From an uncultured Ectothiorhodospiraceae bacterium (GTDB taxonomy: Bacteria; Pseudomonadota; Gammaproteobacteria; UBA6429; Thiohalophilaceae): a stretch of DNA of 64,000 bases. Position 1 is the first letter of the stretch. Every line of letters starts with the position of its first letter. Positions 1 to 64,000 of the stretch are shown piece by piece. The notes under the pieces are model-generated. The model saw only the letters and a list, made by a program, of their open reading frames with translations. It did no database searches and was not told the origin of the DNA. The position numbers and the translations under genes were made by a program. The DNA lies in contig CAMYMU010000019.1 in assembly GCA_947259575.1 (NCBI GenBank), forward strand, positions 1-64,000, given 5' to 3'.

Positions 1-107
1 GTCTCAATGATAATATGGTTGCGATGAGAGTTGGGAATATAAGGGGGTAACATATCGCCACCCCAATCTATGGGGATATCACAACCGCCAAAACAACATG
101 TAAACAT
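1..107 (-). CDS. Hypothetical protein, N-terminal part (cut by window edge)
   Basis: An open frame runs from an ATG at 107 off the left edge, giving 35 codons without a stop. An AGAGGA ribosome-binding site sits 7 bases upstream of the ATG. The visible peptide is rich in cysteine at the front (CC at 4-5, C at 9) and reads GGCDIPIDWGGD near residue 10. I do not recognise a family. It lies on the same strand as the cassette-like genes to its right. The RBS is the main reason to believe it; a chance frame of this length is possible. Confidence 0.35.
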   Translation of the reverse strand, partial: MFTCCFGGCDIPIDWGGDMLPPYIPNSHRNHIIIE

Positions 108-289
108 AGACCTATCCTCTAATCTTGATAGTTCGTAGGACAATTGATACTAGTTTGCTATTTAATCATATTATAGCCACCGACCGACACTTTTTTATAC
201 TTGACACAGGTGTGTGGAAACAATTTTTCTATATTATGTCGACCAAAATGCCATGCTAAATTACAGGAACAGCTGGGCGTTGCGTCTTA

Positions 290-730
290 TCAAGCATTTG
301 CTGTTACTAAATAACTGATAACGATATAGCGTGTTAATTTTCCTGCGGTGACCAAAATAAGAAACCACAACAAGCGAATGCGTAAAACACCCGCCACAAC
401 TGTCAATGGATCACCAATGATGGGCACCCAGGCAAAACAGAGAGAGAATAGGCCGTATTTAGTGAAACGTTGTTCGGCACGTACAAATTGATCTTCTGAC
501 ATCTTTAACCACTTTTTTATCACACTCAAACTCGCCCAATAACCTAATGCATAATTGGTAAGTGAGCCCAACACATTGCCAATTGTTGCGATAGTCACTA
601 ATGTTACCGGTGATAAACCGTTTAGCAGCAGAGTACTTAATACAACTTCAGAGCTTAAAGGTAAAATTGTCGCCGCTAAAAATGACGCAACAAAAAGGCC
701 GATATAACCAAGTTCTGTAAAATATTCCAT
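290..730 (-). CDS. YqaA/DedA-type membrane protein
   Basis: This 146-residue protein has the pattern of the YqaA branch of the SNARE-associated/DedA (VTT) superfamily of inner-membrane proteins. Hydrophobic segments lie at about 8-30, 40-65, 93-112 and 118-140. The central segment carries GNVLGSLTNYALGYW, and the C-terminal half carries the PIIGDPLTVVAGVLR signature with a buried acidic residue typical of the family. Larger DedA relatives are thought to be lipid scramblases or transporters; the YqaA role is undefined. It stands 41 bp downstream of the GNAT gene on the same strand and probably marks the edge of the resident chromosome beyond the cassette-like genes. Confidence 0.85.
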   Translation of the reverse strand: MEYFTELGYIGLFVASFLAATILPLSSEVVLSTLLLNGLSPVTLVTIATIGNVLGSLTNYALGYWASLSVIKKWLKMSEDQFVRAEQRFTKYGLFSLCFAWVPIIGDPLTVVAGVLRIRLLWFLILVTAGKLTRYIVISYLVTANA

Positions 731-771
731 GGATATTAATGTTTCATGGGTAAGTTAAAGAGCCGCACGAA

Positions 772-1299
772 CTACCATAGTTTTGGATCGTTAAGAGAAT
801 CGACACACCTTATTGATCCACCTTCAAATAAAACAGCAGAACTTAATTTCAAGGCATGCCAGCCATCAGGAAACTGTAGAGTATAAGGTGGTATAAAATT
901 ATTCGCTAAGTCTGTTTTAAAACCAAACCTGGAATAATATTGAGGATCACCATAAACAAATACAATAAATGAACCCAGATTGGAAATGATATCTAAACCA
1001 TACTTGACCAAGGAGGAGCCTATATTGCTTTTTTGAAATTTTGGAGATACCGCTAAAGGAGCTAGAATATAACCTAAATGCTCATTAGTGTTTTCATAAA
1101 AGACCGGGCTAAAGGCAGCGTGGCCTACTATTTGATTGTTGTCTATGGCAACAAGTGAAATTATTTTTACATGAGTATTTTCTTTTAGCAGATTGACTGC
1201 AAGTTCAGATACCAACTTAGACTCTGATTTGTCAAAGGCCTGGAGATGCACATTCTTAATGCTTTTCGCATCATCTATGGTTGCTTCTCTTATTTGCAT
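772..1299 (-). CDS. GNAT family N-acetyltransferase (YhbS-like)
   Basis: The 175-residue product reads as a single GNAT domain. The beta4 to alpha3 acetyl-CoA region has LAPLAVSPKFQKSNIGSSLV (about 80-99), with the Q-x-x-x-I-G pyrophosphate loop. It is followed by FVYGDPQYYSRFGF, the variant seen in YhbS-type acetyltransferases. It should transfer acetyl from acetyl-CoA to an unknown amine or peptide. The ATG lies only 4 bases after an attC-like site (1304-1379), the spacing seen for genes at the front of integron cassettes, and acetyltransferases are common cassette cargo. No attC is visible after its stop. Confidence 0.85.
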   Translation of the reverse strand: MQIREATIDDAKSIKNVHLQAFDKSESKLVSELAVNLLKENTHVKIISLVAIDNNQIVGHAAFSPVFYENTNEHLGYILAPLAVSPKFQKSNIGSSLVKYGLDIISNLGSFIVFVYGDPQYYSRFGFKTDLANNFIPPYTLQFPDGWHALKLSSAVLFEGGSIRCVDSLNDPKLW

Positions 1300-1303
1300 A
1301 GGT

Positions 1304-1379
1304 TGAAAACAGTTGAGTTAAGTAGCGCTAAAAACTGAGAAGTTGTATAGCAGCCACGGACTTGAACGACTTGTTTGAT
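1304..1379 (-). repeat. attC-like integron recombination site (degenerate)
   Basis: Read on the minus strand, the left end is ATCAAAC, then a 5-base spacer AAGTC and GTTCAAG. The right end is CTTAACTC, then a 4-base spacer and GTTTTCA. The L boxes and spacer lengths match those of aadA-type attC sites (GTTCAAG after 5 bases; CTTAACTC then 4 bases before the core), from memory of that family. Both R boxes are degraded: ATCAAAC for RYYYAAC and GTTTTCA for GTTRRRY. The site may therefore be inactive. It lies exactly between the ORF at 1407-1739 and the GNAT gene. Confidence 0.5.
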
Positions 1380-1406
1380 ATAATAGATGCTCTTATAAAA
1401 ACATAA

Positions 1407-1739
1407 TTAACTTTTAGTGAATTCTTCAATGAGTTCTATAAGAATTTCATGAAAAAAGTCTTCAAACTCATCTAAGTTTCTTGAAAACTTGTCAAGATAT
1501 ATTGCTGCTTGATTTTGAGTTATGGTTTTATTGTTTATCTTGTACTCTATTTCAGCGAGTGATTTATCGTGTCGAGGAATAATCTGCCAATGAATAAAGT
1601 CAGCATCAAAACCTTCTATCTGTATTTGCGCATGTTTGCAAAATTCTTCAATAAGGTCGCTACCTCTTGGCCCAAGACATCCAGGCTCGACTCTACATAG
1701 AACAGTCAATTTTTTATCCTGTGGTAACGGTAATTCCAT
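1407..1739 (-). CDS. Hypothetical protein, cassette-like
   Basis: The 110-residue product is soluble and I do not recognise it. It contains a CRVEPGCLGPRG segment near residue 15, a further Cys at about 34, a DFIHWQIIPRHDKSLAEIEY stretch in the middle, and an acidic, Phe/Ile-rich C-terminal helix from about 85 to 108. It has its own ATG and no signal peptide. It is flanked on both sides by attC-like sites, one beginning 33 bp upstream of its start and one 28 bp after its stop, which is the layout of a mobile gene cassette. Such cassette genes very often have no characterised relatives. Confidence 0.65.
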   Translation of the reverse strand: MELPLPQDKKLTVLCRVEPGCLGPRGSDLIEEFCKHAQIQIEGFDADFIHWQIIPRHDKSLAEIEYKINNKTITQNQAAIYLDKFSRNLDEFEDFFHEILIELIEEFTKS

Positions 1740-1771
1740 ATGTATTTTTATCTATATAAAATATTGTCAGT

Positions 1772-1870
1772 ACTTAACGTTTAAGCGTACTCGCACCAAC
1801 AAGCGCGGCGAAAGCCGCGGTTTGGGAGTTCCTCCCGCGATAGCGGGCATACTTGGGTGCATTGTTAGGG
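1772..1870 (-). repeat. attC-like integron recombination site (99 bp)
   Basis: On the minus strand the site opens with CCCTAAC (one mismatch to RYYYAAC) and ends with GTTAAGT, a full match to GTTRRRY. The arms contain partly complementary GCACCCAAG and TTGGTGCG blocks. Inside lie two perfect hairpins on the plus strand, CGCGGC-GAAA-GCCGCG (1804-1819) and CCCGC-GATA-GCGGG (1833-1846). An imperfect outer palindrome plus an internal variable structure, at 99 bp, fits attC. It lies immediately after the stop of the ORF at 1874-2329, where a cassette's own attC belongs. Confidence 0.6.
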
Positions 1871-1873
1871 TGA

Positions 1874-2329
1874 TTATTCCCATTTAGCTGCATCAATAGT
1901 TGTATTTTCACGAATAAAATTCACAATAGATGGAACATCCAAGTTTTCACTAAACTGAATAAAATCATTTTCTCCAGAGGTGGTTTCCACCTTAATTGAG
2001 GCTCTTTTTTCTTCATTGTGTACTCGTATAGAGCTTACACCATCAACTTTATATGTAAATGCTGAACCAAGACCTTTGTTATTAATCGTCAAACAGTTAT
2101 CAGCTATAGAAATGTATGGTTTTTTAGATTTCAAATAATCAAGGAAAAACTTAATTGCTATACCAGTACCAACAACAATGGCAATTATCAAATAGGGTCC
2201 AACAGTTTCTTCAGACTGGCCGCTTCTAAAATACACTTTCAAAAGTACACCTGCTGATCCTAGTACTATGAACGCGATTAAGCCAATAAGGAAAATAGGT
2301 GACATTTCTTTGCGATCGAAGGACTTCAT
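1874..2329 (-). CDS. Hypothetical protein with two membrane segments, cassette-like
   Basis: The 151-residue product begins with a short basic head, then two hydrophobic segments at about 12-31 and 44-64. These are followed by a soluble domain with alternating beta-like stretches (YISIADNCLTINNKG, TYKVDGVSSIRVH) and an acidic C-terminus. The arrangement resembles small PH-like or bPH membrane proteins, but I cannot assign a family. Its stop is 3 bp from an attC-like site and GTTAGAG, a near match to an attC core, lies 14 bp upstream of its ATG, so it may be a complete integron cassette. Confidence 0.65.
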   Translation of the reverse strand: MKSFDRKEMSPIFLIGLIAFIVLGSAGVLLKVYFRSGQSEETVGPYLIIAIVVGTGIAIKFFLDYLKSKKPYISIADNCLTINNKGLGSAFTYKVDGVSSIRVHNEEKRASIKVETTSGENDFIQFSENLDVPSIVNFIRENTTIDAAKWE

Positions 2330-2611
2330 ATAATTTGAAAACCTCTAACTATATATATATAGGTAACCGAACTGCTTCATAACGCTCCGGCTTTTCCTGT
2401 TGATTTGAACTAGTAGTTTTCATTGTCAGTCTCTTATGCCTTATTAACTTCCTAATTACAAGGAGATACTAGACTGCATACTACTATATAATTTTTTATT
2501 GTGAAGAATTTCAGAACGTTACAGTGCCTTCTCACGATAATATTAACTTACATATCAAGTTCTGCATGATTGGTCTATTTTTAATAATAATGAGAACGGG
2601 AGAGTGGTGCT

Positions 2612-3004
2612 ATGCCTCAGTCGAAACAATCAGCACACGAAAATGCACTTAAAGAGAATGTGCAGCAAAATAGCATTCCTAAGAAATGCCTTTCCTCCGA
2701 TCCTGCCGTACCCTTATGGCAGCGGGTTCCAACGCGTACCGATGCAGGTGAGATGGCGGCTGACTTTATTATGATTCTCTCTGGACTCAAGCAACTGGGC
2801 TCGGTTCAAAAACAAAAAGTCTACGATACCTTGTATCAGATATTAAAAACCTATGACGCTGATATTCTGCTGGCTGAAGTCAATACACGCATGAATACCT
2901 TATGGGTCAGTCATAAACCCAGACCGGGTTTAGGTGTGGAAATCGCGGCCATGATCCATGAGCATGTGCCGCAAGCAAAATTGATTTCACAACGATTTGT
3001 TTAA
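2612..3004 (+). CDS. Hypothetical protein upstream of HDAC-like gene
   Basis: The 130-residue soluble protein starts at an ATG preceded by GGGAGAG. The first 45 residues are polar and low in complexity. The rest is helical, with FIMILSGLKQLGSVQKQKVY at about 52-71 and a C-terminal segment ending in KLISQRFV. I do not recognise a family. Its stop is only 3 bp before the start of the histone-deacetylase-like gene, so the two are almost certainly co-transcribed and may act together. Confidence 0.75.
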   Translation: MPQSKQSAHENALKENVQQNSIPKKCLSSDPAVPLWQRVPTRTDAGEMAADFIMILSGLKQLGSVQKQKVYDTLYQILKTYDADILLAEVNTRMNTLWVSHKPRPGLGVEIAAMIHEHVPQAKLISQRFV

Positions 3005-3007
3005 TCT

Positions 3008-3961
3008 ATGTCCCATCCGGTTTGTGTCTACATTGGTGAAGCGCTAGCAAAATACAGTTTCGGTGAGGATCATCCCTTCGGGCCACAGCGTCATGCTGCC
3101 TTTGTCGACGAGTTTCATCGCCAGGGTCTTAATGAACAGGTCGATCTATGTGTTCCGGTTGTAGGCTCTGAGCAACTGCTAACGCTTTTTCATACCCCCG
3201 AGTATCTTATCCGTGTTAAAGGCATGTCAGCTACGGGGGTCGGCTATCTCGATGGGGGGGATACACCGGCCTTTCTTGGTGTTTATGAAATTGCGATGGG
3301 GGTGGTGGGTACCACACTGGATGCTGTCAGCCAGGTAATGTTGAAAAAATACAAACGGGCATTCATACCCATCGCAGGCCTTCATCATGCACGGCGAAAT
3401 TCTGCCGCGGGTTTCTGTGTGTTTAATGATTGCGGTGTAGCGATCGAGTTTTTACGCAGTGAATATGGGATAAACAAAGTCGCCTATGTCGATATCGATG
3501 CGCATCATGGTGATGGTGTATTTTATAGTTTTGATGACGACCCGGATCTTTGTTTTGTCGATATGCACGAGGATGGTCGTTATCTCTATCCTGGGACCGG
3601 GGCAATTGAAGAAACCGGCAGAGGAACAGCGCAGGGTACGAAGTTAAATATTCCCATGCCGATGGGGGCCAATGATGAATTGTTTTTAAAGGTCTGGGAA
3701 AAAGCTGAGGCCTTTATTCGAAAAGCCGATCCTGAATTTATATTGTTTCAATGTGGCGCGGATAGCATCAATGGCGATCCCATTACTCACATGCAGTATT
3801 CTGAAAAAGCGCATGCTCATGCCGCGAGCAGGCTGTGTCAGTTAGCAGATGAGTATTGTGACGGACGCGTTGTCGCTATGGGTGGTGGTGGTTATAACCT
3901 GGAAAATCTGGCCAGGGGCTGGACGGCAGTGGTAAGAAGTTTTGTCGAGCACGGCCTTTAG
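3008..3961 (+). CDS. Histone deacetylase family (AcuC/AphA-like) zinc hydrolase
   Basis: The 317-residue product is a full-length class II-type bacterial HDAC-like deacetylase. The family hydrolyses acetyl groups from lysines or small acetylated polyamines using zinc. All catalytic elements are visible: the tandem His pair in GLHHARR (126-127), zinc ligands D164 and H166 in VDIDAHHGDG, D252 in CGADSINGDP, and the transition-state Tyr296 in GGGGYNLENL. Substrate class (protein, polyamine or other) cannot be told from sequence. It follows the 130-residue hypothetical gene by 3 bp. Bacterial members often act in acetate or acetylpolyamine metabolism. Confidence 0.93.
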   Translation: MSHPVCVYIGEALAKYSFGEDHPFGPQRHAAFVDEFHRQGLNEQVDLCVPVVGSEQLLTLFHTPEYLIRVKGMSATGVGYLDGGDTPAFLGVYEIAMGVVGTTLDAVSQVMLKKYKRAFIPIAGLHHARRNSAAGFCVFNDCGVAIEFLRSEYGINKVAYVDIDAHHGDGVFYSFDDDPDLCFVDMHEDGRYLYPGTGAIEETGRGTAQGTKLNIPMPMGANDELFLKVWEKAEAFIRKADPEFILFQCGADSINGDPITHMQYSEKAHAHAASRLCQLADEYCDGRVVAMGGGGYNLENLARGWTAVVRSFVEHGL

Positions 3962-4161
3962 CAAATTCAATTGCCTTTAATCTAACTACCTAAGCCAGTC
4001 TGCCTATTTAGATGCAGGCAACCAACGCACTCACTTACCGACACGTTCAACTCAGAGAAGACCTCCTTTGGTTTATAGGCATACAAAACAAGCTGTTAGG
4101 TGGGAAAAGGGGTGGCCATGATCACAAGAATGCTCGTTTAGGCTTTACAGACACTGAAATC

Positions 4162-4183
4162 AATATTAGAATTCTCTAATATT
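4162..4183. promoter_or_regulatory. Perfect 9-bp inverted repeat upstream of DUF4395-rhodanese gene
   Basis: AATATTAGA and TCTAATATT face each other across a 4-base ATTC centre, giving a perfect palindromic dyad 33 bp before the GTG start. There is no T-tract, so it is not a terminator. It has the look of an operator for a dimeric regulator such as an ArsR/SmtB-type protein. The regulator is unknown and not encoded next door. Confidence 0.45.
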
Positions 4184-4216
4184 GGTGATATTCCAGATAA
4201 ATATGAGGATTTTATT

Positions 4217-4999
4217 GTGGCTAAAGAGTGTTCAATGTCATTTCAACAGCGCAGCTTGTTTCAACAAGGATTCCAGAAGTTTACCCCGAAAGAGCTCAAA
4301 CAGCTTGAGTGGGGCCTGCGTTTCACCCCAGCAGCCTGTTCCCTGATCGCGGCCTACGGACTTTATGCACAACAGCCTATGATTTTGTTTGCTGTAGCGG
4401 TACTGGGTTTTTGGGCATTTATGTTTCCTTCTGCCCACCCGATGGATTTGGTTTACAACCACATGATTCGCCCATTATTTGGGGCAGTGAAGCTGCCTGC
4501 GAATCCCTTTCAACGTCGCCTGGCATGCTTGTCGGCGGGAATGATGAATATCATTGCCGGCAGCCTGTTTCTACTGGAGATGCCAATTGCCGCGGTCGTA
4601 GTCGGGGTCAGCCTGTTGGTATTACAGGCCATCGTGATTTTCACGCATTTTTGTACCTTGTCCTGGATGTACGAAGGCGTACTACGCATGTTGGGTAAAT
4701 GGCAGCAACCTCTGGATGAGTCTGAAGCGAAGCAGTTACTGAGCAATGGCGCCAAAATAGTGGATGTACGCAGCCAGAATGAGTTTGCTAAAGAGAGTCT
4801 GGAAGGCGCGATTAACCTGCCGCTTGAAGATCTAGATCATTTCCTTGATGAGTTCAAACAGGGAGTCTGCTTACTTTTCTGTAATAGTGGTACCCGTAGC
4901 CATATTGCCAGTGAGAAACTCAAGAGTCACGGCATCAGCGATGTACACAATCTTGGCGATTTCAATCGTGCCAGGCAGATCCTGCAAGTGGCAAATTAG
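4217..4999 (+). CDS. DUF4395 membrane domain fused to rhodanese
   Basis: The 260-residue protein joins an N-terminal DUF4395-like membrane part (about 30-155, hydrophobic segments at 38-50, 55-70, 103-121 and 124-148, with HPMDLVYNHMIRP and NPFQRRLAC between them) to a C-terminal rhodanese domain (about 163-260). The rhodanese active-site loop is CNSGTRS with the persulfide-forming Cys222. The likely role is sulfur transfer or sulfane-sulfur handling at the inner membrane, similar in logic to E. coli YgaP. The GTG start is chosen because GAGGAT lies 6 bases upstream; an ATG six codons later is the alternative. A perfect dyad upstream suggests regulation. Confidence 0.85.
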   Translation: MAKECSMSFQQRSLFQQGFQKFTPKELKQLEWGLRFTPAACSLIAAYGLYAQQPMILFAVAVLGFWAFMFPSAHPMDLVYNHMIRPLFGAVKLPANPFQRRLACLSAGMMNIIAGSLFLLEMPIAAVVVGVSLLVLQAIVIFTHFCTLSWMYEGVLRMLGKWQQPLDESEAKQLLSNGAKIVDVRSQNEFAKESLEGAINLPLEDLDHFLDEFKQGVCLLFCNSGTRSHIASEKLKSHGISDVHNLGDFNRARQILQVAN

Positions 5000-5020
5000 T
5001 CGCTGTTTGCACTGGATTGA

Positions 5021-5046
5021 AAAGGGGCCTTTGGCCCCTTTTTTGT
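5021..5046 (+). terminator. Intrinsic terminator after rhodanese gene
   Basis: The hairpin AAAAGGGGCC-TTT-GGCCCCTTTT is followed directly by a T-run. It lies about 20 bp after the stop of the DUF4395-rhodanese gene and ends that transcript. Confidence 0.9.
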
Positions 5047-5226
5047 GTGTGTCTGGAAAGCAGTTTACAAAGGGCAACTCGACAAATAGCGCCATTTCCT
5101 GATGGTTTTGGCAAATAGACGTCTAGATTCAGGTAGTTAGTTGCTATTTTATCGGTAATCGCTAAAATTTGTACGGTAACCGGCAGATATATAATAACTA
5201 AATAGAATCATAGAAGAGAGTCGTAC

Positions 5227-6063
5227 GTGGAAACAAATATCCTGATGTTAGTGATTGCGTTGTTGTTGAACTTCGCGGCTTTTATATGGTTAGTCATTAC
5301 CGGATTCAAACGTAGTGTCTTGTGGGGACTGCTGATCTTCTTCTTTTCACCGCTATCGGCGATCATCTTTGCAGTCACAAACTGGTTTGATGCAAAAAAA
5401 CCGTTTCTCGCCTATCTGCTTACTTCTATTCTCGTCTTCATTCCCTTCATGAACATGTCCAGCTCAGTTGACGAAGAGTTCATGCTACGTCTGCAAGAAA
5501 AGGTCGAGTCAGGGGAGATCAAGGAAAACGAGATGATGGAATACGTCATGAACCCAGAAAAACTCGACGAGCTTGAACAACAGGGGCTTGCCGATGATGG
5601 TGTCGTACTTAATGAGTATGGGGAACCAATACCGAATACTCCTGATGCTGGAGAAGACCCTGACAATCCGGCAGCAGAGGGTAAGCCCGCCGGTGACGCA
5701 ACTGAGGAAGGCACAGCGGGTAAAGACGAACCTGAGGTCATTGTTGAAGAAGAAGAAGAGGAATATTACGACTATCCAAGACGCGGTGAAGTCAAACCTG
5801 ATCCGCTCGTCACAAAGAAAAAGCCTGCACCTAAGGATTCGGTGAAGGTTAGTGTCAGTAAAATTGGTAACTATAAGGGACGTTATTTCATTATTACGAC
5901 TAAATCCGGTTCGCAGCATCGAGGTATCTTGATAAAACTGACCAAGAGTCGGATTGTGCTTGAGCGTAAGATTTATGGTGGCACCTTTACCTATAGAATT
6001 CTGAAAAGCAAAATTAAACGTGTTGATATGCTCAAGAAAGAGTATGTTGATGACGGCACTTAG
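5227..6063 (+). CDS. Membrane protein with acidic linker and Sm-like C-terminal domain
   Basis: The 278-residue product starts at a GTG. Three hydrophobic segments lie at about 4-23, 31-51 and 59-76. A long acidic, Gly/Pro/Glu-rich linker follows (about 85-185, including a run of six Glu), then a basic C-terminal domain from about 205. The C-terminal part reads GRYFIITTKSGSQHRGILIK and then RIVLERKIYGGTFTYRILKS, which looks like a small SH3 or Sm-like beta barrel. I do not recognise a named family. The charge split, acidic linker then basic barrel, suggests a membrane-anchored binder of protein or nucleic acid, but that is inference. Confidence 0.75.
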   Translation: METNILMLVIALLLNFAAFIWLVITGFKRSVLWGLLIFFFSPLSAIIFAVTNWFDAKKPFLAYLLTSILVFIPFMNMSSSVDEEFMLRLQEKVESGEIKENEMMEYVMNPEKLDELEQQGLADDGVVLNEYGEPIPNTPDAGEDPDNPAAEGKPAGDATEEGTAGKDEPEVIVEEEEEEYYDYPRRGEVKPDPLVTKKKPAPKDSVKVSVSKIGNYKGRYFIITTKSGSQHRGILIKLTKSRIVLERKIYGGTFTYRILKSKIKRVDMLKKEYVDDGT

Positions 6064-6098
6064 ACTGTTCGATAATCTGTCTTCTAGTTCTAATCAGT

Positions 6099-6761
6099 AT
6101 GTCTAACAAAACTCTCGACCTTAGTGATAATGTCTACGAGTACCTTTTAGATCACTCATTGCGTGAACCCGCGCTGCTTGCCGAACTGCGTCGCGAGACC
6201 AGTGAACTTGAAATGAGTATTATGCAGATCTCAGCTGAGCAAGGTCAGTTCATGGCATTGTTAACTAAGTTATTAGGCGTAAAACGAGCCATAGAAGTTG
6301 GCGTATTTACCGGTTATAGCAGTCTGAGTGTGGCCATGGCGATGCCCACCGATGGTGAGTTGATTGTCTGTGATATGAGTGAAGAGTGGACCAGTATGGC
6401 CAGACGCTATTGGGAAAAAGCGGGTGTCGCCAAAAAGGTAACACTTAAAATTGCGCCTGCTCTCAAAACACTCAAAGCCCTGCTTGCAGAGGGGCAGGCG
6501 GGAAAATTCGATTTTGCATTTATTGATGCCGATAAAACAAATTATAAAAATTATTATGAGTGTTGCCTCGAGTTAATCAGACCTGGGGGAGTCATTGCAA
6601 TTGATAATGTATTATGGGGTGGGGCAGTTGCAGATATGTCTGATGACAGTGCAGATACTCGCGCCATTCGAGAATTAAATGATCACATCCATAAAGATGA
6701 CCGTGTAGACATGAGCCTACTGCCTATCGGTGATGGGCTGACACTTGCTCGACGTCGTTAA
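6099..6761 (+). CDS. Class I SAM-dependent O-methyltransferase (CCoAOMT-like)
   Basis: The 220-residue protein matches the metal-dependent caffeoyl-CoA/catechol O-methyltransferase family in length and motifs. The SAM loop is AIEVGVFTGYSSL (about 66-78). The adenine-binding acidic turn is VCDMSEEW. The metal-site region is FAFIDADKTNYKNYY followed by GGVIAIDNVLWGG, which supplies the two Asp and one Asn ligands of the family. It should methylate a hydroxyl on a small aromatic or similar acceptor, with unknown physiological substrate. It follows the acidic-linker membrane gene by 35 bp and could share its transcript. Confidence 0.9.
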   Translation: MSNKTLDLSDNVYEYLLDHSLREPALLAELRRETSELEMSIMQISAEQGQFMALLTKLLGVKRAIEVGVFTGYSSLSVAMAMPTDGELIVCDMSEEWTSMARRYWEKAGVAKKVTLKIAPALKTLKALLAEGQAGKFDFAFIDADKTNYKNYYECCLELIRPGGVIAIDNVLWGGAVADMSDDSADTRAIRELNDHIHKDDRVDMSLLPIGDGLTLARRR

Positions 6762-6783
6762 CGAACTATTATAACCTGTGTTC

Positions 6784-7008
6784 TTAGTGCAGACTTTTTT
6801 GGCAATGATTGAGTTGTTCTCGAACCAATTGCATCAACTCTTCCAGTTTGAGTTGATCGGGTAGGTCGCGTACATCCGAAAACCAGATCTCACTTACCTG
6901 ACTGCCTTGCATATCATTTTGACTGGCAAATATAGGGCTGCCGACAAAAATACCTTGTTGACCGTTGTCCAGTTTTACGGTGACTAGCTGTAGAGGTATG
7001 GGCTTCAT
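6784..7008 (-). CDS. Small conserved-looking hypothetical protein
   Basis: This 74-residue ORF faces the methyltransferase gene. It has a strong ribosome-binding site, AGGAG, 8 bases before its ATG. The N-terminal half is beta-like (LVTVKLDNGQQGIFVGSPIF) and the C-terminal half is a single amphipathic helix with LEELMQLVREQL. No membrane segment or signal peptide is present. I do not recognise it. The good RBS and plausible two-part fold argue that it is real. Confidence 0.65.
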   Translation of the reverse strand: MKPIPLQLVTVKLDNGQQGIFVGSPIFASQNDMQGSQVSEIWFSDVRDLPDQLKLEELMQLVREQLNHCQKSLH

Positions 7009-7326
7009 GGTACATACTCCTGTAGTAACGCTTCAGTCAAGATATCGTCACTTTGTTGATGTAAACTTAAACGATGCATTTAACATGCCATGGTAACTAG
7101 TTGTATTGTTTATTGTATGCTCTAGCAGCATAGTCTTCATCTGAATAACCACTTTTAAGTTTAGCATTATTATCTGTAATTGAATTGTACCGTTTTAGAA
7201 TTTGTCTAGCTTAAAATATTTATTAGCAAGGCAATGGTTTAGGCTCAACATTATCAATAGAGTGAACTTAAGCTACACGTAGTGTCACATCTTCATCTGA
7301 AGTGTTCGGCAGCCCAGGAGGGAACA
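7009..7326. other. Gene-free interval between divergent genes
   Basis: This 318-bp AT-rich stretch separates a minus-strand small gene from the plus-strand peroxiredoxin and must hold both promoters. I see the AGGAG ribosome-binding site of the left gene and AGGAGG at 7316-7321 for the right gene. I see no convincing operator, hairpin with T-tract or additional ORF. Confidence 0.5.
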
Positions 7327-8091
7327 ATGATAAGAGTTCAACAAAACTTTGTGGGACTTCAATTTGCAGTGTTAGTAAGCATAAGTCTCGCCATGTTTAT
7401 TAGCGGTTGCACATCTGAAGACGGGTTACCCAATATTAAACAACGGGTCAATGAATTTAACCAGCAAATAAGTAGCAATAAAGATGCAGCGAAGCTGACA
7501 GAGCAAGATATGGCGGTGATGAAAAAGGCCGCAGATGATCTTGAAAAAAACCTTCCAGATCCTGGTTTAAAGGTGGGTGATACGGCGCCTGATTTTACGC
7601 TGGGAAACGCGAATGGAAAACCCGTTAGTTTATACAGCAAACTGAAAGAAGGGCCCGTCGTGTTGATCTTTTATCGCGGTGCCTGGTGTCCTTACTGCAA
7701 TATACAGTTACATGCACTAAACGAGAGTTTACCTGCCTTTAAAAAACAGGGTGCGCAATTAGTCGCAGTTACACCACAGACACCCGATAAATCATTGGGG
7801 CAGGTGAATAAGGATAAATATCCATTTGAGATCCTAAGTGACCTTGAATATGAAGTCGCGAAAACTTACAAGTTACACTTTGATGTGCCACAAGAGTTAC
7901 ATGAGTTCTATAAGCAGAAGTTTAGTCTCGACATCGAAGTTTATAATGGTAAAGGGCGACTCGGTTTACCCGTACCTGGTACCTTTGTTATTAACAAGGA
8001 TGCAAAGATCGTTGCGGTGCATGCAGAACTGGACTACAAACAGAGAATGGAACCGGCAGCCATTTTACAGGCATTGAAATCGATAAAATAA
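7327..8091 (+). CDS. Lipoprotein peroxiredoxin-like protein (AhpC/TSA family)
   Basis: The start is placed at the ATG at 7327 because AGGAGGGAAC lies immediately upstream; the reading frame extends 45 bp further but lacks an RBS. The 254-residue product begins with a signal sequence ending in a lipobox, MFISGC, so Cys28 is probably lipidated. A helical segment (about 34-77) precedes an AhpC/TSA thioredoxin-fold domain. The redox motif is YRGAWCPYCNIQLHAL with Cys121 and Cys124 in a CPYC arrangement. It likely reduces peroxides or acts as a thiol oxidoreductase in the envelope. A bidirectional terminator follows. Confidence 0.87.
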   Translation: MIRVQQNFVGLQFAVLVSISLAMFISGCTSEDGLPNIKQRVNEFNQQISSNKDAAKLTEQDMAVMKKAADDLEKNLPDPGLKVGDTAPDFTLGNANGKPVSLYSKLKEGPVVLIFYRGAWCPYCNIQLHALNESLPAFKKQGAQLVAVTPQTPDKSLGQVNKDKYPFEILSDLEYEVAKTYKLHFDVPQELHEFYKQKFSLDIEVYNGKGRLGLPVPGTFVINKDAKIVAVHAELDYKQRMEPAAILQALKSIK

Positions 8092-8110
8092 TTATTGCGG
8101 TAGTTAGGAT

Positions 8111-8147
8111 AAAAAAAGGCCCTCTTTGTTAAAGAGGGCCTTTTTTA
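8111..8147. terminator. Bidirectional intrinsic terminator
   Basis: AAAAAAAGGCCCTCTTT-GTT-AAAGAGGGCCTTTTTT forms a perfect stem flanked by A-run and T-run. It sits between the convergent peroxiredoxin and beta-helix genes and can serve both. Confidence 0.95.
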
Positions 8148-8154
8148 TTACAGA

Positions 8155-9108
8155 TTATTTAACAATGTTATCACTACCAGCGTCTGCCAGGTTACCAAGA
8201 CTATTATCTTTTAAACGGTTAGCTTTAACGATATTTTGACTTGCCGTTGCATCTTGTCCTGGTGGAACACAGCCGGGGCTTGAGCTTTCACCGCAAAGAT
8301 GAATACCATAGCCACCACTACCGATAACTTTGTTGGCGAACACGACGTTGCTATCACCCTGGATTTGAATACCGTCACCACCACTATTAAGAACCTTATT
8401 GGCGATAATAAGGTTGTCTTCTGATAATGTCGTGGCATTTTCCTGAATGATCGTAATACCAATTCTTGTTGCGTTTAGCACTTTGTTGTTTTTGATCGTG
8501 CTACCACTGGTTGGGAAATGAATGTGATCCTGGTAATTACCACTTAAGGTATTGTGAAGCACAGCGGTACCTGAAGTACGGATCGCAAAAACGGCGCGTG
8601 AGCCCGGTGCTGTCGGTTCCAGTACAGCACCCACTCGTTCACGTTTAACATGGCAGTTGCGGATAGTTGTATCACTTGCGGGCGGACGGATAAAGACACC
8701 CATGTCACGTTTTGACGCCTCATCGGCTGGATGGATCAAGGTTAGATTAGCAATGGTTACGTTGGGCGCAAAAATATCAACAATAATATCGACCGGGACA
8801 CCCGCAGGGGCCTGTTTGGGAACGGCATCGCCACCTGCTGAGACAATGGTGGTTTTTCGGTGTTTTGCACCACGAATGGTTAGCCCATCTTTTGAATTAG
8901 GGATGGCTATGTTTTCAACGTAGGTCCCTGCGGCAACATGAATGGTGTCGTTAGACTCAGCCAGATTAATGGCTTCCTGAATCGTTGCACAGGGTGCCGT
9001 TGCAATACAGTTAGCACCGTTACTCTCGCTGTTAACAAACAAATTGGCTGCCTGTAATAGGGTGGGGCTCATGCTGGCTAAAATTATTAGTGAACGATAT
9101 ATGTTCAT
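8155..9108 (-). CDS. Secreted right-handed parallel beta-helix protein
   Basis: The 317-residue protein has an N-terminal signal peptide ending near ASMSPTLLQAA. It opens with the CIATAPCATIQEAINLA segment (two Cys likely disulfide-bonded) and AAGTYVENIAIP, the classic start of pectate-lyase-like or DUF1565 beta-helices. About eight turns rich in Asn, Ile and Val follow, for example NCHVKRERVGAVLEP, NTLSGNYQDHIHFP, NKVLNATRIGITII and NKVIGSGGYGIHLCG. These resemble NosD/PbH1 repeats. There are no clear lyase catalytic residues to call. It probably binds or processes polysaccharide in the periplasm or outside the cell. Confidence 0.88.
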   Translation of the reverse strand: MNIYRSLIILASMSPTLLQAANLFVNSESNGANCIATAPCATIQEAINLAESNDTIHVAAGTYVENIAIPNSKDGLTIRGAKHRKTTIVSAGGDAVPKQAPAGVPVDIIVDIFAPNVTIANLTLIHPADEASKRDMGVFIRPPASDTTIRNCHVKRERVGAVLEPTAPGSRAVFAIRTSGTAVLHNTLSGNYQDHIHFPTSGSTIKNNKVLNATRIGITIIQENATTLSEDNLIIANKVLNSGGDGIQIQGDSNVVFANKVIGSGGYGIHLCGESSSPGCVPPGQDATASQNIVKANRLKDNSLGNLADAGSDNIVK

Positions 9109-9232
9109 GATTCCTCCTGTTTTTTATTTTAAAAAAGATCCATTTATTTTTTATGACTAAATACTGCGCAACAGCAGTTACCAACACAATGGGTAATTGC
9201 TGCTATACGGTATTGTTTATCTGAGTAGGATA

Positions 9233-9251
9233 GGGGGGAAGAGTTCCCCCC
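9233..9251 (-). terminator. GC-rich hairpin downstream of SlyD-like gene
   Basis: GGGGGGAA-GAG-TTCCCCCC is a perfect 8-bp stem about 40 bp after the stop of the minus-strand PPIase gene. There is no T-run on either side, so it may be a weak terminator or an mRNA 3-prime stabiliser rather than a standard intrinsic terminator. Confidence 0.45.
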
Positions 9252-9289
9252 AAATAGAGTGTCTTGCGAGATGTGTGACTTAATTTTGC

Positions 9290-9769
9290 TCAGTGATCAT
9301 GACCATGTGCGTGCACATGACCGTGTTCCATTTCCTGTTCAGTGGCATCACGTACTTCGATAACTGTGACATCGAAGTTAAGCTGCATACCGGCCAGTGG
9401 GTGATTGCCATCAATAGTGACTTGATCATCTTCAACTTTGGTTACTGTAATCATAATATCGTGACCGTCTTCGCCCTGGGCATGAAACTGTTGGCCGACT
9501 TTGACCTGGTCGGCTGAATCGAACATATCAATTGGAACAACCTGCACCATGGTTGGCTCCGGCTCACCATAGCCATCTTTGGGTTCGATGCTGACGGAAA
9601 TGCTCTCGCCGGCCTTTTTATCGACTAGTGCATTTTCCAGCCCGGGGATGATATTGCTTGCACCATGTAAGTAGGCAAATTTGCCATCATTAGATTCGTC
9701 GATGGTTTGTCCATCATTGTCTTTTAATGTGTAATTGATTGTGACAACTTTGTTCGCGCTTATTTGCAT
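9290..9769 (-). CDS. SlyD-like FKBP-type peptidyl-prolyl isomerase
   Basis: The ATG at 9769 is chosen because AAGGA lies 7 bases upstream; the frame also has an in-frame TTG six codons earlier. The 159-residue product matches SlyD in order. An FKBP half (DNDGQTIDESNDGKFAYLHG, then NIIPGLENALVDKKAGES) is interrupted by the insert-in-flap chaperone domain (about 70-125). The FKBP end follows with DGNHPLAGMQLNFDVTVIEV. The C-terminus is a short His-rich tail (HGHVHAHGHDH) as in SlyD, which binds nickel there. It accelerates prolyl isomerisation in the cytoplasm and may deliver metal. Confidence 0.92.
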   Translation of the reverse strand: MQISANKVVTINYTLKDNDGQTIDESNDGKFAYLHGASNIIPGLENALVDKKAGESISVSIEPKDGYGEPEPTMVQVVPIDMFDSADQVKVGQQFHAQGEDGHDIMITVTKVEDDQVTIDGNHPLAGMQLNFDVTVIEVRDATEQEMEHGHVHAHGHDH

Positions 9770-9895
9770 TCTAGATTCCTTTGACAATTATCTATCACCG
9801 GGAGATGATTTGTTGATGGGTAATATTATAAATTTTGTGCTCAATAGCTAACCATTATAACACAAAGTTCTTTTAGTGAATCGGGCCAGAGAAGA

Positions 9896-11176
9896 ATGAA
9901 AAAGGATTTACTCGAACAAATAAAGGCCTTAAGTAATAGTAAGTTAGGTCATTTGAGCGCGCTAGAGACCTTCGCGCATTGTCTTCGCTCGGTCTATGGC
10001 AAATGTTCCTTTGTCAGCTTTGAGCCTGTGCCAGGTGGTGACGCCTATCAGGTCAGATTGGTCTTCAGCGACCACCATCAAGCCCAAGCCCACGTCGATA
10101 ATCTTGTCGACCAGTCGATCGCAATCCGCGGCGAGCAGCTGGATCTCATTACTCATGGACAACAAGCCACAATTACAGAAGTTAGCCCTGAACTTCAGTC
10201 TTCATTCCAGGCGCTGGATCTCCCCGTGCAAAGCATGATGGCTATTCCTCTCTACCTGGATGGTGAAATCAAACGGTGGGTATTAATCCTGGGCGAAGAA
10301 ACACAACAGTTTGCGCCAGTTGATCTTGAAGAGGCAACATTACTCGCCAACTTAGCGGCTACCTATATGGTCCGAATTGATGAGACTCAGGCGCTATCAA
10401 AAGCAAACGAATGGATCGAAAAAGAGCTAAACGATATTGGACGCCTACAAAACATGTTGCTGCCGCAGCAGGACATTAATATCCCTGGAGCGGACATCGC
10501 ATCTTTTTTTGCTGCCTGCGACCGGGCCGGCGGCGATTATTACGATATTGTAAATTTATCCGAGTTAACTCCGCCAATCACGTCACAGGGTAAATATGAT
10601 GCCTGGGGGGTGATTGTTGCCGATGCATCAGGGCATGGTGCTGCCGCAGCGGTGGAAGTTGCAATGTTTGATGCAATCTTACGAACCTATCCTGGTACTG
10701 GGGAACAGGGAGCAGCAAATGTATTTAATTATGCAAATCGACATTTTTTTACGCGCACCTCGCGTGGTTCTTTCATCACTGCCATCGTGATGGGCTATCG
10801 ACCAGACGAAGGTTGCCTGTTCTATGCAAATGCAGGTCATCCACCAGCGATTGTAGTCAGCCCGCAAAACAAGCTGGAATATTTGAATCAAGATGTTGGT
10901 ATCCCGTTGGGTGTGGATCCAGATTGGCAGTGGCAAAATGCGGAGCACCAGATTGAACCGGGATCTGTCATTATTGCCTTTACAGATGGAATCTTGGAAG
11001 CCTTGTCACCTGCACAACAACAGTATGGTCAGCAGCGCCTCGAGGATGTTGTTATCCAATGTACGGGGACGGCCAAAGACTATTGTGATGTAATCGTCAG
11101 TAGTGTTAAAGCACACCAGGCTGATCAACCACAGATGGATGATCAGGCTGTCGTGGTTGTCAAAATTGAAGAATAA
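9896..11176 (+). CDS. GAF-SpoIIE (PP2C-type) serine phosphatase
   Basis: The 426-residue protein has an N-terminal GAF-like sensor region (about 15-165), a helical linker (about 166-195, ELNDIGRLQNMLLPQ) and a C-terminal PPM/SpoIIE phosphatase domain (about 200-425). Metal-binding aspartates are in CDRAGGDYYDIVNLS and VADASGHGAAAAVE, with a further Asp in AFTDGILEA and the final MDDQAVVVV. This is the RsbU-type architecture, which dephosphorylates an anti-sigma antagonist or a similar STAS protein in partner-switching. No STAS or kinase partner is encoded nearby, so its target is elsewhere. There is no membrane segment. Confidence 0.9.
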   Translation: MKKDLLEQIKALSNSKLGHLSALETFAHCLRSVYGKCSFVSFEPVPGGDAYQVRLVFSDHHQAQAHVDNLVDQSIAIRGEQLDLITHGQQATITEVSPELQSSFQALDLPVQSMMAIPLYLDGEIKRWVLILGEETQQFAPVDLEEATLLANLAATYMVRIDETQALSKANEWIEKELNDIGRLQNMLLPQQDINIPGADIASFFAACDRAGGDYYDIVNLSELTPPITSQGKYDAWGVIVADASGHGAAAAVEVAMFDAILRTYPGTGEQGAANVFNYANRHFFTRTSRGSFITAIVMGYRPDEGCLFYANAGHPPAIVVSPQNKLEYLNQDVGIPLGVDPDWQWQNAEHQIEPGSVIIAFTDGILEALSPAQQQYGQQRLEDVVIQCTGTAKDYCDVIVSSVKAHQADQPQMDDQAVVVVKIEE

Positions 11177-11307
11177 CGACGCTATTACTGCAACATTGGG
11201 TATTAGGCAGCTTGATATCCGTGATCTATATACCGATTAGCTTATCTGGCGAGCATTAAGCTGCTATATTTATTGAATTAGAATTATATAAATCCTTTAC
11301 CACCGTT

Positions 11308-12666
11308 ATGATCGCATTAATTACTAACACTCAGGCAAAAATCATCTCCTTTATTTGGGATACGGATGTTACCGATGCTCCGTTACCGTTGAGATTTAGT
11401 ATTAATGCACTGCGCATTGCTTATTTGACGATTCGTGATGTGTTTATCGACGGCCAGTTGAACCTGCGGGCGATGAGCCTGGTCTATACGACTTTGTTAT
11501 CCATCGTGCCTTTGTTGGCTGTGAGTGTTTCATTTTTAAAAGGCTTTGGGGTGCACAGTCAGATCGAACCCACCCTAGAGAATTTTCTAATGCCATTGGG
11601 CGATCGTGGTAAAGAAATCAGCGAAAATATTATCACCTTTGTCGAGGGTATTAATTCCGGTTTACTTGGTTCCTTAGGTATTGCGTTGCTGTTATATACC
11701 GTCGTGTCATTAATGCAAAAGATTGAGTCGGCCTTTAATTTTACCTGGCATGTAAATGAAGAGCGATCGTTTGCAAGAAGGTTTAGTGATTATCTAAGCA
11801 TGATTATTATTGGTCCGGTACTGGTATTTAGTGCCTTAGGCTTAACCGCATCAGTGGCAAATAGTGCTTTGTATCAGGCGGCGCTATCCTATTCTGTGTT
11901 TGCCTCCATCGTTGGAATATTTGAGCTATTCGTGCCTTACTTATTAATTGTGCTGGCCTTTACACTCTTATATATATTCATTCCCAATACAAAAGTTAAA
12001 TTCACCTCAGCACTAGTAGGCGCTGCGATTACAGGTTTAATTTGGCAATCAGTAGGCTGGTTGTTCGCAAGTTATGTTTCAACCGCGAACTATACGGCTA
12101 TCTATGCGGCTTTTGCCGCGCTGTTTTTCTTTATGATTTGGTTATACATCAGTTGGTTGATTATGCTGACTGGGGGCTGTATTGCTTTTTATTATCAGAA
12201 TCCGGAGTATCGCTCTCGAAACCGTCGTCGTATGGGTCTAAGTAACCGAATGAAAGAAAAGGCGGCTCTGGTTGCGATGACCAAGATTGCAGAGGCTTAT
12301 TATAACAAACAGGCTCCGCTCAATGTGGGACAGCTGGCCAACAGACTTAATATTGCTTCAGAGTCTTTATCCCCTATGCTCGAAAATCTGATTGATTCTG
12401 GGCTGTTGATTCGTACTGACGCCGACCCAGCAGGATTTTTGCCCGGCCAGGCCCCTGACAGTTTGCCTGTGGTCGATATTCTTCGTGCTGTGCGCCGCAC
12501 TGGCGAAGACGACATCATCAAGATCAAGCGTCTACCGAGGAATCCTGGTGTCGACGAGCTCTATGATCGCTATTCAACGGCGGCAATAGGAGCCGTTTCT
12601 GGTGTGATGCTTAAAGATTTAGTCAATGTCGCCGAAACAACAGAGACACAACGGCTGACCGGTTAA
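11308..12666 (+). CDS. YihY/BrkB family inner-membrane protein
   Basis: The 452-residue protein has a membrane core of about six helices (roughly 55-290) with the family patterns NLRAMSLVYTTLLSIVPLLA, LLLYTVVSLMQKIESAFNFTW and WLYISWLIMLTGGCIAFYYQ. The family was once misnamed ribonuclease BN. It is longer than the usual YihY of about 290 residues because a C-terminal soluble part (about 310-452) follows. That part includes a winged-helix-like stretch, LNVGQLANRLNIASESLSPM then LIDSGLLIRTD, as in other long YihY members. The function is unproven; transport or envelope roles have been proposed. The next gene follows 9 bp later. Confidence 0.9.
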   Translation: MIALITNTQAKIISFIWDTDVTDAPLPLRFSINALRIAYLTIRDVFIDGQLNLRAMSLVYTTLLSIVPLLAVSVSFLKGFGVHSQIEPTLENFLMPLGDRGKEISENIITFVEGINSGLLGSLGIALLLYTVVSLMQKIESAFNFTWHVNEERSFARRFSDYLSMIIIGPVLVFSALGLTASVANSALYQAALSYSVFASIVGIFELFVPYLLIVLAFTLLYIFIPNTKVKFTSALVGAAITGLIWQSVGWLFASYVSTANYTAIYAAFAALFFFMIWLYISWLIMLTGGCIAFYYQNPEYRSRNRRRMGLSNRMKEKAALVAMTKIAEAYYNKQAPLNVGQLANRLNIASESLSPMLENLIDSGLLIRTDADPAGFLPGQAPDSLPVVDILRAVRRTGEDDIIKIKRLPRNPGVDELYDRYSTAAIGAVSGVMLKDLVNVAETTETQRLTG

Positions 12667-12675
12667 TCAAGATTT

Positions 12676-13284
12676 ATGCCTCCACAAATTAACGCAACAC
12701 TTCAACAACAAAGCCGTATCGCGCTGCCGCGAGAACTACAGATTGTTGATGGTAAAGAAATCCGGGTCATTGTTGGCAACAAACCAAGGCAGCAAACTTA
12801 CTCTGTGCAGTTGCTGGCACTGGCGGATAAGAGTCAGGTTAGGCTGCATCTGGCGTGGCGTTGGTTATGGTTGTTGATAGCGAGTTTGCTGGCGCTGGCG
12901 GGTTACTGGTTGGCAGGCTCCGTCAGTGGATTTTCACTGGGCACCTATGAATTTTCTTATGTCGCGGGATTTAGTCTAACCGCTATTCTGGCCCTGGTCA
13001 TGTTTGTGCTTAAACTCTCACGCAAACGGGTCTTTGTTTCCCGACTCGCTAAGGTACCCCTGTTTGATATTCTGATCGGTAATCCACATCATCGTGCCTA
13101 TAAGGCGTTTTTAAAAAATATCAATCACAGCCTGGATCAGGCACGGCAGTTCTGGAATCTGAAACCTGAACACCAGGTGGCTGGTGAAATGCGTATGTTA
13201 CGGCGCCTGGCCGAAGAAGGTATTATTAAACAGGCCGACTATGAGCAGGCCAAGAAAAAACTTTTTGCCGTTTCCACAAAATAA
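12676..13284 (+). CDS. Membrane protein with SHOCT-like tail
   Basis: The 202-residue product has a soluble front (about 1-55), two hydrophobic segments (about 56-77 and 88-113) and a basic, helical C-terminal part. The end, MLRRLAEEGIIKQADYEQAKKKLFA, matches the short C-terminal SHOCT pattern: a glycine turn followed by a helix ending in K-x-x-L/F. No enzyme motif is visible. It begins 9 bp after the YihY gene and is probably co-transcribed with it. Function is unknown. Confidence 0.75.
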   Translation: MPPQINATLQQQSRIALPRELQIVDGKEIRVIVGNKPRQQTYSVQLLALADKSQVRLHLAWRWLWLLIASLLALAGYWLAGSVSGFSLGTYEFSYVAGFSLTAILALVMFVLKLSRKRVFVSRLAKVPLFDILIGNPHHRAYKAFLKNINHSLDQARQFWNLKPEHQVAGEMRMLRRLAEEGIIKQADYEQAKKKLFAVSTK

Positions 13285-13407
13285 CCTTCCGAAGATTACG
13301 CGATCAACACTCATGAATTGCTTTATTAGTGGCATTCGGTGTGACTTTGTGCGAGTTCTAAAATAGAATCAGATCTATATTTCTTTCTTAACTAAAGGAA
13401 ACAGGCC

Positions 13408-14046
13408 ATGTTAGGGATGGATAAAATGACGGGTATGCCTAGCAAGGAACAGGCATTACCAGGGCGCGATGAGAAAATAGTGCCGCCAGCGAAACACTAT
13501 GTCAATGGACACACAATGTTGCCCCCCTATCCAGATAACTGTGAGCAAGCAATGTTTGGAATGGGCTGTTTCTGGGGTGCAGAGCGCCGTTACTGGGAGA
13601 CAGAGGGTGTTTATCTCACTGCCGTGGGTTATGCCGCAGGCTTAACACCGAATCCAACGTATCAGGAAGTCTGCTCGGGCATGACCGGGCACAACGAAGT
13701 TGTGCTTGTAGTCTTTGATAAAAGCAAGATTAGCTACGAAAATTTATTACAGCTTTTCTGGGAATCCCATAATCCAACCCAGGGGATGCGTCAGGGTAAT
13801 GACCGGGGTACCCAGTATCGTTCCGGTATTTACTATTACTCAGAACAGCAGAAGCAAGCTGCCGAACAAAGTAAACAGCAATACCAACAAATGTTATCAA
13901 GTGCCAACATGGGTATGATTACCACCGAAGTGATTCCCGCCCCTGAGTTTTATTTTGCAGAAGAATACCACCAGCAATATCTGGCTAAAAATCCCGGTGG
14001 CTACTGTGGGCTCGGAGGTACCGGTGTAGCGTACACGTCAGTATGA
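13408..14046 (+). CDS. msrA: Peptide methionine-S-sulfoxide reductase MsrA
   Basis: The 212-residue protein reduces S-methionine sulfoxide in proteins. The catalytic motif [13 protein letters not shown] contains Cys54, with [18 protein letters not shown] and TGHNEVV downstream as in all MsrA, and [13 protein letters not shown] later. The C-terminal [18 protein letters not shown] keeps the first resolving Cys but has Ala where E. coli MsrA has its second. Recycling may therefore go through one resolving Cys only. The N-terminus carries about 45 residues ahead of the domain, close to the E. coli length. An AAGGAAACAGG site precedes the ATG. Its TGA overlaps the next gene's ATG. Confidence 0.96.
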
Positions 14047-14636
14047 TCTCAAGTTTTCTAAATATGAAACTGCAGGCACTGCTGGTTTTCCTGATGACCT
14101 TGCTAATGCCCGCCACGATGAAAACCAATCTGGTCGAGGACATGGATCGGGACCTGGAAAATTGGAATCTGAGTCGTTTAGCCGATGTACAGAAGAGCCC
14201 AGATGCAGAGTTAAAACCTTTCACGAGTGATGGCTGTAGTGGCGGTTTGTCTGAAGGCTGGCACTCTTTTGCAAATGTCATCCCGGCATTTAAAGACAAG
14301 TTTGGTGATAAGCCACCCTGGGAGGCATGCTGTGTCGTACACGATCGTGACTACTGGAAAGGCGAAGTAGCTGATGGCTATGATAAACGGTTGAAAGCCG
14401 ATAGTGTCTTGCGTCAATGTGTACTTGAGTATGGTAAAGAGAACAGCGCCAGGTTAGCTAACAAGTTTGGGATTGATAAGGAATTGATCGAAAAACAATT
14501 TCGCAATACAAGTCAACTGATGTTCCAGGCGGTCAGGGTTGGCGGTAAACCCTGTAGTCGACTTCCATGGCGCTGGGGCTATGGTTGGCCACATTGTAAA
14601 ATCTTACCAGCTAAAAAATCAGAAACGAAAAGTTAA
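14043..14636 (+). CDS. Secreted phospholipase A2-like protein
   Basis: The 197-residue product has a signal peptide (about 1-27). The domain carries [15 protein letters not shown] (about 59-73) and [17 protein letters not shown] (about 96-112). The CC-x-x-H-D-x-x-Y core is the hallmark of phospholipase A2, where His and Asp form the catalytic dyad. A Gly-containing Ca-binding loop would be supplied by the earlier CSGG segment. Six further-spaced Cys suggest disulfides in the periplasm. The ATG overlaps the msrA stop (ATGA), so translation is probably coupled. Enzyme activity is inferred, not shown. Confidence 0.7.
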
Positions 14637-14642
14637 CTGCTG

Positions 14643-15203
14643 ATGAATAGCGACAATCTAATCAATGCAGAGGATTTCGTTGACTATTGGTTCTCAGAAC
14701 CTGTCACAAAATATTGGTTTAATTCAACGGCTGAGTTTGATCAAGAATTAAGAAAACAATATCAGCCCGTCTATCATGATGCAGTCAAGGGTAAGTATGA
14801 TCATTGGCTTGACACAGCAACAGGTTGTCTGGCGCTTGTGATTTTATTTGATCAAATACCCTTGAATATATTCAGGGGCACAAAGGAAAGTTTTTCGACA
14901 GAGGCACGATCACGCGAAGTCGCGGATCATGCCATAAGCCAAGCTTATGATCAGTTGCTTGAGGACAAACAGAAAGCCTTTTTGTACATGCCGTTTATGC
15001 ATAGTGAAAATCTGGATGATCAAGAACGTTCAGTTGAACTATTTGAGAAGGCAAACTTAACCAACAATATTCGCTTTGCCCACCATCACCGCGACATAGT
15101 TAAGCGATTTGGTCGGTTTCCACATCGTAATGAAATTCTAGGTAGAAAAAATACCCAAGCGGAGATCGCCTACCTTAAATCAAAAGAGGCTTTTCTAGGT
15201 TAA
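14643..15203 (+). CDS. DUF924 family protein
   Basis: The 186-residue protein matches DUF924 in length and in its landmarks: FVDYWFSEPVTKYWFNS at the front, CLALVILFDQIPLNIFRGT (about 60-78), FLYMPFMHSENLDDQERSV in the middle, and RFAHHHRDIVKRFGRFPHRN near residue 140-160. The family is all-helical, with a TPR-like fold by structural studies, and has no assigned reaction. The gene starts 6 bp after the phospholipase-like gene and likely belongs to the msrA operon. Confidence 0.92.
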   Translation: MNSDNLINAEDFVDYWFSEPVTKYWFNSTAEFDQELRKQYQPVYHDAVKGKYDHWLDTATGCLALVILFDQIPLNIFRGTKESFSTEARSREVADHAISQAYDQLLEDKQKAFLYMPFMHSENLDDQERSVELFEKANLTNNIRFAHHHRDIVKRFGRFPHRNEILGRKNTQAEIAYLKSKEAFLG

Positions 15204-15318
15204 TCGTTAAAAAAATAAACTAGTGAAATCAGACTAGTGCTTGGTTATAATTAACACCGACTATAAATAGATATAGTTATTAGCTAAAAGTTTATTGTCT
15301 ATTTCGGAACACTCAAAT

Positions 15319-15681
15319 ATGCTCTTTTTCACGCCCAATAAAGCTAAATTAAGTATCACCCAAAGTCCTATTCACGGTAAAGGTCTGTTCGCTAAGGACT
15401 TTATACCCGAAGGTGATATTCTGGGAACAATACAGGGGATTCGCACCAATGAAGATGGTGCTTATACCTTATGGGTCACTGAAGACTATCCCGTTCGCAT
15501 GCTTTGTAAGTTCAAATATATCAATCATAGTGATGAACCTAATGTAGTTCTGTATGACACTCTGGAAGTGTGCGCTGTGCGGGACATTTATCCTGGAGAT
15601 GAAATCACCCATGATTATGAAAGTGGTGATTGGGAAGAAGATGAAGACGAAGAAGAATATGAGTATGTCTTTGAGGATTAA
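15319..15681 (+). CDS. Short SET-domain protein (putative lysine methyltransferase)
   Basis: The 120-residue protein is a minimal SET domain. IHGKGLFAKDFIPEGDILG gives the N-terminal SET motif, FKYINHSDEPNVVLYD the N-H-S substrate and SAM pocket, and IYPGDEITHDYESGDW the catalytic Tyr motif. It ends in a strongly acidic tail of about 16 residues (EEDEDEEEYEYVFED). Such proteins methylate lysine in proteins. The target is unknown and the tail may bind a basic partner. The ATG at 15319 is preferred over an in-frame TTG 24 bp upstream, though neither has a strong RBS. Confidence 0.85.
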   Translation: MLFFTPNKAKLSITQSPIHGKGLFAKDFIPEGDILGTIQGIRTNEDGAYTLWVTEDYPVRMLCKFKYINHSDEPNVVLYDTLEVCAVRDIYPGDEITHDYESGDWEEDEDEEEYEYVFED

Positions 15682-15721
15682 CAGGTTCTCTCCTGATTAA
15701 GCCAATCACAATTTAATTGTT

Positions 15722-16192
15722 ATGAAACCAGCCTTGAAAATTGTCTCAGGGGGACAAACGGGTGTTGATCGTGCCGCACTCGATGCTGCACTGGAGCTGG
15801 GTATATCATGTGGTGGTTGGTGTCCTGCTGGTCGTCGAGCCGAAGATGGCCCCATCGATAGTCGTTACCCACTAACTGAAACAAAAACCAGTGACTATCT
15901 TGAACGTACACGTCTGAATGTTAAGGACAGTGATGCAAGCCTGATAATTTATTTTGATAAAGTGGAAGGTGGTACCAAAAAGACCAGAGCCATCTGCGAG
16001 CAATTAGGTAAGCCTTTTTTGCTACTTGATATGTCCTCACTTGATGAAGAACATGCTTTGAGCGTGCTGCATCAGTTTATACAGGAAAACAATGTCAGAT
16101 CTTTAAATGTGGCCGGACCAAGAGCCAGCAAACAAGCACAGGCCCATTCTGTCACCCATTCCTTGATAAGTTCATTGCTGAAAAAGAATTAA
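15722..16192 (+). CDS. Putative molybdenum-cofactor carrier-like protein
   Basis: The 156-residue product opens with KIVSGGQTGVDRAALDAALE and CGGWCPAGRRAEDG, the signature of the putative molybdenum carrier family (Rossmann-like, related to lysine-decarboxylase-like and MoCo carrier folds). Later motifs are SDASLIIYFDK, GGTKKTRAICEQLGKP and the closing NVAGPRAS, all in the expected order. Members are thought to bind nucleotide or cofactor; the true ligand here is unknown. It stands between the SET gene and a convergent glutaredoxin gene. Confidence 0.88.
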   Translation: MKPALKIVSGGQTGVDRAALDAALELGISCGGWCPAGRRAEDGPIDSRYPLTETKTSDYLERTRLNVKDSDASLIIYFDKVEGGTKKTRAICEQLGKPFLLLDMSSLDEEHALSVLHQFIQENNVRSLNVAGPRASKQAQAHSVTHSLISSLLKKN

Positions 16193-16201
16193 CGTATATA
16201 T

Positions 16202-16465
16202 TTAGTCACTGCCTGTCATTAAACTATCTAACTGGCCTTCCATATGTAACTCGGTAAGATCAGTAAATCCACCTATCCATTTCCCATCGATGACAATTTG
16301 TGGAACCATGCGCGCACCATCAGTGACTTCAATCATTTCTTTTAACTCAGCCCGGTCTTGATCGACACGTGCCTCTGTATAATCGATTCCCCATTTTGAT
16401 AACAAGTTTTTAGTGTTGTCACAAACAGGGCAAGTGCCGGTACTGAATATTTTTACTCGTGCCAT
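16202..16465 (-). CDS. Glutaredoxin-like protein
   Basis: The 87-residue product is a single glutaredoxin fold. The redox site is CPVC (12-15), and the glutathione-binding cis-Pro loop is RMVPQIVIDGKWIGGFTDL, as in GrxC-type proteins. The usual CPYC Tyr is Val here. It reduces disulfides or mixed glutathione disulfides in the cytoplasm. It converges on the molybdenum-carrier-like gene with 9 bp between stops. Confidence 0.93.
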   Translation of the reverse strand: MARVKIFSTGTCPVCDNTKNLLSKWGIDYTEARVDQDRAELKEMIEVTDGARMVPQIVIDGKWIGGFTDLTELHMEGQLDSLMTGSD

Positions 16466-16515
16466 GGTTATCTCTTAATGCTAATTATTGAGGCGGCTAT
16501 TATGCCCAAAGCTGC

Positions 16516-17943
16516 TTATCGATAAAAGAGTAAAATGGTACTGAGGTAGAGCAAGTTGCCAACACTGTGGATAAGGATGCCAGGTAACAGGCTGCGATAC
16601 TTTTCATAGGCATAGGCAAGAATAAGGCCGCTCCAGAAAATCGAAAGAAAACCATTCAGTGATTTCAGGTGCAGGACACTAAACAACATAGCGCTGATCA
16701 CTATCGCAAGTGTTGGTGAGAGTCTTTGTCGAAACGAAGTATAGATTAGACCGCGAAAACCGATTTCTTCGAAGATCGGTGTCCATACGATTATATTAAT
16801 GACGCTAAAAATGACAGTCTCGGTTGGCCCGAAGACAAGACGTTCTTGTATTCCCTGTGCCCAATGGCTGCCGAGGCCAAGCTGCCAGGTTCCCCAGCCG
16901 ATTAACATTAACCCGATGAGTTCTAGTGCGAGCAGAGCACCAGTGAGGGCGAAAAAATCACGGAATTTAACTTCGCCAAGCGAGAGACCAAATGCCGAAA
17001 TAAGGTTTAACCCACGTGGTTTTAATAAATGGCGATATATGAGCCATAACATTGGCAATGATGCAAAGAAGGTACTCCATAAGGTAAGGATGCTGGGTTT
17101 GAAAAAGTGACTGGAAAGCAGGTGAAGCCCTAACCATATCAACATGCCATAGACCGCAGCTCTAATCGCCACTGCTATGCCATCATAGAATGACCAGGGT
17201 TTGTCAAGAATGTCGTTGTTCCATGGTGGTTTGATATAAAAGATTCGATAACGAATCATAATATAAAGACCGATCAGGATAACAAAGGCAATCGAGAGTG
17301 CCATCTCTGTGACATGCTGGCGCAATCGCTGACCATTTTCTAACAAACGATCAGAGAATAATTTTATAAAATAGGGTTTATCCAAACGAGTGTTGATACG
17401 TAGGCGCAATCGATCCTTGGCCCAGCCAGTTGGTACCATGGTCGCCCCGGTAAACACCTCAGGTGAAAAGAGTTGTTGGTAATTATCAAAGTAGGCATAG
17501 CGCACCGCAGCTGCAATGACTTCCTCTTCCGGGTTATTATCAAAGCGAGTCAAGGCGGCATTTAACTCCTCCTTGTCGCGTAATTCAGCGATAGTAATTA
17601 ACCAACGTGCTTTTGTGTTCAGGATATCCCAGGATTCTGTGGTATCTGGATTTTTTTCCAGAAATTCGAGCACTTCTGCATAGGCGGCAATCGCATTGTC
17701 CTGCACTTGTTGTTGACTGCCAAAAAGAAAGGTATGTAGAGCCCGTTCGACGATATTGGTATTTTCATAGCCTTCATAAAAGGACATGTGTCTTTCCATT
17801 AGCCTGCCGGCTGAAGGACCGAGATATTTTAATTCTTCAAGGCGAGTTGTATCTTTGAATGGATTAAATAGATACCAGAACAGGACAATCAAGATACATG
17901 CGTAAGCAATGGTCAGGATGAGGTGGGTTTTCGAGTGGTTCAT
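16516..17943 (-). CDS. CPBP-family intramembrane metalloprotease with long periplasmic region
   Basis: The 475-residue protein has one N-terminal helix (about 8-27), a soluble region to about 210, then about eight membrane helices. The CPBP (CAAX protease and bacteriocin-processing, Rce1-like) motifs are clear: EEIGFRGLIYTSF and the later FSVLHL, with the final GILIHSVGNL supplying the last His. The soluble insert of about 180 residues is unusual and looks helical (VQDNAIAAYAEVLEFLEKN), so it may recruit substrate. The ATG at 17943 is used; an in-frame TTG lies 12 bp upstream. Confidence 0.88.
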   Translation of the reverse strand: MNHSKTHLILTIAYACILIVLFWYLFNPFKDTTRLEELKYLGPSAGRLMERHMSFYEGYENTNIVERALHTFLFGSQQQVQDNAIAAYAEVLEFLEKNPDTTESWDILNTKARWLITIAELRDKEELNAALTRFDNNPEEEVIAAAVRYAYFDNYQQLFSPEVFTGATMVPTGWAKDRLRLRINTRLDKPYFIKLFSDRLLENGQRLRQHVTEMALSIAFVILIGLYIMIRYRIFYIKPPWNNDILDKPWSFYDGIAVAIRAAVYGMLIWLGLHLLSSHFFKPSILTLWSTFFASLPMLWLIYRHLLKPRGLNLISAFGLSLGEVKFRDFFALTGALLALELIGLMLIGWGTWQLGLGSHWAQGIQERLVFGPTETVIFSVINIIVWTPIFEEIGFRGLIYTSFRQRLSPTLAIVISAMLFSVLHLKSLNGFLSIFWSGLILAYAYEKYRSLLPGILIHSVGNLLYLSTILLFYR

Positions 17944-18030
17944 CAACAGCGTCAAGTATAATTATTATTCGTGATTCAGGCTTATCTTATTAATAATAGG
18001 CTATCTCAGTATGCTGTCCAATCCTGCCTT

Positions 18031-19026
18031 TTAGTAATTTTGCTTTCTTTTGTTGTACTGGCTTTCTGTCTTGTGTCCAGATACCTTTCGAATAGCCGCC
18101 TCAACTAATATTTTTTTCAATAAGGCCTTATCGCATATTTCTGGATAGAGTCGATAATGTTTTTCAACCGCGAATGGTCGTTTTTGTGCCGCTTGTTCAA
18201 GCTGAGTTCTTTTATCAGGACTAAGGTGCGGAAGTGTTAATAACACCGGTGATAACCAGGAGATGTAGTCATACGTGATCAGTCTTTGGTCACTGTCTCC
18301 CCAAGTAGTTTGTATGCCGAGTGCTGGAAATTCATCAGCAGCTAGTAGTTTATTTTCGAGTTTGCTATTTTTTCTATTCACGGCGACTATTTTACCAGCT
18401 CCAGTACCAGCATCATCACGTTTAACCCAAATTGCTGTTGCATTAGTACCAACCTGGTCTTTAATCACATTGCTCAAAATATCTTTTGCATGCACGCTAT
18501 TAGCTACATTTTGCTGGCGAGCTAAGAATGCTGTTGTGCTAAAGCTATTGTCATTATGTTCACAGGGATACCAGCTCGGGACTCGTGCAAACACAGGTTC
18601 TTCGTCCCCGGTTGCGCTGTCGATTAGCACCAGAGGACGATATGTTTTGGCATCGAGCAACCAACATTCATAGTCATCTCTTGCCGTAAAGGGGACCTGT
18701 TCATGCTGCGTGGTTAAGAGCTCAACCAGATCCTGTACTGACTGTTCGACATGTTCCTGGTAGAGTGTTGGGTGAACGGGGGTTTTTGCCAGCTCATCGG
18801 TCTTGGACCAGATACCATACATGAAATAACGATCGTAATTGCTTGGGATGGCAAGTTCTTGCCATGGCGTGTGGTAAATTTCACTTTGGATCTGGATGCG
18901 CCAGTTAATTCCGTCTGTGCTGACTGCTCGCGCATTTTCTGTTTCCAGCACTTGAGCAACTCCAGTGAAGGGATTGAGTAACCGCATACTGTAACAGTTG
19001 GGTAACGCCACTATAAACCGCCGCAT
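18031..19026 (-). CDS. Hypothetical protein of about 331 residues
   Basis: I do not recognise this protein. It is soluble, has no signal peptide, and has a two-part look. The first half is rich in aromatic residues (INWRIQIQSEIYHTPWQELA, YDRYFMYGIWSK). The second half holds ATAIWVKRDDAGTGAGK and ITYDYISWLSPVLLTLPHLS, then a helical end. The ATG at 19026 (MRRF) is preferred; the frame continues to a TTG 48 bp upstream without an RBS. Flanks are the CPBP protease (same strand, 88 bp after) and divergent sixA. Confidence 0.75.
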   Translation of the reverse strand: MRRFIVALPNCYSMRLLNPFTGVAQVLETENARAVSTDGINWRIQIQSEIYHTPWQELAIPSNYDRYFMYGIWSKTDELAKTPVHPTLYQEHVEQSVQDLVELLTTQHEQVPFTARDDYECWLLDAKTYRPLVLIDSATGDEEPVFARVPSWYPCEHNDNSFSTTAFLARQQNVANSVHAKDILSNVIKDQVGTNATAIWVKRDDAGTGAGKIVAVNRKNSKLENKLLAADEFPALGIQTTWGDSDQRLITYDYISWLSPVLLTLPHLSPDKRTQLEQAAQKRPFAVEKHYRLYPEICDKALLKKILVEAAIRKVSGHKTESQYNKRKQNY

Positions 19027-19231
19027 TCTAGTTATACTTGTGTTCAATATATCTGTATTGTTTAAATATACCAAGAGTTCAATGAGCTACCCTGTAGAAA
19101 TAACCATAAATTTTATCCGATTAAATTTCGCTATAAAATGCCAATGGAAAGCTGTAGCCTAAACACGTAAGATCACTTTATAAATAGATAGAATTTGTTT
19201 CACAGATGCTTTCCCAAGGGTGGTTCATGTT

Positions 19232-19735
19232 ATGAGTGAACTCTATATATTAAGACACTGCAAGTCGGACTGGGATGGTAGCTTTTCCCAGGACAGCGAT
19301 CGTGTTCTCTCTGAGCGTGGCTTGTCTGATGCAGCAAAACTTGGGGCCTGGATGAAACAGCAAGGCTATCAACCCGGTTATATTCTCTGCTCGACAGCTG
19401 TGCGTGCTCAACAAACTATCCAGATAGTGTGTCAACAACTAGGAATTGCAGACAGTGATATTCATTATAAATCAGAGTTGTATTTGGCCGGTCTCAACAG
19501 GTTGTTAACGACCGTTACCGATAACAGAGATAAGCCAGGACCATTATTATTAGTTGGCCATAATCCTGGTATGGACGAGCTGGTGACATATCTTGCTAGT
19601 AGTGAAGTGCCATTGACGAATCAGGGTAAACTAATGACAACCGGCTGCCTTGCGCGTTTTAAACTTCCTGATCAGAATCAGGGATTACAGAATCAAGCTG
19701 AGTTACTTTCCATTACTCGGCCATCAGAAATATAA
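19232..19735 (+). CDS. sixA: SixA-like phosphohistidine phosphatase
   Basis: The 167-residue protein is a small histidine phosphatase. The catalytic RHG motif appears as LRHCKSDWD (about 7-15), with His8 the phosphate acceptor; Cys in place of Gly is common in SixA-like members. The second catalytic His is in LLVGHNPGMDEL. SixA removes phosphate from His of phosphotransfer proteins such as ArcB or PTS components. The ATG at 19232 is preferred over a GTG four codons earlier. The next gene follows after 11 bp. Confidence 0.9.
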   Translation: MSELYILRHCKSDWDGSFSQDSDRVLSERGLSDAAKLGAWMKQQGYQPGYILCSTAVRAQQTIQIVCQQLGIADSDIHYKSELYLAGLNRLLTTVTDNRDKPGPLLLVGHNPGMDELVTYLASSEVPLTNQGKLMTTGCLARFKLPDQNQGLQNQAELLSITRPSEI

Positions 19736-19746
19736 AGGAGTTAATT

Positions 19747-20337
19747 TTGTCACAAGCGATCGATCAACAAGCCATACAACAACTTTTTCTTGATGCACGA
19801 AGCTACAATGGTTGGTTAGATAAACCAGTTAGCGAAGAACAGCTAAAACAGTTATATGAGCTGACTAAAATGGGGCCCACTAGTGCCAACGCATGCCCCG
19901 CCAGATTTGTCTTTGTGAGTTCAGATGAAGCAAAGCAAAAGCTAAAAGGATGCCTGGACGAAGGTAATGTTGAAAAATCTATGACTGCCCCGGTGGTTGT
20001 CATTATCGGCATGGATATGGAATTTTATGAGCAGTTACCGGTGTTGTTCCCGCATGGTGACGCAAGAAGCTGGTATGTCGGTAAAGATGAAAAAATACTT
20101 GAAACTGCCTTTCGAAATAGTTCACTACAAGGTGCCTATCTTATTATGGCTATCAGAAGCCTGGGGCTGGATGCCGGGCCGATGTCGGGTTTTAATAGTG
20201 ATAAATTAGATGCGACTTTCTTCCCTGATGGTAAGATAAAATCTAATTTCATCTGTGCGTTTGGCTATGGTGACACTAGTAAGCTCTATCCAAGAGGTCC
20301 ACGTTTGTCCTTTGATGAAGCTGCGGTCATCGAATAG
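19747..20337 (+). CDS. rutE: RutE-like nitroreductase-family reductase
   Basis: The 196-residue protein follows RutE (malonic semialdehyde reductase, HadB/RutE subfamily of nitroreductases) almost motif for motif: LFLDARSYNGWLDKPV, MGPTSANACPARFVFV, APVVVIIGMD, FPHGDARSW, ETAFRNSSLQGAYL, GLDAGPMSGF and YGDTSKLYPRGPRLSFDEA. It binds FMN and reduces an aldehyde or quinone-like substrate with NAD(P)H. No other rut genes are near, so a pyrimidine-degradation role is not supported by context. The TTG start is secure because AAGGAG lies 6 bases upstream. Confidence 0.88.
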   Translation: MSQAIDQQAIQQLFLDARSYNGWLDKPVSEEQLKQLYELTKMGPTSANACPARFVFVSSDEAKQKLKGCLDEGNVEKSMTAPVVVIIGMDMEFYEQLPVLFPHGDARSWYVGKDEKILETAFRNSSLQGAYLIMAIRSLGLDAGPMSGFNSDKLDATFFPDGKIKSNFICAFGYGDTSKLYPRGPRLSFDEAAVIE

Positions 20338-20440
20338 GGCATAAAATCATCAGATAAGTATTATTATCGGAATAAGTAATATTATTGGGAGCAGCTATAC
20401 TAAACAATAATATTCAATATCATGGTACTGTGACTCGCCC

Positions 20441-21544
20441 ATGTCAGCTATTAAGGCATCCATAACGCCCCTAACAAAATATAACGAGGACTTAATTAAA
20501 CCTGGTTTCAAGAAAGACCCACTCCAGCAGCACGCTGTAGAGTCACTTTCTTTTCTATACAACACTTTACGCCAGTCTGTAGAGACCCCACCTGGTTTTT
20601 TACAACGCTTATTGGGTAAAGCAACAACCACTCCTGGTATCTACTTAGTTGGTTCAGTTGGGCGCGGCAAGACTTACCTCATGGACTTGTTTTACGAATG
20701 TCTGCAAGGGATGAAGGCAAAGCGAGTGCATTATCATCGCTTCATGCTGGATATCCATGAAAAATTAAAACACCTGCCAAAGTCACCGGATCCACTCTTA
20801 ATTGTCTCAAAAGAGATCGCAGATCAAACACAAGTACTCTGCCTGGATGAATTTCATGTCACTGATGTGGCCGATGCTATGCTGCTAACTGGGTTGTTGA
20901 ATACGCTATTTAAAAATGGTGTGACCCTGGTGGTGACATCCAATACCCATATTGATGATTTATATTTAAATGGACTACAACGTGAACGGTTTATGTCCGC
21001 GATCCACTTGTTAAAAGACTATACGGCCGAATTTGATCTTGAAAAGGGAATTGACTATCGCTTGTTGCATCTGGAGGAGGGTGGGACATTCCTGGTTGAT
21101 AAAGATAACAATAATAAAAATTGGCTAGAAGAGCGGTTCACAGAACTATGTCCCACTTCGATTAATTATTCTGCAGAGCTTGAGATTCATAATCGGACCT
21201 TGCAAACTATCGCTCTTTCTGATGATGTCGTGTGGTTTGATTTTTCAGAATTGTGTGACACTCCACGTGCCGCTAAAGATTACCTTGAGATAGCCAAACA
21301 ATTTCATAGTGTGGTCGTTAGCAACATTCCGGTATTGTTGCCTGCTAAAGATAGTGCCGCAAAACGTTTTATGCATTTAATCGATGCCTTATATGATCAT
21401 AGGGTGAAATTAATTGCTACCGCGGAGGAAACTCCAGAGCAGTTATATCAAGGCAATATGCTGGTTGGCATGTTTGACCGGACGGTGAGTCGGTTGATCG
21501 AGATGGCCAGTCATGATTATTTGGCGATGGCGCATCGACCATAA
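20441..21544 (+). CDS. zapE: Cell division protein ZapE (AFG1-like ATPase)
   Basis: The 367-residue ATPase has the AFG1/ZapE order: TPLTKYNEDLIKPGFKKDPL at the front, Walker A in LVGSVGRGKTYLMD (about 67-80), VHYHRFMLDIHEKL, Walker B in VLCLDEFHVTDVADAM and VTSNTHIDDLYLNGLQRERF. It ends with the conserved MLVGMFDRTVSRLIEMAS. ZapE acts at the Z-ring in E. coli and binds FtsZ. In enterobacteria the gene often precedes rplM-rpsI; here it stands alone, followed by a terminator. Confidence 0.95.
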   Translation: MSAIKASITPLTKYNEDLIKPGFKKDPLQQHAVESLSFLYNTLRQSVETPPGFLQRLLGKATTTPGIYLVGSVGRGKTYLMDLFYECLQGMKAKRVHYHRFMLDIHEKLKHLPKSPDPLLIVSKEIADQTQVLCLDEFHVTDVADAMLLTGLLNTLFKNGVTLVVTSNTHIDDLYLNGLQRERFMSAIHLLKDYTAEFDLEKGIDYRLLHLEEGGTFLVDKDNNNKNWLEERFTELCPTSINYSAELEIHNRTLQTIALSDDVVWFDFSELCDTPRAAKDYLEIAKQFHSVVVSNIPVLLPAKDSAAKRFMHLIDALYDHRVKLIATAEETPEQLYQGNMLVGMFDRTVSRLIEMASHDYLAMAHRP

Positions 21545-21557
21545 AGTTAGGGGCATA

Positions 21558-21587
21558 AAAAAAGGAAGCGAGTTGCTTCCTTTTTAA
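21558..21587. terminator. Bidirectional intrinsic terminator
   Basis: AAAGGAAGC-GAGTT-GCTTCCTTTTT has a 9-bp stem with an A-run before and a T-run after. It lies between convergent zapE and the phosphate-binding protein gene and can end both. Confidence 0.93.
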
Positions 21588-21605
21588 ATTAGTTGACTTT
21601 TTTAA

Positions 21606-22493
21606 TTAACGCACATCAAAACCATAGATCAACATTTTAGACATCAGGTGTGGTGCATCCATATAAGGCACAGTGCCATTCTCGCGAATAATTTTGCGGC
21701 CTTCTTTAGAACGGGCAAAGGCAACAAAGCGCTTAACCTTTGGTGATGGTGTTGGTGTCGTCACCAGGTAGAGTGGGCGATATAAACCATAGGAGCCGTT
21801 CTTAACATTTTCATATGTTGGTGACTTGTTATCCATGCTGATAATTTTCACATTGCGTTTACGTGCCGAACTGACACCGGTAATAGCGATGGCATCAACT
21901 CGTTTTTCGACTGATCGTTCGATGGGTCCAGAGGAGCGTTTGATATTCCGTTTTGAGGTTTTAAATTCAATGTTTGAATCAGCAAACAGGTATTGGCGAA
22001 TAGCATAACCGACACCAGAGATCTTGCCGCGACGTACATAGAGCTGGATGGGCATGTTCTTTCCTCCAACCTGACGCCAGTTGGTAATTTTACCTAGATA
22101 GATATCCTGTACTTGTTTACGCGAGAGGTTCTTAACGGGATTCTTTTTATTAATGATTATGACTAGTGCATCCCAGGCAACGGGGTGTAACGAGGCATGT
22201 AGCTCGGAACGATCTTCACCCGGCAGGCTCATGCGACAGCTGCCACCCATGTCCGAGCTGTGCTTGACAGTATCACGGATGCCACGCGTGGCGCCGCCAC
22301 CCTTGAGCTGTATTTTGATACCGGTTTTTGTTTCATAGGCCTTGGCAAGCTCCGCCATAAAGGCCTTTTTAGTGATGCCACAGCCAGCCCAATTGATAAT
22401 ACTTTCAGATTCGATCGCCTGGGCTGGTGTCTGGTACGCGAGTACGACAACAAATACAGCAACCAACATATGTACAACTCTCGCTAACCCCAT
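21606..22493 (-). CDS. PstS-like phosphate-binding periplasmic protein
   Basis: The start is placed at the ATG at 22493 because GAGGA lies 6 bases upstream; the open frame extends 117 bp further but without an RBS. The 295-residue product has a signal peptide ending at TPAQA. The mature part shows the PBP/PstS-like pattern: GGGATRGIRDTVKHSSDMGG, NPVKNLSRKQVQDIYLGKI, NWRQVGG and VKRFVAFARSKEGRKIIREN. It is short for a classical PstS and lacks pstCAB or phoU beside it. It may serve as a stand-alone phosphate or anion sensor rather than an ABC transporter component. Confidence 0.85.
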   Translation of the reverse strand: MGLARVVHMLVAVFVVVLAYQTPAQAIESESIINWAGCGITKKAFMAELAKAYETKTGIKIQLKGGGATRGIRDTVKHSSDMGGSCRMSLPGEDRSELHASLHPVAWDALVIIINKKNPVKNLSRKQVQDIYLGKITNWRQVGGKNMPIQLYVRRGKISGVGYAIRQYLFADSNIEFKTSKRNIKRSSGPIERSVEKRVDAIAITGVSSARKRNVKIISMDNKSPTYENVKNGSYGLYRPLYLVTTPTPSPKVKRFVAFARSKEGRKIIRENGTVPYMDAPHLMSKMLIYGFDVR

Positions 22494-22651
22494 GATATTC
22501 CTCATTGATTTCTCTAATATTAATACGGATATAGGATGCGCTTTTATTGCGCATATGACAATATGCCATAGGGTATAAAAAATGTAGGGAAAATACCAAA
22601 TACAGAGCATGTACTTGGCGTTTTTACTTTAAAAATCAGTTGCTTAAATGA

Positions 22652-23110
22652 TTAAGCAACAACCTGGCGGGGGTACAGCTGGGTTTCTACCTTGGTGAAA
22701 AGGTCGCTGCGGATGATGGGTTTGCTCAAGAAGTCATTCGCACCTAGCTTGGTCAGCCAAAACTGTTCAGTTGGCTGTTCGGTGGCACTGATAATGATAA
22801 TCGGGATGCTATGGGTTGATGGATCCTTGCGTATCTTGCGGGTTGCCTGAAAACCATTTAAGCCAGGCATAATCACGTCCATCAGGATGATATCGGGTTG
22901 ATGTGCTTTTGCGAGTTCAATGGCCGTCATACCGTCATAGGCCTCCATGACGTAGTAGCCATCTTGCTCTAAAACAGCTCGTAATCCGTGTACCACAGTG
23001 CGGGAATCATCGACCACCAGGACCTTGATAACTCTACTTTTGGGTAACCTTTGCTTTGCGCGGCGCTCGTTACTTACAGAACGACGATTAAACAAACTTT
23101 TAAGATCCAT
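22652..23110 (-). CDS. Single-domain response regulator with basic N-terminal arm
   Basis: The 152-residue protein is a CheY-like receiver preceded by about 28 basic residues (SLFNRRSVSNERRAKQRLPK). The receiver shows VVDDSRTVVHG, the phospho-acceptor Asp in IILMDVIMPGLNG, the switch Thr/Ser in IIIISA and the closing Lys in FLSKPI. There is no output domain. The pattern is closest to PilG/PilH-type receivers that control twitching or polarity, but no pil or chp genes are present. The start is the ATG at 23110 with GGGAG upstream. Confidence 0.9.
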   Translation of the reverse strand: MDLKSLFNRRSVSNERRAKQRLPKSRVIKVLVVDDSRTVVHGLRAVLEQDGYYVMEAYDGMTAIELAKAHQPDIILMDVIMPGLNGFQATRKIRKDPSTHSIPIIIISATEQPTEQFWLTKLGANDFLSKPIIRSDLFTKVETQLYPRQVVA

Positions 23111-23328
23111 TACTGCTCCCATCAAATGTACATTACACTCTTACACGCAATTCTAGCTAGAATGGTTTCAATAAGACAACATATGCTAATAAACGAAACT
23201 GTTTTAAAAAATATAATAAAAACAATAAGTTATCTCTCTATGGTCTCAAATGAAATTAATCAAAACCTGTAACACATTGATTTTTAATAGCTAAAAATTT
23301 GTAAAAGTATGCAAATTTTGTAGGTTTA

Positions 23329-23931
23329 TTAACATTTCTGATCAAAAAAGTTTCGAATCAGACTCACTGCTTGATCCAGGTGTTGGAATTGATGATCGCC
23401 GCCTGGAAATGTGTGGCACTGGGCGCAGTTGGCGTAAACATTCAGAGAAGTTTGATAATCGATAACCTCATCACCTTGATCCAACAGCAGCAAAGTGGGC
23501 AGGGGTGAGTCGCAGGGACTGGATACATCATAGCGCAATAACTGTTGTAGTTCGGGCTCTGCGAAATAGTATTCTTCCCCGGTGTAATAGTTTGTCTGTC
23601 GTCCAAAATAAGGTGTCAGTGTGGTCGCCGGATCGAGAGCTGGGTTGATCATGACAACCGACCAAGTACTTTGAGTTGAAGTTGATTGATTAGAACTGAA
23701 GTGACGTGCAAGGTATTGAGCATAATAGCCACCGAGTGAAGTTCCGATCAGTACATTTTTGCCTTCGGGCTCGAGCCGTTCTGTAATATAGTCTTTCAAA
23801 TATTCAATAGCCGCATCAGGATCGGCAGGATAACTTGGCCGATAGAATGGGAACTCGGACAATTGTTCGGCAAAGTACTTGCCCTTGGCTGATTCACCAC
23901 TGCTGTTAAAACCGTGCAGGTAAATAAACAT
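23329..23931 (-). CDS. YqiA/YcfP-family alpha/beta-hydrolase (putative esterase)
   Basis: The 200-residue product starts directly with the family signature MFIYLHGFNSSGESAKG and carries the nucleophile elbow in VLIGTSLGGYYAQYLA (Ser at about 65). The acid is in LLLDQGDEVIDY and the catalytic His in FPGGDHQFQHLD. These are the UPF0227/YqiA-type esterases, active on short acyl or thioesters in vitro for YqiA. It is cytoplasmic, with no signal. It diverges from the LsrG-like gene. Confidence 0.9.
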   Translation of the reverse strand: MFIYLHGFNSSGESAKGKYFAEQLSEFPFYRPSYPADPDAAIEYLKDYITERLEPEGKNVLIGTSLGGYYAQYLARHFSSNQSTSTQSTWSVVMINPALDPATTLTPYFGRQTNYYTGEEYYFAEPELQQLLRYDVSSPCDSPLPTLLLLDQGDEVIDYQTSLNVYANCAQCHTFPGGDHQFQHLDQAVSLIRNFFDQKC

Positions 23932-23999
23932 ACTCGTTATTTGTCTCTATGTCTTTATTGCTATACTGCCATGCAGGATAGCAGACAAAGGAAAGTAAT

Positions 24000-24299
24000 A
24001 TGCAAATTACGATTGTGCATGTCCATGTAAAGCCACAACACATTCATGATTTCATCGAAGCTACAAAACAAAATCATCTTGCTTCTGTTAAGGAATCAGG
24101 TAATCGTCGTTTTGATGTCCTGCAATTGGCCGAGGATGACAATCATTTTGTTCTCTATGAAGCTTATGCAAGTGAAGCCGATGCAGCCGCGCACAAGCAA
24201 ACACAACATTACCTGACCTGGCGCGAGACAGTTGCCGACTGGATGGCCGAACCACGTAAGGGTGTGCAGTATCACGGCCTGTTTCCAACCGAGGCGTGA
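24000..24299 (+). CDS. LsrG-like antibiotic-biosynthesis-monooxygenase-fold protein
   Basis: The 99-residue ABM-fold protein closely follows LsrG in order: MQITIVHVHVKPQHIHDFIE, QNHLASVKESGNRRFDVLQL, HFVLYEAYASE and HYLTWRETVADWM-x-PRKG. LsrG isomerises phospho-AI-2 in AI-2 breakdown. There are no lsr transport or kinase genes here, so that substrate is not implied. It begins a pair with the iron alcohol dehydrogenase 6 bp downstream, suggesting that both act on the same small carbonyl compound. GGAAAG precedes the ATG. Confidence 0.88.
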   Translation: MQITIVHVHVKPQHIHDFIEATKQNHLASVKESGNRRFDVLQLAEDDNHFVLYEAYASEADAAAHKQTQHYLTWRETVADWMAEPRKGVQYHGLFPTEA

Positions 24300-24305
24300 A
24301 TAGTT

Positions 24306-25499
24306 ATGAATTCATTTGCTCCTTTTTCGATTGCACGCTTACCCCGGATTGAGTTTGGTCGGGGTGTGTTTTCTAAGCTGGATAAAATAATTGCTGGTTA
24401 TGGTCAACATGTGTTGATTGTAACGGGTGCAGGTTCATTGCAAGCAACAGAACACTGGCGATTATTGTTAAATGCGCTTGAGCAACATTCGATTCGATAT
24501 TCTCATTGCCAAGTCACGGGCGAACCCTCGCCACAATATGTTGATGACTCTGTGAAAAAATTTTCAGAGCAGGACATTGATGTCGTGTTAGGTATAGGAG
24601 GGGGGAGTGTCCTGGATGCGGCTAAGGCAATTGCAGGTTTACTGAAAGTTAAATCAAGCGTGATGGATTTCCTCGAAGGTGTTGGCCCTGAGCTACAGTA
24701 TGAAGGTCCGGCAGTGCCATTCATCGCAGTGCCGACAACTGCAGGAACAGGCAGTGAGGCAACCAAAAATGCCGTATTAAGCGTACAGGGACAAGATGGA
24801 TTTAAAAAGTCTTTTCGCGATGACAAATTAGTTGCTGAGTATGCTCTTGTAGATCCGGCGTTGTTGGCAAGTTGCAACCCAGAACTCATTGCCGCAAACG
24901 GAATGGATGCGCTGACACAACTTATGGAATCTTATGTCTCGTTACGTGCAAATGTTATGACTGATGCGCTGGCGATAAGTGGTTTACGCGCGGTCAGGGA
25001 TGGTTTACTTACCTGGTACCAAGATGGCGCAGCAGCATCTGAGGCCCAGGACAAAATGGCCTATGCCGCTATGCTATCGGGAATTACCCTGGCTCAGGTA
25101 GGACTAGGATCCGTGCATGGTCTGGCTTCACCTTTAGGTGCTTTTTATCCTATACCACACGGAGTTGTCTGCGGCACCCTGGTGGCGACGGCCACAGAGA
25201 TGAACGTTAAGGCGATGCTGGAGCGGGAGCCTGCCAACCCGGCACTAGCAAAGTATGCACGTTTAGGCGATGTTTTATCTGAGAAACGACATAGCTCAAA
25301 ACAAAACTCATGGCAGGCCTTGAATGCATTGCTTGCAGAATGGACTGAGACGATGCAGTTACCTCGCTTATCAACTTACGGCATCAAACAGGAACAGCTG
25401 GATAAAGTCGTAATGCATTCACGTGGCAGTAGTATGCAAACCAATCCCATCGTCTTGACGGATCAGGAAGTTAAACGCGTTCTGGAATTACGGTTGTAA
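24306..25499 (+). CDS. Iron-containing alcohol dehydrogenase
   Basis: The 397-residue protein matches group III Fe-ADHs. The NAD-binding loop is VVLGIGGGSVLDAAKAIAG (about 94-112), and PTTAGTGSEATKNAV follows at about 147. The metal region is ANGMDALTQLMESYVS, with Gln where FucO-type enzymes have the first His ligand, then GSVHGLASPLGAFYPIPHG with two His. The Gln variant is common in a subgroup of the family. It oxidises or reduces an unknown alcohol/aldehyde with NAD(P). It is coupled to the LsrG-like gene and followed 20 bp later by trmO. Confidence 0.92.
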   Translation: MNSFAPFSIARLPRIEFGRGVFSKLDKIIAGYGQHVLIVTGAGSLQATEHWRLLLNALEQHSIRYSHCQVTGEPSPQYVDDSVKKFSEQDIDVVLGIGGGSVLDAAKAIAGLLKVKSSVMDFLEGVGPELQYEGPAVPFIAVPTTAGTGSEATKNAVLSVQGQDGFKKSFRDDKLVAEYALVDPALLASCNPELIAANGMDALTQLMESYVSLRANVMTDALAISGLRAVRDGLLTWYQDGAAASEAQDKMAYAAMLSGITLAQVGLGSVHGLASPLGAFYPIPHGVVCGTLVATATEMNVKAMLEREPANPALAKYARLGDVLSEKRHSSKQNSWQALNALLAEWTETMQLPRLSTYGIKQEQLDKVVMHSRGSSMQTNPIVLTDQEVKRVLELRL

Positions 25500-25519
25500 A
25501 ATAGAGTGAGCCAATCAAA

Positions 25520-26248
25520 GTGAATCAGTTAAGTGAATCAAACTGGTGTTTTAAGGCTGTTGGTTATATACATTCACCTTGCAAGGAAAAATTCGCAGTA
25601 CCTCGCCAGTCGGGTCTAGCCCCCGCATTGTTTTCAACGATAGAAATTATTGAGCCTTATGATCGTGATGAGGCCTTTAAGTCACTCGAAACTTTTTCAC
25701 ATATCTGGGTGCTAAGTATTTTCCATCAGGCACAACGTGAGGACTGGCAAGCGACAGTCCGGCCACCGCGGCTGGGTGGTAATGATCGGGTAGGAGTATT
25801 TGCTTCTCGTTCGCCTTTTCGGCCCAACCCGATCGCATTATCCGTTTTTAAACTACATGAAATAGAACGTAAGTCTGATCGACTTTATCTTAACGTGTCT
25901 GGCACGGACCTTGTGGATGGAACACCTGTAATCGATATCAAACCTTATATCGCCTATGCAGATCAGCCGCTAGACGTTACATCAGGATATACGGAAACAG
26001 TCGAGAGACCAGTGCTACCAGTCGAGTTCAGTGCAGAGGCGCAGCAACAATGTCAGCAAATAGAAAGTGAACATCAATTGAATTTGTCGAGATTAATAAC
26101 AGAACTGGTGAGTCAGGACCCTCGGCCTGCTTATCGTTCCGAAATGGTGCAACAAAGTTACGGTATGCGACTATATGATTACAATATTAAGTTTGAGGTT
26201 GTTAACCAGACGGCCAGAATTATTTCTATATTACCGACAAAAGAATGA
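25520..26248 (+). CDS. trmO: tRNA (t6A37) N6-methyltransferase TrmO
   Basis: The 242-residue protein matches TrmO/YaeB, which adds the N6-methyl to t6A37 of tRNA-Thr. Motifs are IGYIHSP-like VGYIHSPCKEKFAVPRQSGL, FSHIWVLSIFH, GVFASRSPFRPNPIALSV (SAM pocket) and VDGTPVIDIKPYI. The C-terminal arm ends QDPRPAYRSEMVQQSYGMRL, as in the E. coli protein. It begins with a GTG. There is no link of function to the upstream dehydrogenase beyond proximity. Confidence 0.95.
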   Translation: MNQLSESNWCFKAVGYIHSPCKEKFAVPRQSGLAPALFSTIEIIEPYDRDEAFKSLETFSHIWVLSIFHQAQREDWQATVRPPRLGGNDRVGVFASRSPFRPNPIALSVFKLHEIERKSDRLYLNVSGTDLVDGTPVIDIKPYIAYADQPLDVTSGYTETVERPVLPVEFSAEAQQQCQQIESEHQLNLSRLITELVSQDPRPAYRSEMVQQSYGMRLYDYNIKFEVVNQTARIISILPTKE

Positions 26249-26320
26249 ACTAACAGGTGGTATTGATAGTCATATTTTATCAAAGGCGTAAAAAAATAAA
26301 GACAACATTGAGGTGAGAGT

Positions 26321-26824
26321 GTGAAATTATTCTTGTCAGGCATGCTGGTGTTAGCCAGTACGATATTACCGGGATTTGCTACTGCAGAACTTCAGGATTT
26401 CTCCGGCAAGCCAAGTGAGATTAGTGCTTTTGTGGGCAATGGCAAATGGACTACGGTTATCATCTGGCGCTCAGACTGCCATGCTTGCAACGTCGAGGCG
26501 GAGCAATATATCCAGTTCCATGAAGCCTATAAGGACAAGCACATTCAGATGCTAGGTATCTCCATGGATGGTCAAAAAGAGCTAGATGCGGCAAAAGCCT
26601 TTATCAAACGGCACGGTGTGACTTATCCTAATCTCATTGGAGAATTCGAAGAGGTCGCGACCATGTATGAAATTATTTCGGGTGGTCCCTGGGTGGGCAC
26701 ACCGACCATCCTGGTTTATGACCCAAAAGGGGAGTTGTTAGCTGCTCAACCTGGGGCTGTTCCACCTGAGTTCATTGAAGAATTCATCGAGCAGAAGCTG
26801 GCTGAAACAGCGGCTAAAAAATAG
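26321..26824 (+). CDS. TlpA/thioredoxin-like exported protein
   Basis: The 167-residue product has a signal peptide (about 1-22, ending GFATA) and a thioredoxin fold with TVIIWRSDCHACNVEAEQY. The redox site is a CHAC motif at about 51-54, unusual in the two middle residues. The cis-Pro segment is GGPWVGTPTILVYDPKGELL. It resembles TlpA/ResA-type periplasmic thiol oxidoreductases. The GTG start has GAGGTGAGA just upstream. It sits alone between trmO and the GGDEF-EAL gene. Confidence 0.88.
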   Translation: MKLFLSGMLVLASTILPGFATAELQDFSGKPSEISAFVGNGKWTTVIIWRSDCHACNVEAEQYIQFHEAYKDKHIQMLGISMDGQKELDAAKAFIKRHGVTYPNLIGEFEEVATMYEIISGGPWVGTPTILVYDPKGELLAAQPGAVPPEFIEEFIEQKLAETAAKK

Positions 26825-27012
26825 TTATTGCCTTTATTTAAGTGCGAAATGCCGAGCTTAGTCAAAAAACCACCAAAATAGTCAGGTTGGCAAGCCAATC
26901 CGTCCCCTCAAAGCAACTTCAGGCCTCTAAATGTCAGATTTAGATAGAATAACTGGTTGATAGCAATATATATTGTCTATAGTCAGTACTATCCTTTCTA
27001 CTTTGGCGTTCG

Positions 27013-29556
27013 ATGCAGGCATTAAAAAAATTTATAGCTAATAAGAGTATCCGCAAGCAGTACCTGTACTTAGCAGTCTTGCTTGCAGGTGTGGTGGTCG
27101 CTTATACCTGGTTCACCGGTGCCTGGATCCAAGACACTGGCCAGACGCGGGTTAACAATATCGAAAAACGCATCGCTATAGCAGAGATCACCAATCGTAT
27201 CCGTCTATCTATTATTGATGCCGATAACACCCTGGAGTTATTTTTACTCTCACCAAGTATTGATGTTCGCATCCAGTTTGAATCTGAATTAGAGCGTGCC
27301 GAAGCTCAGATTGATGAACTGATTAGAAGCCCTTGGGCGAAAAATAATGACATGCTACTAATGTTGCATGGTCTAAAGTCAGTGCTGAAAAATATCGAGA
27401 CCGCGGCCGGACAAATAATGGAAGTACGACAGACCGCTAACTTGATGTACCCAGCGATGCGACTGGCAAATGGCGATATGTTGATAGCCAATCAGCAGAT
27501 CTTAACTGAGACCGATCAGGCGATTCAGATATTTAAGCGAAAAAATATTCGCAGAATGTCAAACAACCAACTAAAAACCATGCTTGCGATGATCGAGGTG
27601 AGAGACTACTGGCTTAGAATCATTACCGCCTACCGCTTATTCTTAATTAATCGTATGGGGTACTTGTTTGAAAGTGCAGTCGACAATCAGATTGGTAATG
27701 TTGAACTGCTCTATGGTGAGTTTCAAAATAAAGTTGATAACTTAGCGGCCTTCAAAGATAAACGCGGAATTGATCTAGAAGTCACGATCGCTATCGAAAC
27801 GATCGAGGAACTGGCTCCAAAGTGGAAAAAAGGATTCGAACAGGTTGTTGCAATACATACCGACGGGCAATGGCGTGGCGATATCCCATTGGTGATCGAG
27901 GTTATCACACCACTGTTTAGTGAAGTTTATATAAAGCTTGCTGCTATTGATGATTCACTAAAAAAGTTTGCAGATGCCGATCTGGTTGATCAAACTGAAG
28001 CGTCAAGCACGGTGATTAACTCCTTATGGGCGATGTCTTTGTTTGTCCTGTTTTTAACTCTGCTGAGTTACATCGTTCTCGAGGTTAATTTTATTCGCCC
28101 GATTGCCAAAGTTGCCTCAAGCCTGAAGGCTGAAGCGAAGGGACATGAAGTCAGTGAGTTGCCCGACGTTAAAGCTGCGGAGATTCGCGATTTAACAGAT
28201 GCGTTCCTGGAATTGCGCCAACAGGTGCACACCAGGCAGTTAGCACTAGAACACATCGCTATGCATGATTCTTTAACTTCATTACCGAATCGTGCTTTAC
28301 TGATGGATCGGCTCAACCAATCAATTCTAAACACACAACGTCGCAAACGTTCTTTGGCATTACTTATGCTTGATCTGGATCGATTTAAAGAAATCAACGA
28401 TACCCTTGGGCATCAGACCGGTGATGCGCTTTTGCAGCAAGTAGGTGTACGCTTAAAAAATGTCTTGCGCGATTCAGATACAGTCGCACGCTTAGGTGGC
28501 GACGAATTTGCTGTATTGCTATCGAATGTTAATGAAACGAATGCCTTACGGATTGCAGCCGCGATTCACGAGCAACTTGAGAAAGTCTACGATGTGTATG
28601 AACACTCGCTTTATGTAGGCGTTAGTATTGGTGTCGCCATTTTCCCTCAGCACGGTGAATCCTCACAGTCGTTATTACAGCACGCTGATGTAGCGATGTA
28701 CGTAGCTAAACGTTCTAACACAAATATTAAACTTTATGACCGTGAACAGGACGAACACAGCTTATCGCAGTTATCAGTGTTATCTGACTTGCGTGGCGCG
28801 ATGGAGAATGAAGAATTTTTTCTTGAGTACCAGCCGAAAATGACGATTACTGATGATAAGGTTCATGGCGCAGAGGCCTTGATTCGTTGGCAACATCCCA
28901 AGCATGGTCTGATCATGCCTGATGAATTTATCGGTGCAGCTGAACAAACGGGTTTAATTAAACGAATTTCTAATTGGGTTTTAGATACGGCGATTAGAGA
29001 TTGTCAGCGTTTACACGAGAAGGGCCATAAGATAAATATCTCGATTAACCTGTCTGTCTGGGATATCCAGGATCCAAATATAAACCTCAATATTACAGAA
29101 AAACTGGAAAAGTGGGGGCTGCCTGCAAAGTATGTCACCCTGGAAATTACCGAACGCGTTATGATGGCTGAACCTGAAAGGGCAAGGCAGGTACTAACCA
29201 ATCTAGAAGCAATGGGCTTGAGTGTTGTTATTGATGACTTTGGTACGGGCTTCTCGTCGCTTGTTTACCTAAAGCAGTTACCAGTGTCGATGTTGAAAAT
29301 TGATAAATCTTTTGTGATTGATATGATGCGGGATGAGAGTGACGCGGCGATTGTACACTCAATTATTGAATTAGCGCATAACCTGGGTTTGCAAGTTGTC
29401 GCTGAGGGAGTAGAATCGGATCAAACGTGGAGCTGGTTAAAGACCTGGGGCTGTGATCAGGCGCAGGGTTTTTATATAAGTAACCCTTTACCCATTAAAG
29501 AGTTTGAAAAATACATTGAATCCTATACCGCTGGTGGCGTCTTTCAGCATAACTAG
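27013..29556 (+). CDS. Membrane GGDEF-EAL protein (c-di-GMP synthesis/breakdown)
   Basis: The 847-residue protein has a transmembrane helix at about 18-37, a helical periplasmic sensor region (about 40-330), a second helix (about 335-357), a HAMP-like linker, GGDEF (about 410-575) and EAL (about 590-835). The cyclase site ARLGGDEFAVLL is intact and is preceded by RDSD, an RxxD inhibitory site. The EAL domain keeps GAEALIRW, EITERVMM, DDFGTGFSS and VVAEGVES, so phosphodiesterase activity is expected too. No GEMM riboswitch is seen upstream. The periplasmic sensor is not a family I can name. Confidence 0.95.
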   Translation: MQALKKFIANKSIRKQYLYLAVLLAGVVVAYTWFTGAWIQDTGQTRVNNIEKRIAIAEITNRIRLSIIDADNTLELFLLSPSIDVRIQFESELERAEAQIDELIRSPWAKNNDMLLMLHGLKSVLKNIETAAGQIMEVRQTANLMYPAMRLANGDMLIANQQILTETDQAIQIFKRKNIRRMSNNQLKTMLAMIEVRDYWLRIITAYRLFLINRMGYLFESAVDNQIGNVELLYGEFQNKVDNLAAFKDKRGIDLEVTIAIETIEELAPKWKKGFEQVVAIHTDGQWRGDIPLVIEVITPLFSEVYIKLAAIDDSLKKFADADLVDQTEASSTVINSLWAMSLFVLFLTLLSYIVLEVNFIRPIAKVASSLKAEAKGHEVSELPDVKAAEIRDLTDAFLELRQQVHTRQLALEHIAMHDSLTSLPNRALLMDRLNQSILNTQRRKRSLALLMLDLDRFKEINDTLGHQTGDALLQQVGVRLKNVLRDSDTVARLGGDEFAVLLSNVNETNALRIAAAIHEQLEKVYDVYEHSLYVGVSIGVAIFPQHGESSQSLLQHADVAMYVAKRSNTNIKLYDREQDEHSLSQLSVLSDLRGAMENEEFFLEYQPKMTITDDKVHGAEALIRWQHPKHGLIMPDEFIGAAEQTGLIKRISNWVLDTAIRDCQRLHEKGHKINISINLSVWDIQDPNINLNITEKLEKWGLPAKYVTLEITERVMMAEPERARQVLTNLEAMGLSVVIDDFGTGFSSLVYLKQLPVSMLKIDKSFVIDMMRDESDAAIVHSIIELAHNLGLQVVAEGVESDQTWSWLKTWGCDQAQGFYISNPLPIKEFEKYIESYTAGGVFQHN

Positions 29557-29592
29557 ATTACCAGCCTTTACACCTGTAATAGATTAGTTGAT

Positions 29593-29997
29593 ATGAATAC
29601 AAAACTAACTGTTGTCATGAATGGACAACCTGTCATCGAGTATGACCGTAATATTCGGCTACCGGGCCACCAACGTCAGTTCCTGGATAAAATGGATATG
29701 GATATGGACAAGGGCTTGGAGATGAATGGTCAGTTGACACCAAACCCAGACCTGGGTATGCGTGCACAGTATATTGCTATGCACCTGATACAAGCGATTA
29801 ACAGCGATAATGACTCTATGATATCTGCAATGTGCGCCTATCTCGCAACACGCTTACCAGATCTAAAACAAATTAAAGCCGATGAACAGGGTGAAAATAT
29901 ATCAATGGATTTAGTCTTTAATGAAGATAATAATAACAACGTCGCGGTTCAGTTTGATGCTGGCCAATTTAACTCTGGACTTAACAAAAAGCATTAA
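29593..29997 (+). CDS. Hypothetical protein following GGDEF-EAL gene
   Basis: The 134-residue soluble protein is not recognised. It begins with a beta-like LTVVMNGQPVIEYD segment, has a Met/Asp-rich stretch near 33-45 (KMDMDMDKGLEM), a helical middle with AMHLIQAINSDNDSMISAMC, and an Asn-rich end. It lies 36 bp after the GGDEF-EAL gene and 4 bp before a small membrane gene, so the three could form one transcript. Confidence 0.75.
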   Translation: MNTKLTVVMNGQPVIEYDRNIRLPGHQRQFLDKMDMDMDKGLEMNGQLTPNPDLGMRAQYIAMHLIQAINSDNDSMISAMCAYLATRLPDLKQIKADEQGENISMDLVFNEDNNNNVAVQFDAGQFNSGLNKKH

Positions 29998-30001
29998 TAT
30001 T

Positions 30002-30349
30002 ATGAGCAACAATAATAACGAATTTCTTCTTACCCTTCGTGCCATAGGTCCATTGCGCTATGCTTTGTATACAGCTGTGGTTCTTGTTTTTATTTTACGT
30101 CCTGAATTAGGTGTGCAATTATCTTATGAAGGATGGCATATGGTCACGGACCTGTTAGCTCCAGTTACCACACCGATATTGTTCATGTTGTTGTTGCTTG
30201 ATGCGATCATGGCGATGGTATATCGTAGTGATAAAGCAGTTGAAGTCAAAGCGCGTTATTTAAGAATTGTGTTTTTGAATCTTTTCTTAGCGATTAGTCT
30301 GATTATTTACTGGCTTCCATTTTATAAGCAATTACAGGAAGCGATTTAG
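30002..30349 (+). CDS. Small membrane protein
   Basis: The ATG at 30002 (MSNNNNEF) is chosen as start; the frame continues upstream only by overlapping the previous gene. The 115-residue product has three hydrophobic segments at about 19-36, 48-68 and 87-106, and no recognised motif. It may work with the 134-residue product just upstream. It converges on the thioredoxin gene, with 10 bp between stops. Confidence 0.7.
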   Translation: MSNNNNEFLLTLRAIGPLRYALYTAVVLVFILRPELGVQLSYEGWHMVTDLLAPVTTPILFMLLLLDAIMAMVYRSDKAVEVKARYLRIVFLNLFLAISLIIYWLPFYKQLQEAI

Positions 30350-30359
30350 GTTAAGTAGA

Positions 30360-30710
30360 TTAAATATTTGTTTCGATAAAGCTCTCTACCTGTTGTTTTG
30401 ATTTGGCACCACTAAAACGGGCAACTTCTTTCCCATCTTTAAACAGAATTACAGTAGGAAATCCTCTTACTTTGTAGCGTCCGGCCAGTTTCATATTCTC
30501 ACCGTCATCGACTTCCAGCTTTGCCACAACCACCTCATCCGAATATTCGCTAGCGATCCTGTCAAGAATAGGAGAAATGACTCTGCATGGTGAACACCAG
30601 TCTGCCCAGAAATCAATGATAACCGCTTTCTGTTCTGATGCCTCTAAAACATCTTGTTGGAAAGTCTCCAACGAGGTGTTGATTGCTGATGTGTGGGTTG
30701 CTTTAGACAT
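30360..30710 (-). CDS. Thioredoxin with CSPC active site
   Basis: The 116-residue protein is a complete thioredoxin fold with VIIDFWADWCSPCRVISPIL, VAKLEVDDGENMKLAGRYKV, RGFPTVILFKDGKEVARFSG and a C-terminal helix. The active site is CSPC instead of the near-universal CGPC, which should alter redox potential. About 15 residues precede the first strand. It has no signal peptide, so it acts in the cytoplasm, likely as a general or specialised disulfide reductase. Confidence 0.93.
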   Translation of the reverse strand: MSKATHTSAINTSLETFQQDVLEASEQKAVIIDFWADWCSPCRVISPILDRIASEYSDEVVVAKLEVDDGENMKLAGRYKVRGFPTVILFKDGKEVARFSGAKSKQQVESFIETNI

Positions 30711-30789
30711 ATCAGAATGACCGATGCTGAAATTGGGCGGGATTATAAATTAGCAGCAATGAATATTATAGTGCCGTAGGTTATATACT

Positions 30790-31131
30790 ATGAAGATTAT
30801 GAAAACGATTTCGATGACAGGTCCTGCTCCAGCATTACAGAAAATGAGCGAAGTTATCTGTTTGTATGCGGATGCCGCTTACCCGCGTGGCGGATCTGAA
30901 TGCGCACAGGCAGCACGCTCAGGCTTAACGGATACGGCAGCGAAAATTAGTGAGCAGCTAAACCGGAATCAAAGCCCAGTCATCATTAGCCGTCGTATCA
31001 AGACCCATATCAAGGCGGCTATTCAGTATTATTTGGAGGCCAATTCTGATCAAAAAGATGCGGAACCACGTAGTCGGATGATGCTGGATATTTTGAATGG
31101 TGAAACTATAGAAGATCAGGATTGGCCGTAA
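30790..31131 (+). CDS. Hypothetical protein
   Basis: The 113-residue soluble protein is unrecognised. It contains CLYADAAYPRGGSECAQAAR (about 25-44), then two helices including ISRRIKTHIKAAIQYYLEAN. The basic helices hint at nucleic-acid or protein binding but nothing specific. It stands alone between thioredoxin (divergent) and ygiQ, 160 bp upstream of the latter. Confidence 0.65.
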   Translation: MKIMKTISMTGPAPALQKMSEVICLYADAAYPRGGSECAQAARSGLTDTAAKISEQLNRNQSPVIISRRIKTHIKAAIQYYLEANSDQKDAEPRSRMMLDILNGETIEDQDWP

Positions 31132-31291
31132 ATACCCCTTGAGTTTACCTGACATAACACAAACATATTGAAAACAAGCGGCTCAACCACCATATCTATA
31201 CCATATATCAGTTAGCACAGCGATTCAGTAAGCGCTATTTAGTGCTTATGATATAATCAATAGTGTTTACTCACCCGGATTCACAATTTCC

Positions 31292-33484
31292 ATGAACGCA
31301 GCACAAGACCTTTTTTCCTATCGCAAACACTGGGCGCACAAGTTCGGCCCGGCACCAGTACTGCCTATGAGCCAGGAAGAGATGGCGGACCTAGGCTGGG
31401 ACAGCTGCGATGTCATAATTGTGACCGGTGACGCTTATGTCGACCACCCAAGCTTTGGGATGGCGGTGATTGGACGGGTGCTTGAAGCGCAGGGGTTTCG
31501 GGTTGGAATCATCGCCCAACCTGACTGGCGCTCAGTCGATGACTTCATGCGACTCGGCAAGCCGAATATTTGTTTTGGGGTTACTGCCGGTAACATGGAC
31601 TCCATGGTCAATCGTTATACTGCGGATAGAAAGATTCGCAGTAACGATGCATATACCCCAGAAGGTAAAGGTGGTCTACGTCCAGATCGTTCTGTGAATG
31701 TCTATGCGCAGCGTTGTCGTGAGGCATTTAAAAATGTGCCGATCCTGATAGGTGGCATTGAGGCCAGCTTGCGGCGTATCGCGCATTATGATTACTGGTC
31801 TGAAAAAGTGCGTCGATCTGCTTTGCTAGATAGTAAGGCAGACATGCTGCTTTATGGTAATGCCGAACGGGCGATGGTGGATATCGTGCATCGCCTTGCT
31901 GATGGGGAACAGATTAATGACATTATTGATTTACCCGGTACCGCATTTATACGTCAGCATTCACTCGAAGGCTGGGCAGAGCTAGATTCAACCGAGATTG
32001 ATGAACCCGGCGCTGTGGATCCTCATCCAGACCCTTATGCAAATATTGATACAAGTGTTAAACAAAAAAGCGAACAAAATAAAACCAGCCAAGACGGTCA
32101 GACCGTGGTTCGTTTTACTCGTAACCTCTCCAAACACCCTCGAGAGAAAACCTGTATACGCTTGCCTGATTATGAAAAGGTAAAACAAGACCCAGTATTG
32201 TATGCCCATGCCTCCAGGGTGTTTCATTTGGAAACCAATCCAGGTAACGCGCGTGTGATTGTGCAACGTCATGGTAAGCGTGATGTCTGGATTAATCCGC
32301 CACCGATTCCCTTGAGCACGGAAGAATTGGATAGGGTCTTTGAGTTAAGTTATACACGGCAGCCACATCCAGTCTATGAAAATAAGAATATCCCGGCTTA
32401 CGAGATGATTCGGTTTTCAATTAATATCATGCGTGGTTGTTTTGGTGGTTGTACTTTTTGTTCCATTACCGAACATGAAGGGCGCATTATTCAGAGTCGC
32501 TCGGAGGATTCGATCATTAAAGAGATTGAAACCATCCGGGATACGGTTCCAGGATTTACTGGTATTGTCTCAGACCTGGGTGGCCCGACGGCTAATATGT
32601 ATCGTCTAGCCTGCAAGAGCAAAGAAATAGAATCTGCCTGTCGACGTTTGTCGTGTGTCTATCCGGGAATATGTAAAAATCTGGATACAAATCATAATCC
32701 ATTGATTAAATTATATCGTCGCGCGCGTCGCTTGCCAGGTATAAAGAAAATTTTGATTGCCTCGGGACTGCGTTACGATCTGGCAATTGAATCACCTGAG
32801 TACGTGAAAGAATTAGTGACGCATCATGTCGGTGGTTATTTGAAGATTGCACCAGAACATACCGAGACTGGTCCATTATCAAAGATGATGAAACCAGGGA
32901 TGGGAACCTATGATCGTTTCAAGAAATTATTTGAACGGTATTCACAACAAGCGGGCAAAGAGCAGTACCTGATCCCGTATTTCATAGCGGCCCATCCTGG
33001 CACAACCGATGAGGATATGATGCATCTGGCACTATGGCTAAAACGAAATGGTTTTCGTGCTGATCAGGTACAGACATTTTTGCCCTCGCCAATGGCGCTT
33101 GCCACAGCAATGTATCATTCCGGTAAGAATCCTTTAAAGAAGGTGAGCCATACTAGTGAGACTGTCTTATCCGCCAAAGGTCTGAGACAACGACGATTAC
33201 ATAAGGCATTCTTACGATATCATGATGCTGAGAATTGGCCGATTCTGCGCAAGGCGTTAAAGGAAATGGGGCGAGCGGATTTAATCGGTAATGGTAAAAA
33301 GCACCTGGTACCCAGCTGGCAACCAAAAGGTACCACTAGTACCAGCGGTTCGGGAGCAATCAGGCGAGGCAATCGATTTACCACTCAGCGTACCGGTGAA
33401 GAGGCAGGAATGCCAATTAGATCACAGAGTAAGGGTAAGCAGAAAAAAGTGCGGGGCCGTTCTCGTCGTGACATCAGCAGGTAA
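31292..33484 (+). CDS. ygiQ: YgiQ family radical SAM protein
   Basis: The 730-residue protein has the YgiQ layout. An N-terminal cobalamin-binding-like domain (about 35-130, [20 protein letters not shown]) is followed by a linker and a radical SAM core. The iron-sulfur motif is [20 protein letters not shown] (about 382-401), with C-x3-C-x2-C. The C-terminal tail is basic and rich in Gly, Ser and Arg. The family reaction is unknown. The length and motifs are typical of the family. Confidence 0.94.
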
Positions 33485-33530
33485 GTTAGTATAATCTAAT
33501 ATTCAAATACAGAAGTATAGAAACGAATAC

Positions 33531-34196
33531 ATGTCAGAAAGTGATAAAGAAATTGAAGAACTCGTCATAAAAGAGAGTTTAGTCAGTGCGGCCGGTCTGA
33601 ATGCCTCGAGCTTACAGATCGGAATCCGTGGTGATCCCTCTATGCGTGAAACAACCGGTGAGCGCAAACGTTATACATCGGATGTAGATGCACGCATTGA
33701 CGAGCTCGTGCCTTCATTTCAGGAGTTGCTATTAAACCGTAGCACCTACCAGCTGTTTGTAGGCTTTAATAATGGCGAGATTAGGACCAACTCAGTATTT
33801 GATCCCATGCGCCAGGAAATCCACTCGGCTGAAAAAATAGCCGATCCTAATTATGTTAAGCGCCAATTCCCGCAGATCAATTATGATGACAAAATTGGCT
33901 TGATTAAAGAAACTTATCAGAGCGTACGTGAGAGTTCTTACTACAAGAGCATCCCCCAATACTGGCAAAATATCATGAATCGCCGCGGTGAGCAGTGGGA
34001 GCCGATGGAGGTTTTTGAAATCGTCTCAGTTGTCTCCACACTTAAGACCATGCGAGAGATGCCAATCTACTTTATGCGCAATATTACAATTAATATTGTG
34101 CAGTCTATTGTGCGTATTCAATTCAACTGTGATGGTACTCAAATTGTGAGTGCCGAAAACTACGGCCAATTCCTCGAAGAAAATCTGCCGTCATAG
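33531..34196 (+). CDS. Hypothetical protein of 221 residues
   Basis: I do not recognise this soluble protein. It has a charged N-terminus, a Tyr-rich middle (PQINYDDKIGLIKETYQSV, then YYKSIPQYWQNIMNRRGEQW) and an Ile/Val-rich strand run near residue 190-207 (NITINIVQSIVRIQFNC). No signal peptide or membrane helix is present. It follows ygiQ by 46 bp on the same strand. No inference of function is warranted. Confidence 0.75.
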   Translation: MSESDKEIEELVIKESLVSAAGLNASSLQIGIRGDPSMRETTGERKRYTSDVDARIDELVPSFQELLLNRSTYQLFVGFNNGEIRTNSVFDPMRQEIHSAEKIADPNYVKRQFPQINYDDKIGLIKETYQSVRESSYYKSIPQYWQNIMNRRGEQWEPMEVFEIVSVVSTLKTMREMPIYFMRNITINIVQSIVRIQFNCDGTQIVSAENYGQFLEENLPS

Positions 34197-34231
34197 TCTC
34201 GGGCAATTAAAACTTCATTTAAGCGGTGACG

Positions 34232-34258
34232 TACGAATTAATTCGTAGGCACGTGCCT
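34232..34258. repeat. Two adjoining perfect palindromes
   Basis: TACGAATTAATTCGTA (34232-34247) and AGGCACGTGCCT (34247-34258) lie end to end, 36 bp after the stop of the 221-residue gene. The second is followed by TGTTTAAT, so it could be a weak terminator. The first could be an operator. No function is proven. Confidence 0.5.
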
Positions 34259-34474
34259 GTTTAATATGTTTATGCGGCAAACTTACAAATATACTGCTTA
34301 TCAATTATTTAAGTATATACTGATACGTTTGTATACTTGATTAATTTTATGCGTTAATTCATAGGCAATGTTAATGACGATCGGTATACTTAGTCCCAAC
34401 TGTGTGTCATCAGACTTGGAGGAGGAGGGTGACAAACAGGAGAGATAGTGTTTTTGCAATTTGAGGTAATTATC

Positions 34475-34678
34475 ATGGCGACAGGTACAGTGAAATGGTT
34501 CAATAATGCTAAAGGCTTTGGCTTTATTGCTCCACAAGATGGTGGAGATGACGTCTTTGTTCATTTCAGTGCCATCAAGTCAGAGGGATTTCGTACTCTG
34601 AATGAAGGTCAAAATGTGACATTTGAAGTTGAGACAGGCCCTAAAGGTTTGCAAGCGACGGATGTAACTACTGATTAG
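34475..34678 (+). CDS. CspA-family cold-shock protein
   Basis: The ATG at 34475 is used, with GAGG about 9 bases upstream; an in-frame upstream ATG at 34448 would add nine residues not seen in the family. The 67-residue product is a single cold-shock domain with [17 protein letters not shown] (RNP1 in KGFGFI) and [10 protein letters not shown] (RNP2 in VFVHF). It binds single-stranded RNA or DNA and acts as an RNA chaperone. A long leader of up to about 275 bases precedes it, as is usual for cold-shock mRNAs. A clear terminator follows. Confidence 0.95.
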
Positions 34679-34708
34679 AATAATAATTATAATAAGTCTA
34701 AACACTGG

Positions 34709-34730
34709 CCCCGCTATGCGGGGTTTTTCT
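34709..34730 (+). terminator. Intrinsic terminator after cold-shock gene
   Basis: CCCCGC-TAT-GCGGGG is a perfect 6-bp stem followed by TTTTTCTTTTT. It ends the cold-shock transcript about 30 bp after the stop codon. Confidence 0.95.
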
Positions 34731-34882
34731 TTTTCTGGGCTCCCTACTTTTCAACCAATTAGCCCAATATTTTTGCGTTTATATGTCAACCTGACCTGGA
34801 TTAAGGCGTTGTAACAGGTAGAGAAGCACAAATTGTGTACCTGAAAATGCAGCACTTAAATACCAATCTAAGGAGAGTAAAC

Positions 34883-35311
34883 ATGAAAATACACAAACAA
34901 GCGATTTTAGGCGTATTTACTGTCATGGCCACAGTTACGCTGCCCTTACAGACCCTTGCTGACGATGGTTTGGGACAGCGGGTTGAAGACCGACTGGATC
35001 GACGCGGGGATCATATCGAGCAACATTTGGATAACCGGGGTGACCGCATCAATAGGCGCATGGATAACCGGGGTGATCGCATTGAGGGACGAATGGAGCG
35101 ACGTGCTGACCGTGCCCGTGAAAATGGTCGCGATGGTCGAGCAGATCGGTTGGAACGAAAGGGCGATCGTATCAACGCACGTCTGGATCGAAAAGGTGAC
35201 CGCATCGATAATCGTCTGGATCATCGCGGACAGCGTGCAGACAGGCGTCTGGACCGTCAGGGAGAACAAGCACATCGCAGGATTGATCGCAAACAACGAC
35301 GTGCAAACTAG
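34883..35311 (+). CDS. Secreted protein of Arg/Asp-rich 11-residue repeats
   Basis: AAGGAGAG lies 6 bases before the ATG, fixing the start. The 142-residue protein has a signal peptide (about 1-26, ending TLA). The rest is almost wholly a repeat of the form L-D-x-R-G-D-R-I-x-x-R, 11 residues long, about nine copies, with a break at RENGRDGRADR. Examples are LDNRGDRINRR, MDNRGDRIEGR and LDRKGDRIDNR. The hendecad period predicts one long, highly charged, basic helix. No family name is known to me. It is followed 110 bp later by an ECF sigma factor operon that ends in another Arg-rich exported protein. Confidence 0.85.
   Translation: MKIHKQAILGVFTVMATVTLPLQTLADDGLGQRVEDRLDRRGDHIEQHLDNRGDRINRRMDNRGDRIEGRMERRADRARENGRDGRADRLERKGDRINARLDRKGDRIDNRLDHRGQRADRRLDRQGEQAHRRIDRKQRRAN
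35003..35290 (+). repeat. 33-bp (11-codon) tandem repeat array inside a CDS
   Basis: The repeat is clearest at 35029-35095, where GGATAACCGGGGTGA-C/T-CGCAT recurs exactly 33 bases later, and again as CTGGATCGAAAAGGTGACCGC near 35180. Divergence between copies is moderate, so this is an old coding repeat rather than fresh slippage. It encodes the 11-residue units of the secreted Arg/Asp-rich protein. Confidence 0.75.
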
Positions 35312-35421
35312 GATATGATAATTGTTAGATCCCTGTACAAACTGTGAAAGTCTGTGCGGGGCTTACTTCACCCTAGTTGTGAAGCGAATTGCTGGGTAGA
35401 TAATAACATGGGAACAGGTGT

Positions 35422-35976
35422 TTGGCAGAACAGTCAGGGACAATAGCGAGCGATCTCGATCAGTTCCTTGCCGAACACGAGCGAAGGGCTTTTCGTATGG
35501 CAATGATCGCGACCGGTGAGCAGGCAGATGCACTTGATATCGTGCAGGAAGCGATGCTAAAGCTGGTTCGAAGTTATGCGCGTAAACCAAAAACGGAATG
35601 GCCTGCCTTGTTTCATCGTATCGTGCAGAATGCGATAACTGACTGGTTTCGACGCGAGAAGATCCGCAGGCGTTGGCGACAATGGTTTCATCGAGATAGT
35701 GATGATGAAGATCAAGGTGATGCACTGGAACAGGTAGAACAGGCCGGGACACATCAACCGGATGATATGGTCAAGCAAGAGTATGCTATAAAGAAACTGG
35801 ATGAATTGTTGAACAAACTTCCAATAAGACAACAACAGGCATTTTTATTACGGCAATGGGAAGGACTGAATGTAGCCGATACCGCAAAGGCAATGGGTAT
35901 TAGCGAAGGTAGTGTCAAGACTCACTACTCTCGCGCTGTGCATAGATTACGTGAACAACTTGAAGAACATGTATGA
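35422..35976 (+). CDS. RNA polymerase ECF-type sigma factor
   Basis: The 184-residue protein has sigma region 2 (about 10-85), with FRMAMIATGEQADALDIVQEAMLKLVRSY and the promoter-melting stretch WPALFHRIVQNAITDWFRR. A charged linker follows. Region 4 (about 120-175) shows KLPIRQQQAFLLRQWEGLNV and AKAMGISEGSVKTHYSRAV as its helix-turn-helix. It begins with TTG. It heads an operon with a DUF3619 membrane protein 13 bp downstream, a candidate anti-sigma, then two exported proteins. This gene order (sigma, DUF3619, DUF3106) is familiar from beta- and gammaproteobacteria. Confidence 0.93.
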   Translation: MAEQSGTIASDLDQFLAEHERRAFRMAMIATGEQADALDIVQEAMLKLVRSYARKPKTEWPALFHRIVQNAITDWFRREKIRRRWRQWFHRDSDDEDQGDALEQVEQAGTHQPDDMVKQEYAIKKLDELLNKLPIRQQQAFLLRQWEGLNVADTAKAMGISEGSVKTHYSRAVHRLREQLEEHV

Positions 35977-35989
35977 CTGAGGAACGAAT

Positions 35990-36430
35990 ATGAAGGATGC
36001 TAAGCCTCCAGGAACTGAGCCACTAGAAAATAAGTCCCAGGATAATAATTCCCAGGATAATAATTCTAGGCAGATGCTAACAGGAGCTGAAGATGTTCTA
36101 GCTTCAGTAAAACAACAATTGGATGAAGCAGAACAATCGCTATCGGCTGAAGATTTACGCTCACTACGACTAGCACGTGCTAATGCTATCGAGACATTAA
36201 ACAGGCGTAAATTTTATTGGCGGCCTGTTGCAGCGGTGGCAACTGCTGCAAGTGTAGTCGCGATTGTGATTGGACTTCAGGGGATACAAACTGCTAGTTT
36301 TGATCCTTCTTATGAAGTAGGGGCTCACTCAGTAGAAGACTTGCCATTACTAAGTGCATCTGAAGAGTTGGAGTTTTATGAAGAACTGGAATTTTACCAA
36401 TGGCTGGAGCTTGAAGACCGCGCGGGTTAA
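35990..36430 (+). CDS. DUF3619-type membrane protein, candidate anti-sigma factor
   Basis: The 146-residue protein has a polar, Asn/Gln-rich head with a duplicated SQDNN unit. A helical region follows (about 30-75, VLASVKQQLDEAEQSLSAED, then LARANAIETLNRR). One membrane helix lies at about 80-102, and the acidic tail reads EELEFYEELEFYQWLELE. Size, single helix and position right after an ECF sigma gene match the DUF3619 proteins of such operons. An anti-sigma role is inference from position; no zinc-binding ZAS motif (H-x3-C-x2-C) is present. Confidence 0.75.
   Translation: MKDAKPPGTEPLENKSQDNNSQDNNSRQMLTGAEDVLASVKQQLDEAEQSLSAEDLRSLRLARANAIETLNRRKFYWRPVAAVATAASVVAIVIGLQGIQTASFDPSYEVGAHSVEDLPLLSASEELEFYEELEFYQWLELEDRAG
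36036..36065 (+). repeat. Exact 15-bp tandem duplication in CDS
   Basis: CCCAGGATAATAATT occurs twice without a gap (36036-36050, 36051-36065) and encodes the doubled SQDNN of the DUF3619-type protein. The perfect identity suggests a recent slippage event or a phase-variable length site; being 15 bp it stays in frame. Confidence 0.85.
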
Positions 36431-36665
36431 ATGTGCTGTGGTTCTGGGATTCTTGATGACAATGTTGAATCAACAAACATACGCCAACAATGTTACCAGT
36501 GACGAAGAAATCCCATCGATAGAGTTTCTTGAATTTTTAGGTGCTGGTATTACGGTTGATGAAGAATTTCTTGACCCAATGAACTATGACGAAATTGAAA
36601 CTAATTCCCTGTCCGATTCGGTAAACAAAACCGAAAACGAAAAGATGCAAAAAGATGATGATTAA
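36378..36665 (+). CDS. Small acidic exported protein in sigma operon
   Basis: The 95-residue product has a hydrophobic segment (about 20-32, CAVVLGFLMTML) ending at NQQTYA, which looks like a signal peptide with a long, partly basic n-region. The mature part is strongly acidic (DEEIPSIEFLEFLGAGITVD, then many D and E). The ATG at 36378 has GGAG 5 bases upstream and overlaps the DUF3619 gene by 53 bp; a TTG nearer the gene end is possible. It overlaps the DUF3106 gene by 11 bp. The acidic product may pair with the very basic DUF3106 product. Confidence 0.65.
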   Translation: MKNWNFTNGWSLKTARVKCAVVLGFLMTMLNQQTYANNVTSDEEIPSIEFLEFLGAGITVDEEFLDPMNYDEIETNSLSDSVNKTENEKMQKDDD

Positions 36666-37269
36666 ATCTTTACTTAGTTTATTAATGATATTTAGTCTGA
36701 CTTTGACTTTTCAGGCACAGGATGTGCTTGCCCAAAACGGTATTAGCTGGGAGAGCTTGAGCGAAGATGAGCAACGTGTTTTGCAACCACTGGCAGACAG
36801 CTGGGATCAGTTACCGGCAGAGCGTCAGTCCCGCCTACAAAAAGGTGCACAAAACTGGGATAACATGAGCCCAGAACGCCGTGAACGTGTCAAACGCAGG
36901 TATGAGCGTTGGCAATCCATGACGCCAGAACAACGTGCGCGCATGCGTGATCGCTTTGAGCGTTTCCGCAAATTACCACCTGAACGTCAAAAAGAATTGC
37001 GTCGACTGTACCACTGGTATAAATCCCAACCAGCAGAACGTCGGGAAAACATACGTAGACGCTGGCAGAACCTGACACCCGAACAACGACGTAACTACCG
37101 AGAATTTTTGCAAGACTTCTCGCCTGAAGAACGACGTGCAATTAGGCGACGCATGCGAGAGGCTTCACCGGAAGAACGTCAGCGCATGCGCGAACGCTGG
37201 CGCAATGCAACCCCTGAACAACGACGTATATATAAAGAGCGTTTACGCGAACGGAATCGAAAACAATAG
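36655..37269 (+). CDS. DUF3106 Arg-rich exported protein
   Basis: The 204-residue protein has a signal peptide (about 1-26, ending VLA) and then Trp/Arg-rich helical repeats. From about residue 64 these have an 18-residue period (SPERRERVKRRYERWQSM, TPEQRARMRDRFERFRKL), then a 15-residue period (TPEQRRNYREFLQDF, SPEERRAIRRRMREA, SPEERQRMRERWRNA). The [STP]-P-E-x-R start of each unit is the DUF3106 signature. The fold is probably a series of short helices in the periplasm. It is the last gene of the sigma operon, translationally overlapped with the acidic gene. Function unknown. Confidence 0.88.
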   Translation: MMIKSLLSLLMIFSLTLTFQAQDVLAQNGISWESLSEDEQRVLQPLADSWDQLPAERQSRLQKGAQNWDNMSPERRERVKRRYERWQSMTPEQRARMRDRFERFRKLPPERQKELRRLYHWYKSQPAERRENIRRRWQNLTPEQRRNYREFLQDFSPEERRAIRRRMREASPEERQRMRERWRNATPEQRRIYKERLRERNRKQ

Positions 37270-37589
37270 TGAGCCAGCAGCTTTAGTATTGTAGCTTTGC
37301 AAAAGGTTGTTTAGCCGTAACAGAATAATTCTATTAATTCTTCTTATGCTCTTTTATAAGCTGATTTAATAGTCCTCTCATAGAATAAATTGAATTGCCA
37401 TTCCTTGACTTCGCCATGACTTGAACCAGAATCATGTTAGTAACAATCGATTTAGTCAGCATGTTTTATGGGGTGCAGTACTGGCAGGGAGGTATCCAGA
37501 GCTGAGTTTGTAAAGTGCGTAACAAAATTTTTGTAACTCACAGTTGATACAAACCGCTTGATAACCTTAATTGTGTCAGGAGGTGTCAC
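37270..37589. other. Gene-free interval upstream of SodC-like gene
   Basis: This 320-bp AT-rich stretch holds no ORF I can support. It should contain the end of the sigma operon transcript and the promoter of the SodC-like gene. The notable element is the near-palindrome at 37519-37537. I see no intrinsic terminator for the DUF3106 gene and no RNA-like fold. Confidence 0.5.
37519..37537. promoter_or_regulatory. Near-perfect dyad upstream of SodC-like gene
   Basis: GTAACAAAA-T-TTTTTGTAAC pairs at 8 of 9 positions on each side and lies 52 bp before the ATG. It could be an operator. The contained TGTAAC also resembles an ECF sigma -35 element, but I see no matching -10, so this is only a suggestion. 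Confidence 0.35.
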
Positions 37590-38060
37590 ATGAAAAAATT
37601 TCTTATCGTGTTGTTTGTTGCATGTCTACCCTTTTCAACGGGGCATGCTCGAGAGATCGCGGTCACCATGCATGCTTTAACAGCAAGTGGTGTTGGCGAT
37701 TCAATTGGTGTCATTGTTGTGACTGATACAGGTAACGGGCTGCGTATGACGCCTTACCTGTCAAATATGCAACCCGGTGATTTTATGTTTAGCATAAATG
37801 AAAACGTCGGTTGTCATGGACAGATCACAGGCTTTGACACTGCAATACCAGGACTGGCTGCAGGCAAGGCGCTTTGGCAAATGCCAACCCTAACAGTCGC
37901 CGCGGATGGACAGGTAACCCAGTCAGTGGAGATAGCGAATGTACGTCTCACGGATTTGAGTCAGCGGACATTGGTGATTTCAAAGGCAGCTAGCCCAACA
38001 CTGGCTCTTGCAGGTTTCCAGTCCGAACGTGTTGCCTGCGGTTCACTCGAGCTTTATTAA
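37590..38060 (+). CDS. Secreted SodC-like protein lacking copper ligands
   Basis: AGGAGG precedes the ATG. The 156-residue product has a signal peptide ending GHA (1-20). It lines up with Cu,Zn superoxide dismutase: VTMHALTASGVGDSIGVIVV for the first strands, GLRMTPYLSNMQPGDFMF, LTVAADGQVTQSVEIANVRL and VACGSLELY at the end. The SodC copper motif F-H-x-H is FSIN here (S68, N70), and the later copper His is S131 in LVISKA. The zinc loop is shortened. The disulfide pair is kept (C75, C150). It is probably not a dismutase; it may be a structural or binding relative. Confidence 0.75.
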   Translation: MKKFLIVLFVACLPFSTGHAREIAVTMHALTASGVGDSIGVIVVTDTGNGLRMTPYLSNMQPGDFMFSINENVGCHGQITGFDTAIPGLAAGKALWQMPTLTVAADGQVTQSVEIANVRLTDLSQRTLVISKAASPTLALAGFQSERVACGSLELY

Positions 38061-38074
38061 TTGACATGCACAGG

Positions 38075-38104
38075 GTGTGGCAACCATGGAGGTTGCCACA
38101 CTTT
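38075..38104 (+). terminator. Strong hairpin between convergent genes
   Basis: GTGTGGCAACC-ATGGA-GGTTGCCACAC is an 11-bp perfect stem followed by TTT on the plus strand. It lies between the SodC-like gene and the convergent flippase-like gene and probably ends the former. Confidence 0.8.
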
Positions 38105-39067
38105 CTATTCACGATGGCTGCTCAACCAGGCAGCGGACAAAAGCCCCAACACGACTGCAAACCAGAGTGTACTAAGCCGACTAATGAGTGGCGCGGAAAC
38201 TGCGATCGAGGTGTCTGCGCCTAGTGCTGAGAGTAACAGGCCCATTACCACTTCGGTACTACCGACTCCGCCGGGGATAAATGAAACGGCACCCGCCAGC
38301 AGGCTAATCGCATAAATACCCATTGCTGCCAGTAATCCTATTTCCAGATTAAGTGCCGTCACAATAAAATAAAACGCCAGGCCTTGAATGCTCCAGGCAA
38401 TAATACCAAGCAACATACCTGAACCAATTAAACGCCAGGCGAGAAACATTTGTGCCGAATCGATCAAGGTGATTAGATGAGCAAATGAGGTTTTAATTTT
38501 ATTGTTTGAAATTTTATTTTTCAGGAAACCGAGGATTGAGATAATTAGAGGGCTACGCACCAGAGGTAGTAATAATAAAATCACGATGGTCGCGATCGTT
38601 ACAAACCAGATGTAATCCTTAAAGGCAATGACCGTCAGGCTGGCTAACAAGGCAACTACCATTACATCAAGAAAGCGTTCAGTGAAAAAACCGGCCAGGC
38701 TGGATGGATAGTTGACACCATGAGGTCGTAATAGCACTGAACGAATAGTCTCACCAGTCTTGCCCGGGGTTGTGGTTAAGGCAAAACCAGCGAGGTAGTA
38801 AATGAAGTGACGAAGCATGGGAATACTCGCACCACTAAGTTTTATATAACCTTGCCAGCGGACAAAGCGGACGATGTAACTTAAAAATGAACAGATCAGT
38901 AATAGGCCCCATCCCATTAACCCTATTTGTTGAAATGCCATCTGGATGTCATCAAACCCTGTCAGAATTACGGCACTCAGGTAGAAAGCCGCAATCAGGC
39001 CGAGCGAGATAATTATGGCCTTTCGTTGTTTTGTGCTAAGGAGTGGCTTGTTATTTTGGTCTATCAT
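38105..39067 (-). CDS. Lysylphosphatidylglycerol-synthase-TM-type (flippase-like) membrane protein
   Basis: The 320-residue protein has about eight membrane helices. It matches the UPF0104/AglD-like domain shared with the MprF flippase half: SYIVRFVRWQGYIKLSGASI, YLAGFALTTTPGKTGETIRSV, SSLAGFFTERFLDVMVVALL and GAVSFIPGGVGSTEVVMGLLL. These are the conserved cytoplasmic-loop and buried segments. It likely moves a lipid or lipid-linked sugar across the inner membrane. No synthase domain is fused and no partner gene is adjacent. Confidence 0.9.
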   Translation of the reverse strand: MIDQNNKPLLSTKQRKAIIISLGLIAAFYLSAVILTGFDDIQMAFQQIGLMGWGLLLICSFLSYIVRFVRWQGYIKLSGASIPMLRHFIYYLAGFALTTTPGKTGETIRSVLLRPHGVNYPSSLAGFFTERFLDVMVVALLASLTVIAFKDYIWFVTIATIVILLLLPLVRSPLIISILGFLKNKISNNKIKTSFAHLITLIDSAQMFLAWRLIGSGMLLGIIAWSIQGLAFYFIVTALNLEIGLLAAMGIYAISLLAGAVSFIPGGVGSTEVVMGLLLSALGADTSIAVSAPLISRLSTLWFAVVLGLLSAAWLSSHRE

Positions 39068-39163
39068 TAAGCATTATAGTGAGCAGTTTGTGTGGCGCAG
39101 ATTATGCATTATTTTGAGAGCAAATATGGCCAGATATTGCTGAAATATTAAAAAGGACTCCAT

Positions 39164-39634
39164 ATGCGAAGCTATATACGACACCCCTCTGATATCCCGA
39201 TTCAGGTAGACCTTGCTACCGAAAAAAACATGCAGGGTAAAGCTGCGTCGGAGGATGTCAGTGCAGAGACTTCGGATCAGACTCAGGGCCAACAGCTTAG
39301 TAATATTAGCCATGGCGGATTGGCCTTCAATGCAGAGCGCCCACTTGAGACGGGGGCAGTGATCACCCTGAAAATTAGTTCAGTACAACCCGCCTTTGAA
39401 GCAGAGGGGCTAGTTACGCACTGTAGTCGAGAAGGGCAGCACTACGTCATCGGGATTGAATTCATCAGCAAAGACAGCTTTTTTGTCGCACGTATGGTCG
39501 AGCAGGTCTGCCATATAGAACATTATAAACGTGCCATCGCTGAAAAAGAGGGCCGACACCTTTCTGGAGAAGAGGCTGCAAAAGAATGGATTGAACGCTA
39601 TGCTGCTTCTTTTCCACAATGGGCGACTAATTAG
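39164..39634 (+). CDS. PilZ-domain protein
   Basis: The 156-residue protein starts at an ATG with AAGGA upstream and is a single PilZ domain. The c-di-GMP elements are R2 in YIRHPSDIPIQVDL, which follows the RxxxR idea loosely (RSYIR), and the D/NxSxxG motif in NISHGGLAFNAERPL. A C-terminal helical part ends GEEAAKEWIERYAASFPQW. It is a likely c-di-GMP receptor for the GGDEF proteins elsewhere in the window, with unknown output. Confidence 0.85.
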   Translation: MRSYIRHPSDIPIQVDLATEKNMQGKAASEDVSAETSDQTQGQQLSNISHGGLAFNAERPLETGAVITLKISSVQPAFEAEGLVTHCSREGQHYVIGIEFISKDSFFVARMVEQVCHIEHYKRAIAEKEGRHLSGEEAAKEWIERYAASFPQWATN

Positions 39635-39768
39635 ACAACTTAGAACCAGCTCTATCGCTCATCCCAGCAAAATCGATCATGTTTAACCTGCAAATTGTGG
39701 CAGATTTTTACCTTGTATTTGAGGTAAGCTAGGCATCAAAATTAAGTATCAAACAACAGGGGTAAAAA

Positions 39769-40068
39769 ATGGCAGCGACCGTTGACGAAATAACAATGAA
39801 TTACGAAGAAAATGGCCAACAGTTAGTAAAAGAGTTAGATAAGGTCGTTCTTACCAAGGGAGCATGGTCAACGGTCATGTTCAAGTACCAGGACTGGAAT
39901 AAATCGGCTGAGGAATTTGGTCCGATCAAATATTCTATTCGCCGTTACCAGAAACGTGAAGGCAGCTACCGCCCTAAATCAAAATTCAATATTAGTAATG
40001 TAAAGCAGGCCAAAAATGTCGTTGAGGCTTTGAACAAGTGGATATCTGAAGACGACACCGAAGAATAA
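39769..40068 (+). CDS. Small conserved-looking hypothetical protein
   Basis: The 99-residue soluble product is preceded by an AGGGG site. It shows a beta-rich front (TMNYEENGQQLVKELDKVVL), GAWSTVMFKYQDWNKSAEEF and KYSIRRYQKREGSYRPKSKF, then a C-terminal helix. It resembles small proteins I have seen described only as conserved hypothetical in sulfur and iron oxidisers; I cannot name a family. It converges with the ferredoxin-reductase fusion, 3 bp between stops. Confidence 0.75.
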   Translation: MAATVDEITMNYEENGQQLVKELDKVVLTKGAWSTVMFKYQDWNKSAEEFGPIKYSIRRYQKREGSYRPKSKFNISNVKQAKNVVEALNKWISEDDTEE

Positions 40069-40071
40069 AAA

Positions 40072-41535
40072 CTAAGCGGTTTCTGTAAAAATGGATTCAT
40101 CAGGAATGCCCTGTGCTTGCAGGGCATTTTTTGTTTTAGAGATCTGCGAGTCTGTACCAGCGATATAAAAATGGTGTTCACTCATATTATCTTTAAGAGA
40201 TTCGATCAATAATTGCACAGGGTCGTTATTTCCATAACTTACAGGCTGATAGGCAAAACGGTCAAACGCATCTGCCCATGAGCGACAATGATTATGCATA
40301 TATAAATCTTCTTCTTTAGGTACCAGCCAGTGTAGTTGCATATCTTCGGTTACATCCAGTGTCATGGCATGTTCGACCAGGCTCTTTATAGGTGCAAAAC
40401 CGTTGTTGAAGGCTATGAACACAATTGGGTTAGGCTGATCCTCATGTAAGACAAAATGTCCGGCCGGCCCTTCGATTTCAATAGCATCATTAGGTTTCAA
40501 CTTTGTCGTTATGTAGTTTGTAAATACATCATCACAACGACTATCAATATGAAATTGCAGGTTCATGTCATCGCAAGGACAACTGGCGACATGCAGTTTT
40601 TTACTGGCAACCCCGGGAATCTCAACATTGACATACTGCCCGGCCAAAAATCGGAGTCGTTGTGTGCGCGGGGTTTTTACGTGCAGGGTCAGCATATGAC
40701 TTTTCAGGGGGACAAGTTTTCGAACCCAGGCAGTGATAGATTGCTCAGGGATATCTTTCTCACTACCAGCCTCGTCGGCTTCAAGTATTAGATCGGTGAC
40801 TGCGGTGTTTGAACAAGTCAGGATATAACCCTGTATCTTTTCTTTTTCATTGAGTACGTAATCGTGGTTACGTATTTTTTTGACTTCACCAGATATTATT
40901 TTAGCTTTGCATTTCCCACAATTACCGTTGCTGCAACCATAATTGAGTGCAAGCCCCGAGCTTAAACCAGACTCAAGAATGCTGTCAGATCCCTCAACAA
41001 AAAATTCGTGCCCGGTCGGCTCCAGTCTAACTTGTGCGGCCATAATTCTTAAAAAAGTATCGGTTGCGAGTATCGGGTATTGTTCAAATTTTTTCTCAGA
41101 AATAGTGTCTATTTCTGTTAACAACCAGCTTTGTAGATCGCGGATTGCCTTCGCGGCTTCAGGCTCACTACTAGCGAGTGTTTTTAATTTACTTTTGAGT
41201 TTGTCAAAAATATTGTAAAAAATACTGATTTCGAGTTTTGTCTCAACAAGCTCATCGTTGAGAATATTAACCCGCGCTGCGAGGGTTTCCATGTCCGGCG
41301 GGGTAGTGGTTTTACCTGAACGTGCACGCAGAGAAGCGTTTTCAATTATCTGTTCGAGTTTTTCCAGCAGTGAGTCGGCTTCGAAATTAACCGAGGGGTA
41401 CTTTTGGGCTAATTGCTCAAGATCCACCATCCCCTCAAAGCTGGTAATGGCACCCTCACGAATCTGTCTTTGTAAATTGCCGCGAGAAATGCCAGCTAAC
41501 TTGGCTGCCCGTGATACCGTAACAAGTCTAGACAT
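40072..41535 (-). CDS. HTH - ferredoxin - ferredoxin-NAD(P) reductase fusion
   Basis: The 487-residue protein has an unusual order. Residues 4-45 form a small helix-turn-helix of excisionase/MerR type (TVSRAAKLAGISRGNLQRQI, then VDLEQLA). A helical stretch runs to about 165. A plant-type 2Fe-2S ferredoxin domain (about 168-255) has Cys 202, 207, 210 and 242. An FAD/NAD reductase part (about 265-487) shows RFLAGQYVNVEIPG and IAFNNGFAPIKS. It resembles CDP-glucoseen-reductase or Mmo/Ben reductases with a DNA-binding-like head. It may be a redox-sensing regulator or an electron-transfer protein tethered to a partner. The next upstream gene is 5 bp away. Confidence 0.8.
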   Translation of the reverse strand: MSRLVTVSRAAKLAGISRGNLQRQIREGAITSFEGMVDLEQLAQKYPSVNFEADSLLEKLEQIIENASLRARSGKTTTPPDMETLAARVNILNDELVETKLEISIFYNIFDKLKSKLKTLASSEPEAAKAIRDLQSWLLTEIDTISEKKFEQYPILATDTFLRIMAAQVRLEPTGHEFFVEGSDSILESGLSSGLALNYGCSNGNCGKCKAKIISGEVKKIRNHDYVLNEKEKIQGYILTCSNTAVTDLILEADEAGSEKDIPEQSITAWVRKLVPLKSHMLTLHVKTPRTQRLRFLAGQYVNVEIPGVASKKLHVASCPCDDMNLQFHIDSRCDDVFTNYITTKLKPNDAIEIEGPAGHFVLHEDQPNPIVFIAFNNGFAPIKSLVEHAMTLDVTEDMQLHWLVPKEEDLYMHNHCRSWADAFDRFAYQPVSYGNNDPVQLLIESLKDNMSEHHFYIAGTDSQISKTKNALQAQGIPDESIFTETA

Positions 41536-41540
41536 TTACT

Positions 41541-42008
41541 TTAAACACTTATTGTTTCGCCATACTCATGGCGTCCTATAGCAAGCCGTTTGTACTGCCG
41601 TACCATGACCATCGTTTTCCTGATTGCTGGCTCATCAATATGCAGCAGGTTTAAACCAATTTCAATCTTACGACCCGCTTTGTCCATGTCACCCACATGG
41701 ATAAACTGGCGAATCGAAGTACCCGGCTGCGAGTTTTCTGCAACCTCATTAACATAATAGGCAAGTGTATATAAATGTACATCCCAAATAATGGACTCGC
41801 CCATGAAATCGCCAACAAAACGAAAATGGACATAATTTCCATTTAATCGACTTAAACATTCAAAATCGCGGTCTGAGTTGGCTAATTTTTGTTTGAATGA
41901 AGCTATTTCCATATTTGTCGTGCCATGTATTTGAAATTTCAGAAGATTCAGGCTGTAATCATAGTGCAGAATTGATACATTGAGAATATGGCTTTTAATC
42001 GACACCAT
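41541..42008 (-). CDS. Hypothetical protein upstream of ferredoxin fusion
   Basis: The protein of about 156 residues is soluble and unrecognised. Its core reads FECLSRLNGNYVHFRFVGDF, then IIWDVHLYTLAYYVNEVAEN, and ends with a basic helix MVMVRQYKRLAIGRHEY. The start is uncertain: the ATG at 42008 would overlap the divergent Tat-peptidase gene by 21 bp, while the ATG at 41912 would avoid this but has no RBS. It lies 5 bp upstream of the ferredoxin fusion, so the two are probably one operon and functionally linked. Confidence 0.65.
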   Translation of the reverse strand: MVSIKSHILNVSILHYDYSLNLLKFQIHGTTNMEIASFKQKLANSDRDFECLSRLNGNYVHFRFVGDFMGESIIWDVHLYTLAYYVNEVAENSQPGTSIRQFIHVGDMDKAGRKIEIGLNLLHIDEPAIRKTMVMVRQYKRLAIGRHEYGETISV

Positions 42009-42878
42009 AACGGCAGACGCCATTTTATTTCAACCGTAGTGTTAGGCGGGTTAAGCTTCGTGAGTGGCGATTTGTTTGCCGCCTCACAGAGACTTAAAGA
42101 TATATCTAACCATTCTAAGCCACTAGCCAGCAATGATATCCCTGATAGTGCGATAAAAGATGCGGTCCGCAAGGCAGAAAACTTTGAGCATGACTTTGAG
42201 GATGACATATATATAAGTGCCAAACAGTCTCGTTTACTTAGTTCAGTATTAGCGCGTATGACACGCCTGCAGCGCACCGTGGGTTATGGCAATTTTAATT
42301 TGATTGATCTGGATACGGCACGGCGCTATGCCAGGCATTACACCCGCATTGGGGCATTTACCCGGCACGAGATTACCCTGATTGAAGCCCTTTTCGAGTT
42401 TGATGCAAGCAACTATGGTTTCTTCGGCCGCAAGGTATCGACCACCTTAACAGAAGCGATTAAACGTAAAGACGTAAAAAAGATTAGTGGTAGCGGCCAT
42501 TACCTTTACCAGGGCGATGCCCTGGAACTCTATAAAAAGCTCAGGAAACAACTGGGTGATGATTTGATTCTGACCTCGGGTATTCGCAGTGTGGTTAAAC
42601 AGTTGCACTTGTTTATTGCCAAGGTCGAAAAGACGGGGGGTAATCTTTCGCGAGCAGCACGTTCTTTGGCACCCCCTGGCCATTCATTTCATGGTATTGG
42701 TGATTTTGATATCGGGCAGCGTGGTCTGGGGGCTGCAAACTTTACAAATTCCTTTGCGCAAACTGAAATCTATAAACAATTGACCGATTTAGGTTATATC
42801 TCTATGCGTTATCCTGTTGCCAACCCCTATGGTGTGCGGCATGAGCCCTGGCATATTAAGGTAGCAACCAATGTTTAG
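41988..42878 (+). CDS. Tat-exported M15 (VanY-like) D,D-carboxypeptidase
   Basis: The 296-residue protein has a twin-arginine signal, NGRRHFISTVVLGGLSFVSG (about 8-27). The C-terminal half is a VanY/M15B zinc peptidase: TSGIRSVVKQLHLF (substrate loop), PPGHSFHGIGDFDIG (His and Asp zinc ligands) and VRHEPWHIKV (catalytic Glu and last His). It should trim D-Ala from peptidoglycan stem peptides in the periplasm. A helical region of about 120 residues precedes the enzyme domain. It overlaps the following M99 gene by 8 bp. Confidence 0.9.
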   Translation: MAFNRHHNGRRHFISTVVLGGLSFVSGDLFAASQRLKDISNHSKPLASNDIPDSAIKDAVRKAENFEHDFEDDIYISAKQSRLLSSVLARMTRLQRTVGYGNFNLIDLDTARRYARHYTRIGAFTRHEITLIEALFEFDASNYGFFGRKVSTTLTEAIKRKDVKKISGSGHYLYQGDALELYKKLRKQLGDDLILTSGIRSVVKQLHLFIAKVEKTGGNLSRAARSLAPPGHSFHGIGDFDIGQRGLGAANFTNSFAQTEIYKQLTDLGYISMRYPVANPYGVRHEPWHIKVATNV

Positions 42879-44217
42879 GGCAACTATTGGAATCAGTTTA
42901 TTCCTGGTCACATTGCTAGCAAGCGCTCAGGAATGGGACTTCACATTACACAAGCACCAATCAGGTATGCCAGGGCCGACCTTATTGGTTATTGGTGGCA
43001 TCCAGGGCGATGAGCCTGGTGGTTTCAATGCAGCATCACTATTAACAACCGATTACTCAATTCAGCGTGGTGAGGTATGGGTTGTACCAAACCTTAATTT
43101 CGAGAGCATTATCAAACGTTCGCGTGGTGTGCATGGTGATATGAATCGAAAGTTCAAGGATATTACTCAAAAAGATCCTGAATATCAGTTAGTACAAAAA
43201 ATAAAAAAAATCATTCGAGATGAACAAGTTGATGTGATTTTAAATTTACATGATGGTAGTGGTTTTTATCGGCCCAAATATTACGACCGACTGCATGGAC
43301 CTCAACGCTGGGGGCAAAGTCTTATTATCGATCAAGCTGAACTGCCAGCGATTCAATATGGCCAGCTAGAAAATATTGCTGAGGCTATTGTTGCTCATGC
43401 CAACGGTTATATTAAAAATAAGGAACACCGCTATCATGTTAAAAATACTGAAACGCGTCTCGGTAATCGGGAAATGGAAAAAACGCTAACATATTACGCG
43501 ATCCAAAATAATAAGGCTGCATTTGGAGTTGAGGCGAGCAAGTCATTTGGTACCCACTATCGTGCATATTATCACTTACAAATGATAGAGAGCTTTATGC
43601 AATATCTGGGTATCGACTATCAACGAGAATTTGAACTAACTATCAATAGCGTGAAGCATCGGATTGATAATAATATTCAAGTTGCGCTCTATGAAAAGAA
43701 GATGTTTTTCGATCTACGCAATGTCAGAGATCGCTTACGCTATGTGCCAATGAAAAAAGGGGAGCCGATTGATTTTAGTGCGAGTAACCCATTAATTGCA
43801 GTGCTGGATAAGGATCGTTATTACAATGTCCGTTATGGTAATCGCTCCGTTACTAAGCTGCTACCGCAATACTTTGATTTCGATAATAGCCTAAAAGCTA
43901 TCAATTTAGTTATCGATGGTACCGAACGGGAAGTGCAGCTAGGTGATATTATTTCTGTTCAGGAAAAATTCCAGGTTAACACTAGCAAAGATTACCGGGT
44001 GAACGTCATTGGTTTTACGCGACCTGGTTTGCGTAGTGAGCAGGGGGTCATGATTAAGCGTTCTGATATTGCTCGACGCTATTCGGTTGATCAACAGGGA
44101 AAATTGTTCCGTGTTGAGGTTTATCGCGATCACTATTTTTGTGGGATGGTTTTGATCGATTTCTCACAACGTCCAGTTGCGGCAGTATCTTCGCAACAAG
44201 CCGATACCTCATTGTAA
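42871..44217 (+). CDS. M99-family (Csd4-like) D,L-carboxypeptidase
   Basis: The 448-residue protein has a signal peptide (about 1-19). The zinc site is GGIQGDEPGG with Gln45 and Glu48, and NLHDGSGFY with His127. This Q-x-x-E...H set, with Gln replacing the usual His, is the mark of Csd4/Pgp1, which cuts the tripeptide D-Glu/mDAP bond and gives helical shape in Helicobacter and Campylobacter (Csd4 uses Gln46, Glu49, His128). GDMNRKF follows the family pattern. Two C-terminal beta domains fill 250-448. It overlaps the M15 gene, so the two likely act in sequence on stem peptides. Confidence 0.88.
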   Translation: MFRATIGISLFLVTLLASAQEWDFTLHKHQSGMPGPTLLVIGGIQGDEPGGFNAASLLTTDYSIQRGEVWVVPNLNFESIIKRSRGVHGDMNRKFKDITQKDPEYQLVQKIKKIIRDEQVDVILNLHDGSGFYRPKYYDRLHGPQRWGQSLIIDQAELPAIQYGQLENIAEAIVAHANGYIKNKEHRYHVKNTETRLGNREMEKTLTYYAIQNNKAAFGVEASKSFGTHYRAYYHLQMIESFMQYLGIDYQREFELTINSVKHRIDNNIQVALYEKKMFFDLRNVRDRLRYVPMKKGEPIDFSASNPLIAVLDKDRYYNVRYGNRSVTKLLPQYFDFDNSLKAINLVIDGTEREVQLGDIISVQEKFQVNTSKDYRVNVIGFTRPGLRSEQGVMIKRSDIARRYSVDQQGKLFRVEVYRDHYFCGMVLIDFSQRPVAAVSSQQADTSL

Positions 44218-44240
44218 GCAAACCACCGTAAACACTAAAT

Positions 44241-45545
44241 ATGCAGAAAAAAATTATTGCACCAGGTTACATGCATGACTTTCAATGTCTGGGTGGCGAT
44301 TGCGAAGATACCTGTTGTCAGAAATGGGACATCAACCTGGATAAAAAGCATTATGATCTTCTTGCTGAGAAAGTCATTTCTAACCCCGACGATAAAGAAC
44401 TATTTGATAAATATACTTGCTTGCACGATGAGTCTGCCTCTTCCGGCAACAACTACGCTTATATAAAACTTAACGAATCTGGTTATTGCCCGTTTCTTAA
44501 TACAGCTGGACTTTGTCATTTACACGATCACTATGGTGTAGAACCACTGAGTGATGTCTGTGCGTTTTTTCCGCGTGTCCTTTCTGAATATGATAGTTCA
44601 ACCGAGTTAACCGGAGCGCTTTCTTGTCCAGAGGTTGTTCGCCTGTGTTTATTTGACGATAGTGATTTATATGCAATGACTAAAATCAGTCCAGCTGTTT
44701 TGCCACGTGAAGAATATCCTGTATCTCGAAAAATTGATGCGCCAGAAGACGGATATCAGAAACACTTCACCGAGGTGCGTGAGCAAATGATTTTATTGAT
44801 GGCAGACAATGATTATGCATTTGAGACCCGCCTCTATTTTCTTGCTAATTTCAGTTCTCGACTTGCTTCTCATTATCATTATGGCTGTGAAACAACCAAG
44901 TCAGTTGCTGAAGAAATAAAACGGTTCCAGAACAAAGATGTTAAAAACCAGCTAGATGACTATTTTTTCAAGTTTAGTAATACCGAGCCGGTTGCGGTGA
45001 TTGTTATCCAGGCAATCTTACAACTACGCATCCAACACGAAGGCAATGATAAACTAAGTCAGTTAGCGGCGAGAATTTTAGAGAATTATAAGGTCGACTA
45101 TGAGCGTTCAGAAGACTTTGATGTGTATGGTGAAAATATCCCACCAGAACTATTGTCAAAATCCTTTTTACAACATTGGGATAAATTAAATTCGCGTTAC
45201 GGCGCGGTTCTTGAGGAGTATCTGGCTCGCTATGTTATCAACTGTTTGCAACGCGAGTGGTTTATCAGCATGCCCGATCCTTTTGTGTATATTCATATGC
45301 TGACTATACGAGTTGCGGTGCTCCGATTCTTGATCACCAGCCATCCTGAAATTATTGAAATGGTCAACAGTGACATCTCATTTGAAGATTCAATTAATCA
45401 CTTCAATGAAAAAATTGTCGAGATTGTTTATCTCTATGCGCGCAGCATTGATCACAATCATACTTTTTTACATGTCGTATTTCAGGCCATACGTGAACAA
45501 CAAATGATGAGTTTTGATTACTCAATGGCCTTCATCAAACTCTAA
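44241..45545 (+). CDS. fliB: FliB-family lysine-N-methylase
   Basis: The 434-residue protein has the Cys-rich N-terminus of FliB: YMHDFQCLGGDCEDTCCQKW (about 9-28), GYCPFLNTAGLCHLHDHYG (about 81-99) and SDVCAFFPR. These Cys probably hold an iron-sulfur cluster, as in this radical-SAM-linked methylase family. FliB methylates lysines of flagellin in Salmonella. No flagellar genes are in the window, so the target here is open. It follows the M99 gene by 23 bp and meets the Rieske gene tail to tail with a 4-bp overlap. Confidence 0.88.
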   Translation: MQKKIIAPGYMHDFQCLGGDCEDTCCQKWDINLDKKHYDLLAEKVISNPDDKELFDKYTCLHDESASSGNNYAYIKLNESGYCPFLNTAGLCHLHDHYGVEPLSDVCAFFPRVLSEYDSSTELTGALSCPEVVRLCLFDDSDLYAMTKISPAVLPREEYPVSRKIDAPEDGYQKHFTEVREQMILLMADNDYAFETRLYFLANFSSRLASHYHYGCETTKSVAEEIKRFQNKDVKNQLDDYFFKFSNTEPVAVIVIQAILQLRIQHEGNDKLSQLAARILENYKVDYERSEDFDVYGENIPPELLSKSFLQHWDKLNSRYGAVLEEYLARYVINCLQREWFISMPDPFVYIHMLTIRVAVLRFLITSHPEIIEMVNSDISFEDSINHFNEKIVEIVYLYARSIDHNHTFLHVVFQAIREQQMMSFDYSMAFIKL

Positions 45546-45856
45546 TCATTAATCTCAATGACAATCATGTCGTCTTGTAGTTCTACTGGATAGACTTTTA
45601 TGGCCTCGGTCGCCGGTTCTTCCATTGGTTTACCTGTGCGTAGACAAAACCGACTGCCATGTAATGGGCATTCGACATGATCACTGCGCAGTGCACCGTT
45701 AAGAAGCGGGTAGTCTTCGTGACTACACATTTCATCAAAGGCAAAGAATTCCCCTTCAATGTGAGCGACAATTATGCGCTGCTGATTGACATCAAAACAC
45801 CGCATTTCGCCTGGTTTGATGCTTGAAGAATTGGTTACTGGATATTTGTTTGGCAT
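45542..45856 (-). CDS. Rieske-type [2Fe-2S] ferredoxin
   Basis: The 104-residue protein is a stand-alone Rieske domain. The cluster motifs are MCSHEDYPLLNG (C-x-H) and CPLHGSRFCLRTG (C-x2-H), followed by TEAIKVYPVEL. It is soluble and resembles the ferredoxin components of dioxygenases or the NirD type. No oxygenase is beside it. It may supply electrons to a partner elsewhere, or to the HTH-ferredoxin reductase 4 kb away, but that is a guess. Confidence 0.93.
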   Translation of the reverse strand: MPNKYPVTNSSSIKPGEMRCFDVNQQRIIVAHIEGEFFAFDEMCSHEDYPLLNGALRSDHVECPLHGSRFCLRTGKPMEEPATEAIKVYPVELQDDMIVIEIND

Positions 45857-45975
45857 TAAATTATCTCTTAATAACAGTAGCTTAGTGTTTTACAAAATAT
45901 TTAAAGCTGTACTTTATTTGTGCATAAGTATTTTACCATATACACTATCGTGCTGTTTAATCCTGGATAGTGGTA

Positions 45976-46383
45976 ATGACCTCAACCAAGTACCAAAATA
46001 TGGATCATGATGAATGTGTCGAATTGGCGAGCTCGATCATGGCGATTCTGGATAGCTGGGGGTTAAATGCCAAGCAGCTGGCCTTTATTCTGGCACTGCC
46101 AAAAGGGACCCCGACACGCGCACTACGAAAATATCGAGATGGCACTCCCTTCCCACAAGATAAAGGCGTGTATGAAAGAGTCGAGCATATCATTGGTATT
46201 GCTGAAGCATTACGGACAACTTACCCACTCAATCCGCCAATGGGTAATTTATGGATGAAGCAATCAAACAAACGCTTTGGTGATGTATCCCCTCTGCAAA
46301 AAATCGTTACTGAAGGATTAGATGGGTTGTCCGCAGTACGAAGTTATCTGGATTGTGCTTATGACTGGGAAATTAATCCTTGA
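45976..46383 (+). CDS. Xre/MbcA/ParS-type antitoxin-like protein, orphan
   Basis: The 135-residue protein has the layout of MbcA/ParS/Xre antitoxins. An N-terminal helical Xre-like part (about 15-45, LDSWGLNAKQLAFILALPKG) leads into the toxin-binding DUF2384 region: ERVEHIIGIAEALRTTYPLN, WMKQSNKRFGDVSPLQKIVT and GLDGLSAVRSYLDCAYDW. Partners are normally RES or similar toxins encoded right next to them. The next gene is convergent and unrelated, so this is a solo copy. It may regulate transcription on its own. The ATG at 45976 is used; 46000 is possible. Confidence 0.82.
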   Translation: MTSTKYQNMDHDECVELASSIMAILDSWGLNAKQLAFILALPKGTPTRALRKYRDGTPFPQDKGVYERVEHIIGIAEALRTTYPLNPPMGNLWMKQSNKRFGDVSPLQKIVTEGLDGLSAVRSYLDCAYDWEINP

Positions 46384-46400
46384 TATAAAGCTCGACCAGT

Positions 46401-46859
46401 TTATTTCTTTGAACGACTTCTAGTTTTACCTTTAAACTGCACTATCTGTCGAGTGATCTCGTCATAGGGTAAACTATCTAGTTCACCATACTTAGTTATG
46501 GCTTGCTGGATCAGGGCAAAAATATTTTCAATAGATTGTTCCTGAGCATTTTCACCTTCCACGATCGATCTCAAACCAAGTAAGCCACCCGTCTGGATCT
46601 TAACTTCTTTTGCATGGGGCAGGGGTTCATCTACATGAGTTTGCTTCAAGGCAAATCGGGCATTATTACGCAGCTGGTTGAGCAAAACTTCACATTGCTT
46701 GAAGGCAGGTTGATTGTTGCAGGCAACACCTTCCCGGTCAGCAAGGCAGAAGCGGTGTGCATGTTCACACATGGTCTTACGAGATAGAATACTTTTTTCA
46801 AACAGGCAGCGTTGTTCGTTGTAGTTTTGATACGTCTCGCGATATTCGTTTTCTTCCAT
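46401..46859 (-). CDS. Hypothetical Cys-containing protein
   Basis: The 152-residue soluble protein is unrecognised. Its front half has Cys in RCLFEKSILSRKTMCEHAHRF, then FCLADREGVACNNQPAFKQC, so up to five Cys could bind a metal. The back half is helical and Gln/Glu-rich (GENAQEQSIENIFALIQQAI), ending in a basic tail. It follows the next gene on the same strand (46915) by 55 bp, and may be its operon partner. Confidence 0.72.
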   Translation of the reverse strand: MEENEYRETYQNYNEQRCLFEKSILSRKTMCEHAHRFCLADREGVACNNQPAFKQCEVLLNQLRNNARFALKQTHVDEPLPHAKEVKIQTGGLLGLRSIVEGENAQEQSIENIFALIQQAITKYGELDSLPYDEITRQIVQFKGKTRSRSKK

Positions 46860-46914
46860 TACGACTGATCCAAATATCCAGCTTGCGATACCTAGTTCTC
46901 AAACCCAAGGGGAA

Positions 46915-47154
46915 TTATTTTTCCCACTCTCTGACGATCGTCTCATCCCGTTTTTCCATTATTTGCTCTTCGGCTTGTAGCTGATTGTCTGCAAACATGA
47001 CTTTGATTTGCGCGTCTTCACCATCGGCCTGGTCAATACGAGCCTGCTTGGCAAATTCTTTCGCTTCCTTGAAGGATTCAAACTCATTGAGGAGTTCCAG
47101 GTTTTTAATAAGGGCGGTTGGGCCTTGTTTGATGCTGTAAATGAAGTATGGCAT
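46915..47154 (-). CDS. Small conserved-looking hypothetical protein
   Basis: The 79-residue product begins YFIYSIKQGPTALIKNLELL and continues EFESFKEAKEFAKQARID, then an acidic and polar helix ending EKRDETIVREWEK. The pattern is typical of a short conserved gammaproteobacterial protein of unknown function. No signal peptide or metal site is visible. Confidence 0.72.
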   Translation of the reverse strand: MPYFIYSIKQGPTALIKNLELLNEFESFKEAKEFAKQARIDQADGEDAQIKVMFADNQLQAEEQIMEKRDETIVREWEK

Positions 47155-47276
47155 ATTGCTGCACCTGCTAACGAATTGGCTGATTAAACTGGGTATTTCA
47201 AAGGGTTATTTATAACGCTTTAATCTATGTAGTATAACCAAAAATTGTCACACCGAGTAGAATCGATTTATTTAAT

Positions 47277-47657
47277 ATGAAAAAACAATTGCTTGCCGTT
47301 ATTGAGCTGGGTGGTTACCCAAACTTCGTTCCCCTGTATGAGTCTATGGGCTTCGAAGTCACTATGGCCAATTCTGTCAGGAATGCGATTCGAACAATCA
47401 AGAAAATAAAGCCGCAGGTGGTTGTTGCTGAATTCAATTATCAATCTGACTTTCGTGATCGCACCAGTAGTCTTGAATCACTTTTGTCGACGGTCCAACG
47501 GCTGGAGCAATGTGAGGTGATTGTATTTTACGAGCAAGAATTTGCACATCAACTGGAAAAGCTTACGGCGCAGTATCCCATCAACACGGTGCTATCTTTT
47601 CCAATTGAGGAAGCTAGCTTGAAAACGGCTCTGCAAAACATATCTAACAGTGAATGA
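47277..47657 (+). CDS. Pseudo-receiver-like protein
   Basis: The 126-residue protein has an alternating beta/alpha plan like a receiver: KQLLAVIELGGYPNFV, then FEVTMANSVRNAIRTIKKIK, QVVVAEFNYQSDF where a phospho-acceptor Asp would sit (Glu here), and LSFPIEEASLKTALQNI at the end. The acidic pocket at the start and the final Lys are missing, so it would not be phosphorylated. A pseudo-receiver or a related flavodoxin-like fold is likely, but family membership is uncertain. It ends where the convergent thioredoxin-HEAT gene ends. Confidence 0.68.
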   Translation: MKKQLLAVIELGGYPNFVPLYESMGFEVTMANSVRNAIRTIKKIKPQVVVAEFNYQSDFRDRTSSLESLLSTVQRLEQCEVIVFYEQEFAHQLEKLTAQYPINTVLSFPIEEASLKTALQNISNSE

Positions 47658-48299
47658 TTAAAAGTTCTCGAGGGATTCTTCAGCGATTTCACGCACTTCG
47701 GTATGCACATCGCCTAGACAGCGTTCAATGATTTCTTTGCTCTTTGCGTTCTCGATAAAGCCAAGATAATGACAGGCATCGCCACGTACTCGATGATCCT
47801 CATGCTGTGTTAGTTTTTCCAGCGTTGGCAATACGCCTTCGAGTAACTCGGTATTTGCCAAACCTTCGATGACTGCACCCAAACCTATTCGCGCCTGAAT
47901 CGGCGCTGTTACATCAGCGAGAATTTGTAATGCGATATTTAACCAGGTGGGGTGTTGCTTAATTAGAGTTTCCACCTGTCCCAGCTTGCCTGCTTCAAGA
48001 TTCTCGATCAAATAACGAAGAATGCCTTCGTTAGTGTTGGCATTTTTACACCAGTAACTTAGTTCACCTGCGTTATGTAGTCCTTGAAATTCAAGCTCGG
48101 CAATCTTGAACCAGGGCACGGAGCGTACCTGGTATTTTTCCGCGAGTGTTTGTTCCTGTGATATGTCAAAGATATCTAGCCCAGCAAGCTTTCCTTCTTG
48201 ATTTAATTGTTTGAGGATTTTAGAAACAGAAGGGCAATGAGGGCACTGTTTCGAGGTAAATAGAATGGCGTGATTTAGCCCGGTAGTAGCACTATTCAT
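47658..48299 (-). CDS. Thioredoxin-like domain fused to HEAT repeats
   Basis: The 213-residue protein starts with a thioredoxin-like fold: HAILFTSKQCPHCPSVSKIL with a CPHC site (about 19-22) and VRSVPWFKIAELEFQG with the cis-Pro. From about 115 it turns into HEAT-like repeats: PIQARIGLGAVIEGLANTEL, HEDHRVRGDACHYLGFIENA and HTEVREIAEESLENF. The pairing of a disulfide-active domain with a protein-binding scaffold suggests targeted redox control of a partner. It overlaps the upstream PilZ gene by 8 bp and is the last gene of a three-gene run. Confidence 0.85.
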   Translation of the reverse strand: MNSATTGLNHAILFTSKQCPHCPSVSKILKQLNQEGKLAGLDIFDISQEQTLAEKYQVRSVPWFKIAELEFQGLHNAGELSYWCKNANTNEGILRYLIENLEAGKLGQVETLIKQHPTWLNIALQILADVTAPIQARIGLGAVIEGLANTELLEGVLPTLEKLTQHEDHRVRGDACHYLGFIENAKSKEIIERCLGDVHTEVREIAEESLENF

Positions 48300-48561
48300 C
48301 AGTAATAAATGCTAGCGCAATACCATCATTATCAATACGCACAACCCGAGCTTTTACTAGAGGTGGTTCTTCTTCACCAAGTGCTTGCTTGATTCTCAAT
48401 TCAACAATGCTGCCTTCTGAAGGTAAATTGCTTTCTTGTGCTGACAGGAACACACCACTTTGACTAAGATCACGTGTTTCTAGCGAGAGATCCTGTTCTT
48501 CACTATGCAGTTCAACTTCTAGTTTGATCCCCAAACGACTATCTTTTCGTTTATCACTCAT
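48292..48561 (-). CDS. Short PilZ-domain protein
   Basis: The 89-residue protein is a bare PilZ domain. It has RKDSRLGIKLEVELHS (RxxxR-like head) and ETRDLSQSGVFLSAQE, where D-L-S-x-S-G matches the D/NxSxxG c-di-GMP motif. A beta-rich end reads VKARVVRIDNDGIALAFI. It likely binds c-di-GMP and may influence the thioredoxin-HEAT protein encoded by the overlapping next gene. Confidence 0.88.
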   Translation of the reverse strand: MSDKRKDSRLGIKLEVELHSEEQDLSLETRDLSQSGVFLSAQESNLPSEGSIVELRIKQALGEEEPPLVKARVVRIDNDGIALAFITDE

Positions 48562-48588
48562 AAGCTACGTTTTCAGTATTCTTTGTTG

Positions 48589-48807
48589 TTAAGCTTCAAT
48601 ATCTGGAATCAGCTTGCTTTCCAGTTTCAAAATCATATCTTTCAGATTCAGTTTTCGTTTTTTTAAGCGACGTATCTGTAGCTGATCGACCATGGGATCA
48701 ACTATTAGGCGGTGAATAATATCGTCCATGTCGCGGTGTTCGACTCGCAATTCATCCAGGCGCTGTTTGATCGCTTCGATATCATTCTCATCAATTTCTT
48801 CGATCAT
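48589..48807 (-). CDS. YdcH family (DUF465) protein
   Basis: The 72-residue protein is helical with RLDELRVEHRDMDDIIHRLI and QIRRLKKRKLNLKDMILKLE, the usual DUF465/YdcH pattern of two antiparallel helices. It is cytoplasmic. The family has no known activity. It is the first of three minus-strand genes, 27 bp before the PilZ gene. Confidence 0.88.
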   Translation of the reverse strand: MIEEIDENDIEAIKQRLDELRVEHRDMDDIIHRLIVDPMVDQLQIRRLKKRKLNLKDMILKLESKLIPDIEA

Positions 48808-48962
48808 GTCTAGATTTGCTATTTCCAGTTGTTTATCAGCTAATTCTAAATAGTTTAACAGATGGCCACATATAGTTTCGCCGCTTGTTGCTATTAAAGA
48901 TAGATGAGAACGCCATTCGCTGCAAATTCCTACCCACTTATCTGCGCACGGCTAGTCACCTC

Positions 48963-49616
48963 TTAGCGTGACTTGGGTAACAAATTCGATATCGCCGCGT
49001 TCAGTTGCTGGGCCATGTCGCTATCACCACCTCGGTCAGGGTGGTGCTGCATCACTTTTTCACGATATCGTTGCCTGATCGTCGCATCATCAACCGGGTC
49101 ACTCAGATCTAACAGTTGCAGCGCCTCATCTCGCAAATCATGCCGTGCCAGCGCGGCCCAGAATTTTCCCAACATTTCATCGAGTTCGACCTGACTGGTG
49201 TTGTGCAAATTATTGATATCAAGATAGTACTCACGTATTCGATTGGTGGCTTCGGCCTCATCAGCCGTTTCAACCGTAACTTGGTTTTGGGCACTTGTCT
49301 CGGGCAGACAAGGGGGGAGGTAGGGGCTGAGCCGAATCTCCAGTGCCGATATATTCAGGTGTCCTGTTCGATCTGACTGGTATTGCTGCTCTAGTTTACA
49401 CAAGCAATGTTGGAGCAAAAAATGGCGTTGAAAAAGCTGCATGTCAGCCGATGATTCAGTATGGCCGTCGCTGTCACTTGAGGCACTGGAAAAAAACGGC
49501 AACTTAGTTGCTAGTTGGTTTAGTAACTCATATTCGCTGAGTCCGGCTGGGTGTTGCCTAAGGATTTGCTCAAGCAGTGGAATGATCTGATCAGGCTCGG
49601 GCCTGTTGGCTGTCAT
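48963..49616 (-). CDS. DnaJ-related protein with C-terminal J domain
   Basis: The 217-residue protein has an N-terminal DnaJ-related helical domain (about 5-60, DQIIPLLEQILRQHPAGLSE, then FQRHFLLQHCLCKLE). A linker follows, then a short C-terminal J domain with IRQRYREKVMQHHPDRGGDS, containing the HPD tripeptide that triggers DnaK ATPase. The J domain at the end and the N-terminal region match the gammaproteobacterial DnaJ-related family. It should be a DnaK co-chaperone with an unknown client. The next gene is 6 bp upstream on the same strand. Confidence 0.9.
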   Translation of the reverse strand: MTANRPEPDQIIPLLEQILRQHPAGLSEYELLNQLATKLPFFSSASSDSDGHTESSADMQLFQRHFLLQHCLCKLEQQYQSDRTGHLNISALEIRLSPYLPPCLPETSAQNQVTVETADEAEATNRIREYYLDINNLHNTSQVELDEMLGKFWAALARHDLRDEALQLLDLSDPVDDATIRQRYREKVMQHHPDRGGDSDMAQQLNAAISNLLPKSR

Positions 49617-49622
49617 GTGCGA

Positions 49623-49928
49623 TTATTTATCTTCGCCAGAATCGGGGTCAGAAGACGGACGTTGTAGTTTGTCGATGGATACTACGACAGAGGTCTGTGG
49701 CTCATCAATAAAGCGTGGTCGCATGTTCATGTCGATACCTGCTTCTTCGGCTAACTCTTTTTCACGTGCCGCGATTAAGGCCAGGCTATCCCGGATGCCC
49801 ATAATCGTGTTGTCAGAGAGAGGGTGTTTCAGACCTGGTTTGACATGGGTGTCTCTAGCTACATCGGTGAGGACCCGTTTCACCATTTTTAGGACTTGTT
49901 GTTCTTTACTCATCTCTTGTTCAGACAT
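49623..49928 (-). CDS. Hypothetical protein paired with DnaJ-related gene
   Basis: The start is placed at the ATG at 49928 with GGAG 7 bases upstream; the frame continues further but into the divergent gene region. The 101-residue soluble product is helical: EQQVLKMVKRVLTDVARDTH, then DNTIMGIRDSLALIAAREKE, ending with an acidic Ser/Asp tail. It lies 6 bp before the DnaJ-related gene, and its family is familiar as a short conserved protein in that position, with no known role. Confidence 0.75.
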   Translation of the reverse strand: MSEQEMSKEQQVLKMVKRVLTDVARDTHVKPGLKHPLSDNTIMGIRDSLALIAAREKELAEEAGIDMNMRPRFIDEPQTSVVVSIDKLQRPSSDPDSGEDK

Positions 49929-50044
49929 GCTTTTCTCCAACTTTCTTTCATACAATTGCCAATATATGGGCATTGTACCTGAGACGGTGCCAGCCATGCT
50001 AAGCTTTTGATTGATTTGAGATGATGTAATGACATGCGAACGGT

Positions 50045-50638
50045 ATGACAATTAACTTTCGACAAATGATTTTGCACCCCAAAGATGCTGATTTCAGCAT
50101 AGAATCCTCAGATTTGTTGGCGATTCTGGCTCAGCTTGGGCTAACCGGCGCCCGCCTTGATACCCATTTAGTCACGAGCGGTGAGCAACAATTTTTAGTG
50201 GGTGAACACTTTTTACAGCATATCAGCTTCATGGGTTGTGCCCCGGCGATTGAATTTGCCCCAGAACAGGGGGGCGATCTCTCTGACATCGCTAAGCTGC
50301 AACAATTTATATTTGTGCACGTACCCGAGCCTGCTGACACCCCTCGCTGGCTGGCCGACCTGGATATGGCCAAACCCATCTGTCCGGCCTGTAATAAACG
50401 TTTTGCCCGTTGGTCAGAATATATCGACAAGGCCAATATGACTTGTCCGCACTGTAGAGAATCGTCTCTGCAATGTGATTTTGGTTGGCGTGAATTTGGT
50501 GGTTGTGCAAAAACCATGGTCAGTATTGTCAATGCTTATCCCAAAGAGACGATACCATCCGGCAACTTGTTAAGTCAGTTGGCTAAACTGACTGATGTTG
50601 AGTGGGATTATTTCTATTTCAACGGACCCTTGCCCTAA
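50045..50638 (+). CDS. Hypothetical protein with zinc ribbon
   Basis: The 197-residue protein has a beta-rich first half (about 10-110). A probable zinc ribbon follows, ICPACNKRFARWSEYIDKAN then MTCPHCRES, that is C-x2-C with 17 residues and C-x2-C, at about 119-145. A C-terminal segment with DVEWDYFYFNGPLP closes it. No enzyme motif is visible. It diverges from the DnaJ-related pair. Confidence 0.78.
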   Translation: MTINFRQMILHPKDADFSIESSDLLAILAQLGLTGARLDTHLVTSGEQQFLVGEHFLQHISFMGCAPAIEFAPEQGGDLSDIAKLQQFIFVHVPEPADTPRWLADLDMAKPICPACNKRFARWSEYIDKANMTCPHCRESSLQCDFGWREFGGCAKTMVSIVNAYPKETIPSGNLLSQLAKLTDVEWDYFYFNGPLP

Positions 50639-50669
50639 AAAAAATCTAATAGGTAAAATAACAAAGACT

Positions 50670-50852
50670 GTTCTTGACAGTCAGTTTGGTCAAAGGCACA
50701 CTCAAGGCATGAACGTTAAATTTAAATATGTGGCAACCGCACTCTGCATTCGATGGATGCATGTAGTGTGCTGTGCGCCTGATTGAATTTAATAATTTAG
50801 ACAAACATTTTTTTTCAAACGGGCCGCAGTGAACAAACACTGCGGCCCGTTT
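50670..50852 (+). ncRNA. Candidate small RNA between zinc-ribbon gene and EamA gene
   Basis: TTGACA at 50675 could be a -35 element, though no good -10 is seen. The region then contains nested complementary parts (GCACT...AGTGTGC around GCAT...ATGC, near 50740-50780) and ends in a strong terminator at 50817-50852. A 25-codon frame at 50709-50786 exists but has no good RBS. It could equally be a 3-prime UTR of the zinc-ribbon gene. Confidence 0.25.
50817..50852 (+). terminator. Intrinsic terminator, 15-bp stem
   Basis: AAACGGGCCGCAGTG-AACAAA-CACTGCGGCCCGTTT is fully paired and followed by TTTCG, with a T-rich stretch before it on the other side. It separates the zinc-ribbon gene region from the transporter gene. 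Confidence 0.9.
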
Positions 50853-50912
50853 CGTTATGGACCCCAAAAAATTTATTGGGAAATCTTACGCAATAGCAAT
50901 GGAGCTAGTTAA

Positions 50913-51842
50913 ATGCCACCGACAATGACGTCAGAAATATCACCAGGCCCGTTACGTCTCTTTATAGGCTTTGTCATCGTTATTACGATCTGGTCCACCA
51001 CACCGCTCGCGGTTAAATGGAGTGCTGAGGGAACCGATTTTATATTTGGTGTATCAGCGCGTATGGTGATTGGCATGCTAGTGTTGATCGTGCTGGCATT
51101 TGTTAAACGTGTACCAATTCCTCTACATAAATGCGCATTGCTAACTTATCTTGCCGCCGGTGCCGGCATCTATGGGGCGATGTTGTTAGTTTACTGGGGC
51201 TCACAGTATATCCAGTCTGGCTTTATTGCCGTGTTATTTGGTTTAAGCCCGATACTTACCGGTGGCCTGGCGTATTTTGTTTTGCGCGAGCGAGGTTGGA
51301 CCCGGGTTAAGTTACTTGGTGTGATCTTCTCACTGGCTGGCCTGATGTTGATTTTTAGTCAGAGCATCGACTTTGGTAGTGTTGCGGCCTATGGTATTGC
51401 TGCGGTATTTGTTTCAGTTTTTATTCATTCACTGAGTGCGGTGTTTGTAAAAAAATTGCATGGGCAACTGTCTTCACTCACGGTCACTACGGGTGGGATG
51501 TTGGTAGCAACACCAACGTATATCATTACCTGGTTGTTGATCGATGGCGAACTGCCTTCGGTGATCCCGGAGTATGCCTTGTGGTCAATCATTTACCTGG
51601 GGGTCATTGCAACTGCAGTCGGATTTAACCTGTACTTTTATATTCTCAAACATTTGCAGGCAAGTCAGGTTGCATTGTTGACGTTAATAACCCCGGTCAC
51701 AGCGCTTTGGCTTGGGAGCTTGCTGAATAATGAACAGATTGGGGTCAATGCCTGGGTTGGTAGTGCGATGATTATAGCGGGCATGGCCATCTATCAATGG
51801 TCACATTTATTGCAGCCTGCCTGGCTACGAGCCAGGAAATAA
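50913..51842 (+). CDS. EamA/DMT-family transporter
   Basis: The 309-residue protein has ten hydrophobic segments in two EamA halves (about 15-145 and 160-300). Typical marks are WSTTPLAVKWSAEGTDFIFG, SGFIAVLFGLSPILTGGLAY (first half end) and ASQVALLTLITPVTALWLGS, then WVGSAMIIAGMAIYQW. It should export a metabolite such as an amino acid or purine; the substrate is not predictable. It is encoded 36 bp before mltF. Confidence 0.92.
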   Translation: MPPTMTSEISPGPLRLFIGFVIVITIWSTTPLAVKWSAEGTDFIFGVSARMVIGMLVLIVLAFVKRVPIPLHKCALLTYLAAGAGIYGAMLLVYWGSQYIQSGFIAVLFGLSPILTGGLAYFVLRERGWTRVKLLGVIFSLAGLMLIFSQSIDFGSVAAYGIAAVFVSVFIHSLSAVFVKKLHGQLSSLTVTTGGMLVATPTYIITWLLIDGELPSVIPEYALWSIIYLGVIATAVGFNLYFYILKHLQASQVALLTLITPVTALWLGSLLNNEQIGVNAWVGSAMIIAGMAIYQWSHLLQPAWLRARK

Positions 51843-51878
51843 GTTCTAAATACGGCGTATTAATATTATAGTGTACGC

Positions 51879-53252
51879 ATGATTGTGCATATGACACGAG
51901 GCAAAATCTCAAGATGGGTGCCCTTTATAGCCCTGCTGACATGTCTCAGTGCATGCCAGCAGGGTGATCACATCTCGAAGATCCTCGATAAGGGCAAACT
52001 TGTCGTCGTAACCCGTAATGCTCCGACCACCTATTACGATCTACACGATGAAAAAGCGGGTCTGGAATTTGAAATGATCAATGACTTTGCCGCCAGCCTT
52101 GATGTCAAGGTACGCTTCATCGTCAAAGACACCACTAGTGAAATATTGGAAACCTTACAGTCAGGTGAGGCACAACTTGCTGCCGCAGGCTTGACTAAAA
52201 CCGATGAACGTCAATCAGCGTTTTTATTCGGTCCTATTTATCAGGAAGTAGAGCAGCAAATTGTTTGCCGTCGAGGTGGGCCGAATCCTAAAAAGGTGAA
52301 AGACCTGAATGGTTTTGAGCTCGTGGTCGCGTCCGGCACAAGTTACGAAGAAAAAATGGCTACGCTTCAAAAAGACTATCCTTCGTTACAATGGCGTATA
52401 GAGGAAGGCGTGGATACAGAAACGCTTTTGGAGAAAGTCTGGTTGAAGGACATTGACTGTACCGTGGCAGACTCTAACATTGTGGCAATTAATCGTCGTT
52501 ATTATCCTGAGCTAAAGGTACGTTTTAACCTGACTAAGCCGGAGTCCCTGGCGTGGGCCATTCCAAAAGATGCCGAACGTTTGCATGCTGAATTAAACCA
52601 TTGGTTTGTAGATTATAAGGATGCGGGTAAGCTCGAGGCCTTAATGGAAAAGTATTATGGTTTCATCGAAGTCTTTGATTATGTTGATACGCGCAAGTTT
52701 GTTCGTCGCATAAAGTCAGTCTTACCAAAATATCGTAAAGAGTTCGAAAAAGAGGCGGCCAAACATAATCTGGATTGGTTATTACTGGCAGCGCAGGCCT
52801 ATCAGGAATCACACTGGCGCGCCAAAGCCAAAAGCCCTACCGGAGTGCGTGGCATCATGATGTTGACCCAGACTACAGCTCGGGAAATGGGTATCAAGCG
52901 CCGTACCGATCCCATACAAAGCATCCAGGGCGGTGCACGTTATATGAAGAAACTGATTAAACGTGTTCCGGAATCTATAAGCGAACCTGATCGTACCTGG
53001 TTTGCACTGGCCGCCTACAATGTCGGTATGGGTCACATGTATGATGCACGGACCCTGGCAAGACGCCTCGGCAAAGACCCGGATCGTTGGGCCGACCTGA
53101 GTGAAGTCCTGCCACTCTTAACCCGTAAGAAATATTATAAGACCGTCAAACATGGCTATGCTCGTGGTCGTGAGCCGGTGCGTTATGTGCAGCGGATTCG
53201 TGATTACCACGATATATTGCACCAAGTCCTCGAACAACACAGTCACCAGTAA
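51879..53252 (+). CDS. mltF: Membrane-bound lytic murein transglycosylase MltF
   Basis: The 457-residue lipoprotein has a signal sequence with lipobox LSAC. A periplasmic solute-binding-like domain (about 35-265) contains LVVVTRNAPTTYYDLHDEKA, FELVVASGTSYEE and VWLKDIDCTVADSN. A C-terminal SLT domain (about 290-450) carries the catalytic Glu in AAQAYQESHWRAKAKSPTG, then GVRGIMMLTQTTAREMG and FALAAYNVGMGH. MltF cuts peptidoglycan with release of 1,6-anhydro-muropeptides, and the front domain senses peptides. Length and domain order match the family. Confidence 0.95.
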   Translation: MIVHMTRGKISRWVPFIALLTCLSACQQGDHISKILDKGKLVVVTRNAPTTYYDLHDEKAGLEFEMINDFAASLDVKVRFIVKDTTSEILETLQSGEAQLAAAGLTKTDERQSAFLFGPIYQEVEQQIVCRRGGPNPKKVKDLNGFELVVASGTSYEEKMATLQKDYPSLQWRIEEGVDTETLLEKVWLKDIDCTVADSNIVAINRRYYPELKVRFNLTKPESLAWAIPKDAERLHAELNHWFVDYKDAGKLEALMEKYYGFIEVFDYVDTRKFVRRIKSVLPKYRKEFEKEAAKHNLDWLLLAAQAYQESHWRAKAKSPTGVRGIMMLTQTTAREMGIKRRTDPIQSIQGGARYMKKLIKRVPESISEPDRTWFALAAYNVGMGHMYDARTLARRLGKDPDRWADLSEVLPLLTRKKYYKTVKHGYARGREPVRYVQRIRDYHDILHQVLEQHSHQ

Positions 53253-53313
53253 CACTCGATAAAAAAAGATCAGTGCTTCTAAACCCTTTTTCGGTAACTC
53301 ACGTTTAACAATG

Positions 53314-53504
53314 TGTTGCTGGCGGGCTTATACGATATTGCCAGAAAACATCGGCAGAACCGGGATTGTTCGCATGTAGTCAGGGGGAGACCCGTTTTCT
53401 AGTCTTGACCTTTTATGCGAGCAGAGTAAATGGACTTTATTGGGGCAAAGGATCTGTTGGTATGCTGGCAAAACGCCACCGTCGTTGTAGCCCGTCAGTT
53501 AACA
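53314..53504 (+). ncRNA. Candidate structured non-coding RNA between mltF and ispG
   Basis: The 347-bp gap has no ORF but folds on paper into a long rod. GTGTTG-CTGGCGGGCTTA (53314-53330) pairs with 53488-53504. TTGCCAG (53338-53344) pairs with CTGGCAA (53465-53471). ATCGGCAG (53350-53357) pairs with CTGTTGGT (53454-53461). TGTTCGCAT (53367-53375) pairs with ATGCGAGCA (53415-53423). Two small hairpins show GGA in their loops, GGG-GGAGA-CCC near 53384-53393 and TAAA-TGGAC-TTTA near 53427-53439. An intrinsic terminator follows at 53563. A 6S-like or CsrA-binding RNA is conceivable, but I match neither by sequence. Confidence 0.45.
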
Positions 53505-53562
53505 CTCTCTCTTAAAAAGATAGTTAGAACGGTTAGGCTTATTTAATTAGACAACCATTTTG

Positions 53563-53601
53563 ACCCGCTTTGGTCGTCATGCTGAAGCGGGTTTTCTTTT
53601 T
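53563..53601 (+). terminator. Intrinsic terminator reading toward ispG tail
   Basis: ACCCGCTT (53563-53570) and AAGCGGGT (53585-53592) form an 8-bp stem around a 14-base loop, followed by TTTTCTTTTT on the plus strand. It lies about 310 bp after the mltF stop, too far to be its simple terminator, and 60 bp after the candidate RNA. It abuts the end of the convergent ispG gene. Confidence 0.85.
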
Positions 53602-54820
53602 ATGATTCTTGTTGGGTATAGTGGCTTTCAATGTAGTTATTAATGATGTCCTGAAACTCTTCGGCAATTTTGTCACCTTTCAGGGTCACGGTCTTCTCAC
53701 CATCTTCATAGACAGGTGCCACGGGTTTTTCACCGGTGCCGGGCAGGCTGATACCGATATTGGCGTGTTTACTTTCACCCGGTCCATTGACCACGCACCC
53801 CATCACCGCCACGGTCATATCCTCGACCCCAGGGTATTGTTGTTTCCATTGAGGCATGCTGTGACGTAAATAGGATTGTATGTCTTGTGCCAGTTGCTGG
53901 AAGTAGGTGCTGGAAGTGCGGCCACAGCCTGGGCATGCAACCACTTGTGGGATAAATGATCGTAGCCCCATCGTCTGTAAAATTTCCTGCGCCACGATCA
54001 CCTCTTGAGTACGATCACCGCCTGGCTCTGGAGTCAGGGAGATACGAATCGTATCGCCAATACCTTGTTGTAGCAGTACTGCCAGGGCGGCAGTGGAGGC
54101 AACAATACCTTTACTACCCATGCCAGCCTCTGTGAGTCCAAGGTGTAGGGGGTAATCACACTCGGCAGACAAGGATTGATAGACCTCGATTAAATCCTGC
54201 ACATTACTCATCTTGCAGGAGAGGATGATCTTGTTTTTTTCCAGACCAATGTCCTGTGCCTGTTGTGCACTCTCTAGTGCTGAGCGGATCATGGCCTGAT
54301 ACATGATTTCTTTAGCATCCAACGGTTCATCCCGATGGGCATTTTCATCCATGGTGGCGGCCAGTACCGCCTGATCCAGGCTGCCCCAGTTCACACCAAT
54401 ACGGACTGGCTTGTCATATTGGCAAGCCAGCTCTATGAGCTGCGCAAATTGTTCATCCCTTTTCTTGCCTTTACCGACATTGCCAGGGTTAATTCGGTAT
54501 TTATCAAGGGCCTCAGCGCATTCAGGGTGATTGCTCAGCAGCTTGTGACCATTAAAGTGGAAGTCGCCAATAATAGGAACATTGCTACCCAGTTGCTGGA
54601 CCCGGTTTTTTATGTGAGGTACCTGCTCAGCAGCAGCATCGCTGTTGACGGTGATACGGACCAGCTCAGAACCGGCGCGAGCCAGCTCAACAATCTGTTG
54701 TGCTGTCTTTTCTGCGTCCGCGGTATCGGTGTTGGTCATGGATTGGACGACTACTGGGGACTCTCCGCCAACCTTGACCTGTCCTATCTGGACGGTTGTT
54801 GTCTGCTTTGCTTTTAACAT
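53600..54820 (-). CDS. ispG: 4-hydroxy-3-methylbut-2-enyl diphosphate synthase IspG
   Basis: The 406-residue protein is the penultimate enzyme of the MEP isoprenoid pathway. It makes HMBPP from MEcPP with a 4Fe-4S cluster. It shows [51 protein letters not shown] and [13 protein letters not shown] in the TIM-barrel half. The cluster half has [12 protein letters not shown] and [11 protein letters not shown] with its Cys ligands. The length and two-domain form are those of the proteobacterial enzyme. It stands alone here, not beside rodZ or hisS as in enterobacteria. Confidence 0.97.
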
Positions 54821-54952
54821 TCGATATATAGAGGATTGTGGATTCTAATCAGGCCCGAATTTTAGCACAGCAATGGCGATAACAGGCGAGATTGATATTT
54901 CAAAAAGACATATAATGTCGGTTTTAGTCCACTAAATTAACGGGGAGTCCAG

Positions 54953-55801
54953 ATGGGAGCCGAGAACACAAACGCTCAGGGTGCAGGTACACAGGCGGAA
55001 CAAGCTGATCTGCATACAATGTACCAACATGCCGTACAGGCACCTGAGACCGAGGTTGAATTCTTTGAAGAGACCTACCAAAAGCTGCGTGGTAAGAAAG
55101 CCTTGTCCATGAAAGAAGACTTTTCTGGTACCTGCCTGCTTTCGGTTGAGTGGTGTAAGTCCGATCCAGAGCGTTCGGCCGTATGTGTGGACTTTTGTGC
55201 TGACACCCTGGCCTGGGGAAAAGAGCACAATATCGATCCTGCCGGTCCGGATGTCGCCAGCCGTATGCAGATCTTCCAGGCGGATGTCCGTGAAGTTACC
55301 GAGCCGAAGGTTGATATTACCTGTGCAATGAATTTCAGCTTCTGTATTTTCAAAACCCGTGATGAGTTGCGTGGTTATTTTGAAAAGGCGCGAGAAGGTC
55401 TCAAAGACGATGGTATGTTGATTCTCGATATGTTCGGTGGCACCGAGTGTCTGGACGAGCTGGAAGAAGAGACTGAGATGGATGAAGTGGATGCAACCTA
55501 CATCTGGGAGCATAAATCGTTTAATCCAATTAATAACGATATCCTTTGTCATATTCATTTTGAATTTCCCGATGGCTCACGTATGGATAAGGCGTTTACT
55601 TATGACTGGCGTTTATGGTCACTACAGGAACTCAGAGAATTATTAGAAGAAGCAGGCTATAGTAAGGTACGCGTCTACTGGGAAATCTTTGAAGAAGACG
55701 AAGATGATGATGAAGAATTAGAAGGCACCGGTGAATTCTTCGAGGCCACTGTAGTTGAAAACCAGGAATCCTGGCAGGTTTATATCGTTGCTGAAAAATA
55801 A
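54953..55801 (+). CDS. Class I SAM-dependent methyltransferase
   Basis: The 282-residue protein has the SAM loop as EDFSGTCLLSVEWCKSDPER (about 46-65) and CVDFCADTLAWGKEHN for the ribose-binding acidic turn. FSFCIFKTRDELRGYFEKAR, DDGMLILDMFGGTECL and GYSKVRVYWEIFEED follow. The substrate is unknown. An acidic run near 250 (EEDEDDDEELE) is notable. It is diverged from ispG and leads a small run with the retropepsin-like gene 27 bp later. Confidence 0.9.
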   Translation: MGAENTNAQGAGTQAEQADLHTMYQHAVQAPETEVEFFEETYQKLRGKKALSMKEDFSGTCLLSVEWCKSDPERSAVCVDFCADTLAWGKEHNIDPAGPDVASRMQIFQADVREVTEPKVDITCAMNFSFCIFKTRDELRGYFEKAREGLKDDGMLILDMFGGTECLDELEEETEMDEVDATYIWEHKSFNPINNDILCHIHFEFPDGSRMDKAFTYDWRLWSLQELRELLEEAGYSKVRVYWEIFEEDEDDDEELEGTGEFFEATVVENQESWQVYIVAEK

Positions 55802-55828
55802 AAGTAACGGAAGCTGGTCTTAGTTTTT

Positions 55829-56356
55829 ATGTCGCAACAACAACCTGAAGCACATCACAGCATTAAGCTATTTTTTTGGGTTGGGTTTTGGATCTTACTG
55901 ATAATCTTTGCCGCAGTATTCTTTCAGCGGGTTTTGGAGTCTGATCAAAACCCGAATACTGCTCTGGAGACACGGGTTGCCGATGGGATGCGTGAAGTTG
56001 TCTTACAGCGCAACCGCTATGGTCACTACAATCTGACTGGCTACATCAATGATCAAGAGGTTGAGTTTCTGGTGGATACCGGGGCGACCACCATCTCTGT
56101 GCCGGCACACCTTGCCAATAAGATCGGCTTGCAACGTTTATATGAAATGCAATTCGATACGGCCAATGGGATGGCGAAAGGTTATGCGACACGAATAGAT
56201 AGCACCAGGATCGGTAAGATAGAACTGACCGATCTCGAAGCCAGCATCAATCCCAATGTTAATGATGACACCGTTCTGCTTGGTATGAGCTTTTTAAAAC
56301 GAATCGAGTTCACCCAACGGGGTGATACTCTGATTCTTCGCCAGTACGATTATTAA
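55829..56356 (+). CDS. Membrane-anchored retropepsin-like aspartic protease
   Basis: The 175-residue protein has one N-terminal membrane helix (about 11-32) and a retropepsin-like domain. The active-site motif is VEFLVDTGATTISVPAHLAN with D-T-G-A, then YATRIDSTRIGKIELTDLEA and VLLGMSFLKRIEFTQRGDTL. This is the bacterial TIGR02281 clan AA group. The catalytic side faces the periplasm. It works as a dimer with one Asp per chain. The substrate is unknown. Confidence 0.92.
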   Translation: MSQQQPEAHHSIKLFFWVGFWILLIIFAAVFFQRVLESDQNPNTALETRVADGMREVVLQRNRYGHYNLTGYINDQEVEFLVDTGATTISVPAHLANKIGLQRLYEMQFDTANGMAKGYATRIDSTRIGKIELTDLEASINPNVNDDTVLLGMSFLKRIEFTQRGDTLILRQYDY

Positions 56357-56401
56357 AATCTATGTTGTCTTGAAAAGCTTGTTACTGCTTGTGGGAAAAA
56401 A

Positions 56402-57097
56402 TTACGGGTGATCTGGAACGGGCCCGTAGGGGGCATCACGGGTTTTGTCGTGGATATGCATCCGGTATTCGACAAAATCGGCCTTTTGGTGGAAGTGCAT
56501 GAAGGGATTGCCCTCTTGTTGCTCTGAGAGTGTGGTGGAGGGGATCACTGAATAATTATGCCCCGGTAGGATGAGTGTGTTGCCAGGCAGATCATGCCCC
56601 ATTTTTTGCAAAGTGTCGTACATGACCTCAGGGTCACCCCCACTCAGGTCGCAGCGACCACAACCATAGACAAACATGGTGTCCCCGGTGATGAGGTCAT
56701 CACCAAGGTGGTAACAGGCTGAGCCAGGGGTATGGCCTGGCGTGTGCAGCATCTGGATCTCGGTGTCACCGAGCCGGATGATATCGCCACCGTGGTGCAG
56801 GGTCGGCAAATCCAGGTGTTTGCCCCAGAATTCGGCCTCGGCCTTCGATAGATGCAGCTGGGCGTCATATTTGGCCAGGACCTGCTCAATACCATTTATA
56901 TGGTCGTGGTGGCTGTGGGTGAGCAGAATATCGGTGATGGTCACGCCCATTTCTTTTGCCTTTGCCAAGACCGTGGGTACATCCCAGGCCGGGTCGACGA
57001 CCGCCGCGCGATTGGTCTTGAGGTCCTGGATCAGGTAGATGAAGTTCTCCATCGGTCCCAGCTCCATACTCTCAATCTTATATGGACGGTCACTCAT
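56402..57097 (-). CDS. MBL-fold metallo-hydrolase (glyoxalase II-like)
   Basis: The 231-residue protein has the metallo-beta-lactamase ligands in order: THSHHDHINGIEQV (H-x-H-x-D-H), HTPGHTPGSACYHL, LITGDTMFVYGCGRCDLSGG (bridging Asp) and LPGHNYS (last His). It resembles glyoxalase II and persulfide-dioxygenase relatives. The CGRCDLSGGDPE stretch is closest to hydroxyacylglutathione hydrolase-like proteins. It may hydrolyse a thioester such as a glutathione adduct. It is divergent from the thiopurine methyltransferase gene. Confidence 0.92.
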   Translation of the reverse strand: MSDRPYKIESMELGPMENFIYLIQDLKTNRAAVVDPAWDVPTVLAKAKEMGVTITDILLTHSHHDHINGIEQVLAKYDAQLHLSKAEAEFWGKHLDLPTLHHGGDIIRLGDTEIQMLHTPGHTPGSACYHLGDDLITGDTMFVYGCGRCDLSGGDPEVMYDTLQKMGHDLPGNTLILPGHNYSVIPSTTLSEQQEGNPFMHFHQKADFVEYRMHIHDKTRDAPYGPVPDHP

Positions 57098-57207
57098 GTG
57101 ATTCTCCCAGCTTTGTCTATTGGACTCATGGATCTAATTTTAACTCAATGCCGATAACAGGCTAGTGTAAACTTCTTGTTCTTAACCTAACGAATATGGG
57201 ATTTTAA

Positions 57208-57885
57208 ATGGAACCAGCATTCTGGCGCCAACGCTGGCAGGCGAACAAGATTGGATTTCATCTTGAAGAGGTAAATCCCTATCTAATCGAACACTGGCCT
57301 CGATTGGCAATCGCGGAAGGTGCACGGGTGTTTATCCCCCTGTGTGGCAAGAGTGTCGACATGCGCTGGTTACAGGAACAGGGTTATCAGGTCGAGGCGA
57401 TTGAGCTCTCGGAGTTGGCTATTGAGCAATTTTTTGCCGAGCAGGGTTTGGACTGTGAGCGTGATGAGTCTGATGGCTGGCTAAGTTTTAAAGCAGCCAA
57501 CTTACGTATCTGGTGTGGTGATTTCTTCGAACTGAGTAAAGAACAAATTGGCCCAATTGACGCTGTCTATGATCGGGCCGCTCTAATTGCTTTGCCAGAG
57601 GAGATGCGTCGTGCCTATGTTCATCAATTACTCACACTAACCGGTCCGGTCCCGCAGTTTCTGATTACCCTGAGCTACGATCAACGTGAGATGGAGGGGC
57701 CGCCTTTTGCTGTTTCGAACAGTGAGGTTAATGCACTTTATCAAGTGGCCTATGGCGAGATAATCGGCCCGGATGTGGACATAGATGTCTTGCCCGGCCA
57801 CGGACACTTTGCTGCGCGAGGTTTGACCGGCCTGCATGAGTGTGTTTATTTACTTCCAGCAGGCACGCAAGTGTCGAAAAAATAA
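57208..57885 (+). CDS. tpm: Thiopurine S-methyltransferase family protein
   Basis: The 225-residue protein matches bacterial TPMT: FWRQRWQANKIGFHLEEVNP at the start, RVFIPLCGKSVDMRWLQEQG (SAM loop), VEAIELSELAIEQFF, IDAVYDRAALIALPEEMRR and LITLSYDQREMEGPPFAVSN. Bacterial enzymes methylate thiopurines in vitro and also selenium and tellurium compounds. Length fits. It is followed by a lytic transglycosylase gene 82 bp later. Confidence 0.94.
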   Translation: MEPAFWRQRWQANKIGFHLEEVNPYLIEHWPRLAIAEGARVFIPLCGKSVDMRWLQEQGYQVEAIELSELAIEQFFAEQGLDCERDESDGWLSFKAANLRIWCGDFFELSKEQIGPIDAVYDRAALIALPEEMRRAYVHQLLTLTGPVPQFLITLSYDQREMEGPPFAVSNSEVNALYQVAYGEIIGPDVDIDVLPGHGHFAARGLTGLHECVYLLPAGTQVSKK

Positions 57886-57967
57886 GGTAATGATCGTATA
57901 TTTAAACTTCTAAGCATTAGAACCGATAAATAATAAATAGAAGATAAAGAATACTTAGGTGGTTTGT

Positions 57968-58597
57968 TTGTTACGTGTTGGATACCAGTTCGGTTTACTC
58001 CTTTTGGCTCTTGTGATATTCACTCCCAGCCAGCAGGTCATGGCAGCAAAGTATTTTGTCTACCAGCTGCCGGATGGTACCCGGGTAATCAGTAATCGCC
58101 CGATCCACAAGAGTACTCACAAACTGATTACCAGCAGCCGCAAAGCTGAAGGTACGGGCCAGCTTGCTGCTGCGCGTTACAAGAAACGTCCCAAGCCTCT
58201 GAATAAATACGACGGCCTCATTGTTGAAGTATCACAACGTCATAGTGTGGAAGTTGCGTTGGTAAAGGCCGTGATTCATACCGAGTCCTACTTTAATCAC
58301 AAAGCCAAGTCTCGCGTGGGTGCCTCAGGTCTGATGCAGCTGATGCCTGCAACGGCAAAAATATACGGTGTCGGTGCACGCGATCTGCATGACCCAACTT
58401 CCAACCTGGAAGCAGGCGTCAAACACCTTCGTTACCTGTTAAAGAAATACCCAAGAAATATTAAATATGCACTGGCGGCCTATAATGCGGGCGAAGGTGC
58501 AGTTTATTACTACAACGGGATACCTCCCTACAAAGAAACCCGCAACTACGTGCGTAAAGTACTTCACTACCGCGAGTTCTATCGCACCATCAATTAA
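57968..58597 (+). CDS. Exported lytic transglycosylase (SLT, MltC/EmtA-like)
   Basis: The start is set at a TTG at 57968 with AGGTGG 5 bases upstream; a GTG at 57959 would lie inside that RBS. The 209-residue product has a signal peptide (ending QQVMA) and a short DUF4124-like segment YFVYQLPDGTRVISNRP. The SLT domain (about 75-205) has the catalytic Glu in LVKAVIHTESYFNHKAKS, then RVGASGLMQLMPATAKIYGV and YALAAYNAGEGAVYYYNGIP. It cleaves peptidoglycan glycan strands in the periplasm. It is a stand-alone enzyme distinct from MltF upstream. Confidence 0.9.
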   Translation: MLRVGYQFGLLLLALVIFTPSQQVMAAKYFVYQLPDGTRVISNRPIHKSTHKLITSSRKAEGTGQLAAARYKKRPKPLNKYDGLIVEVSQRHSVEVALVKAVIHTESYFNHKAKSRVGASGLMQLMPATAKIYGVGARDLHDPTSNLEAGVKHLRYLLKKYPRNIKYALAAYNAGEGAVYYYNGIPPYKETRNYVRKVLHYREFYRTIN

Positions 58598-58675
58598 ATA
58601 GTTTCTTAATATTTCCGTTTGATATCGATGGGATATAGCGAAAGCTCATCTCTACCTCGAAGTAAAATAAATCTC

Positions 58676-58691
58676 CTGTATACTGATAAAA
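58676..58691. promoter_or_regulatory. LexA-box-like half site upstream of dinB
   Basis: CTGTATACTGATAAAA lies 26 bp before the dinB ATG. The left half CTGTATACT matches the left half of gammaproteobacterial LexA boxes, including that of E. coli dinB, but the right CAG is missing. Regulation by LexA is therefore only possible. Confidence 0.25.
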
Positions 58692-58717
58692 GCAATCTGC
58701 TTAATCAAAACAACCTT

Positions 58718-59908
58718 ATGCCCAATAGTTCAGCATCCACTACTCGAAAAATCCTGCACGTCGATATGGATGCTTTTTATGCGTCGATTGAAGAGCGTGA
58801 AGATCCCAGCCTGAAAGGCAAACCTGTGGTAGTAGGGGGATCAGAGCAGGGGCGTGGTGTGGTCTCGGCCGCCAATTACGCGGCGCGTAAGTTTGGGATT
58901 CACAGTGCTATGCCCATGATGCAGGCGAAACGTCGATGTGCCCATTTGATTTGTTTACGCGTCAACATGCCGCTTTATGCACAGGTGTCCCAACAGATAC
59001 GCGACATCTTTTATCGCTACACACCACTAGTACAGCCGTTGGCATTGGATGAAGCCTTCTTAGATGTCACCGCGAGCGAAAAATTATTTGGCAGCGCCGA
59101 ACACATCGGTCAGTGTATTCGTGATGCAATCAAAGACGAGCTGGACCTGGTTGCCTCGGTGGGGGTTGCGCCAAGTAAGTTTGTAGCCAAGATTGCCTCG
59201 GACGTACGTAAACCAGGTGGCTTTGTGGTGGTCGATCATGAACAAGTGCAGGCATTTCTCGATCCTTTACCCGTGAGTCGGATCTGGGGGGCGGGTAAGG
59301 TCACGGTTGCGCTGTTTGAACGCATGGGGATTAAAACCATCGGCCAGTTACGCCGGCAGTCAGAGGTCTGGCTGCATTCGCATCTTGGTAAATTTGGTGA
59401 ACATCTTTGGCGCCTGGCCAATGGCATTGATGATCGTGATGTGGTCACTGATGGTCAGGCCAAGTCAATCTCTCACGAAACAACCTTTGCCGAAGATCTC
59501 ACAGATAAAGACCAGCTTGAAGCATGGTTATTACATTTAACTGAGCAGGTTGCCTGGCGCTTGCGTAAACATGAATTGAAAGGTAAAACTGTTAACCTGA
59601 AATTACGGTATCACGATTTCAAAACCATAACCCGTTCGAAAAGCCTGATCGAACCAACCGATAACACGGACAAGTTATGGCAGCTGACACGTCAGTTATT
59701 TTTAAACAACTGGAGTGCCGCGAATCCGATACGATTGATTGGCATGGGTGTCTCTGGATTGCATAAGCACGGTGAGTTGGCAGACCTTTCCGAACAGGCA
59801 GATTTATTTGAACAGCCAGTGGATCCAAGAATTGATCAACTAGCGGATAATATCAATGCCCGTTTTGGTGCCAGCACGTTACAACGTGGCCGCAGCAAGA
59901 ATAAGTAA
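58718..59908 (+). CDS. dinB: DNA polymerase IV (Y-family)
   Basis: The 396-residue protein is a complete Pol IV that extends mispaired or lesion-containing primers. Motifs are ILHVDMDAFYASIEERE (first metal Asp, about 11-27), KPVVVGGSEQGRGVVSAANY, YTPLVQPLALDEAFLDVT (second metal Asp-Glu), ASVGVAPSKFVAKIASD and RIWGAGKVTVALFERMG, and the little-finger domain from about 250. The ATG at 58718 is used; the frame extends 99 bp upstream but that part is not polymerase-like. A LexA-like half site sits just upstream. Confidence 0.95.
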   Translation: MPNSSASTTRKILHVDMDAFYASIEEREDPSLKGKPVVVGGSEQGRGVVSAANYAARKFGIHSAMPMMQAKRRCAHLICLRVNMPLYAQVSQQIRDIFYRYTPLVQPLALDEAFLDVTASEKLFGSAEHIGQCIRDAIKDELDLVASVGVAPSKFVAKIASDVRKPGGFVVVDHEQVQAFLDPLPVSRIWGAGKVTVALFERMGIKTIGQLRRQSEVWLHSHLGKFGEHLWRLANGIDDRDVVTDGQAKSISHETTFAEDLTDKDQLEAWLLHLTEQVAWRLRKHELKGKTVNLKLRYHDFKTITRSKSLIEPTDNTDKLWQLTRQLFLNNWSAANPIRLIGMGVSGLHKHGELADLSEQADLFEQPVDPRIDQLADNINARFGASTLQRGRSKNK

Positions 59909-59939
59909 CACTTGAGTAAAATTATTTTGGAGATACGTA

Positions 59940-62630
59940 ATGACCGACCTCACAAGTGATGATGGTATTGAAACCAAACCCAATGCTATTTATCTGAAAG
60001 ATTATCAAGCTCCTGCTTATTTAATCGAGGAGCTCAATCTCGAGTTCAGACTTGATGCGGCCAACACTGTAGTGAGTAATGTCATGCAGGTGCGACGTAA
60101 CAAAGGAGTCAATCAGGATCAATCACTCGTGCTGGACGGACAGCATCTGGCATTAGTTTCTGTAGAGCTAGATGGCAAAGCATTATCACAAAATGACTAT
60201 GTAGTAACAGCGGAGTCATTAACGATTAACAAAGTGCCGGAAGCATTCACATTATCAGTTACAACCAAAATCGAACCTGAAAAAAATACCGCACTTGAAG
60301 GGTTGTATGCCTCAAGTGGCATGCTGTGTACCCAATGTGAGGCAGAGGGTTTTCGTCGTATTACCTACTTTTTAGATCGCCCTGATGTGATGAGTCGCTA
60401 CCAGGTGAAGATGATTGCTGACAAGACACGTTATCCTGTGTTGTTATCCAACGGTAATTTAATCGAACAAGGCGATCTCGAGAACAATTCTCACTATGCT
60501 ATCTGGCAAGATCCCAGCTTAAAACCGAGTTATTTATTCGCGTTGGTAGCGGGTGATCTGGAGCACATCGAAGATACCTTTATCACCATGTCAGGCCGTG
60601 AGGTCGTATTGCGATTGTTTACCGAGAAAGAAAATATTCATAAGTGTGATCACGCTATGCAAAGTCTCAAACAATCCATGCTTTGGGATGAACAAACATA
60701 TGGTCGTGAGTATGACCTCGATATTTTTATGATTGTTGCTGTTAATGACTTCAACATGGGCGCAATGGAGAATAAGGGTCTAAATATTTTTAATGCTTCC
60801 TGTGTCTTAGCATCTCCGGAAACAGCAACCGATGATGACTACTATCGAATTCAAAGCATTGTCGGGCATGAGTATTTTCACAACTGGTCGGGTAACCGCG
60901 TCACCTGTCGTGATTGGTTTCAGTTAAGTCTCAAAGAAGGTTTTACCGTATTCAGGGATCAGGAATTCTCCGCCGACTTAAATTCACGCTCAGTGGAGCG
61001 TATCGATGATGTCAACGTATTGCGTATACATCAGTTTGCCGAAGATAGTGGGCCGATGGCTCATTCGGTACGTCCTGATCACTACATCGAGATCGGTAAC
61101 TTCTATACGGTGACTGTTTATAACAAGGGTGCTGAAGTGGTGCGCATGCTAAGTAACCTTGTGGGACCGGAAAGTTTTCGTAAAGGGACTGATCTTTATT
61201 TTTCACGACACGACGGCCAGGCGGTCACCTGTGATGACTTTGTGAAAGCAATAGAAGATGCCAATGACATTAACTTAGACCAATTTAAAAACTGGTATAG
61301 CCAGGCGGGAACCCCGGAACTGACGATAAGTGGTGAATACGATAGTAACGCAAAGACCTATAGCATGAATGTGAAACAGCAGACACCGGCGACACCTGGT
61401 CAGAAGCATAAAAAACCATTTCATATTCCACTGGCTGTGGGTCTGATCGATAGTGATGGTAACGATATGGACTTGCAGGTTGCAGGTGAAGTGGAACATG
61501 AAGGAACACCACTAGGTACCCCTGCTGAAACAATGGTGCTCGGTGTTACCAGGGAAGAGCAGACCTTTGTATTTGAAAATGTCAGTCAGTCACCCGTTAT
61601 CTCAGTGCTACGCGGTTTCTCATCACCTGTGAAAATAAAAATGGATCGCAGTGAAGGTGTGCTGGCTTTTTTGTTGGCGCATGATAGTGATCCATTTAAT
61701 CGTTGGGATGCCGGTCAGTCGCTTGCCTTGCAAGAACTGTTACGTCAGATCCATGCACACCAGAAAAACGAGCTATTACCCGAACCGGTTGCATTAACCG
61801 AAGCCCTGTCAGCAGCGATGGCAGATAATCAAATAGATAAGGCGCTATTAGCAAAGATGTTGATCCTGCCATCAGAGTCTTACTTATCTGATCAATGCGA
61901 GGTCGTTCATCCAGACGCCATCTATCATGCGCGTTTATTTACCCGACGCTACCTGGCCAAAAACCTAACAGCGCAATTTGAAAAATTATTTAATGCGCAA
62001 CAGTGTGCGTCACCTTACCAGTTTAATGATAAAGACATGGCAAGCCGTTCTTTAAAGAATGTCTGCCTGGGTTATTTAGCCGAGACGGAACAACCGAATT
62101 ACTTCGATTTGTGTTATCAGCAATATCAATCAGCCGATAACATGACGGAGGTACAGGCGGCATTAAGTATCTTGTCTAATTATGATCTTCCGCAAAGAGA
62201 CGAGGCGCTTGAAGATTTTTATGCCAAATGGCATAGCGATGCACAAGTTGTTGAGAAATGGCTCGCGATACAGGCCGGTTCGCGTTTAGCCAATGCCTTG
62301 CCGCGTATCGAAGCGCTGCAGCAGCATGAAAGTTTTTCAATGACCAACCCAAACAAGGTGCGCGCCGTACTCGGTACTTTCTGTCGTGCCAACCTGCATC
62401 AGTTTCATGCCCTGGATGGCTCCGGTTATGCGTTCTTAACAAATAATGTTCTGACCCTGGACGGGATCAACCCGTCCATCGCCTCACGCATGGTGCAGGT
62501 GATGGCACGTTGGCGGCGTTACGATCAGAAGCGGCAGCAGTTAATGCAGCGACAACTACAAAGAATTATCGATCACAAGGGTTTATCCAAGGATGTTTAT
62601 GAGGTGGTGTCGAAGAGTCTTACTGATTAA
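59940..62630 (+). CDS. pepN: Aminopeptidase N
   Basis: The 896-residue M1 zinc aminopeptidase matches E. coli PepN in length and layout. An N-terminal beta domain (about 1-200) ends before GAMENKGLNIFN, the substrate exopeptidase motif. The zinc motif follows in VGHEYFHNWSGNRVTCRDWF and LKEGFTVFRDQEFS (H-E-x2-H...E). A middle beta domain and a long helical C-terminal domain (about 550-896) close it. It removes N-terminal amino acids from peptides in the cytoplasm. No pyrD follows. Confidence 0.97.
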   Translation: MTDLTSDDGIETKPNAIYLKDYQAPAYLIEELNLEFRLDAANTVVSNVMQVRRNKGVNQDQSLVLDGQHLALVSVELDGKALSQNDYVVTAESLTINKVPEAFTLSVTTKIEPEKNTALEGLYASSGMLCTQCEAEGFRRITYFLDRPDVMSRYQVKMIADKTRYPVLLSNGNLIEQGDLENNSHYAIWQDPSLKPSYLFALVAGDLEHIEDTFITMSGREVVLRLFTEKENIHKCDHAMQSLKQSMLWDEQTYGREYDLDIFMIVAVNDFNMGAMENKGLNIFNASCVLASPETATDDDYYRIQSIVGHEYFHNWSGNRVTCRDWFQLSLKEGFTVFRDQEFSADLNSRSVERIDDVNVLRIHQFAEDSGPMAHSVRPDHYIEIGNFYTVTVYNKGAEVVRMLSNLVGPESFRKGTDLYFSRHDGQAVTCDDFVKAIEDANDINLDQFKNWYSQAGTPELTISGEYDSNAKTYSMNVKQQTPATPGQKHKKPFHIPLAVGLIDSDGNDMDLQVAGEVEHEGTPLGTPAETMVLGVTREEQTFVFENVSQSPVISVLRGFSSPVKIKMDRSEGVLAFLLAHDSDPFNRWDAGQSLALQELLRQIHAHQKNELLPEPVALTEALSAAMADNQIDKALLAKMLILPSESYLSDQCEVVHPDAIYHARLFTRRYLAKNLTAQFEKLFNAQQCASPYQFNDKDMASRSLKNVCLGYLAETEQPNYFDLCYQQYQSADNMTEVQAALSILSNYDLPQRDEALEDFYAKWHSDAQVVEKWLAIQAGSRLANALPRIEALQQHESFSMTNPNKVRAVLGTFCRANLHQFHALDGSGYAFLTNNVLTLDGINPSIASRMVQVMARWRRYDQKRQQLMQRQLQRIIDHKGLSKDVYEVVSKSLTD

Positions 62631-62633
62631 GGT

Positions 62634-63872
62634 TTAGATAGCATGGATGCAGTTTCGACCTGCACGCTTGGCTGTATATAACGCTTTGTCGGCAGATTTG
62701 ATTACATCCTGCGGGCTGTTGTGATGCTCCGATCGTTGGGCAACGCCGATACTTACCGTGACGTTGATTTTATATACCTTGCCTCGTTTTTTAATCTGTT
62801 GTGGCTGCTCCGGTTTTTTACGTGGGCGCCTCTTGCTGCGAATGTGGAAGGCGTTTTTCTCTATCAGCTTACGTAATCGATCTACGTGTTCCAACACCTC
62901 ATGGGTTTCCTTATTTCGAAACACCAGGGTAAACTCTTCACCACCATAACGATAGACTTTACCGCCCCCCGATATTTTTTTAAGACAGGCCGCAACCATT
63001 CGTAACGCCTGATCCCCTACGGCATGCCCATACTTGTCATTGAGTTTTTTAAAATGATCGAGGTCGAGCATCGCAACACAATAACGTTTGCCTAACCCCA
63101 TTAGATCCTGTTTTAAGGCGCGACGTGAAGGCAGGTTGGTTAACTCATCAAGGTAGGCGAGGTTGTAGGAGTTAAGGATCACGCCCATCAATAATGATGC
63201 GGCAGCAATACTGAAAAAGATCATGGCGACGGAGGGTTGTGAAACTGAATTCAATGCCATCGCAAGTGCAAGCAGGCTCATCAGATCGCTACTACGCAGT
63301 ACGGTTGTCTTCTTAAATAGCTGGATGACTATAATAATTACACTGAGGGCAATCACAATTAAACCGGGTTGGGTCACCGTGACCAGCCCAGGCCAGGGGT
63401 TTTGCCACAATACAGTCCGTAGAATTTGACTGACTTCTGCATCAGGATATTTGAGCAACAATATTACACAGGTAATCTGAACCAGACTTATGCTAAGTCG
63501 TTTCAACATCTGCCAGCGCCAGACACCACGTTCGATCAATATGTTTTGCAGTAGGTAATTCAGTGGTATGAACACACAGGCGACAGCGAACAACATACTC
63601 TGCGATTCAATCGCGAGGTTAGGTGTCCAGATATATTGGCGGATGGCCCAGTAGCCCAGACCGATCACTATCAACAAATGAAATTCGCGGCCGTTGTTGT
63701 AACCCCAGGCTAAAAATGCACCGGCAAAGATCAGTAAATAGGGGAGGTAGGGCAACGGCGCATAAAATGATGTCAGATACTGCTGCACGTCCTGGCTAAA
63801 CAGGAACAATAGCAGGCTGCAGCCAGGTATCAGAATGGCAAGAAAAATGCGTCGCGTGTGAATGCTGGGCAC
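62634..63872 (-). CDS. Membrane diguanylate cyclase (GGDEF)
   Basis: The 412-residue protein has about seven hydrophobic segments in the N-terminal 225 residues, an MASE-like membrane sensor of no clear type. A GGDEF domain follows (about 240-410). It has LTNLPSRRALKQDL, VAMLDLDHFKKLNDKYGH, the active site YRYGGEEFTLVF (GGEEF) and VTVSIGVAQRSE. A basic loop of about 25 residues (RSKRRPRKKPEQPQQIKKRG) is inserted after the active site, which is unusual. No RxxD inhibitory site is seen before GGEEF. It makes c-di-GMP, and it converges on pepN. Confidence 0.93.
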   Translation of the reverse strand: MPSIHTRRIFLAILIPGCSLLLFLFSQDVQQYLTSFYAPLPYLPYLLIFAGAFLAWGYNNGREFHLLIVIGLGYWAIRQYIWTPNLAIESQSMLFAVACVFIPLNYLLQNILIERGVWRWQMLKRLSISLVQITCVILLLKYPDAEVSQILRTVLWQNPWPGLVTVTQPGLIVIALSVIIIVIQLFKKTTVLRSSDLMSLLALAMALNSVSQPSVAMIFFSIAAASLLMGVILNSYNLAYLDELTNLPSRRALKQDLMGLGKRYCVAMLDLDHFKKLNDKYGHAVGDQALRMVAACLKKISGGGKVYRYGGEEFTLVFRNKETHEVLEHVDRLRKLIEKNAFHIRSKRRPRKKPEQPQQIKKRGKVYKINVTVSIGVAQRSEHHNSPQDVIKSADKALYTAKRAGRNCIHAI

Positions 63873-63981
63873 AAAATTTATCCATGGATAGCAACGATAT
63901 AAAGGTTGGCGACCAAACGGTGGTTCAGCTAAAGCAGCTTGTTACAAGTTTGTGATGTAGATCTTCAGGAAAAGGTGAGCT

Positions 63982-64000
63982 GTGACCCAGTTAGCTTTTC
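63982..64000 (+). CDS. Possible start of a gene running off the right edge
   Basis: GTG at 63982 is preceded by AGGAAAAGGTGAGC, a credible ribosome-binding site, and opens a frame reading MTQLAF before the window ends. Six codons cannot identify a protein, so this is only a pointer. Confidence 0.25.

Follow-up and report, generated by a model that had tools for sequence, protein, structure and literature searches.

The whole stretch of DNA that we analysed, 64,000 nucleotides long and called the window below, contains a gene for a putative SodC-like pseudoenzyme, with a Shine-Dalgarno sequence and a group of conserved genes ahead of it (Table 1). The original prediction had placed the reading frame correctly; it starts with ATG and its product has 156 amino acids. 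Read by eye, the first 20 residues have the basic start, hydrophobic core and A-x-A-like end of a Sec-type signal peptide. Cleavage probably falls after GHA, the signal peptides of the orthologues terminate in AQA ahead of RE, and the mature protein comprises about 136 residues. A lipoprotein reading was set aside: Cys12 falls within the signal peptide, but no proper lipobox surrounds it and one orthologue has Gly at this position.

Table 1. Position of the SodC-like gene, its residues of interest and its upstream features in the window.
Feature	Coordinates	Strand	Basis or remark
ECF-type sigma factor, head of the upstream gene cluster	35422..35976	+	Pfam; 3/4 loci, the fourth contig ending before this position
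DUF3106 protein, conserved upstream neighbour	36655..37269	+	Pfam 1e-31; adjacent in 4/4 genus members
Promoter candidate, TTGACT - 16 bp - CAGAAT	37405..37432	+	upstream block comparison
Shine-Dalgarno sequence AGGAGGTG	37578..37585	+	strong
SodC-like gene (putative pseudoenzyme)	37590..38060	+	156 aa + stop; homology, ligand alignment, structure overlay
Signal peptide, residues 1-20, MKKFLIVLFVACLPFSTGHA	37590..37649	+	Sec type, read from sequence
FSIN, residues 67-70, replacing the copper motif F-H-x-H	37788..37799	+	alignment
Cys75, first disulfide Cys	37812..37814	+	aligns with human C57; kept in 7/7 degenerate homologues
Gly92-Lys93 junction, zinc loop gap including H63 and H71	37863..37868	+	alignment
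Ser131 at the last copper His (H120)	37980..37982	+	alignment
Arg147, active-site Arg143 of SOD1, kept	38028..38030	+	kept in 6/6 clade members
Cys150, second disulfide Cys, opens the C-terminal CGSLE	38037..38039	+	alignment

The genus has four sequenced genomes, all MAGs of uncultured Ectothiorhodospiraceae or Gammaproteobacteria; each carries an orthologue and keeps the Shine-Dalgarno core GGAGGTGT. The best conserved upstream block, TTGACT-N16-CANACT/CAGAAT, lies some 135-185 bp before the start in 4/4 members and is probably the gene's own promoter. The original prediction had also pointed to a near-perfect dyad 52 bp upstream. The dyad GTAACAAAATTTTTGTAAC is indeed there (37519-37537), but its quality is unremarkable and a regulatory site is unsupported: the window has on average about 1.3 dyads as good in every 333 bp, and this one is missing from all three orthologues, so we gave it no weight and rejected it as an operator.

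The DUF3106 protein encoded upstream, which is conserved in the genus, carries many MTPEQRxRxRxRF-type repeats, and in the interval 35990-37269 two small ORFs without a Pfam match precede its gene. In 4/4 genus members the DUF3106 gene has the strand of the SodC-like gene. Further upstream, positions 34835-35311 of the window encode an exported, highly repetitive and charged coiled-coil protein with RxDRRGDRIxxRLD-like repeats and weak apolipoprotein/phasin-like matches. The genes downstream of the putative pseudoenzyme differ among genus members.

Homology to SodC, as judged from the sequence, is far beyond chance. A phmmer search with the protein matches Salmonella SodC (2k4w) at 1e-10, and the family profile matches 2k4w at 7e-20 and E. 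coli SodC (1eso) at E=1e-16 over profile positions 25-151, which bears out the earlier view that the likeness runs from end to end. The single sequence scores below the curated cut-off of the NCBIfam SodC model (2e-13) and below the gathering cut-off of Pfam Sod_Cu (PF00080, E 0.001); its full-length homology places it in PF00080 as an evolutionary family. A DNA-pattern scan of genome contigs gave no match with the single protein as query and the three orthologues with an alignment as query, and no match to the protein was found in the plasmid collection.

Structure prediction and overlay on E. coli SodC, the check proposed with the original prediction, gave the expected SodC beta-barrel. The AlphaFold2 model built from 20 aligned sequences reached pLDDT 83.4 and pTM 0.77, with true SodC sequences among the input that push the model towards the SodC fold. 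Its best Foldseek matches are all Cu,Zn-SODs, and VIA-align superposes it on 1eso with Z 19.0 and rmsd 2.8 over 128 residues, on Bacillus subtilis YojM (1s4i) with Z 14.7 and on domain 2 of yeast CCS (1ej8) with Z 14.4. An earlier model made from the four orthologues only was poorer (pLDDT 65), yet its hits were to the same set of structures, at Z 14.4.

None of the metal ligands is left in this predicted barrel. In an alignment of 55 distinct homologues, numbered after human SOD1, positions H46, H48, H63, H71, H80, D83 and H120 of the window protein are S, N, gap, gap, A, Q and S, so that 0/7 ligands remain: the four that bind copper are gone, as are the three that bind zinc only. The alignment confirms FSIN in place of F-H-x-H and Ser131 in place of the later copper His, as first reported; the loss of the zinc ligands (H63 and H71 deleted, H80A, D83Q) had been overlooked. 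The zinc loop is shortened, as claimed, but by about 17-18 residues and not by about 25, according to one alignment with a hand-entered E. coli SodC row and a second with SodC translated from the loci, the phmmer output showing 1eso; about three more residues are gone from the electrostatic loop. Both disulfide cysteines are retained, in agreement with the original prediction, and Cys75 and Cys150 are present in every member of the clade, where the C-terminal motif CGSLE or CGSLExY is clade-specific. We infer that the protein has no dismutase activity, because every ligand is lost in every genus member and the chemistry of SOD is established. Dependence on a metal held at a new site is highly improbable: His28 and His76 are present in the window copy, but neither is conserved in the orthologues and no conserved His remains in the genus members, and metal binding through this pair was accordingly rejected.

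The same state is found throughout the genus. The other three orthologues are 40-45% identical to the window protein, and all four have 0/7 ligands, both Cys, an intact frame, a signal peptide and a Shine-Dalgarno sequence. Two sister proteins from one genus of another family (genomes G074 and G406) have LNVH in place of FHxH and keep 1/7 ligands, both Cys and an intact frame. The ligand census is bimodal, with 7/7 in 48 homologues, 0-2 in seven proteins and none between, in a set that was collected by means of degenerate-clade profiles and whose proportions are not natural frequencies. In the tree, the six full-length degenerate proteins group in a single clade (98/97) that has a long branch and is separate from the 48 homologues with 7/7. 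The seventh degenerate protein, from genome G117 of an unrelated family (L025/L058; G117:C47:25703-26104, minus strand), has FHIQ, 2/7 ligands, both Cys and Gln for the active-site Arg; because it falls outside the clade, its degeneration is probably an independent loss. Within the clade, H46, the zinc loop and H120 were likely lost first, and H48 later, in the genus of the window.

The sequence record of the clade argues for a gene that is maintained. Comparison of the three close orthologues gives dN values of 0.14-0.22 against dS values of 1.9-2.5 and hence a dN/dS of about 0.06-0.09, dS being close to saturation. That the gene is a functionless relic of a decaying sodC is highly unlikely. 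Such a relic does exist in genome G021, from a sister genus in the family of the window (L077:8213-8491), where only the C-terminal 93 residues survive; this remnant contains the motif NIH, opens at a CTG codon and has no SodC-like sequence or N-terminal half upstream. The window's gene also evolves faster than its neighbours, the 40-45% identity to its orthologues standing against 57-66% for DUF3106. However, frame, signal peptide, Shine-Dalgarno sequence and both Cys are intact in 4/4 genus members, frame and both Cys are intact in the two proteins of the other family, and purifying selection and retention speak against decay. They also support the original view that a new role is likely. 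The relatives point to a protein that is maintained and non-enzymatic. The G021 remnant adjoins an LTXXQ/Metal_resist (Spy-like) gene and a cation efflux-like gene.

A SOD chaperone of the CCS type would need an active Cu,Zn-SOD as its client in the same cell. No true Sod_Cu match above cut-off was found in 40 genomes of the family (66-100% complete, genus included), and the sole sub-threshold match is one of the genus's own pseudoenzymes. A search for Fe/Mn-SOD (PF02777) gave no match in the four genus genomes; 13/40 of the family genomes have one. A Ni-SOD search gave no match in the genus, and control genomes were equally without a match. The absence of true Cu,Zn-SOD and Fe/Mn-SOD from the four genus genomes (70-99% complete) is suggestive, and a role as partner or chaperone of an active SodC is unlikely because no such enzyme was found.

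This bears on the reading of the protein as a copper- or SOD-maturation factor in the manner of CCS domain II, to which the fold match with 1ej8 and the surroundings of the gene in the sister lineage lend something. Both G074 and G406 have genes for DUF411, a secreted protein and a TlpA-like thioredoxin in one shared order, transcribed divergently from the SodC-like gene. The DUF411 family is often linked to copper resistance. The secreted protein between DUF411 and the thioredoxin (L076:9135-9767 and L075:6774-7397) has about 210 aa and no Pfam match. A maturation factor nevertheless seems unlikely to us: no client SodC was found in the 40 family genomes, the genus members share no metal-binding residue, and the gene's neighbours in the genus show no copper link. 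The nearby TlpA-like thioredoxin and the two invariant Cys, the sole Cys of the mature protein, could also hint at a thiol-disulfide redox role for Cys75-Cys150; against it, the equivalent pair makes a structural disulfide in SodC and a CxxC motif is absent, and we hold this role to be quite improbable. The contexts in the genus and in G074/G406 share only an envelope flavour, and context names no single function because the neighbours differ between the two lineages. No paper with both SodC and DUF411, or with DUF3106, was found in the open-licence literature.

Taken together, we favour with some confidence the reading of a periplasmic, disulfide-held and metal-free SodC pseudoenzyme that acts as a binding protein. 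It would be exported through Sec to the periplasm, where the Cys75-Cys150 disulfide of SodC would form, and the beta-barrel is predicted to fold with neither copper nor zinc. The zinc loop with its metal ligands is excised and the other ligand positions are taken by Ser, Asn, Ala and Gln. The function of the protein would then lie in binding, as an adaptor or ligand-binding protein of the periplasm that is independent of metal; a link to envelope stress is possible, and the clade-specific CGSLExY is a candidate contact. A tentative alternative, possible but less probable, is a metal-free structural or folding helper of the envelope that keeps barrel and disulfide but has lost the whole metal site, in cells where neither a Cu,Zn-SOD nor an Fe/Mn-SOD was detected. 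The fold of an old antioxidant enzyme has probably taken on a different task here.

Inactive proteins with the SOD fold are known, including CCS domain II, YojM and some viral homologues. The kind is thus known from YojM and CCS domain II; the extent of ligand loss and the clade are not described in the open-licence literature that we found. With bacterial periplasmic SodC (PF00080; 1eso, 2k4w, 6d52) the window protein shares the signal peptide, full-length homology, predicted barrel, disulfide and active-site Arg. It differs in having no metal ligands, a reduced zinc loop and a new C-terminal CGSLExY, and in falling below both the Pfam and NCBIfam cut-offs. Like CCS domain II (1ej8, 1do5, 6fn8), it would have the SOD fold without dismutase activity. 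CCS domain II, however, is one of several domains in a eukaryotic protein whose partner is an active SOD, and no active SodC was found for the window protein. The degenerate SodC of G117 resembles it in keeping both Cys while losing ligands (5/7), and differs in the two that remain and in its place outside the clade. YojM is described, in the part of PMC10432803 that cites Banci et al. (2005), as a SOD-like protein with two copper ligands missing and no activity. On that account it is likewise a bacterial protein of SOD fold whose copper site is broken; unlike this reported case, in which only two copper ligands are lost, the window protein belongs to a different, gammaproteobacterial clade and lacks all seven copper and zinc ligands as well as most of its zinc loop. 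The graded relatives (7/7, 1/7, 0/7 and the independent 2/7) form a natural series, which lets one ask what a metal-free SodC barrel does and why the disulfide outlasts the active site.
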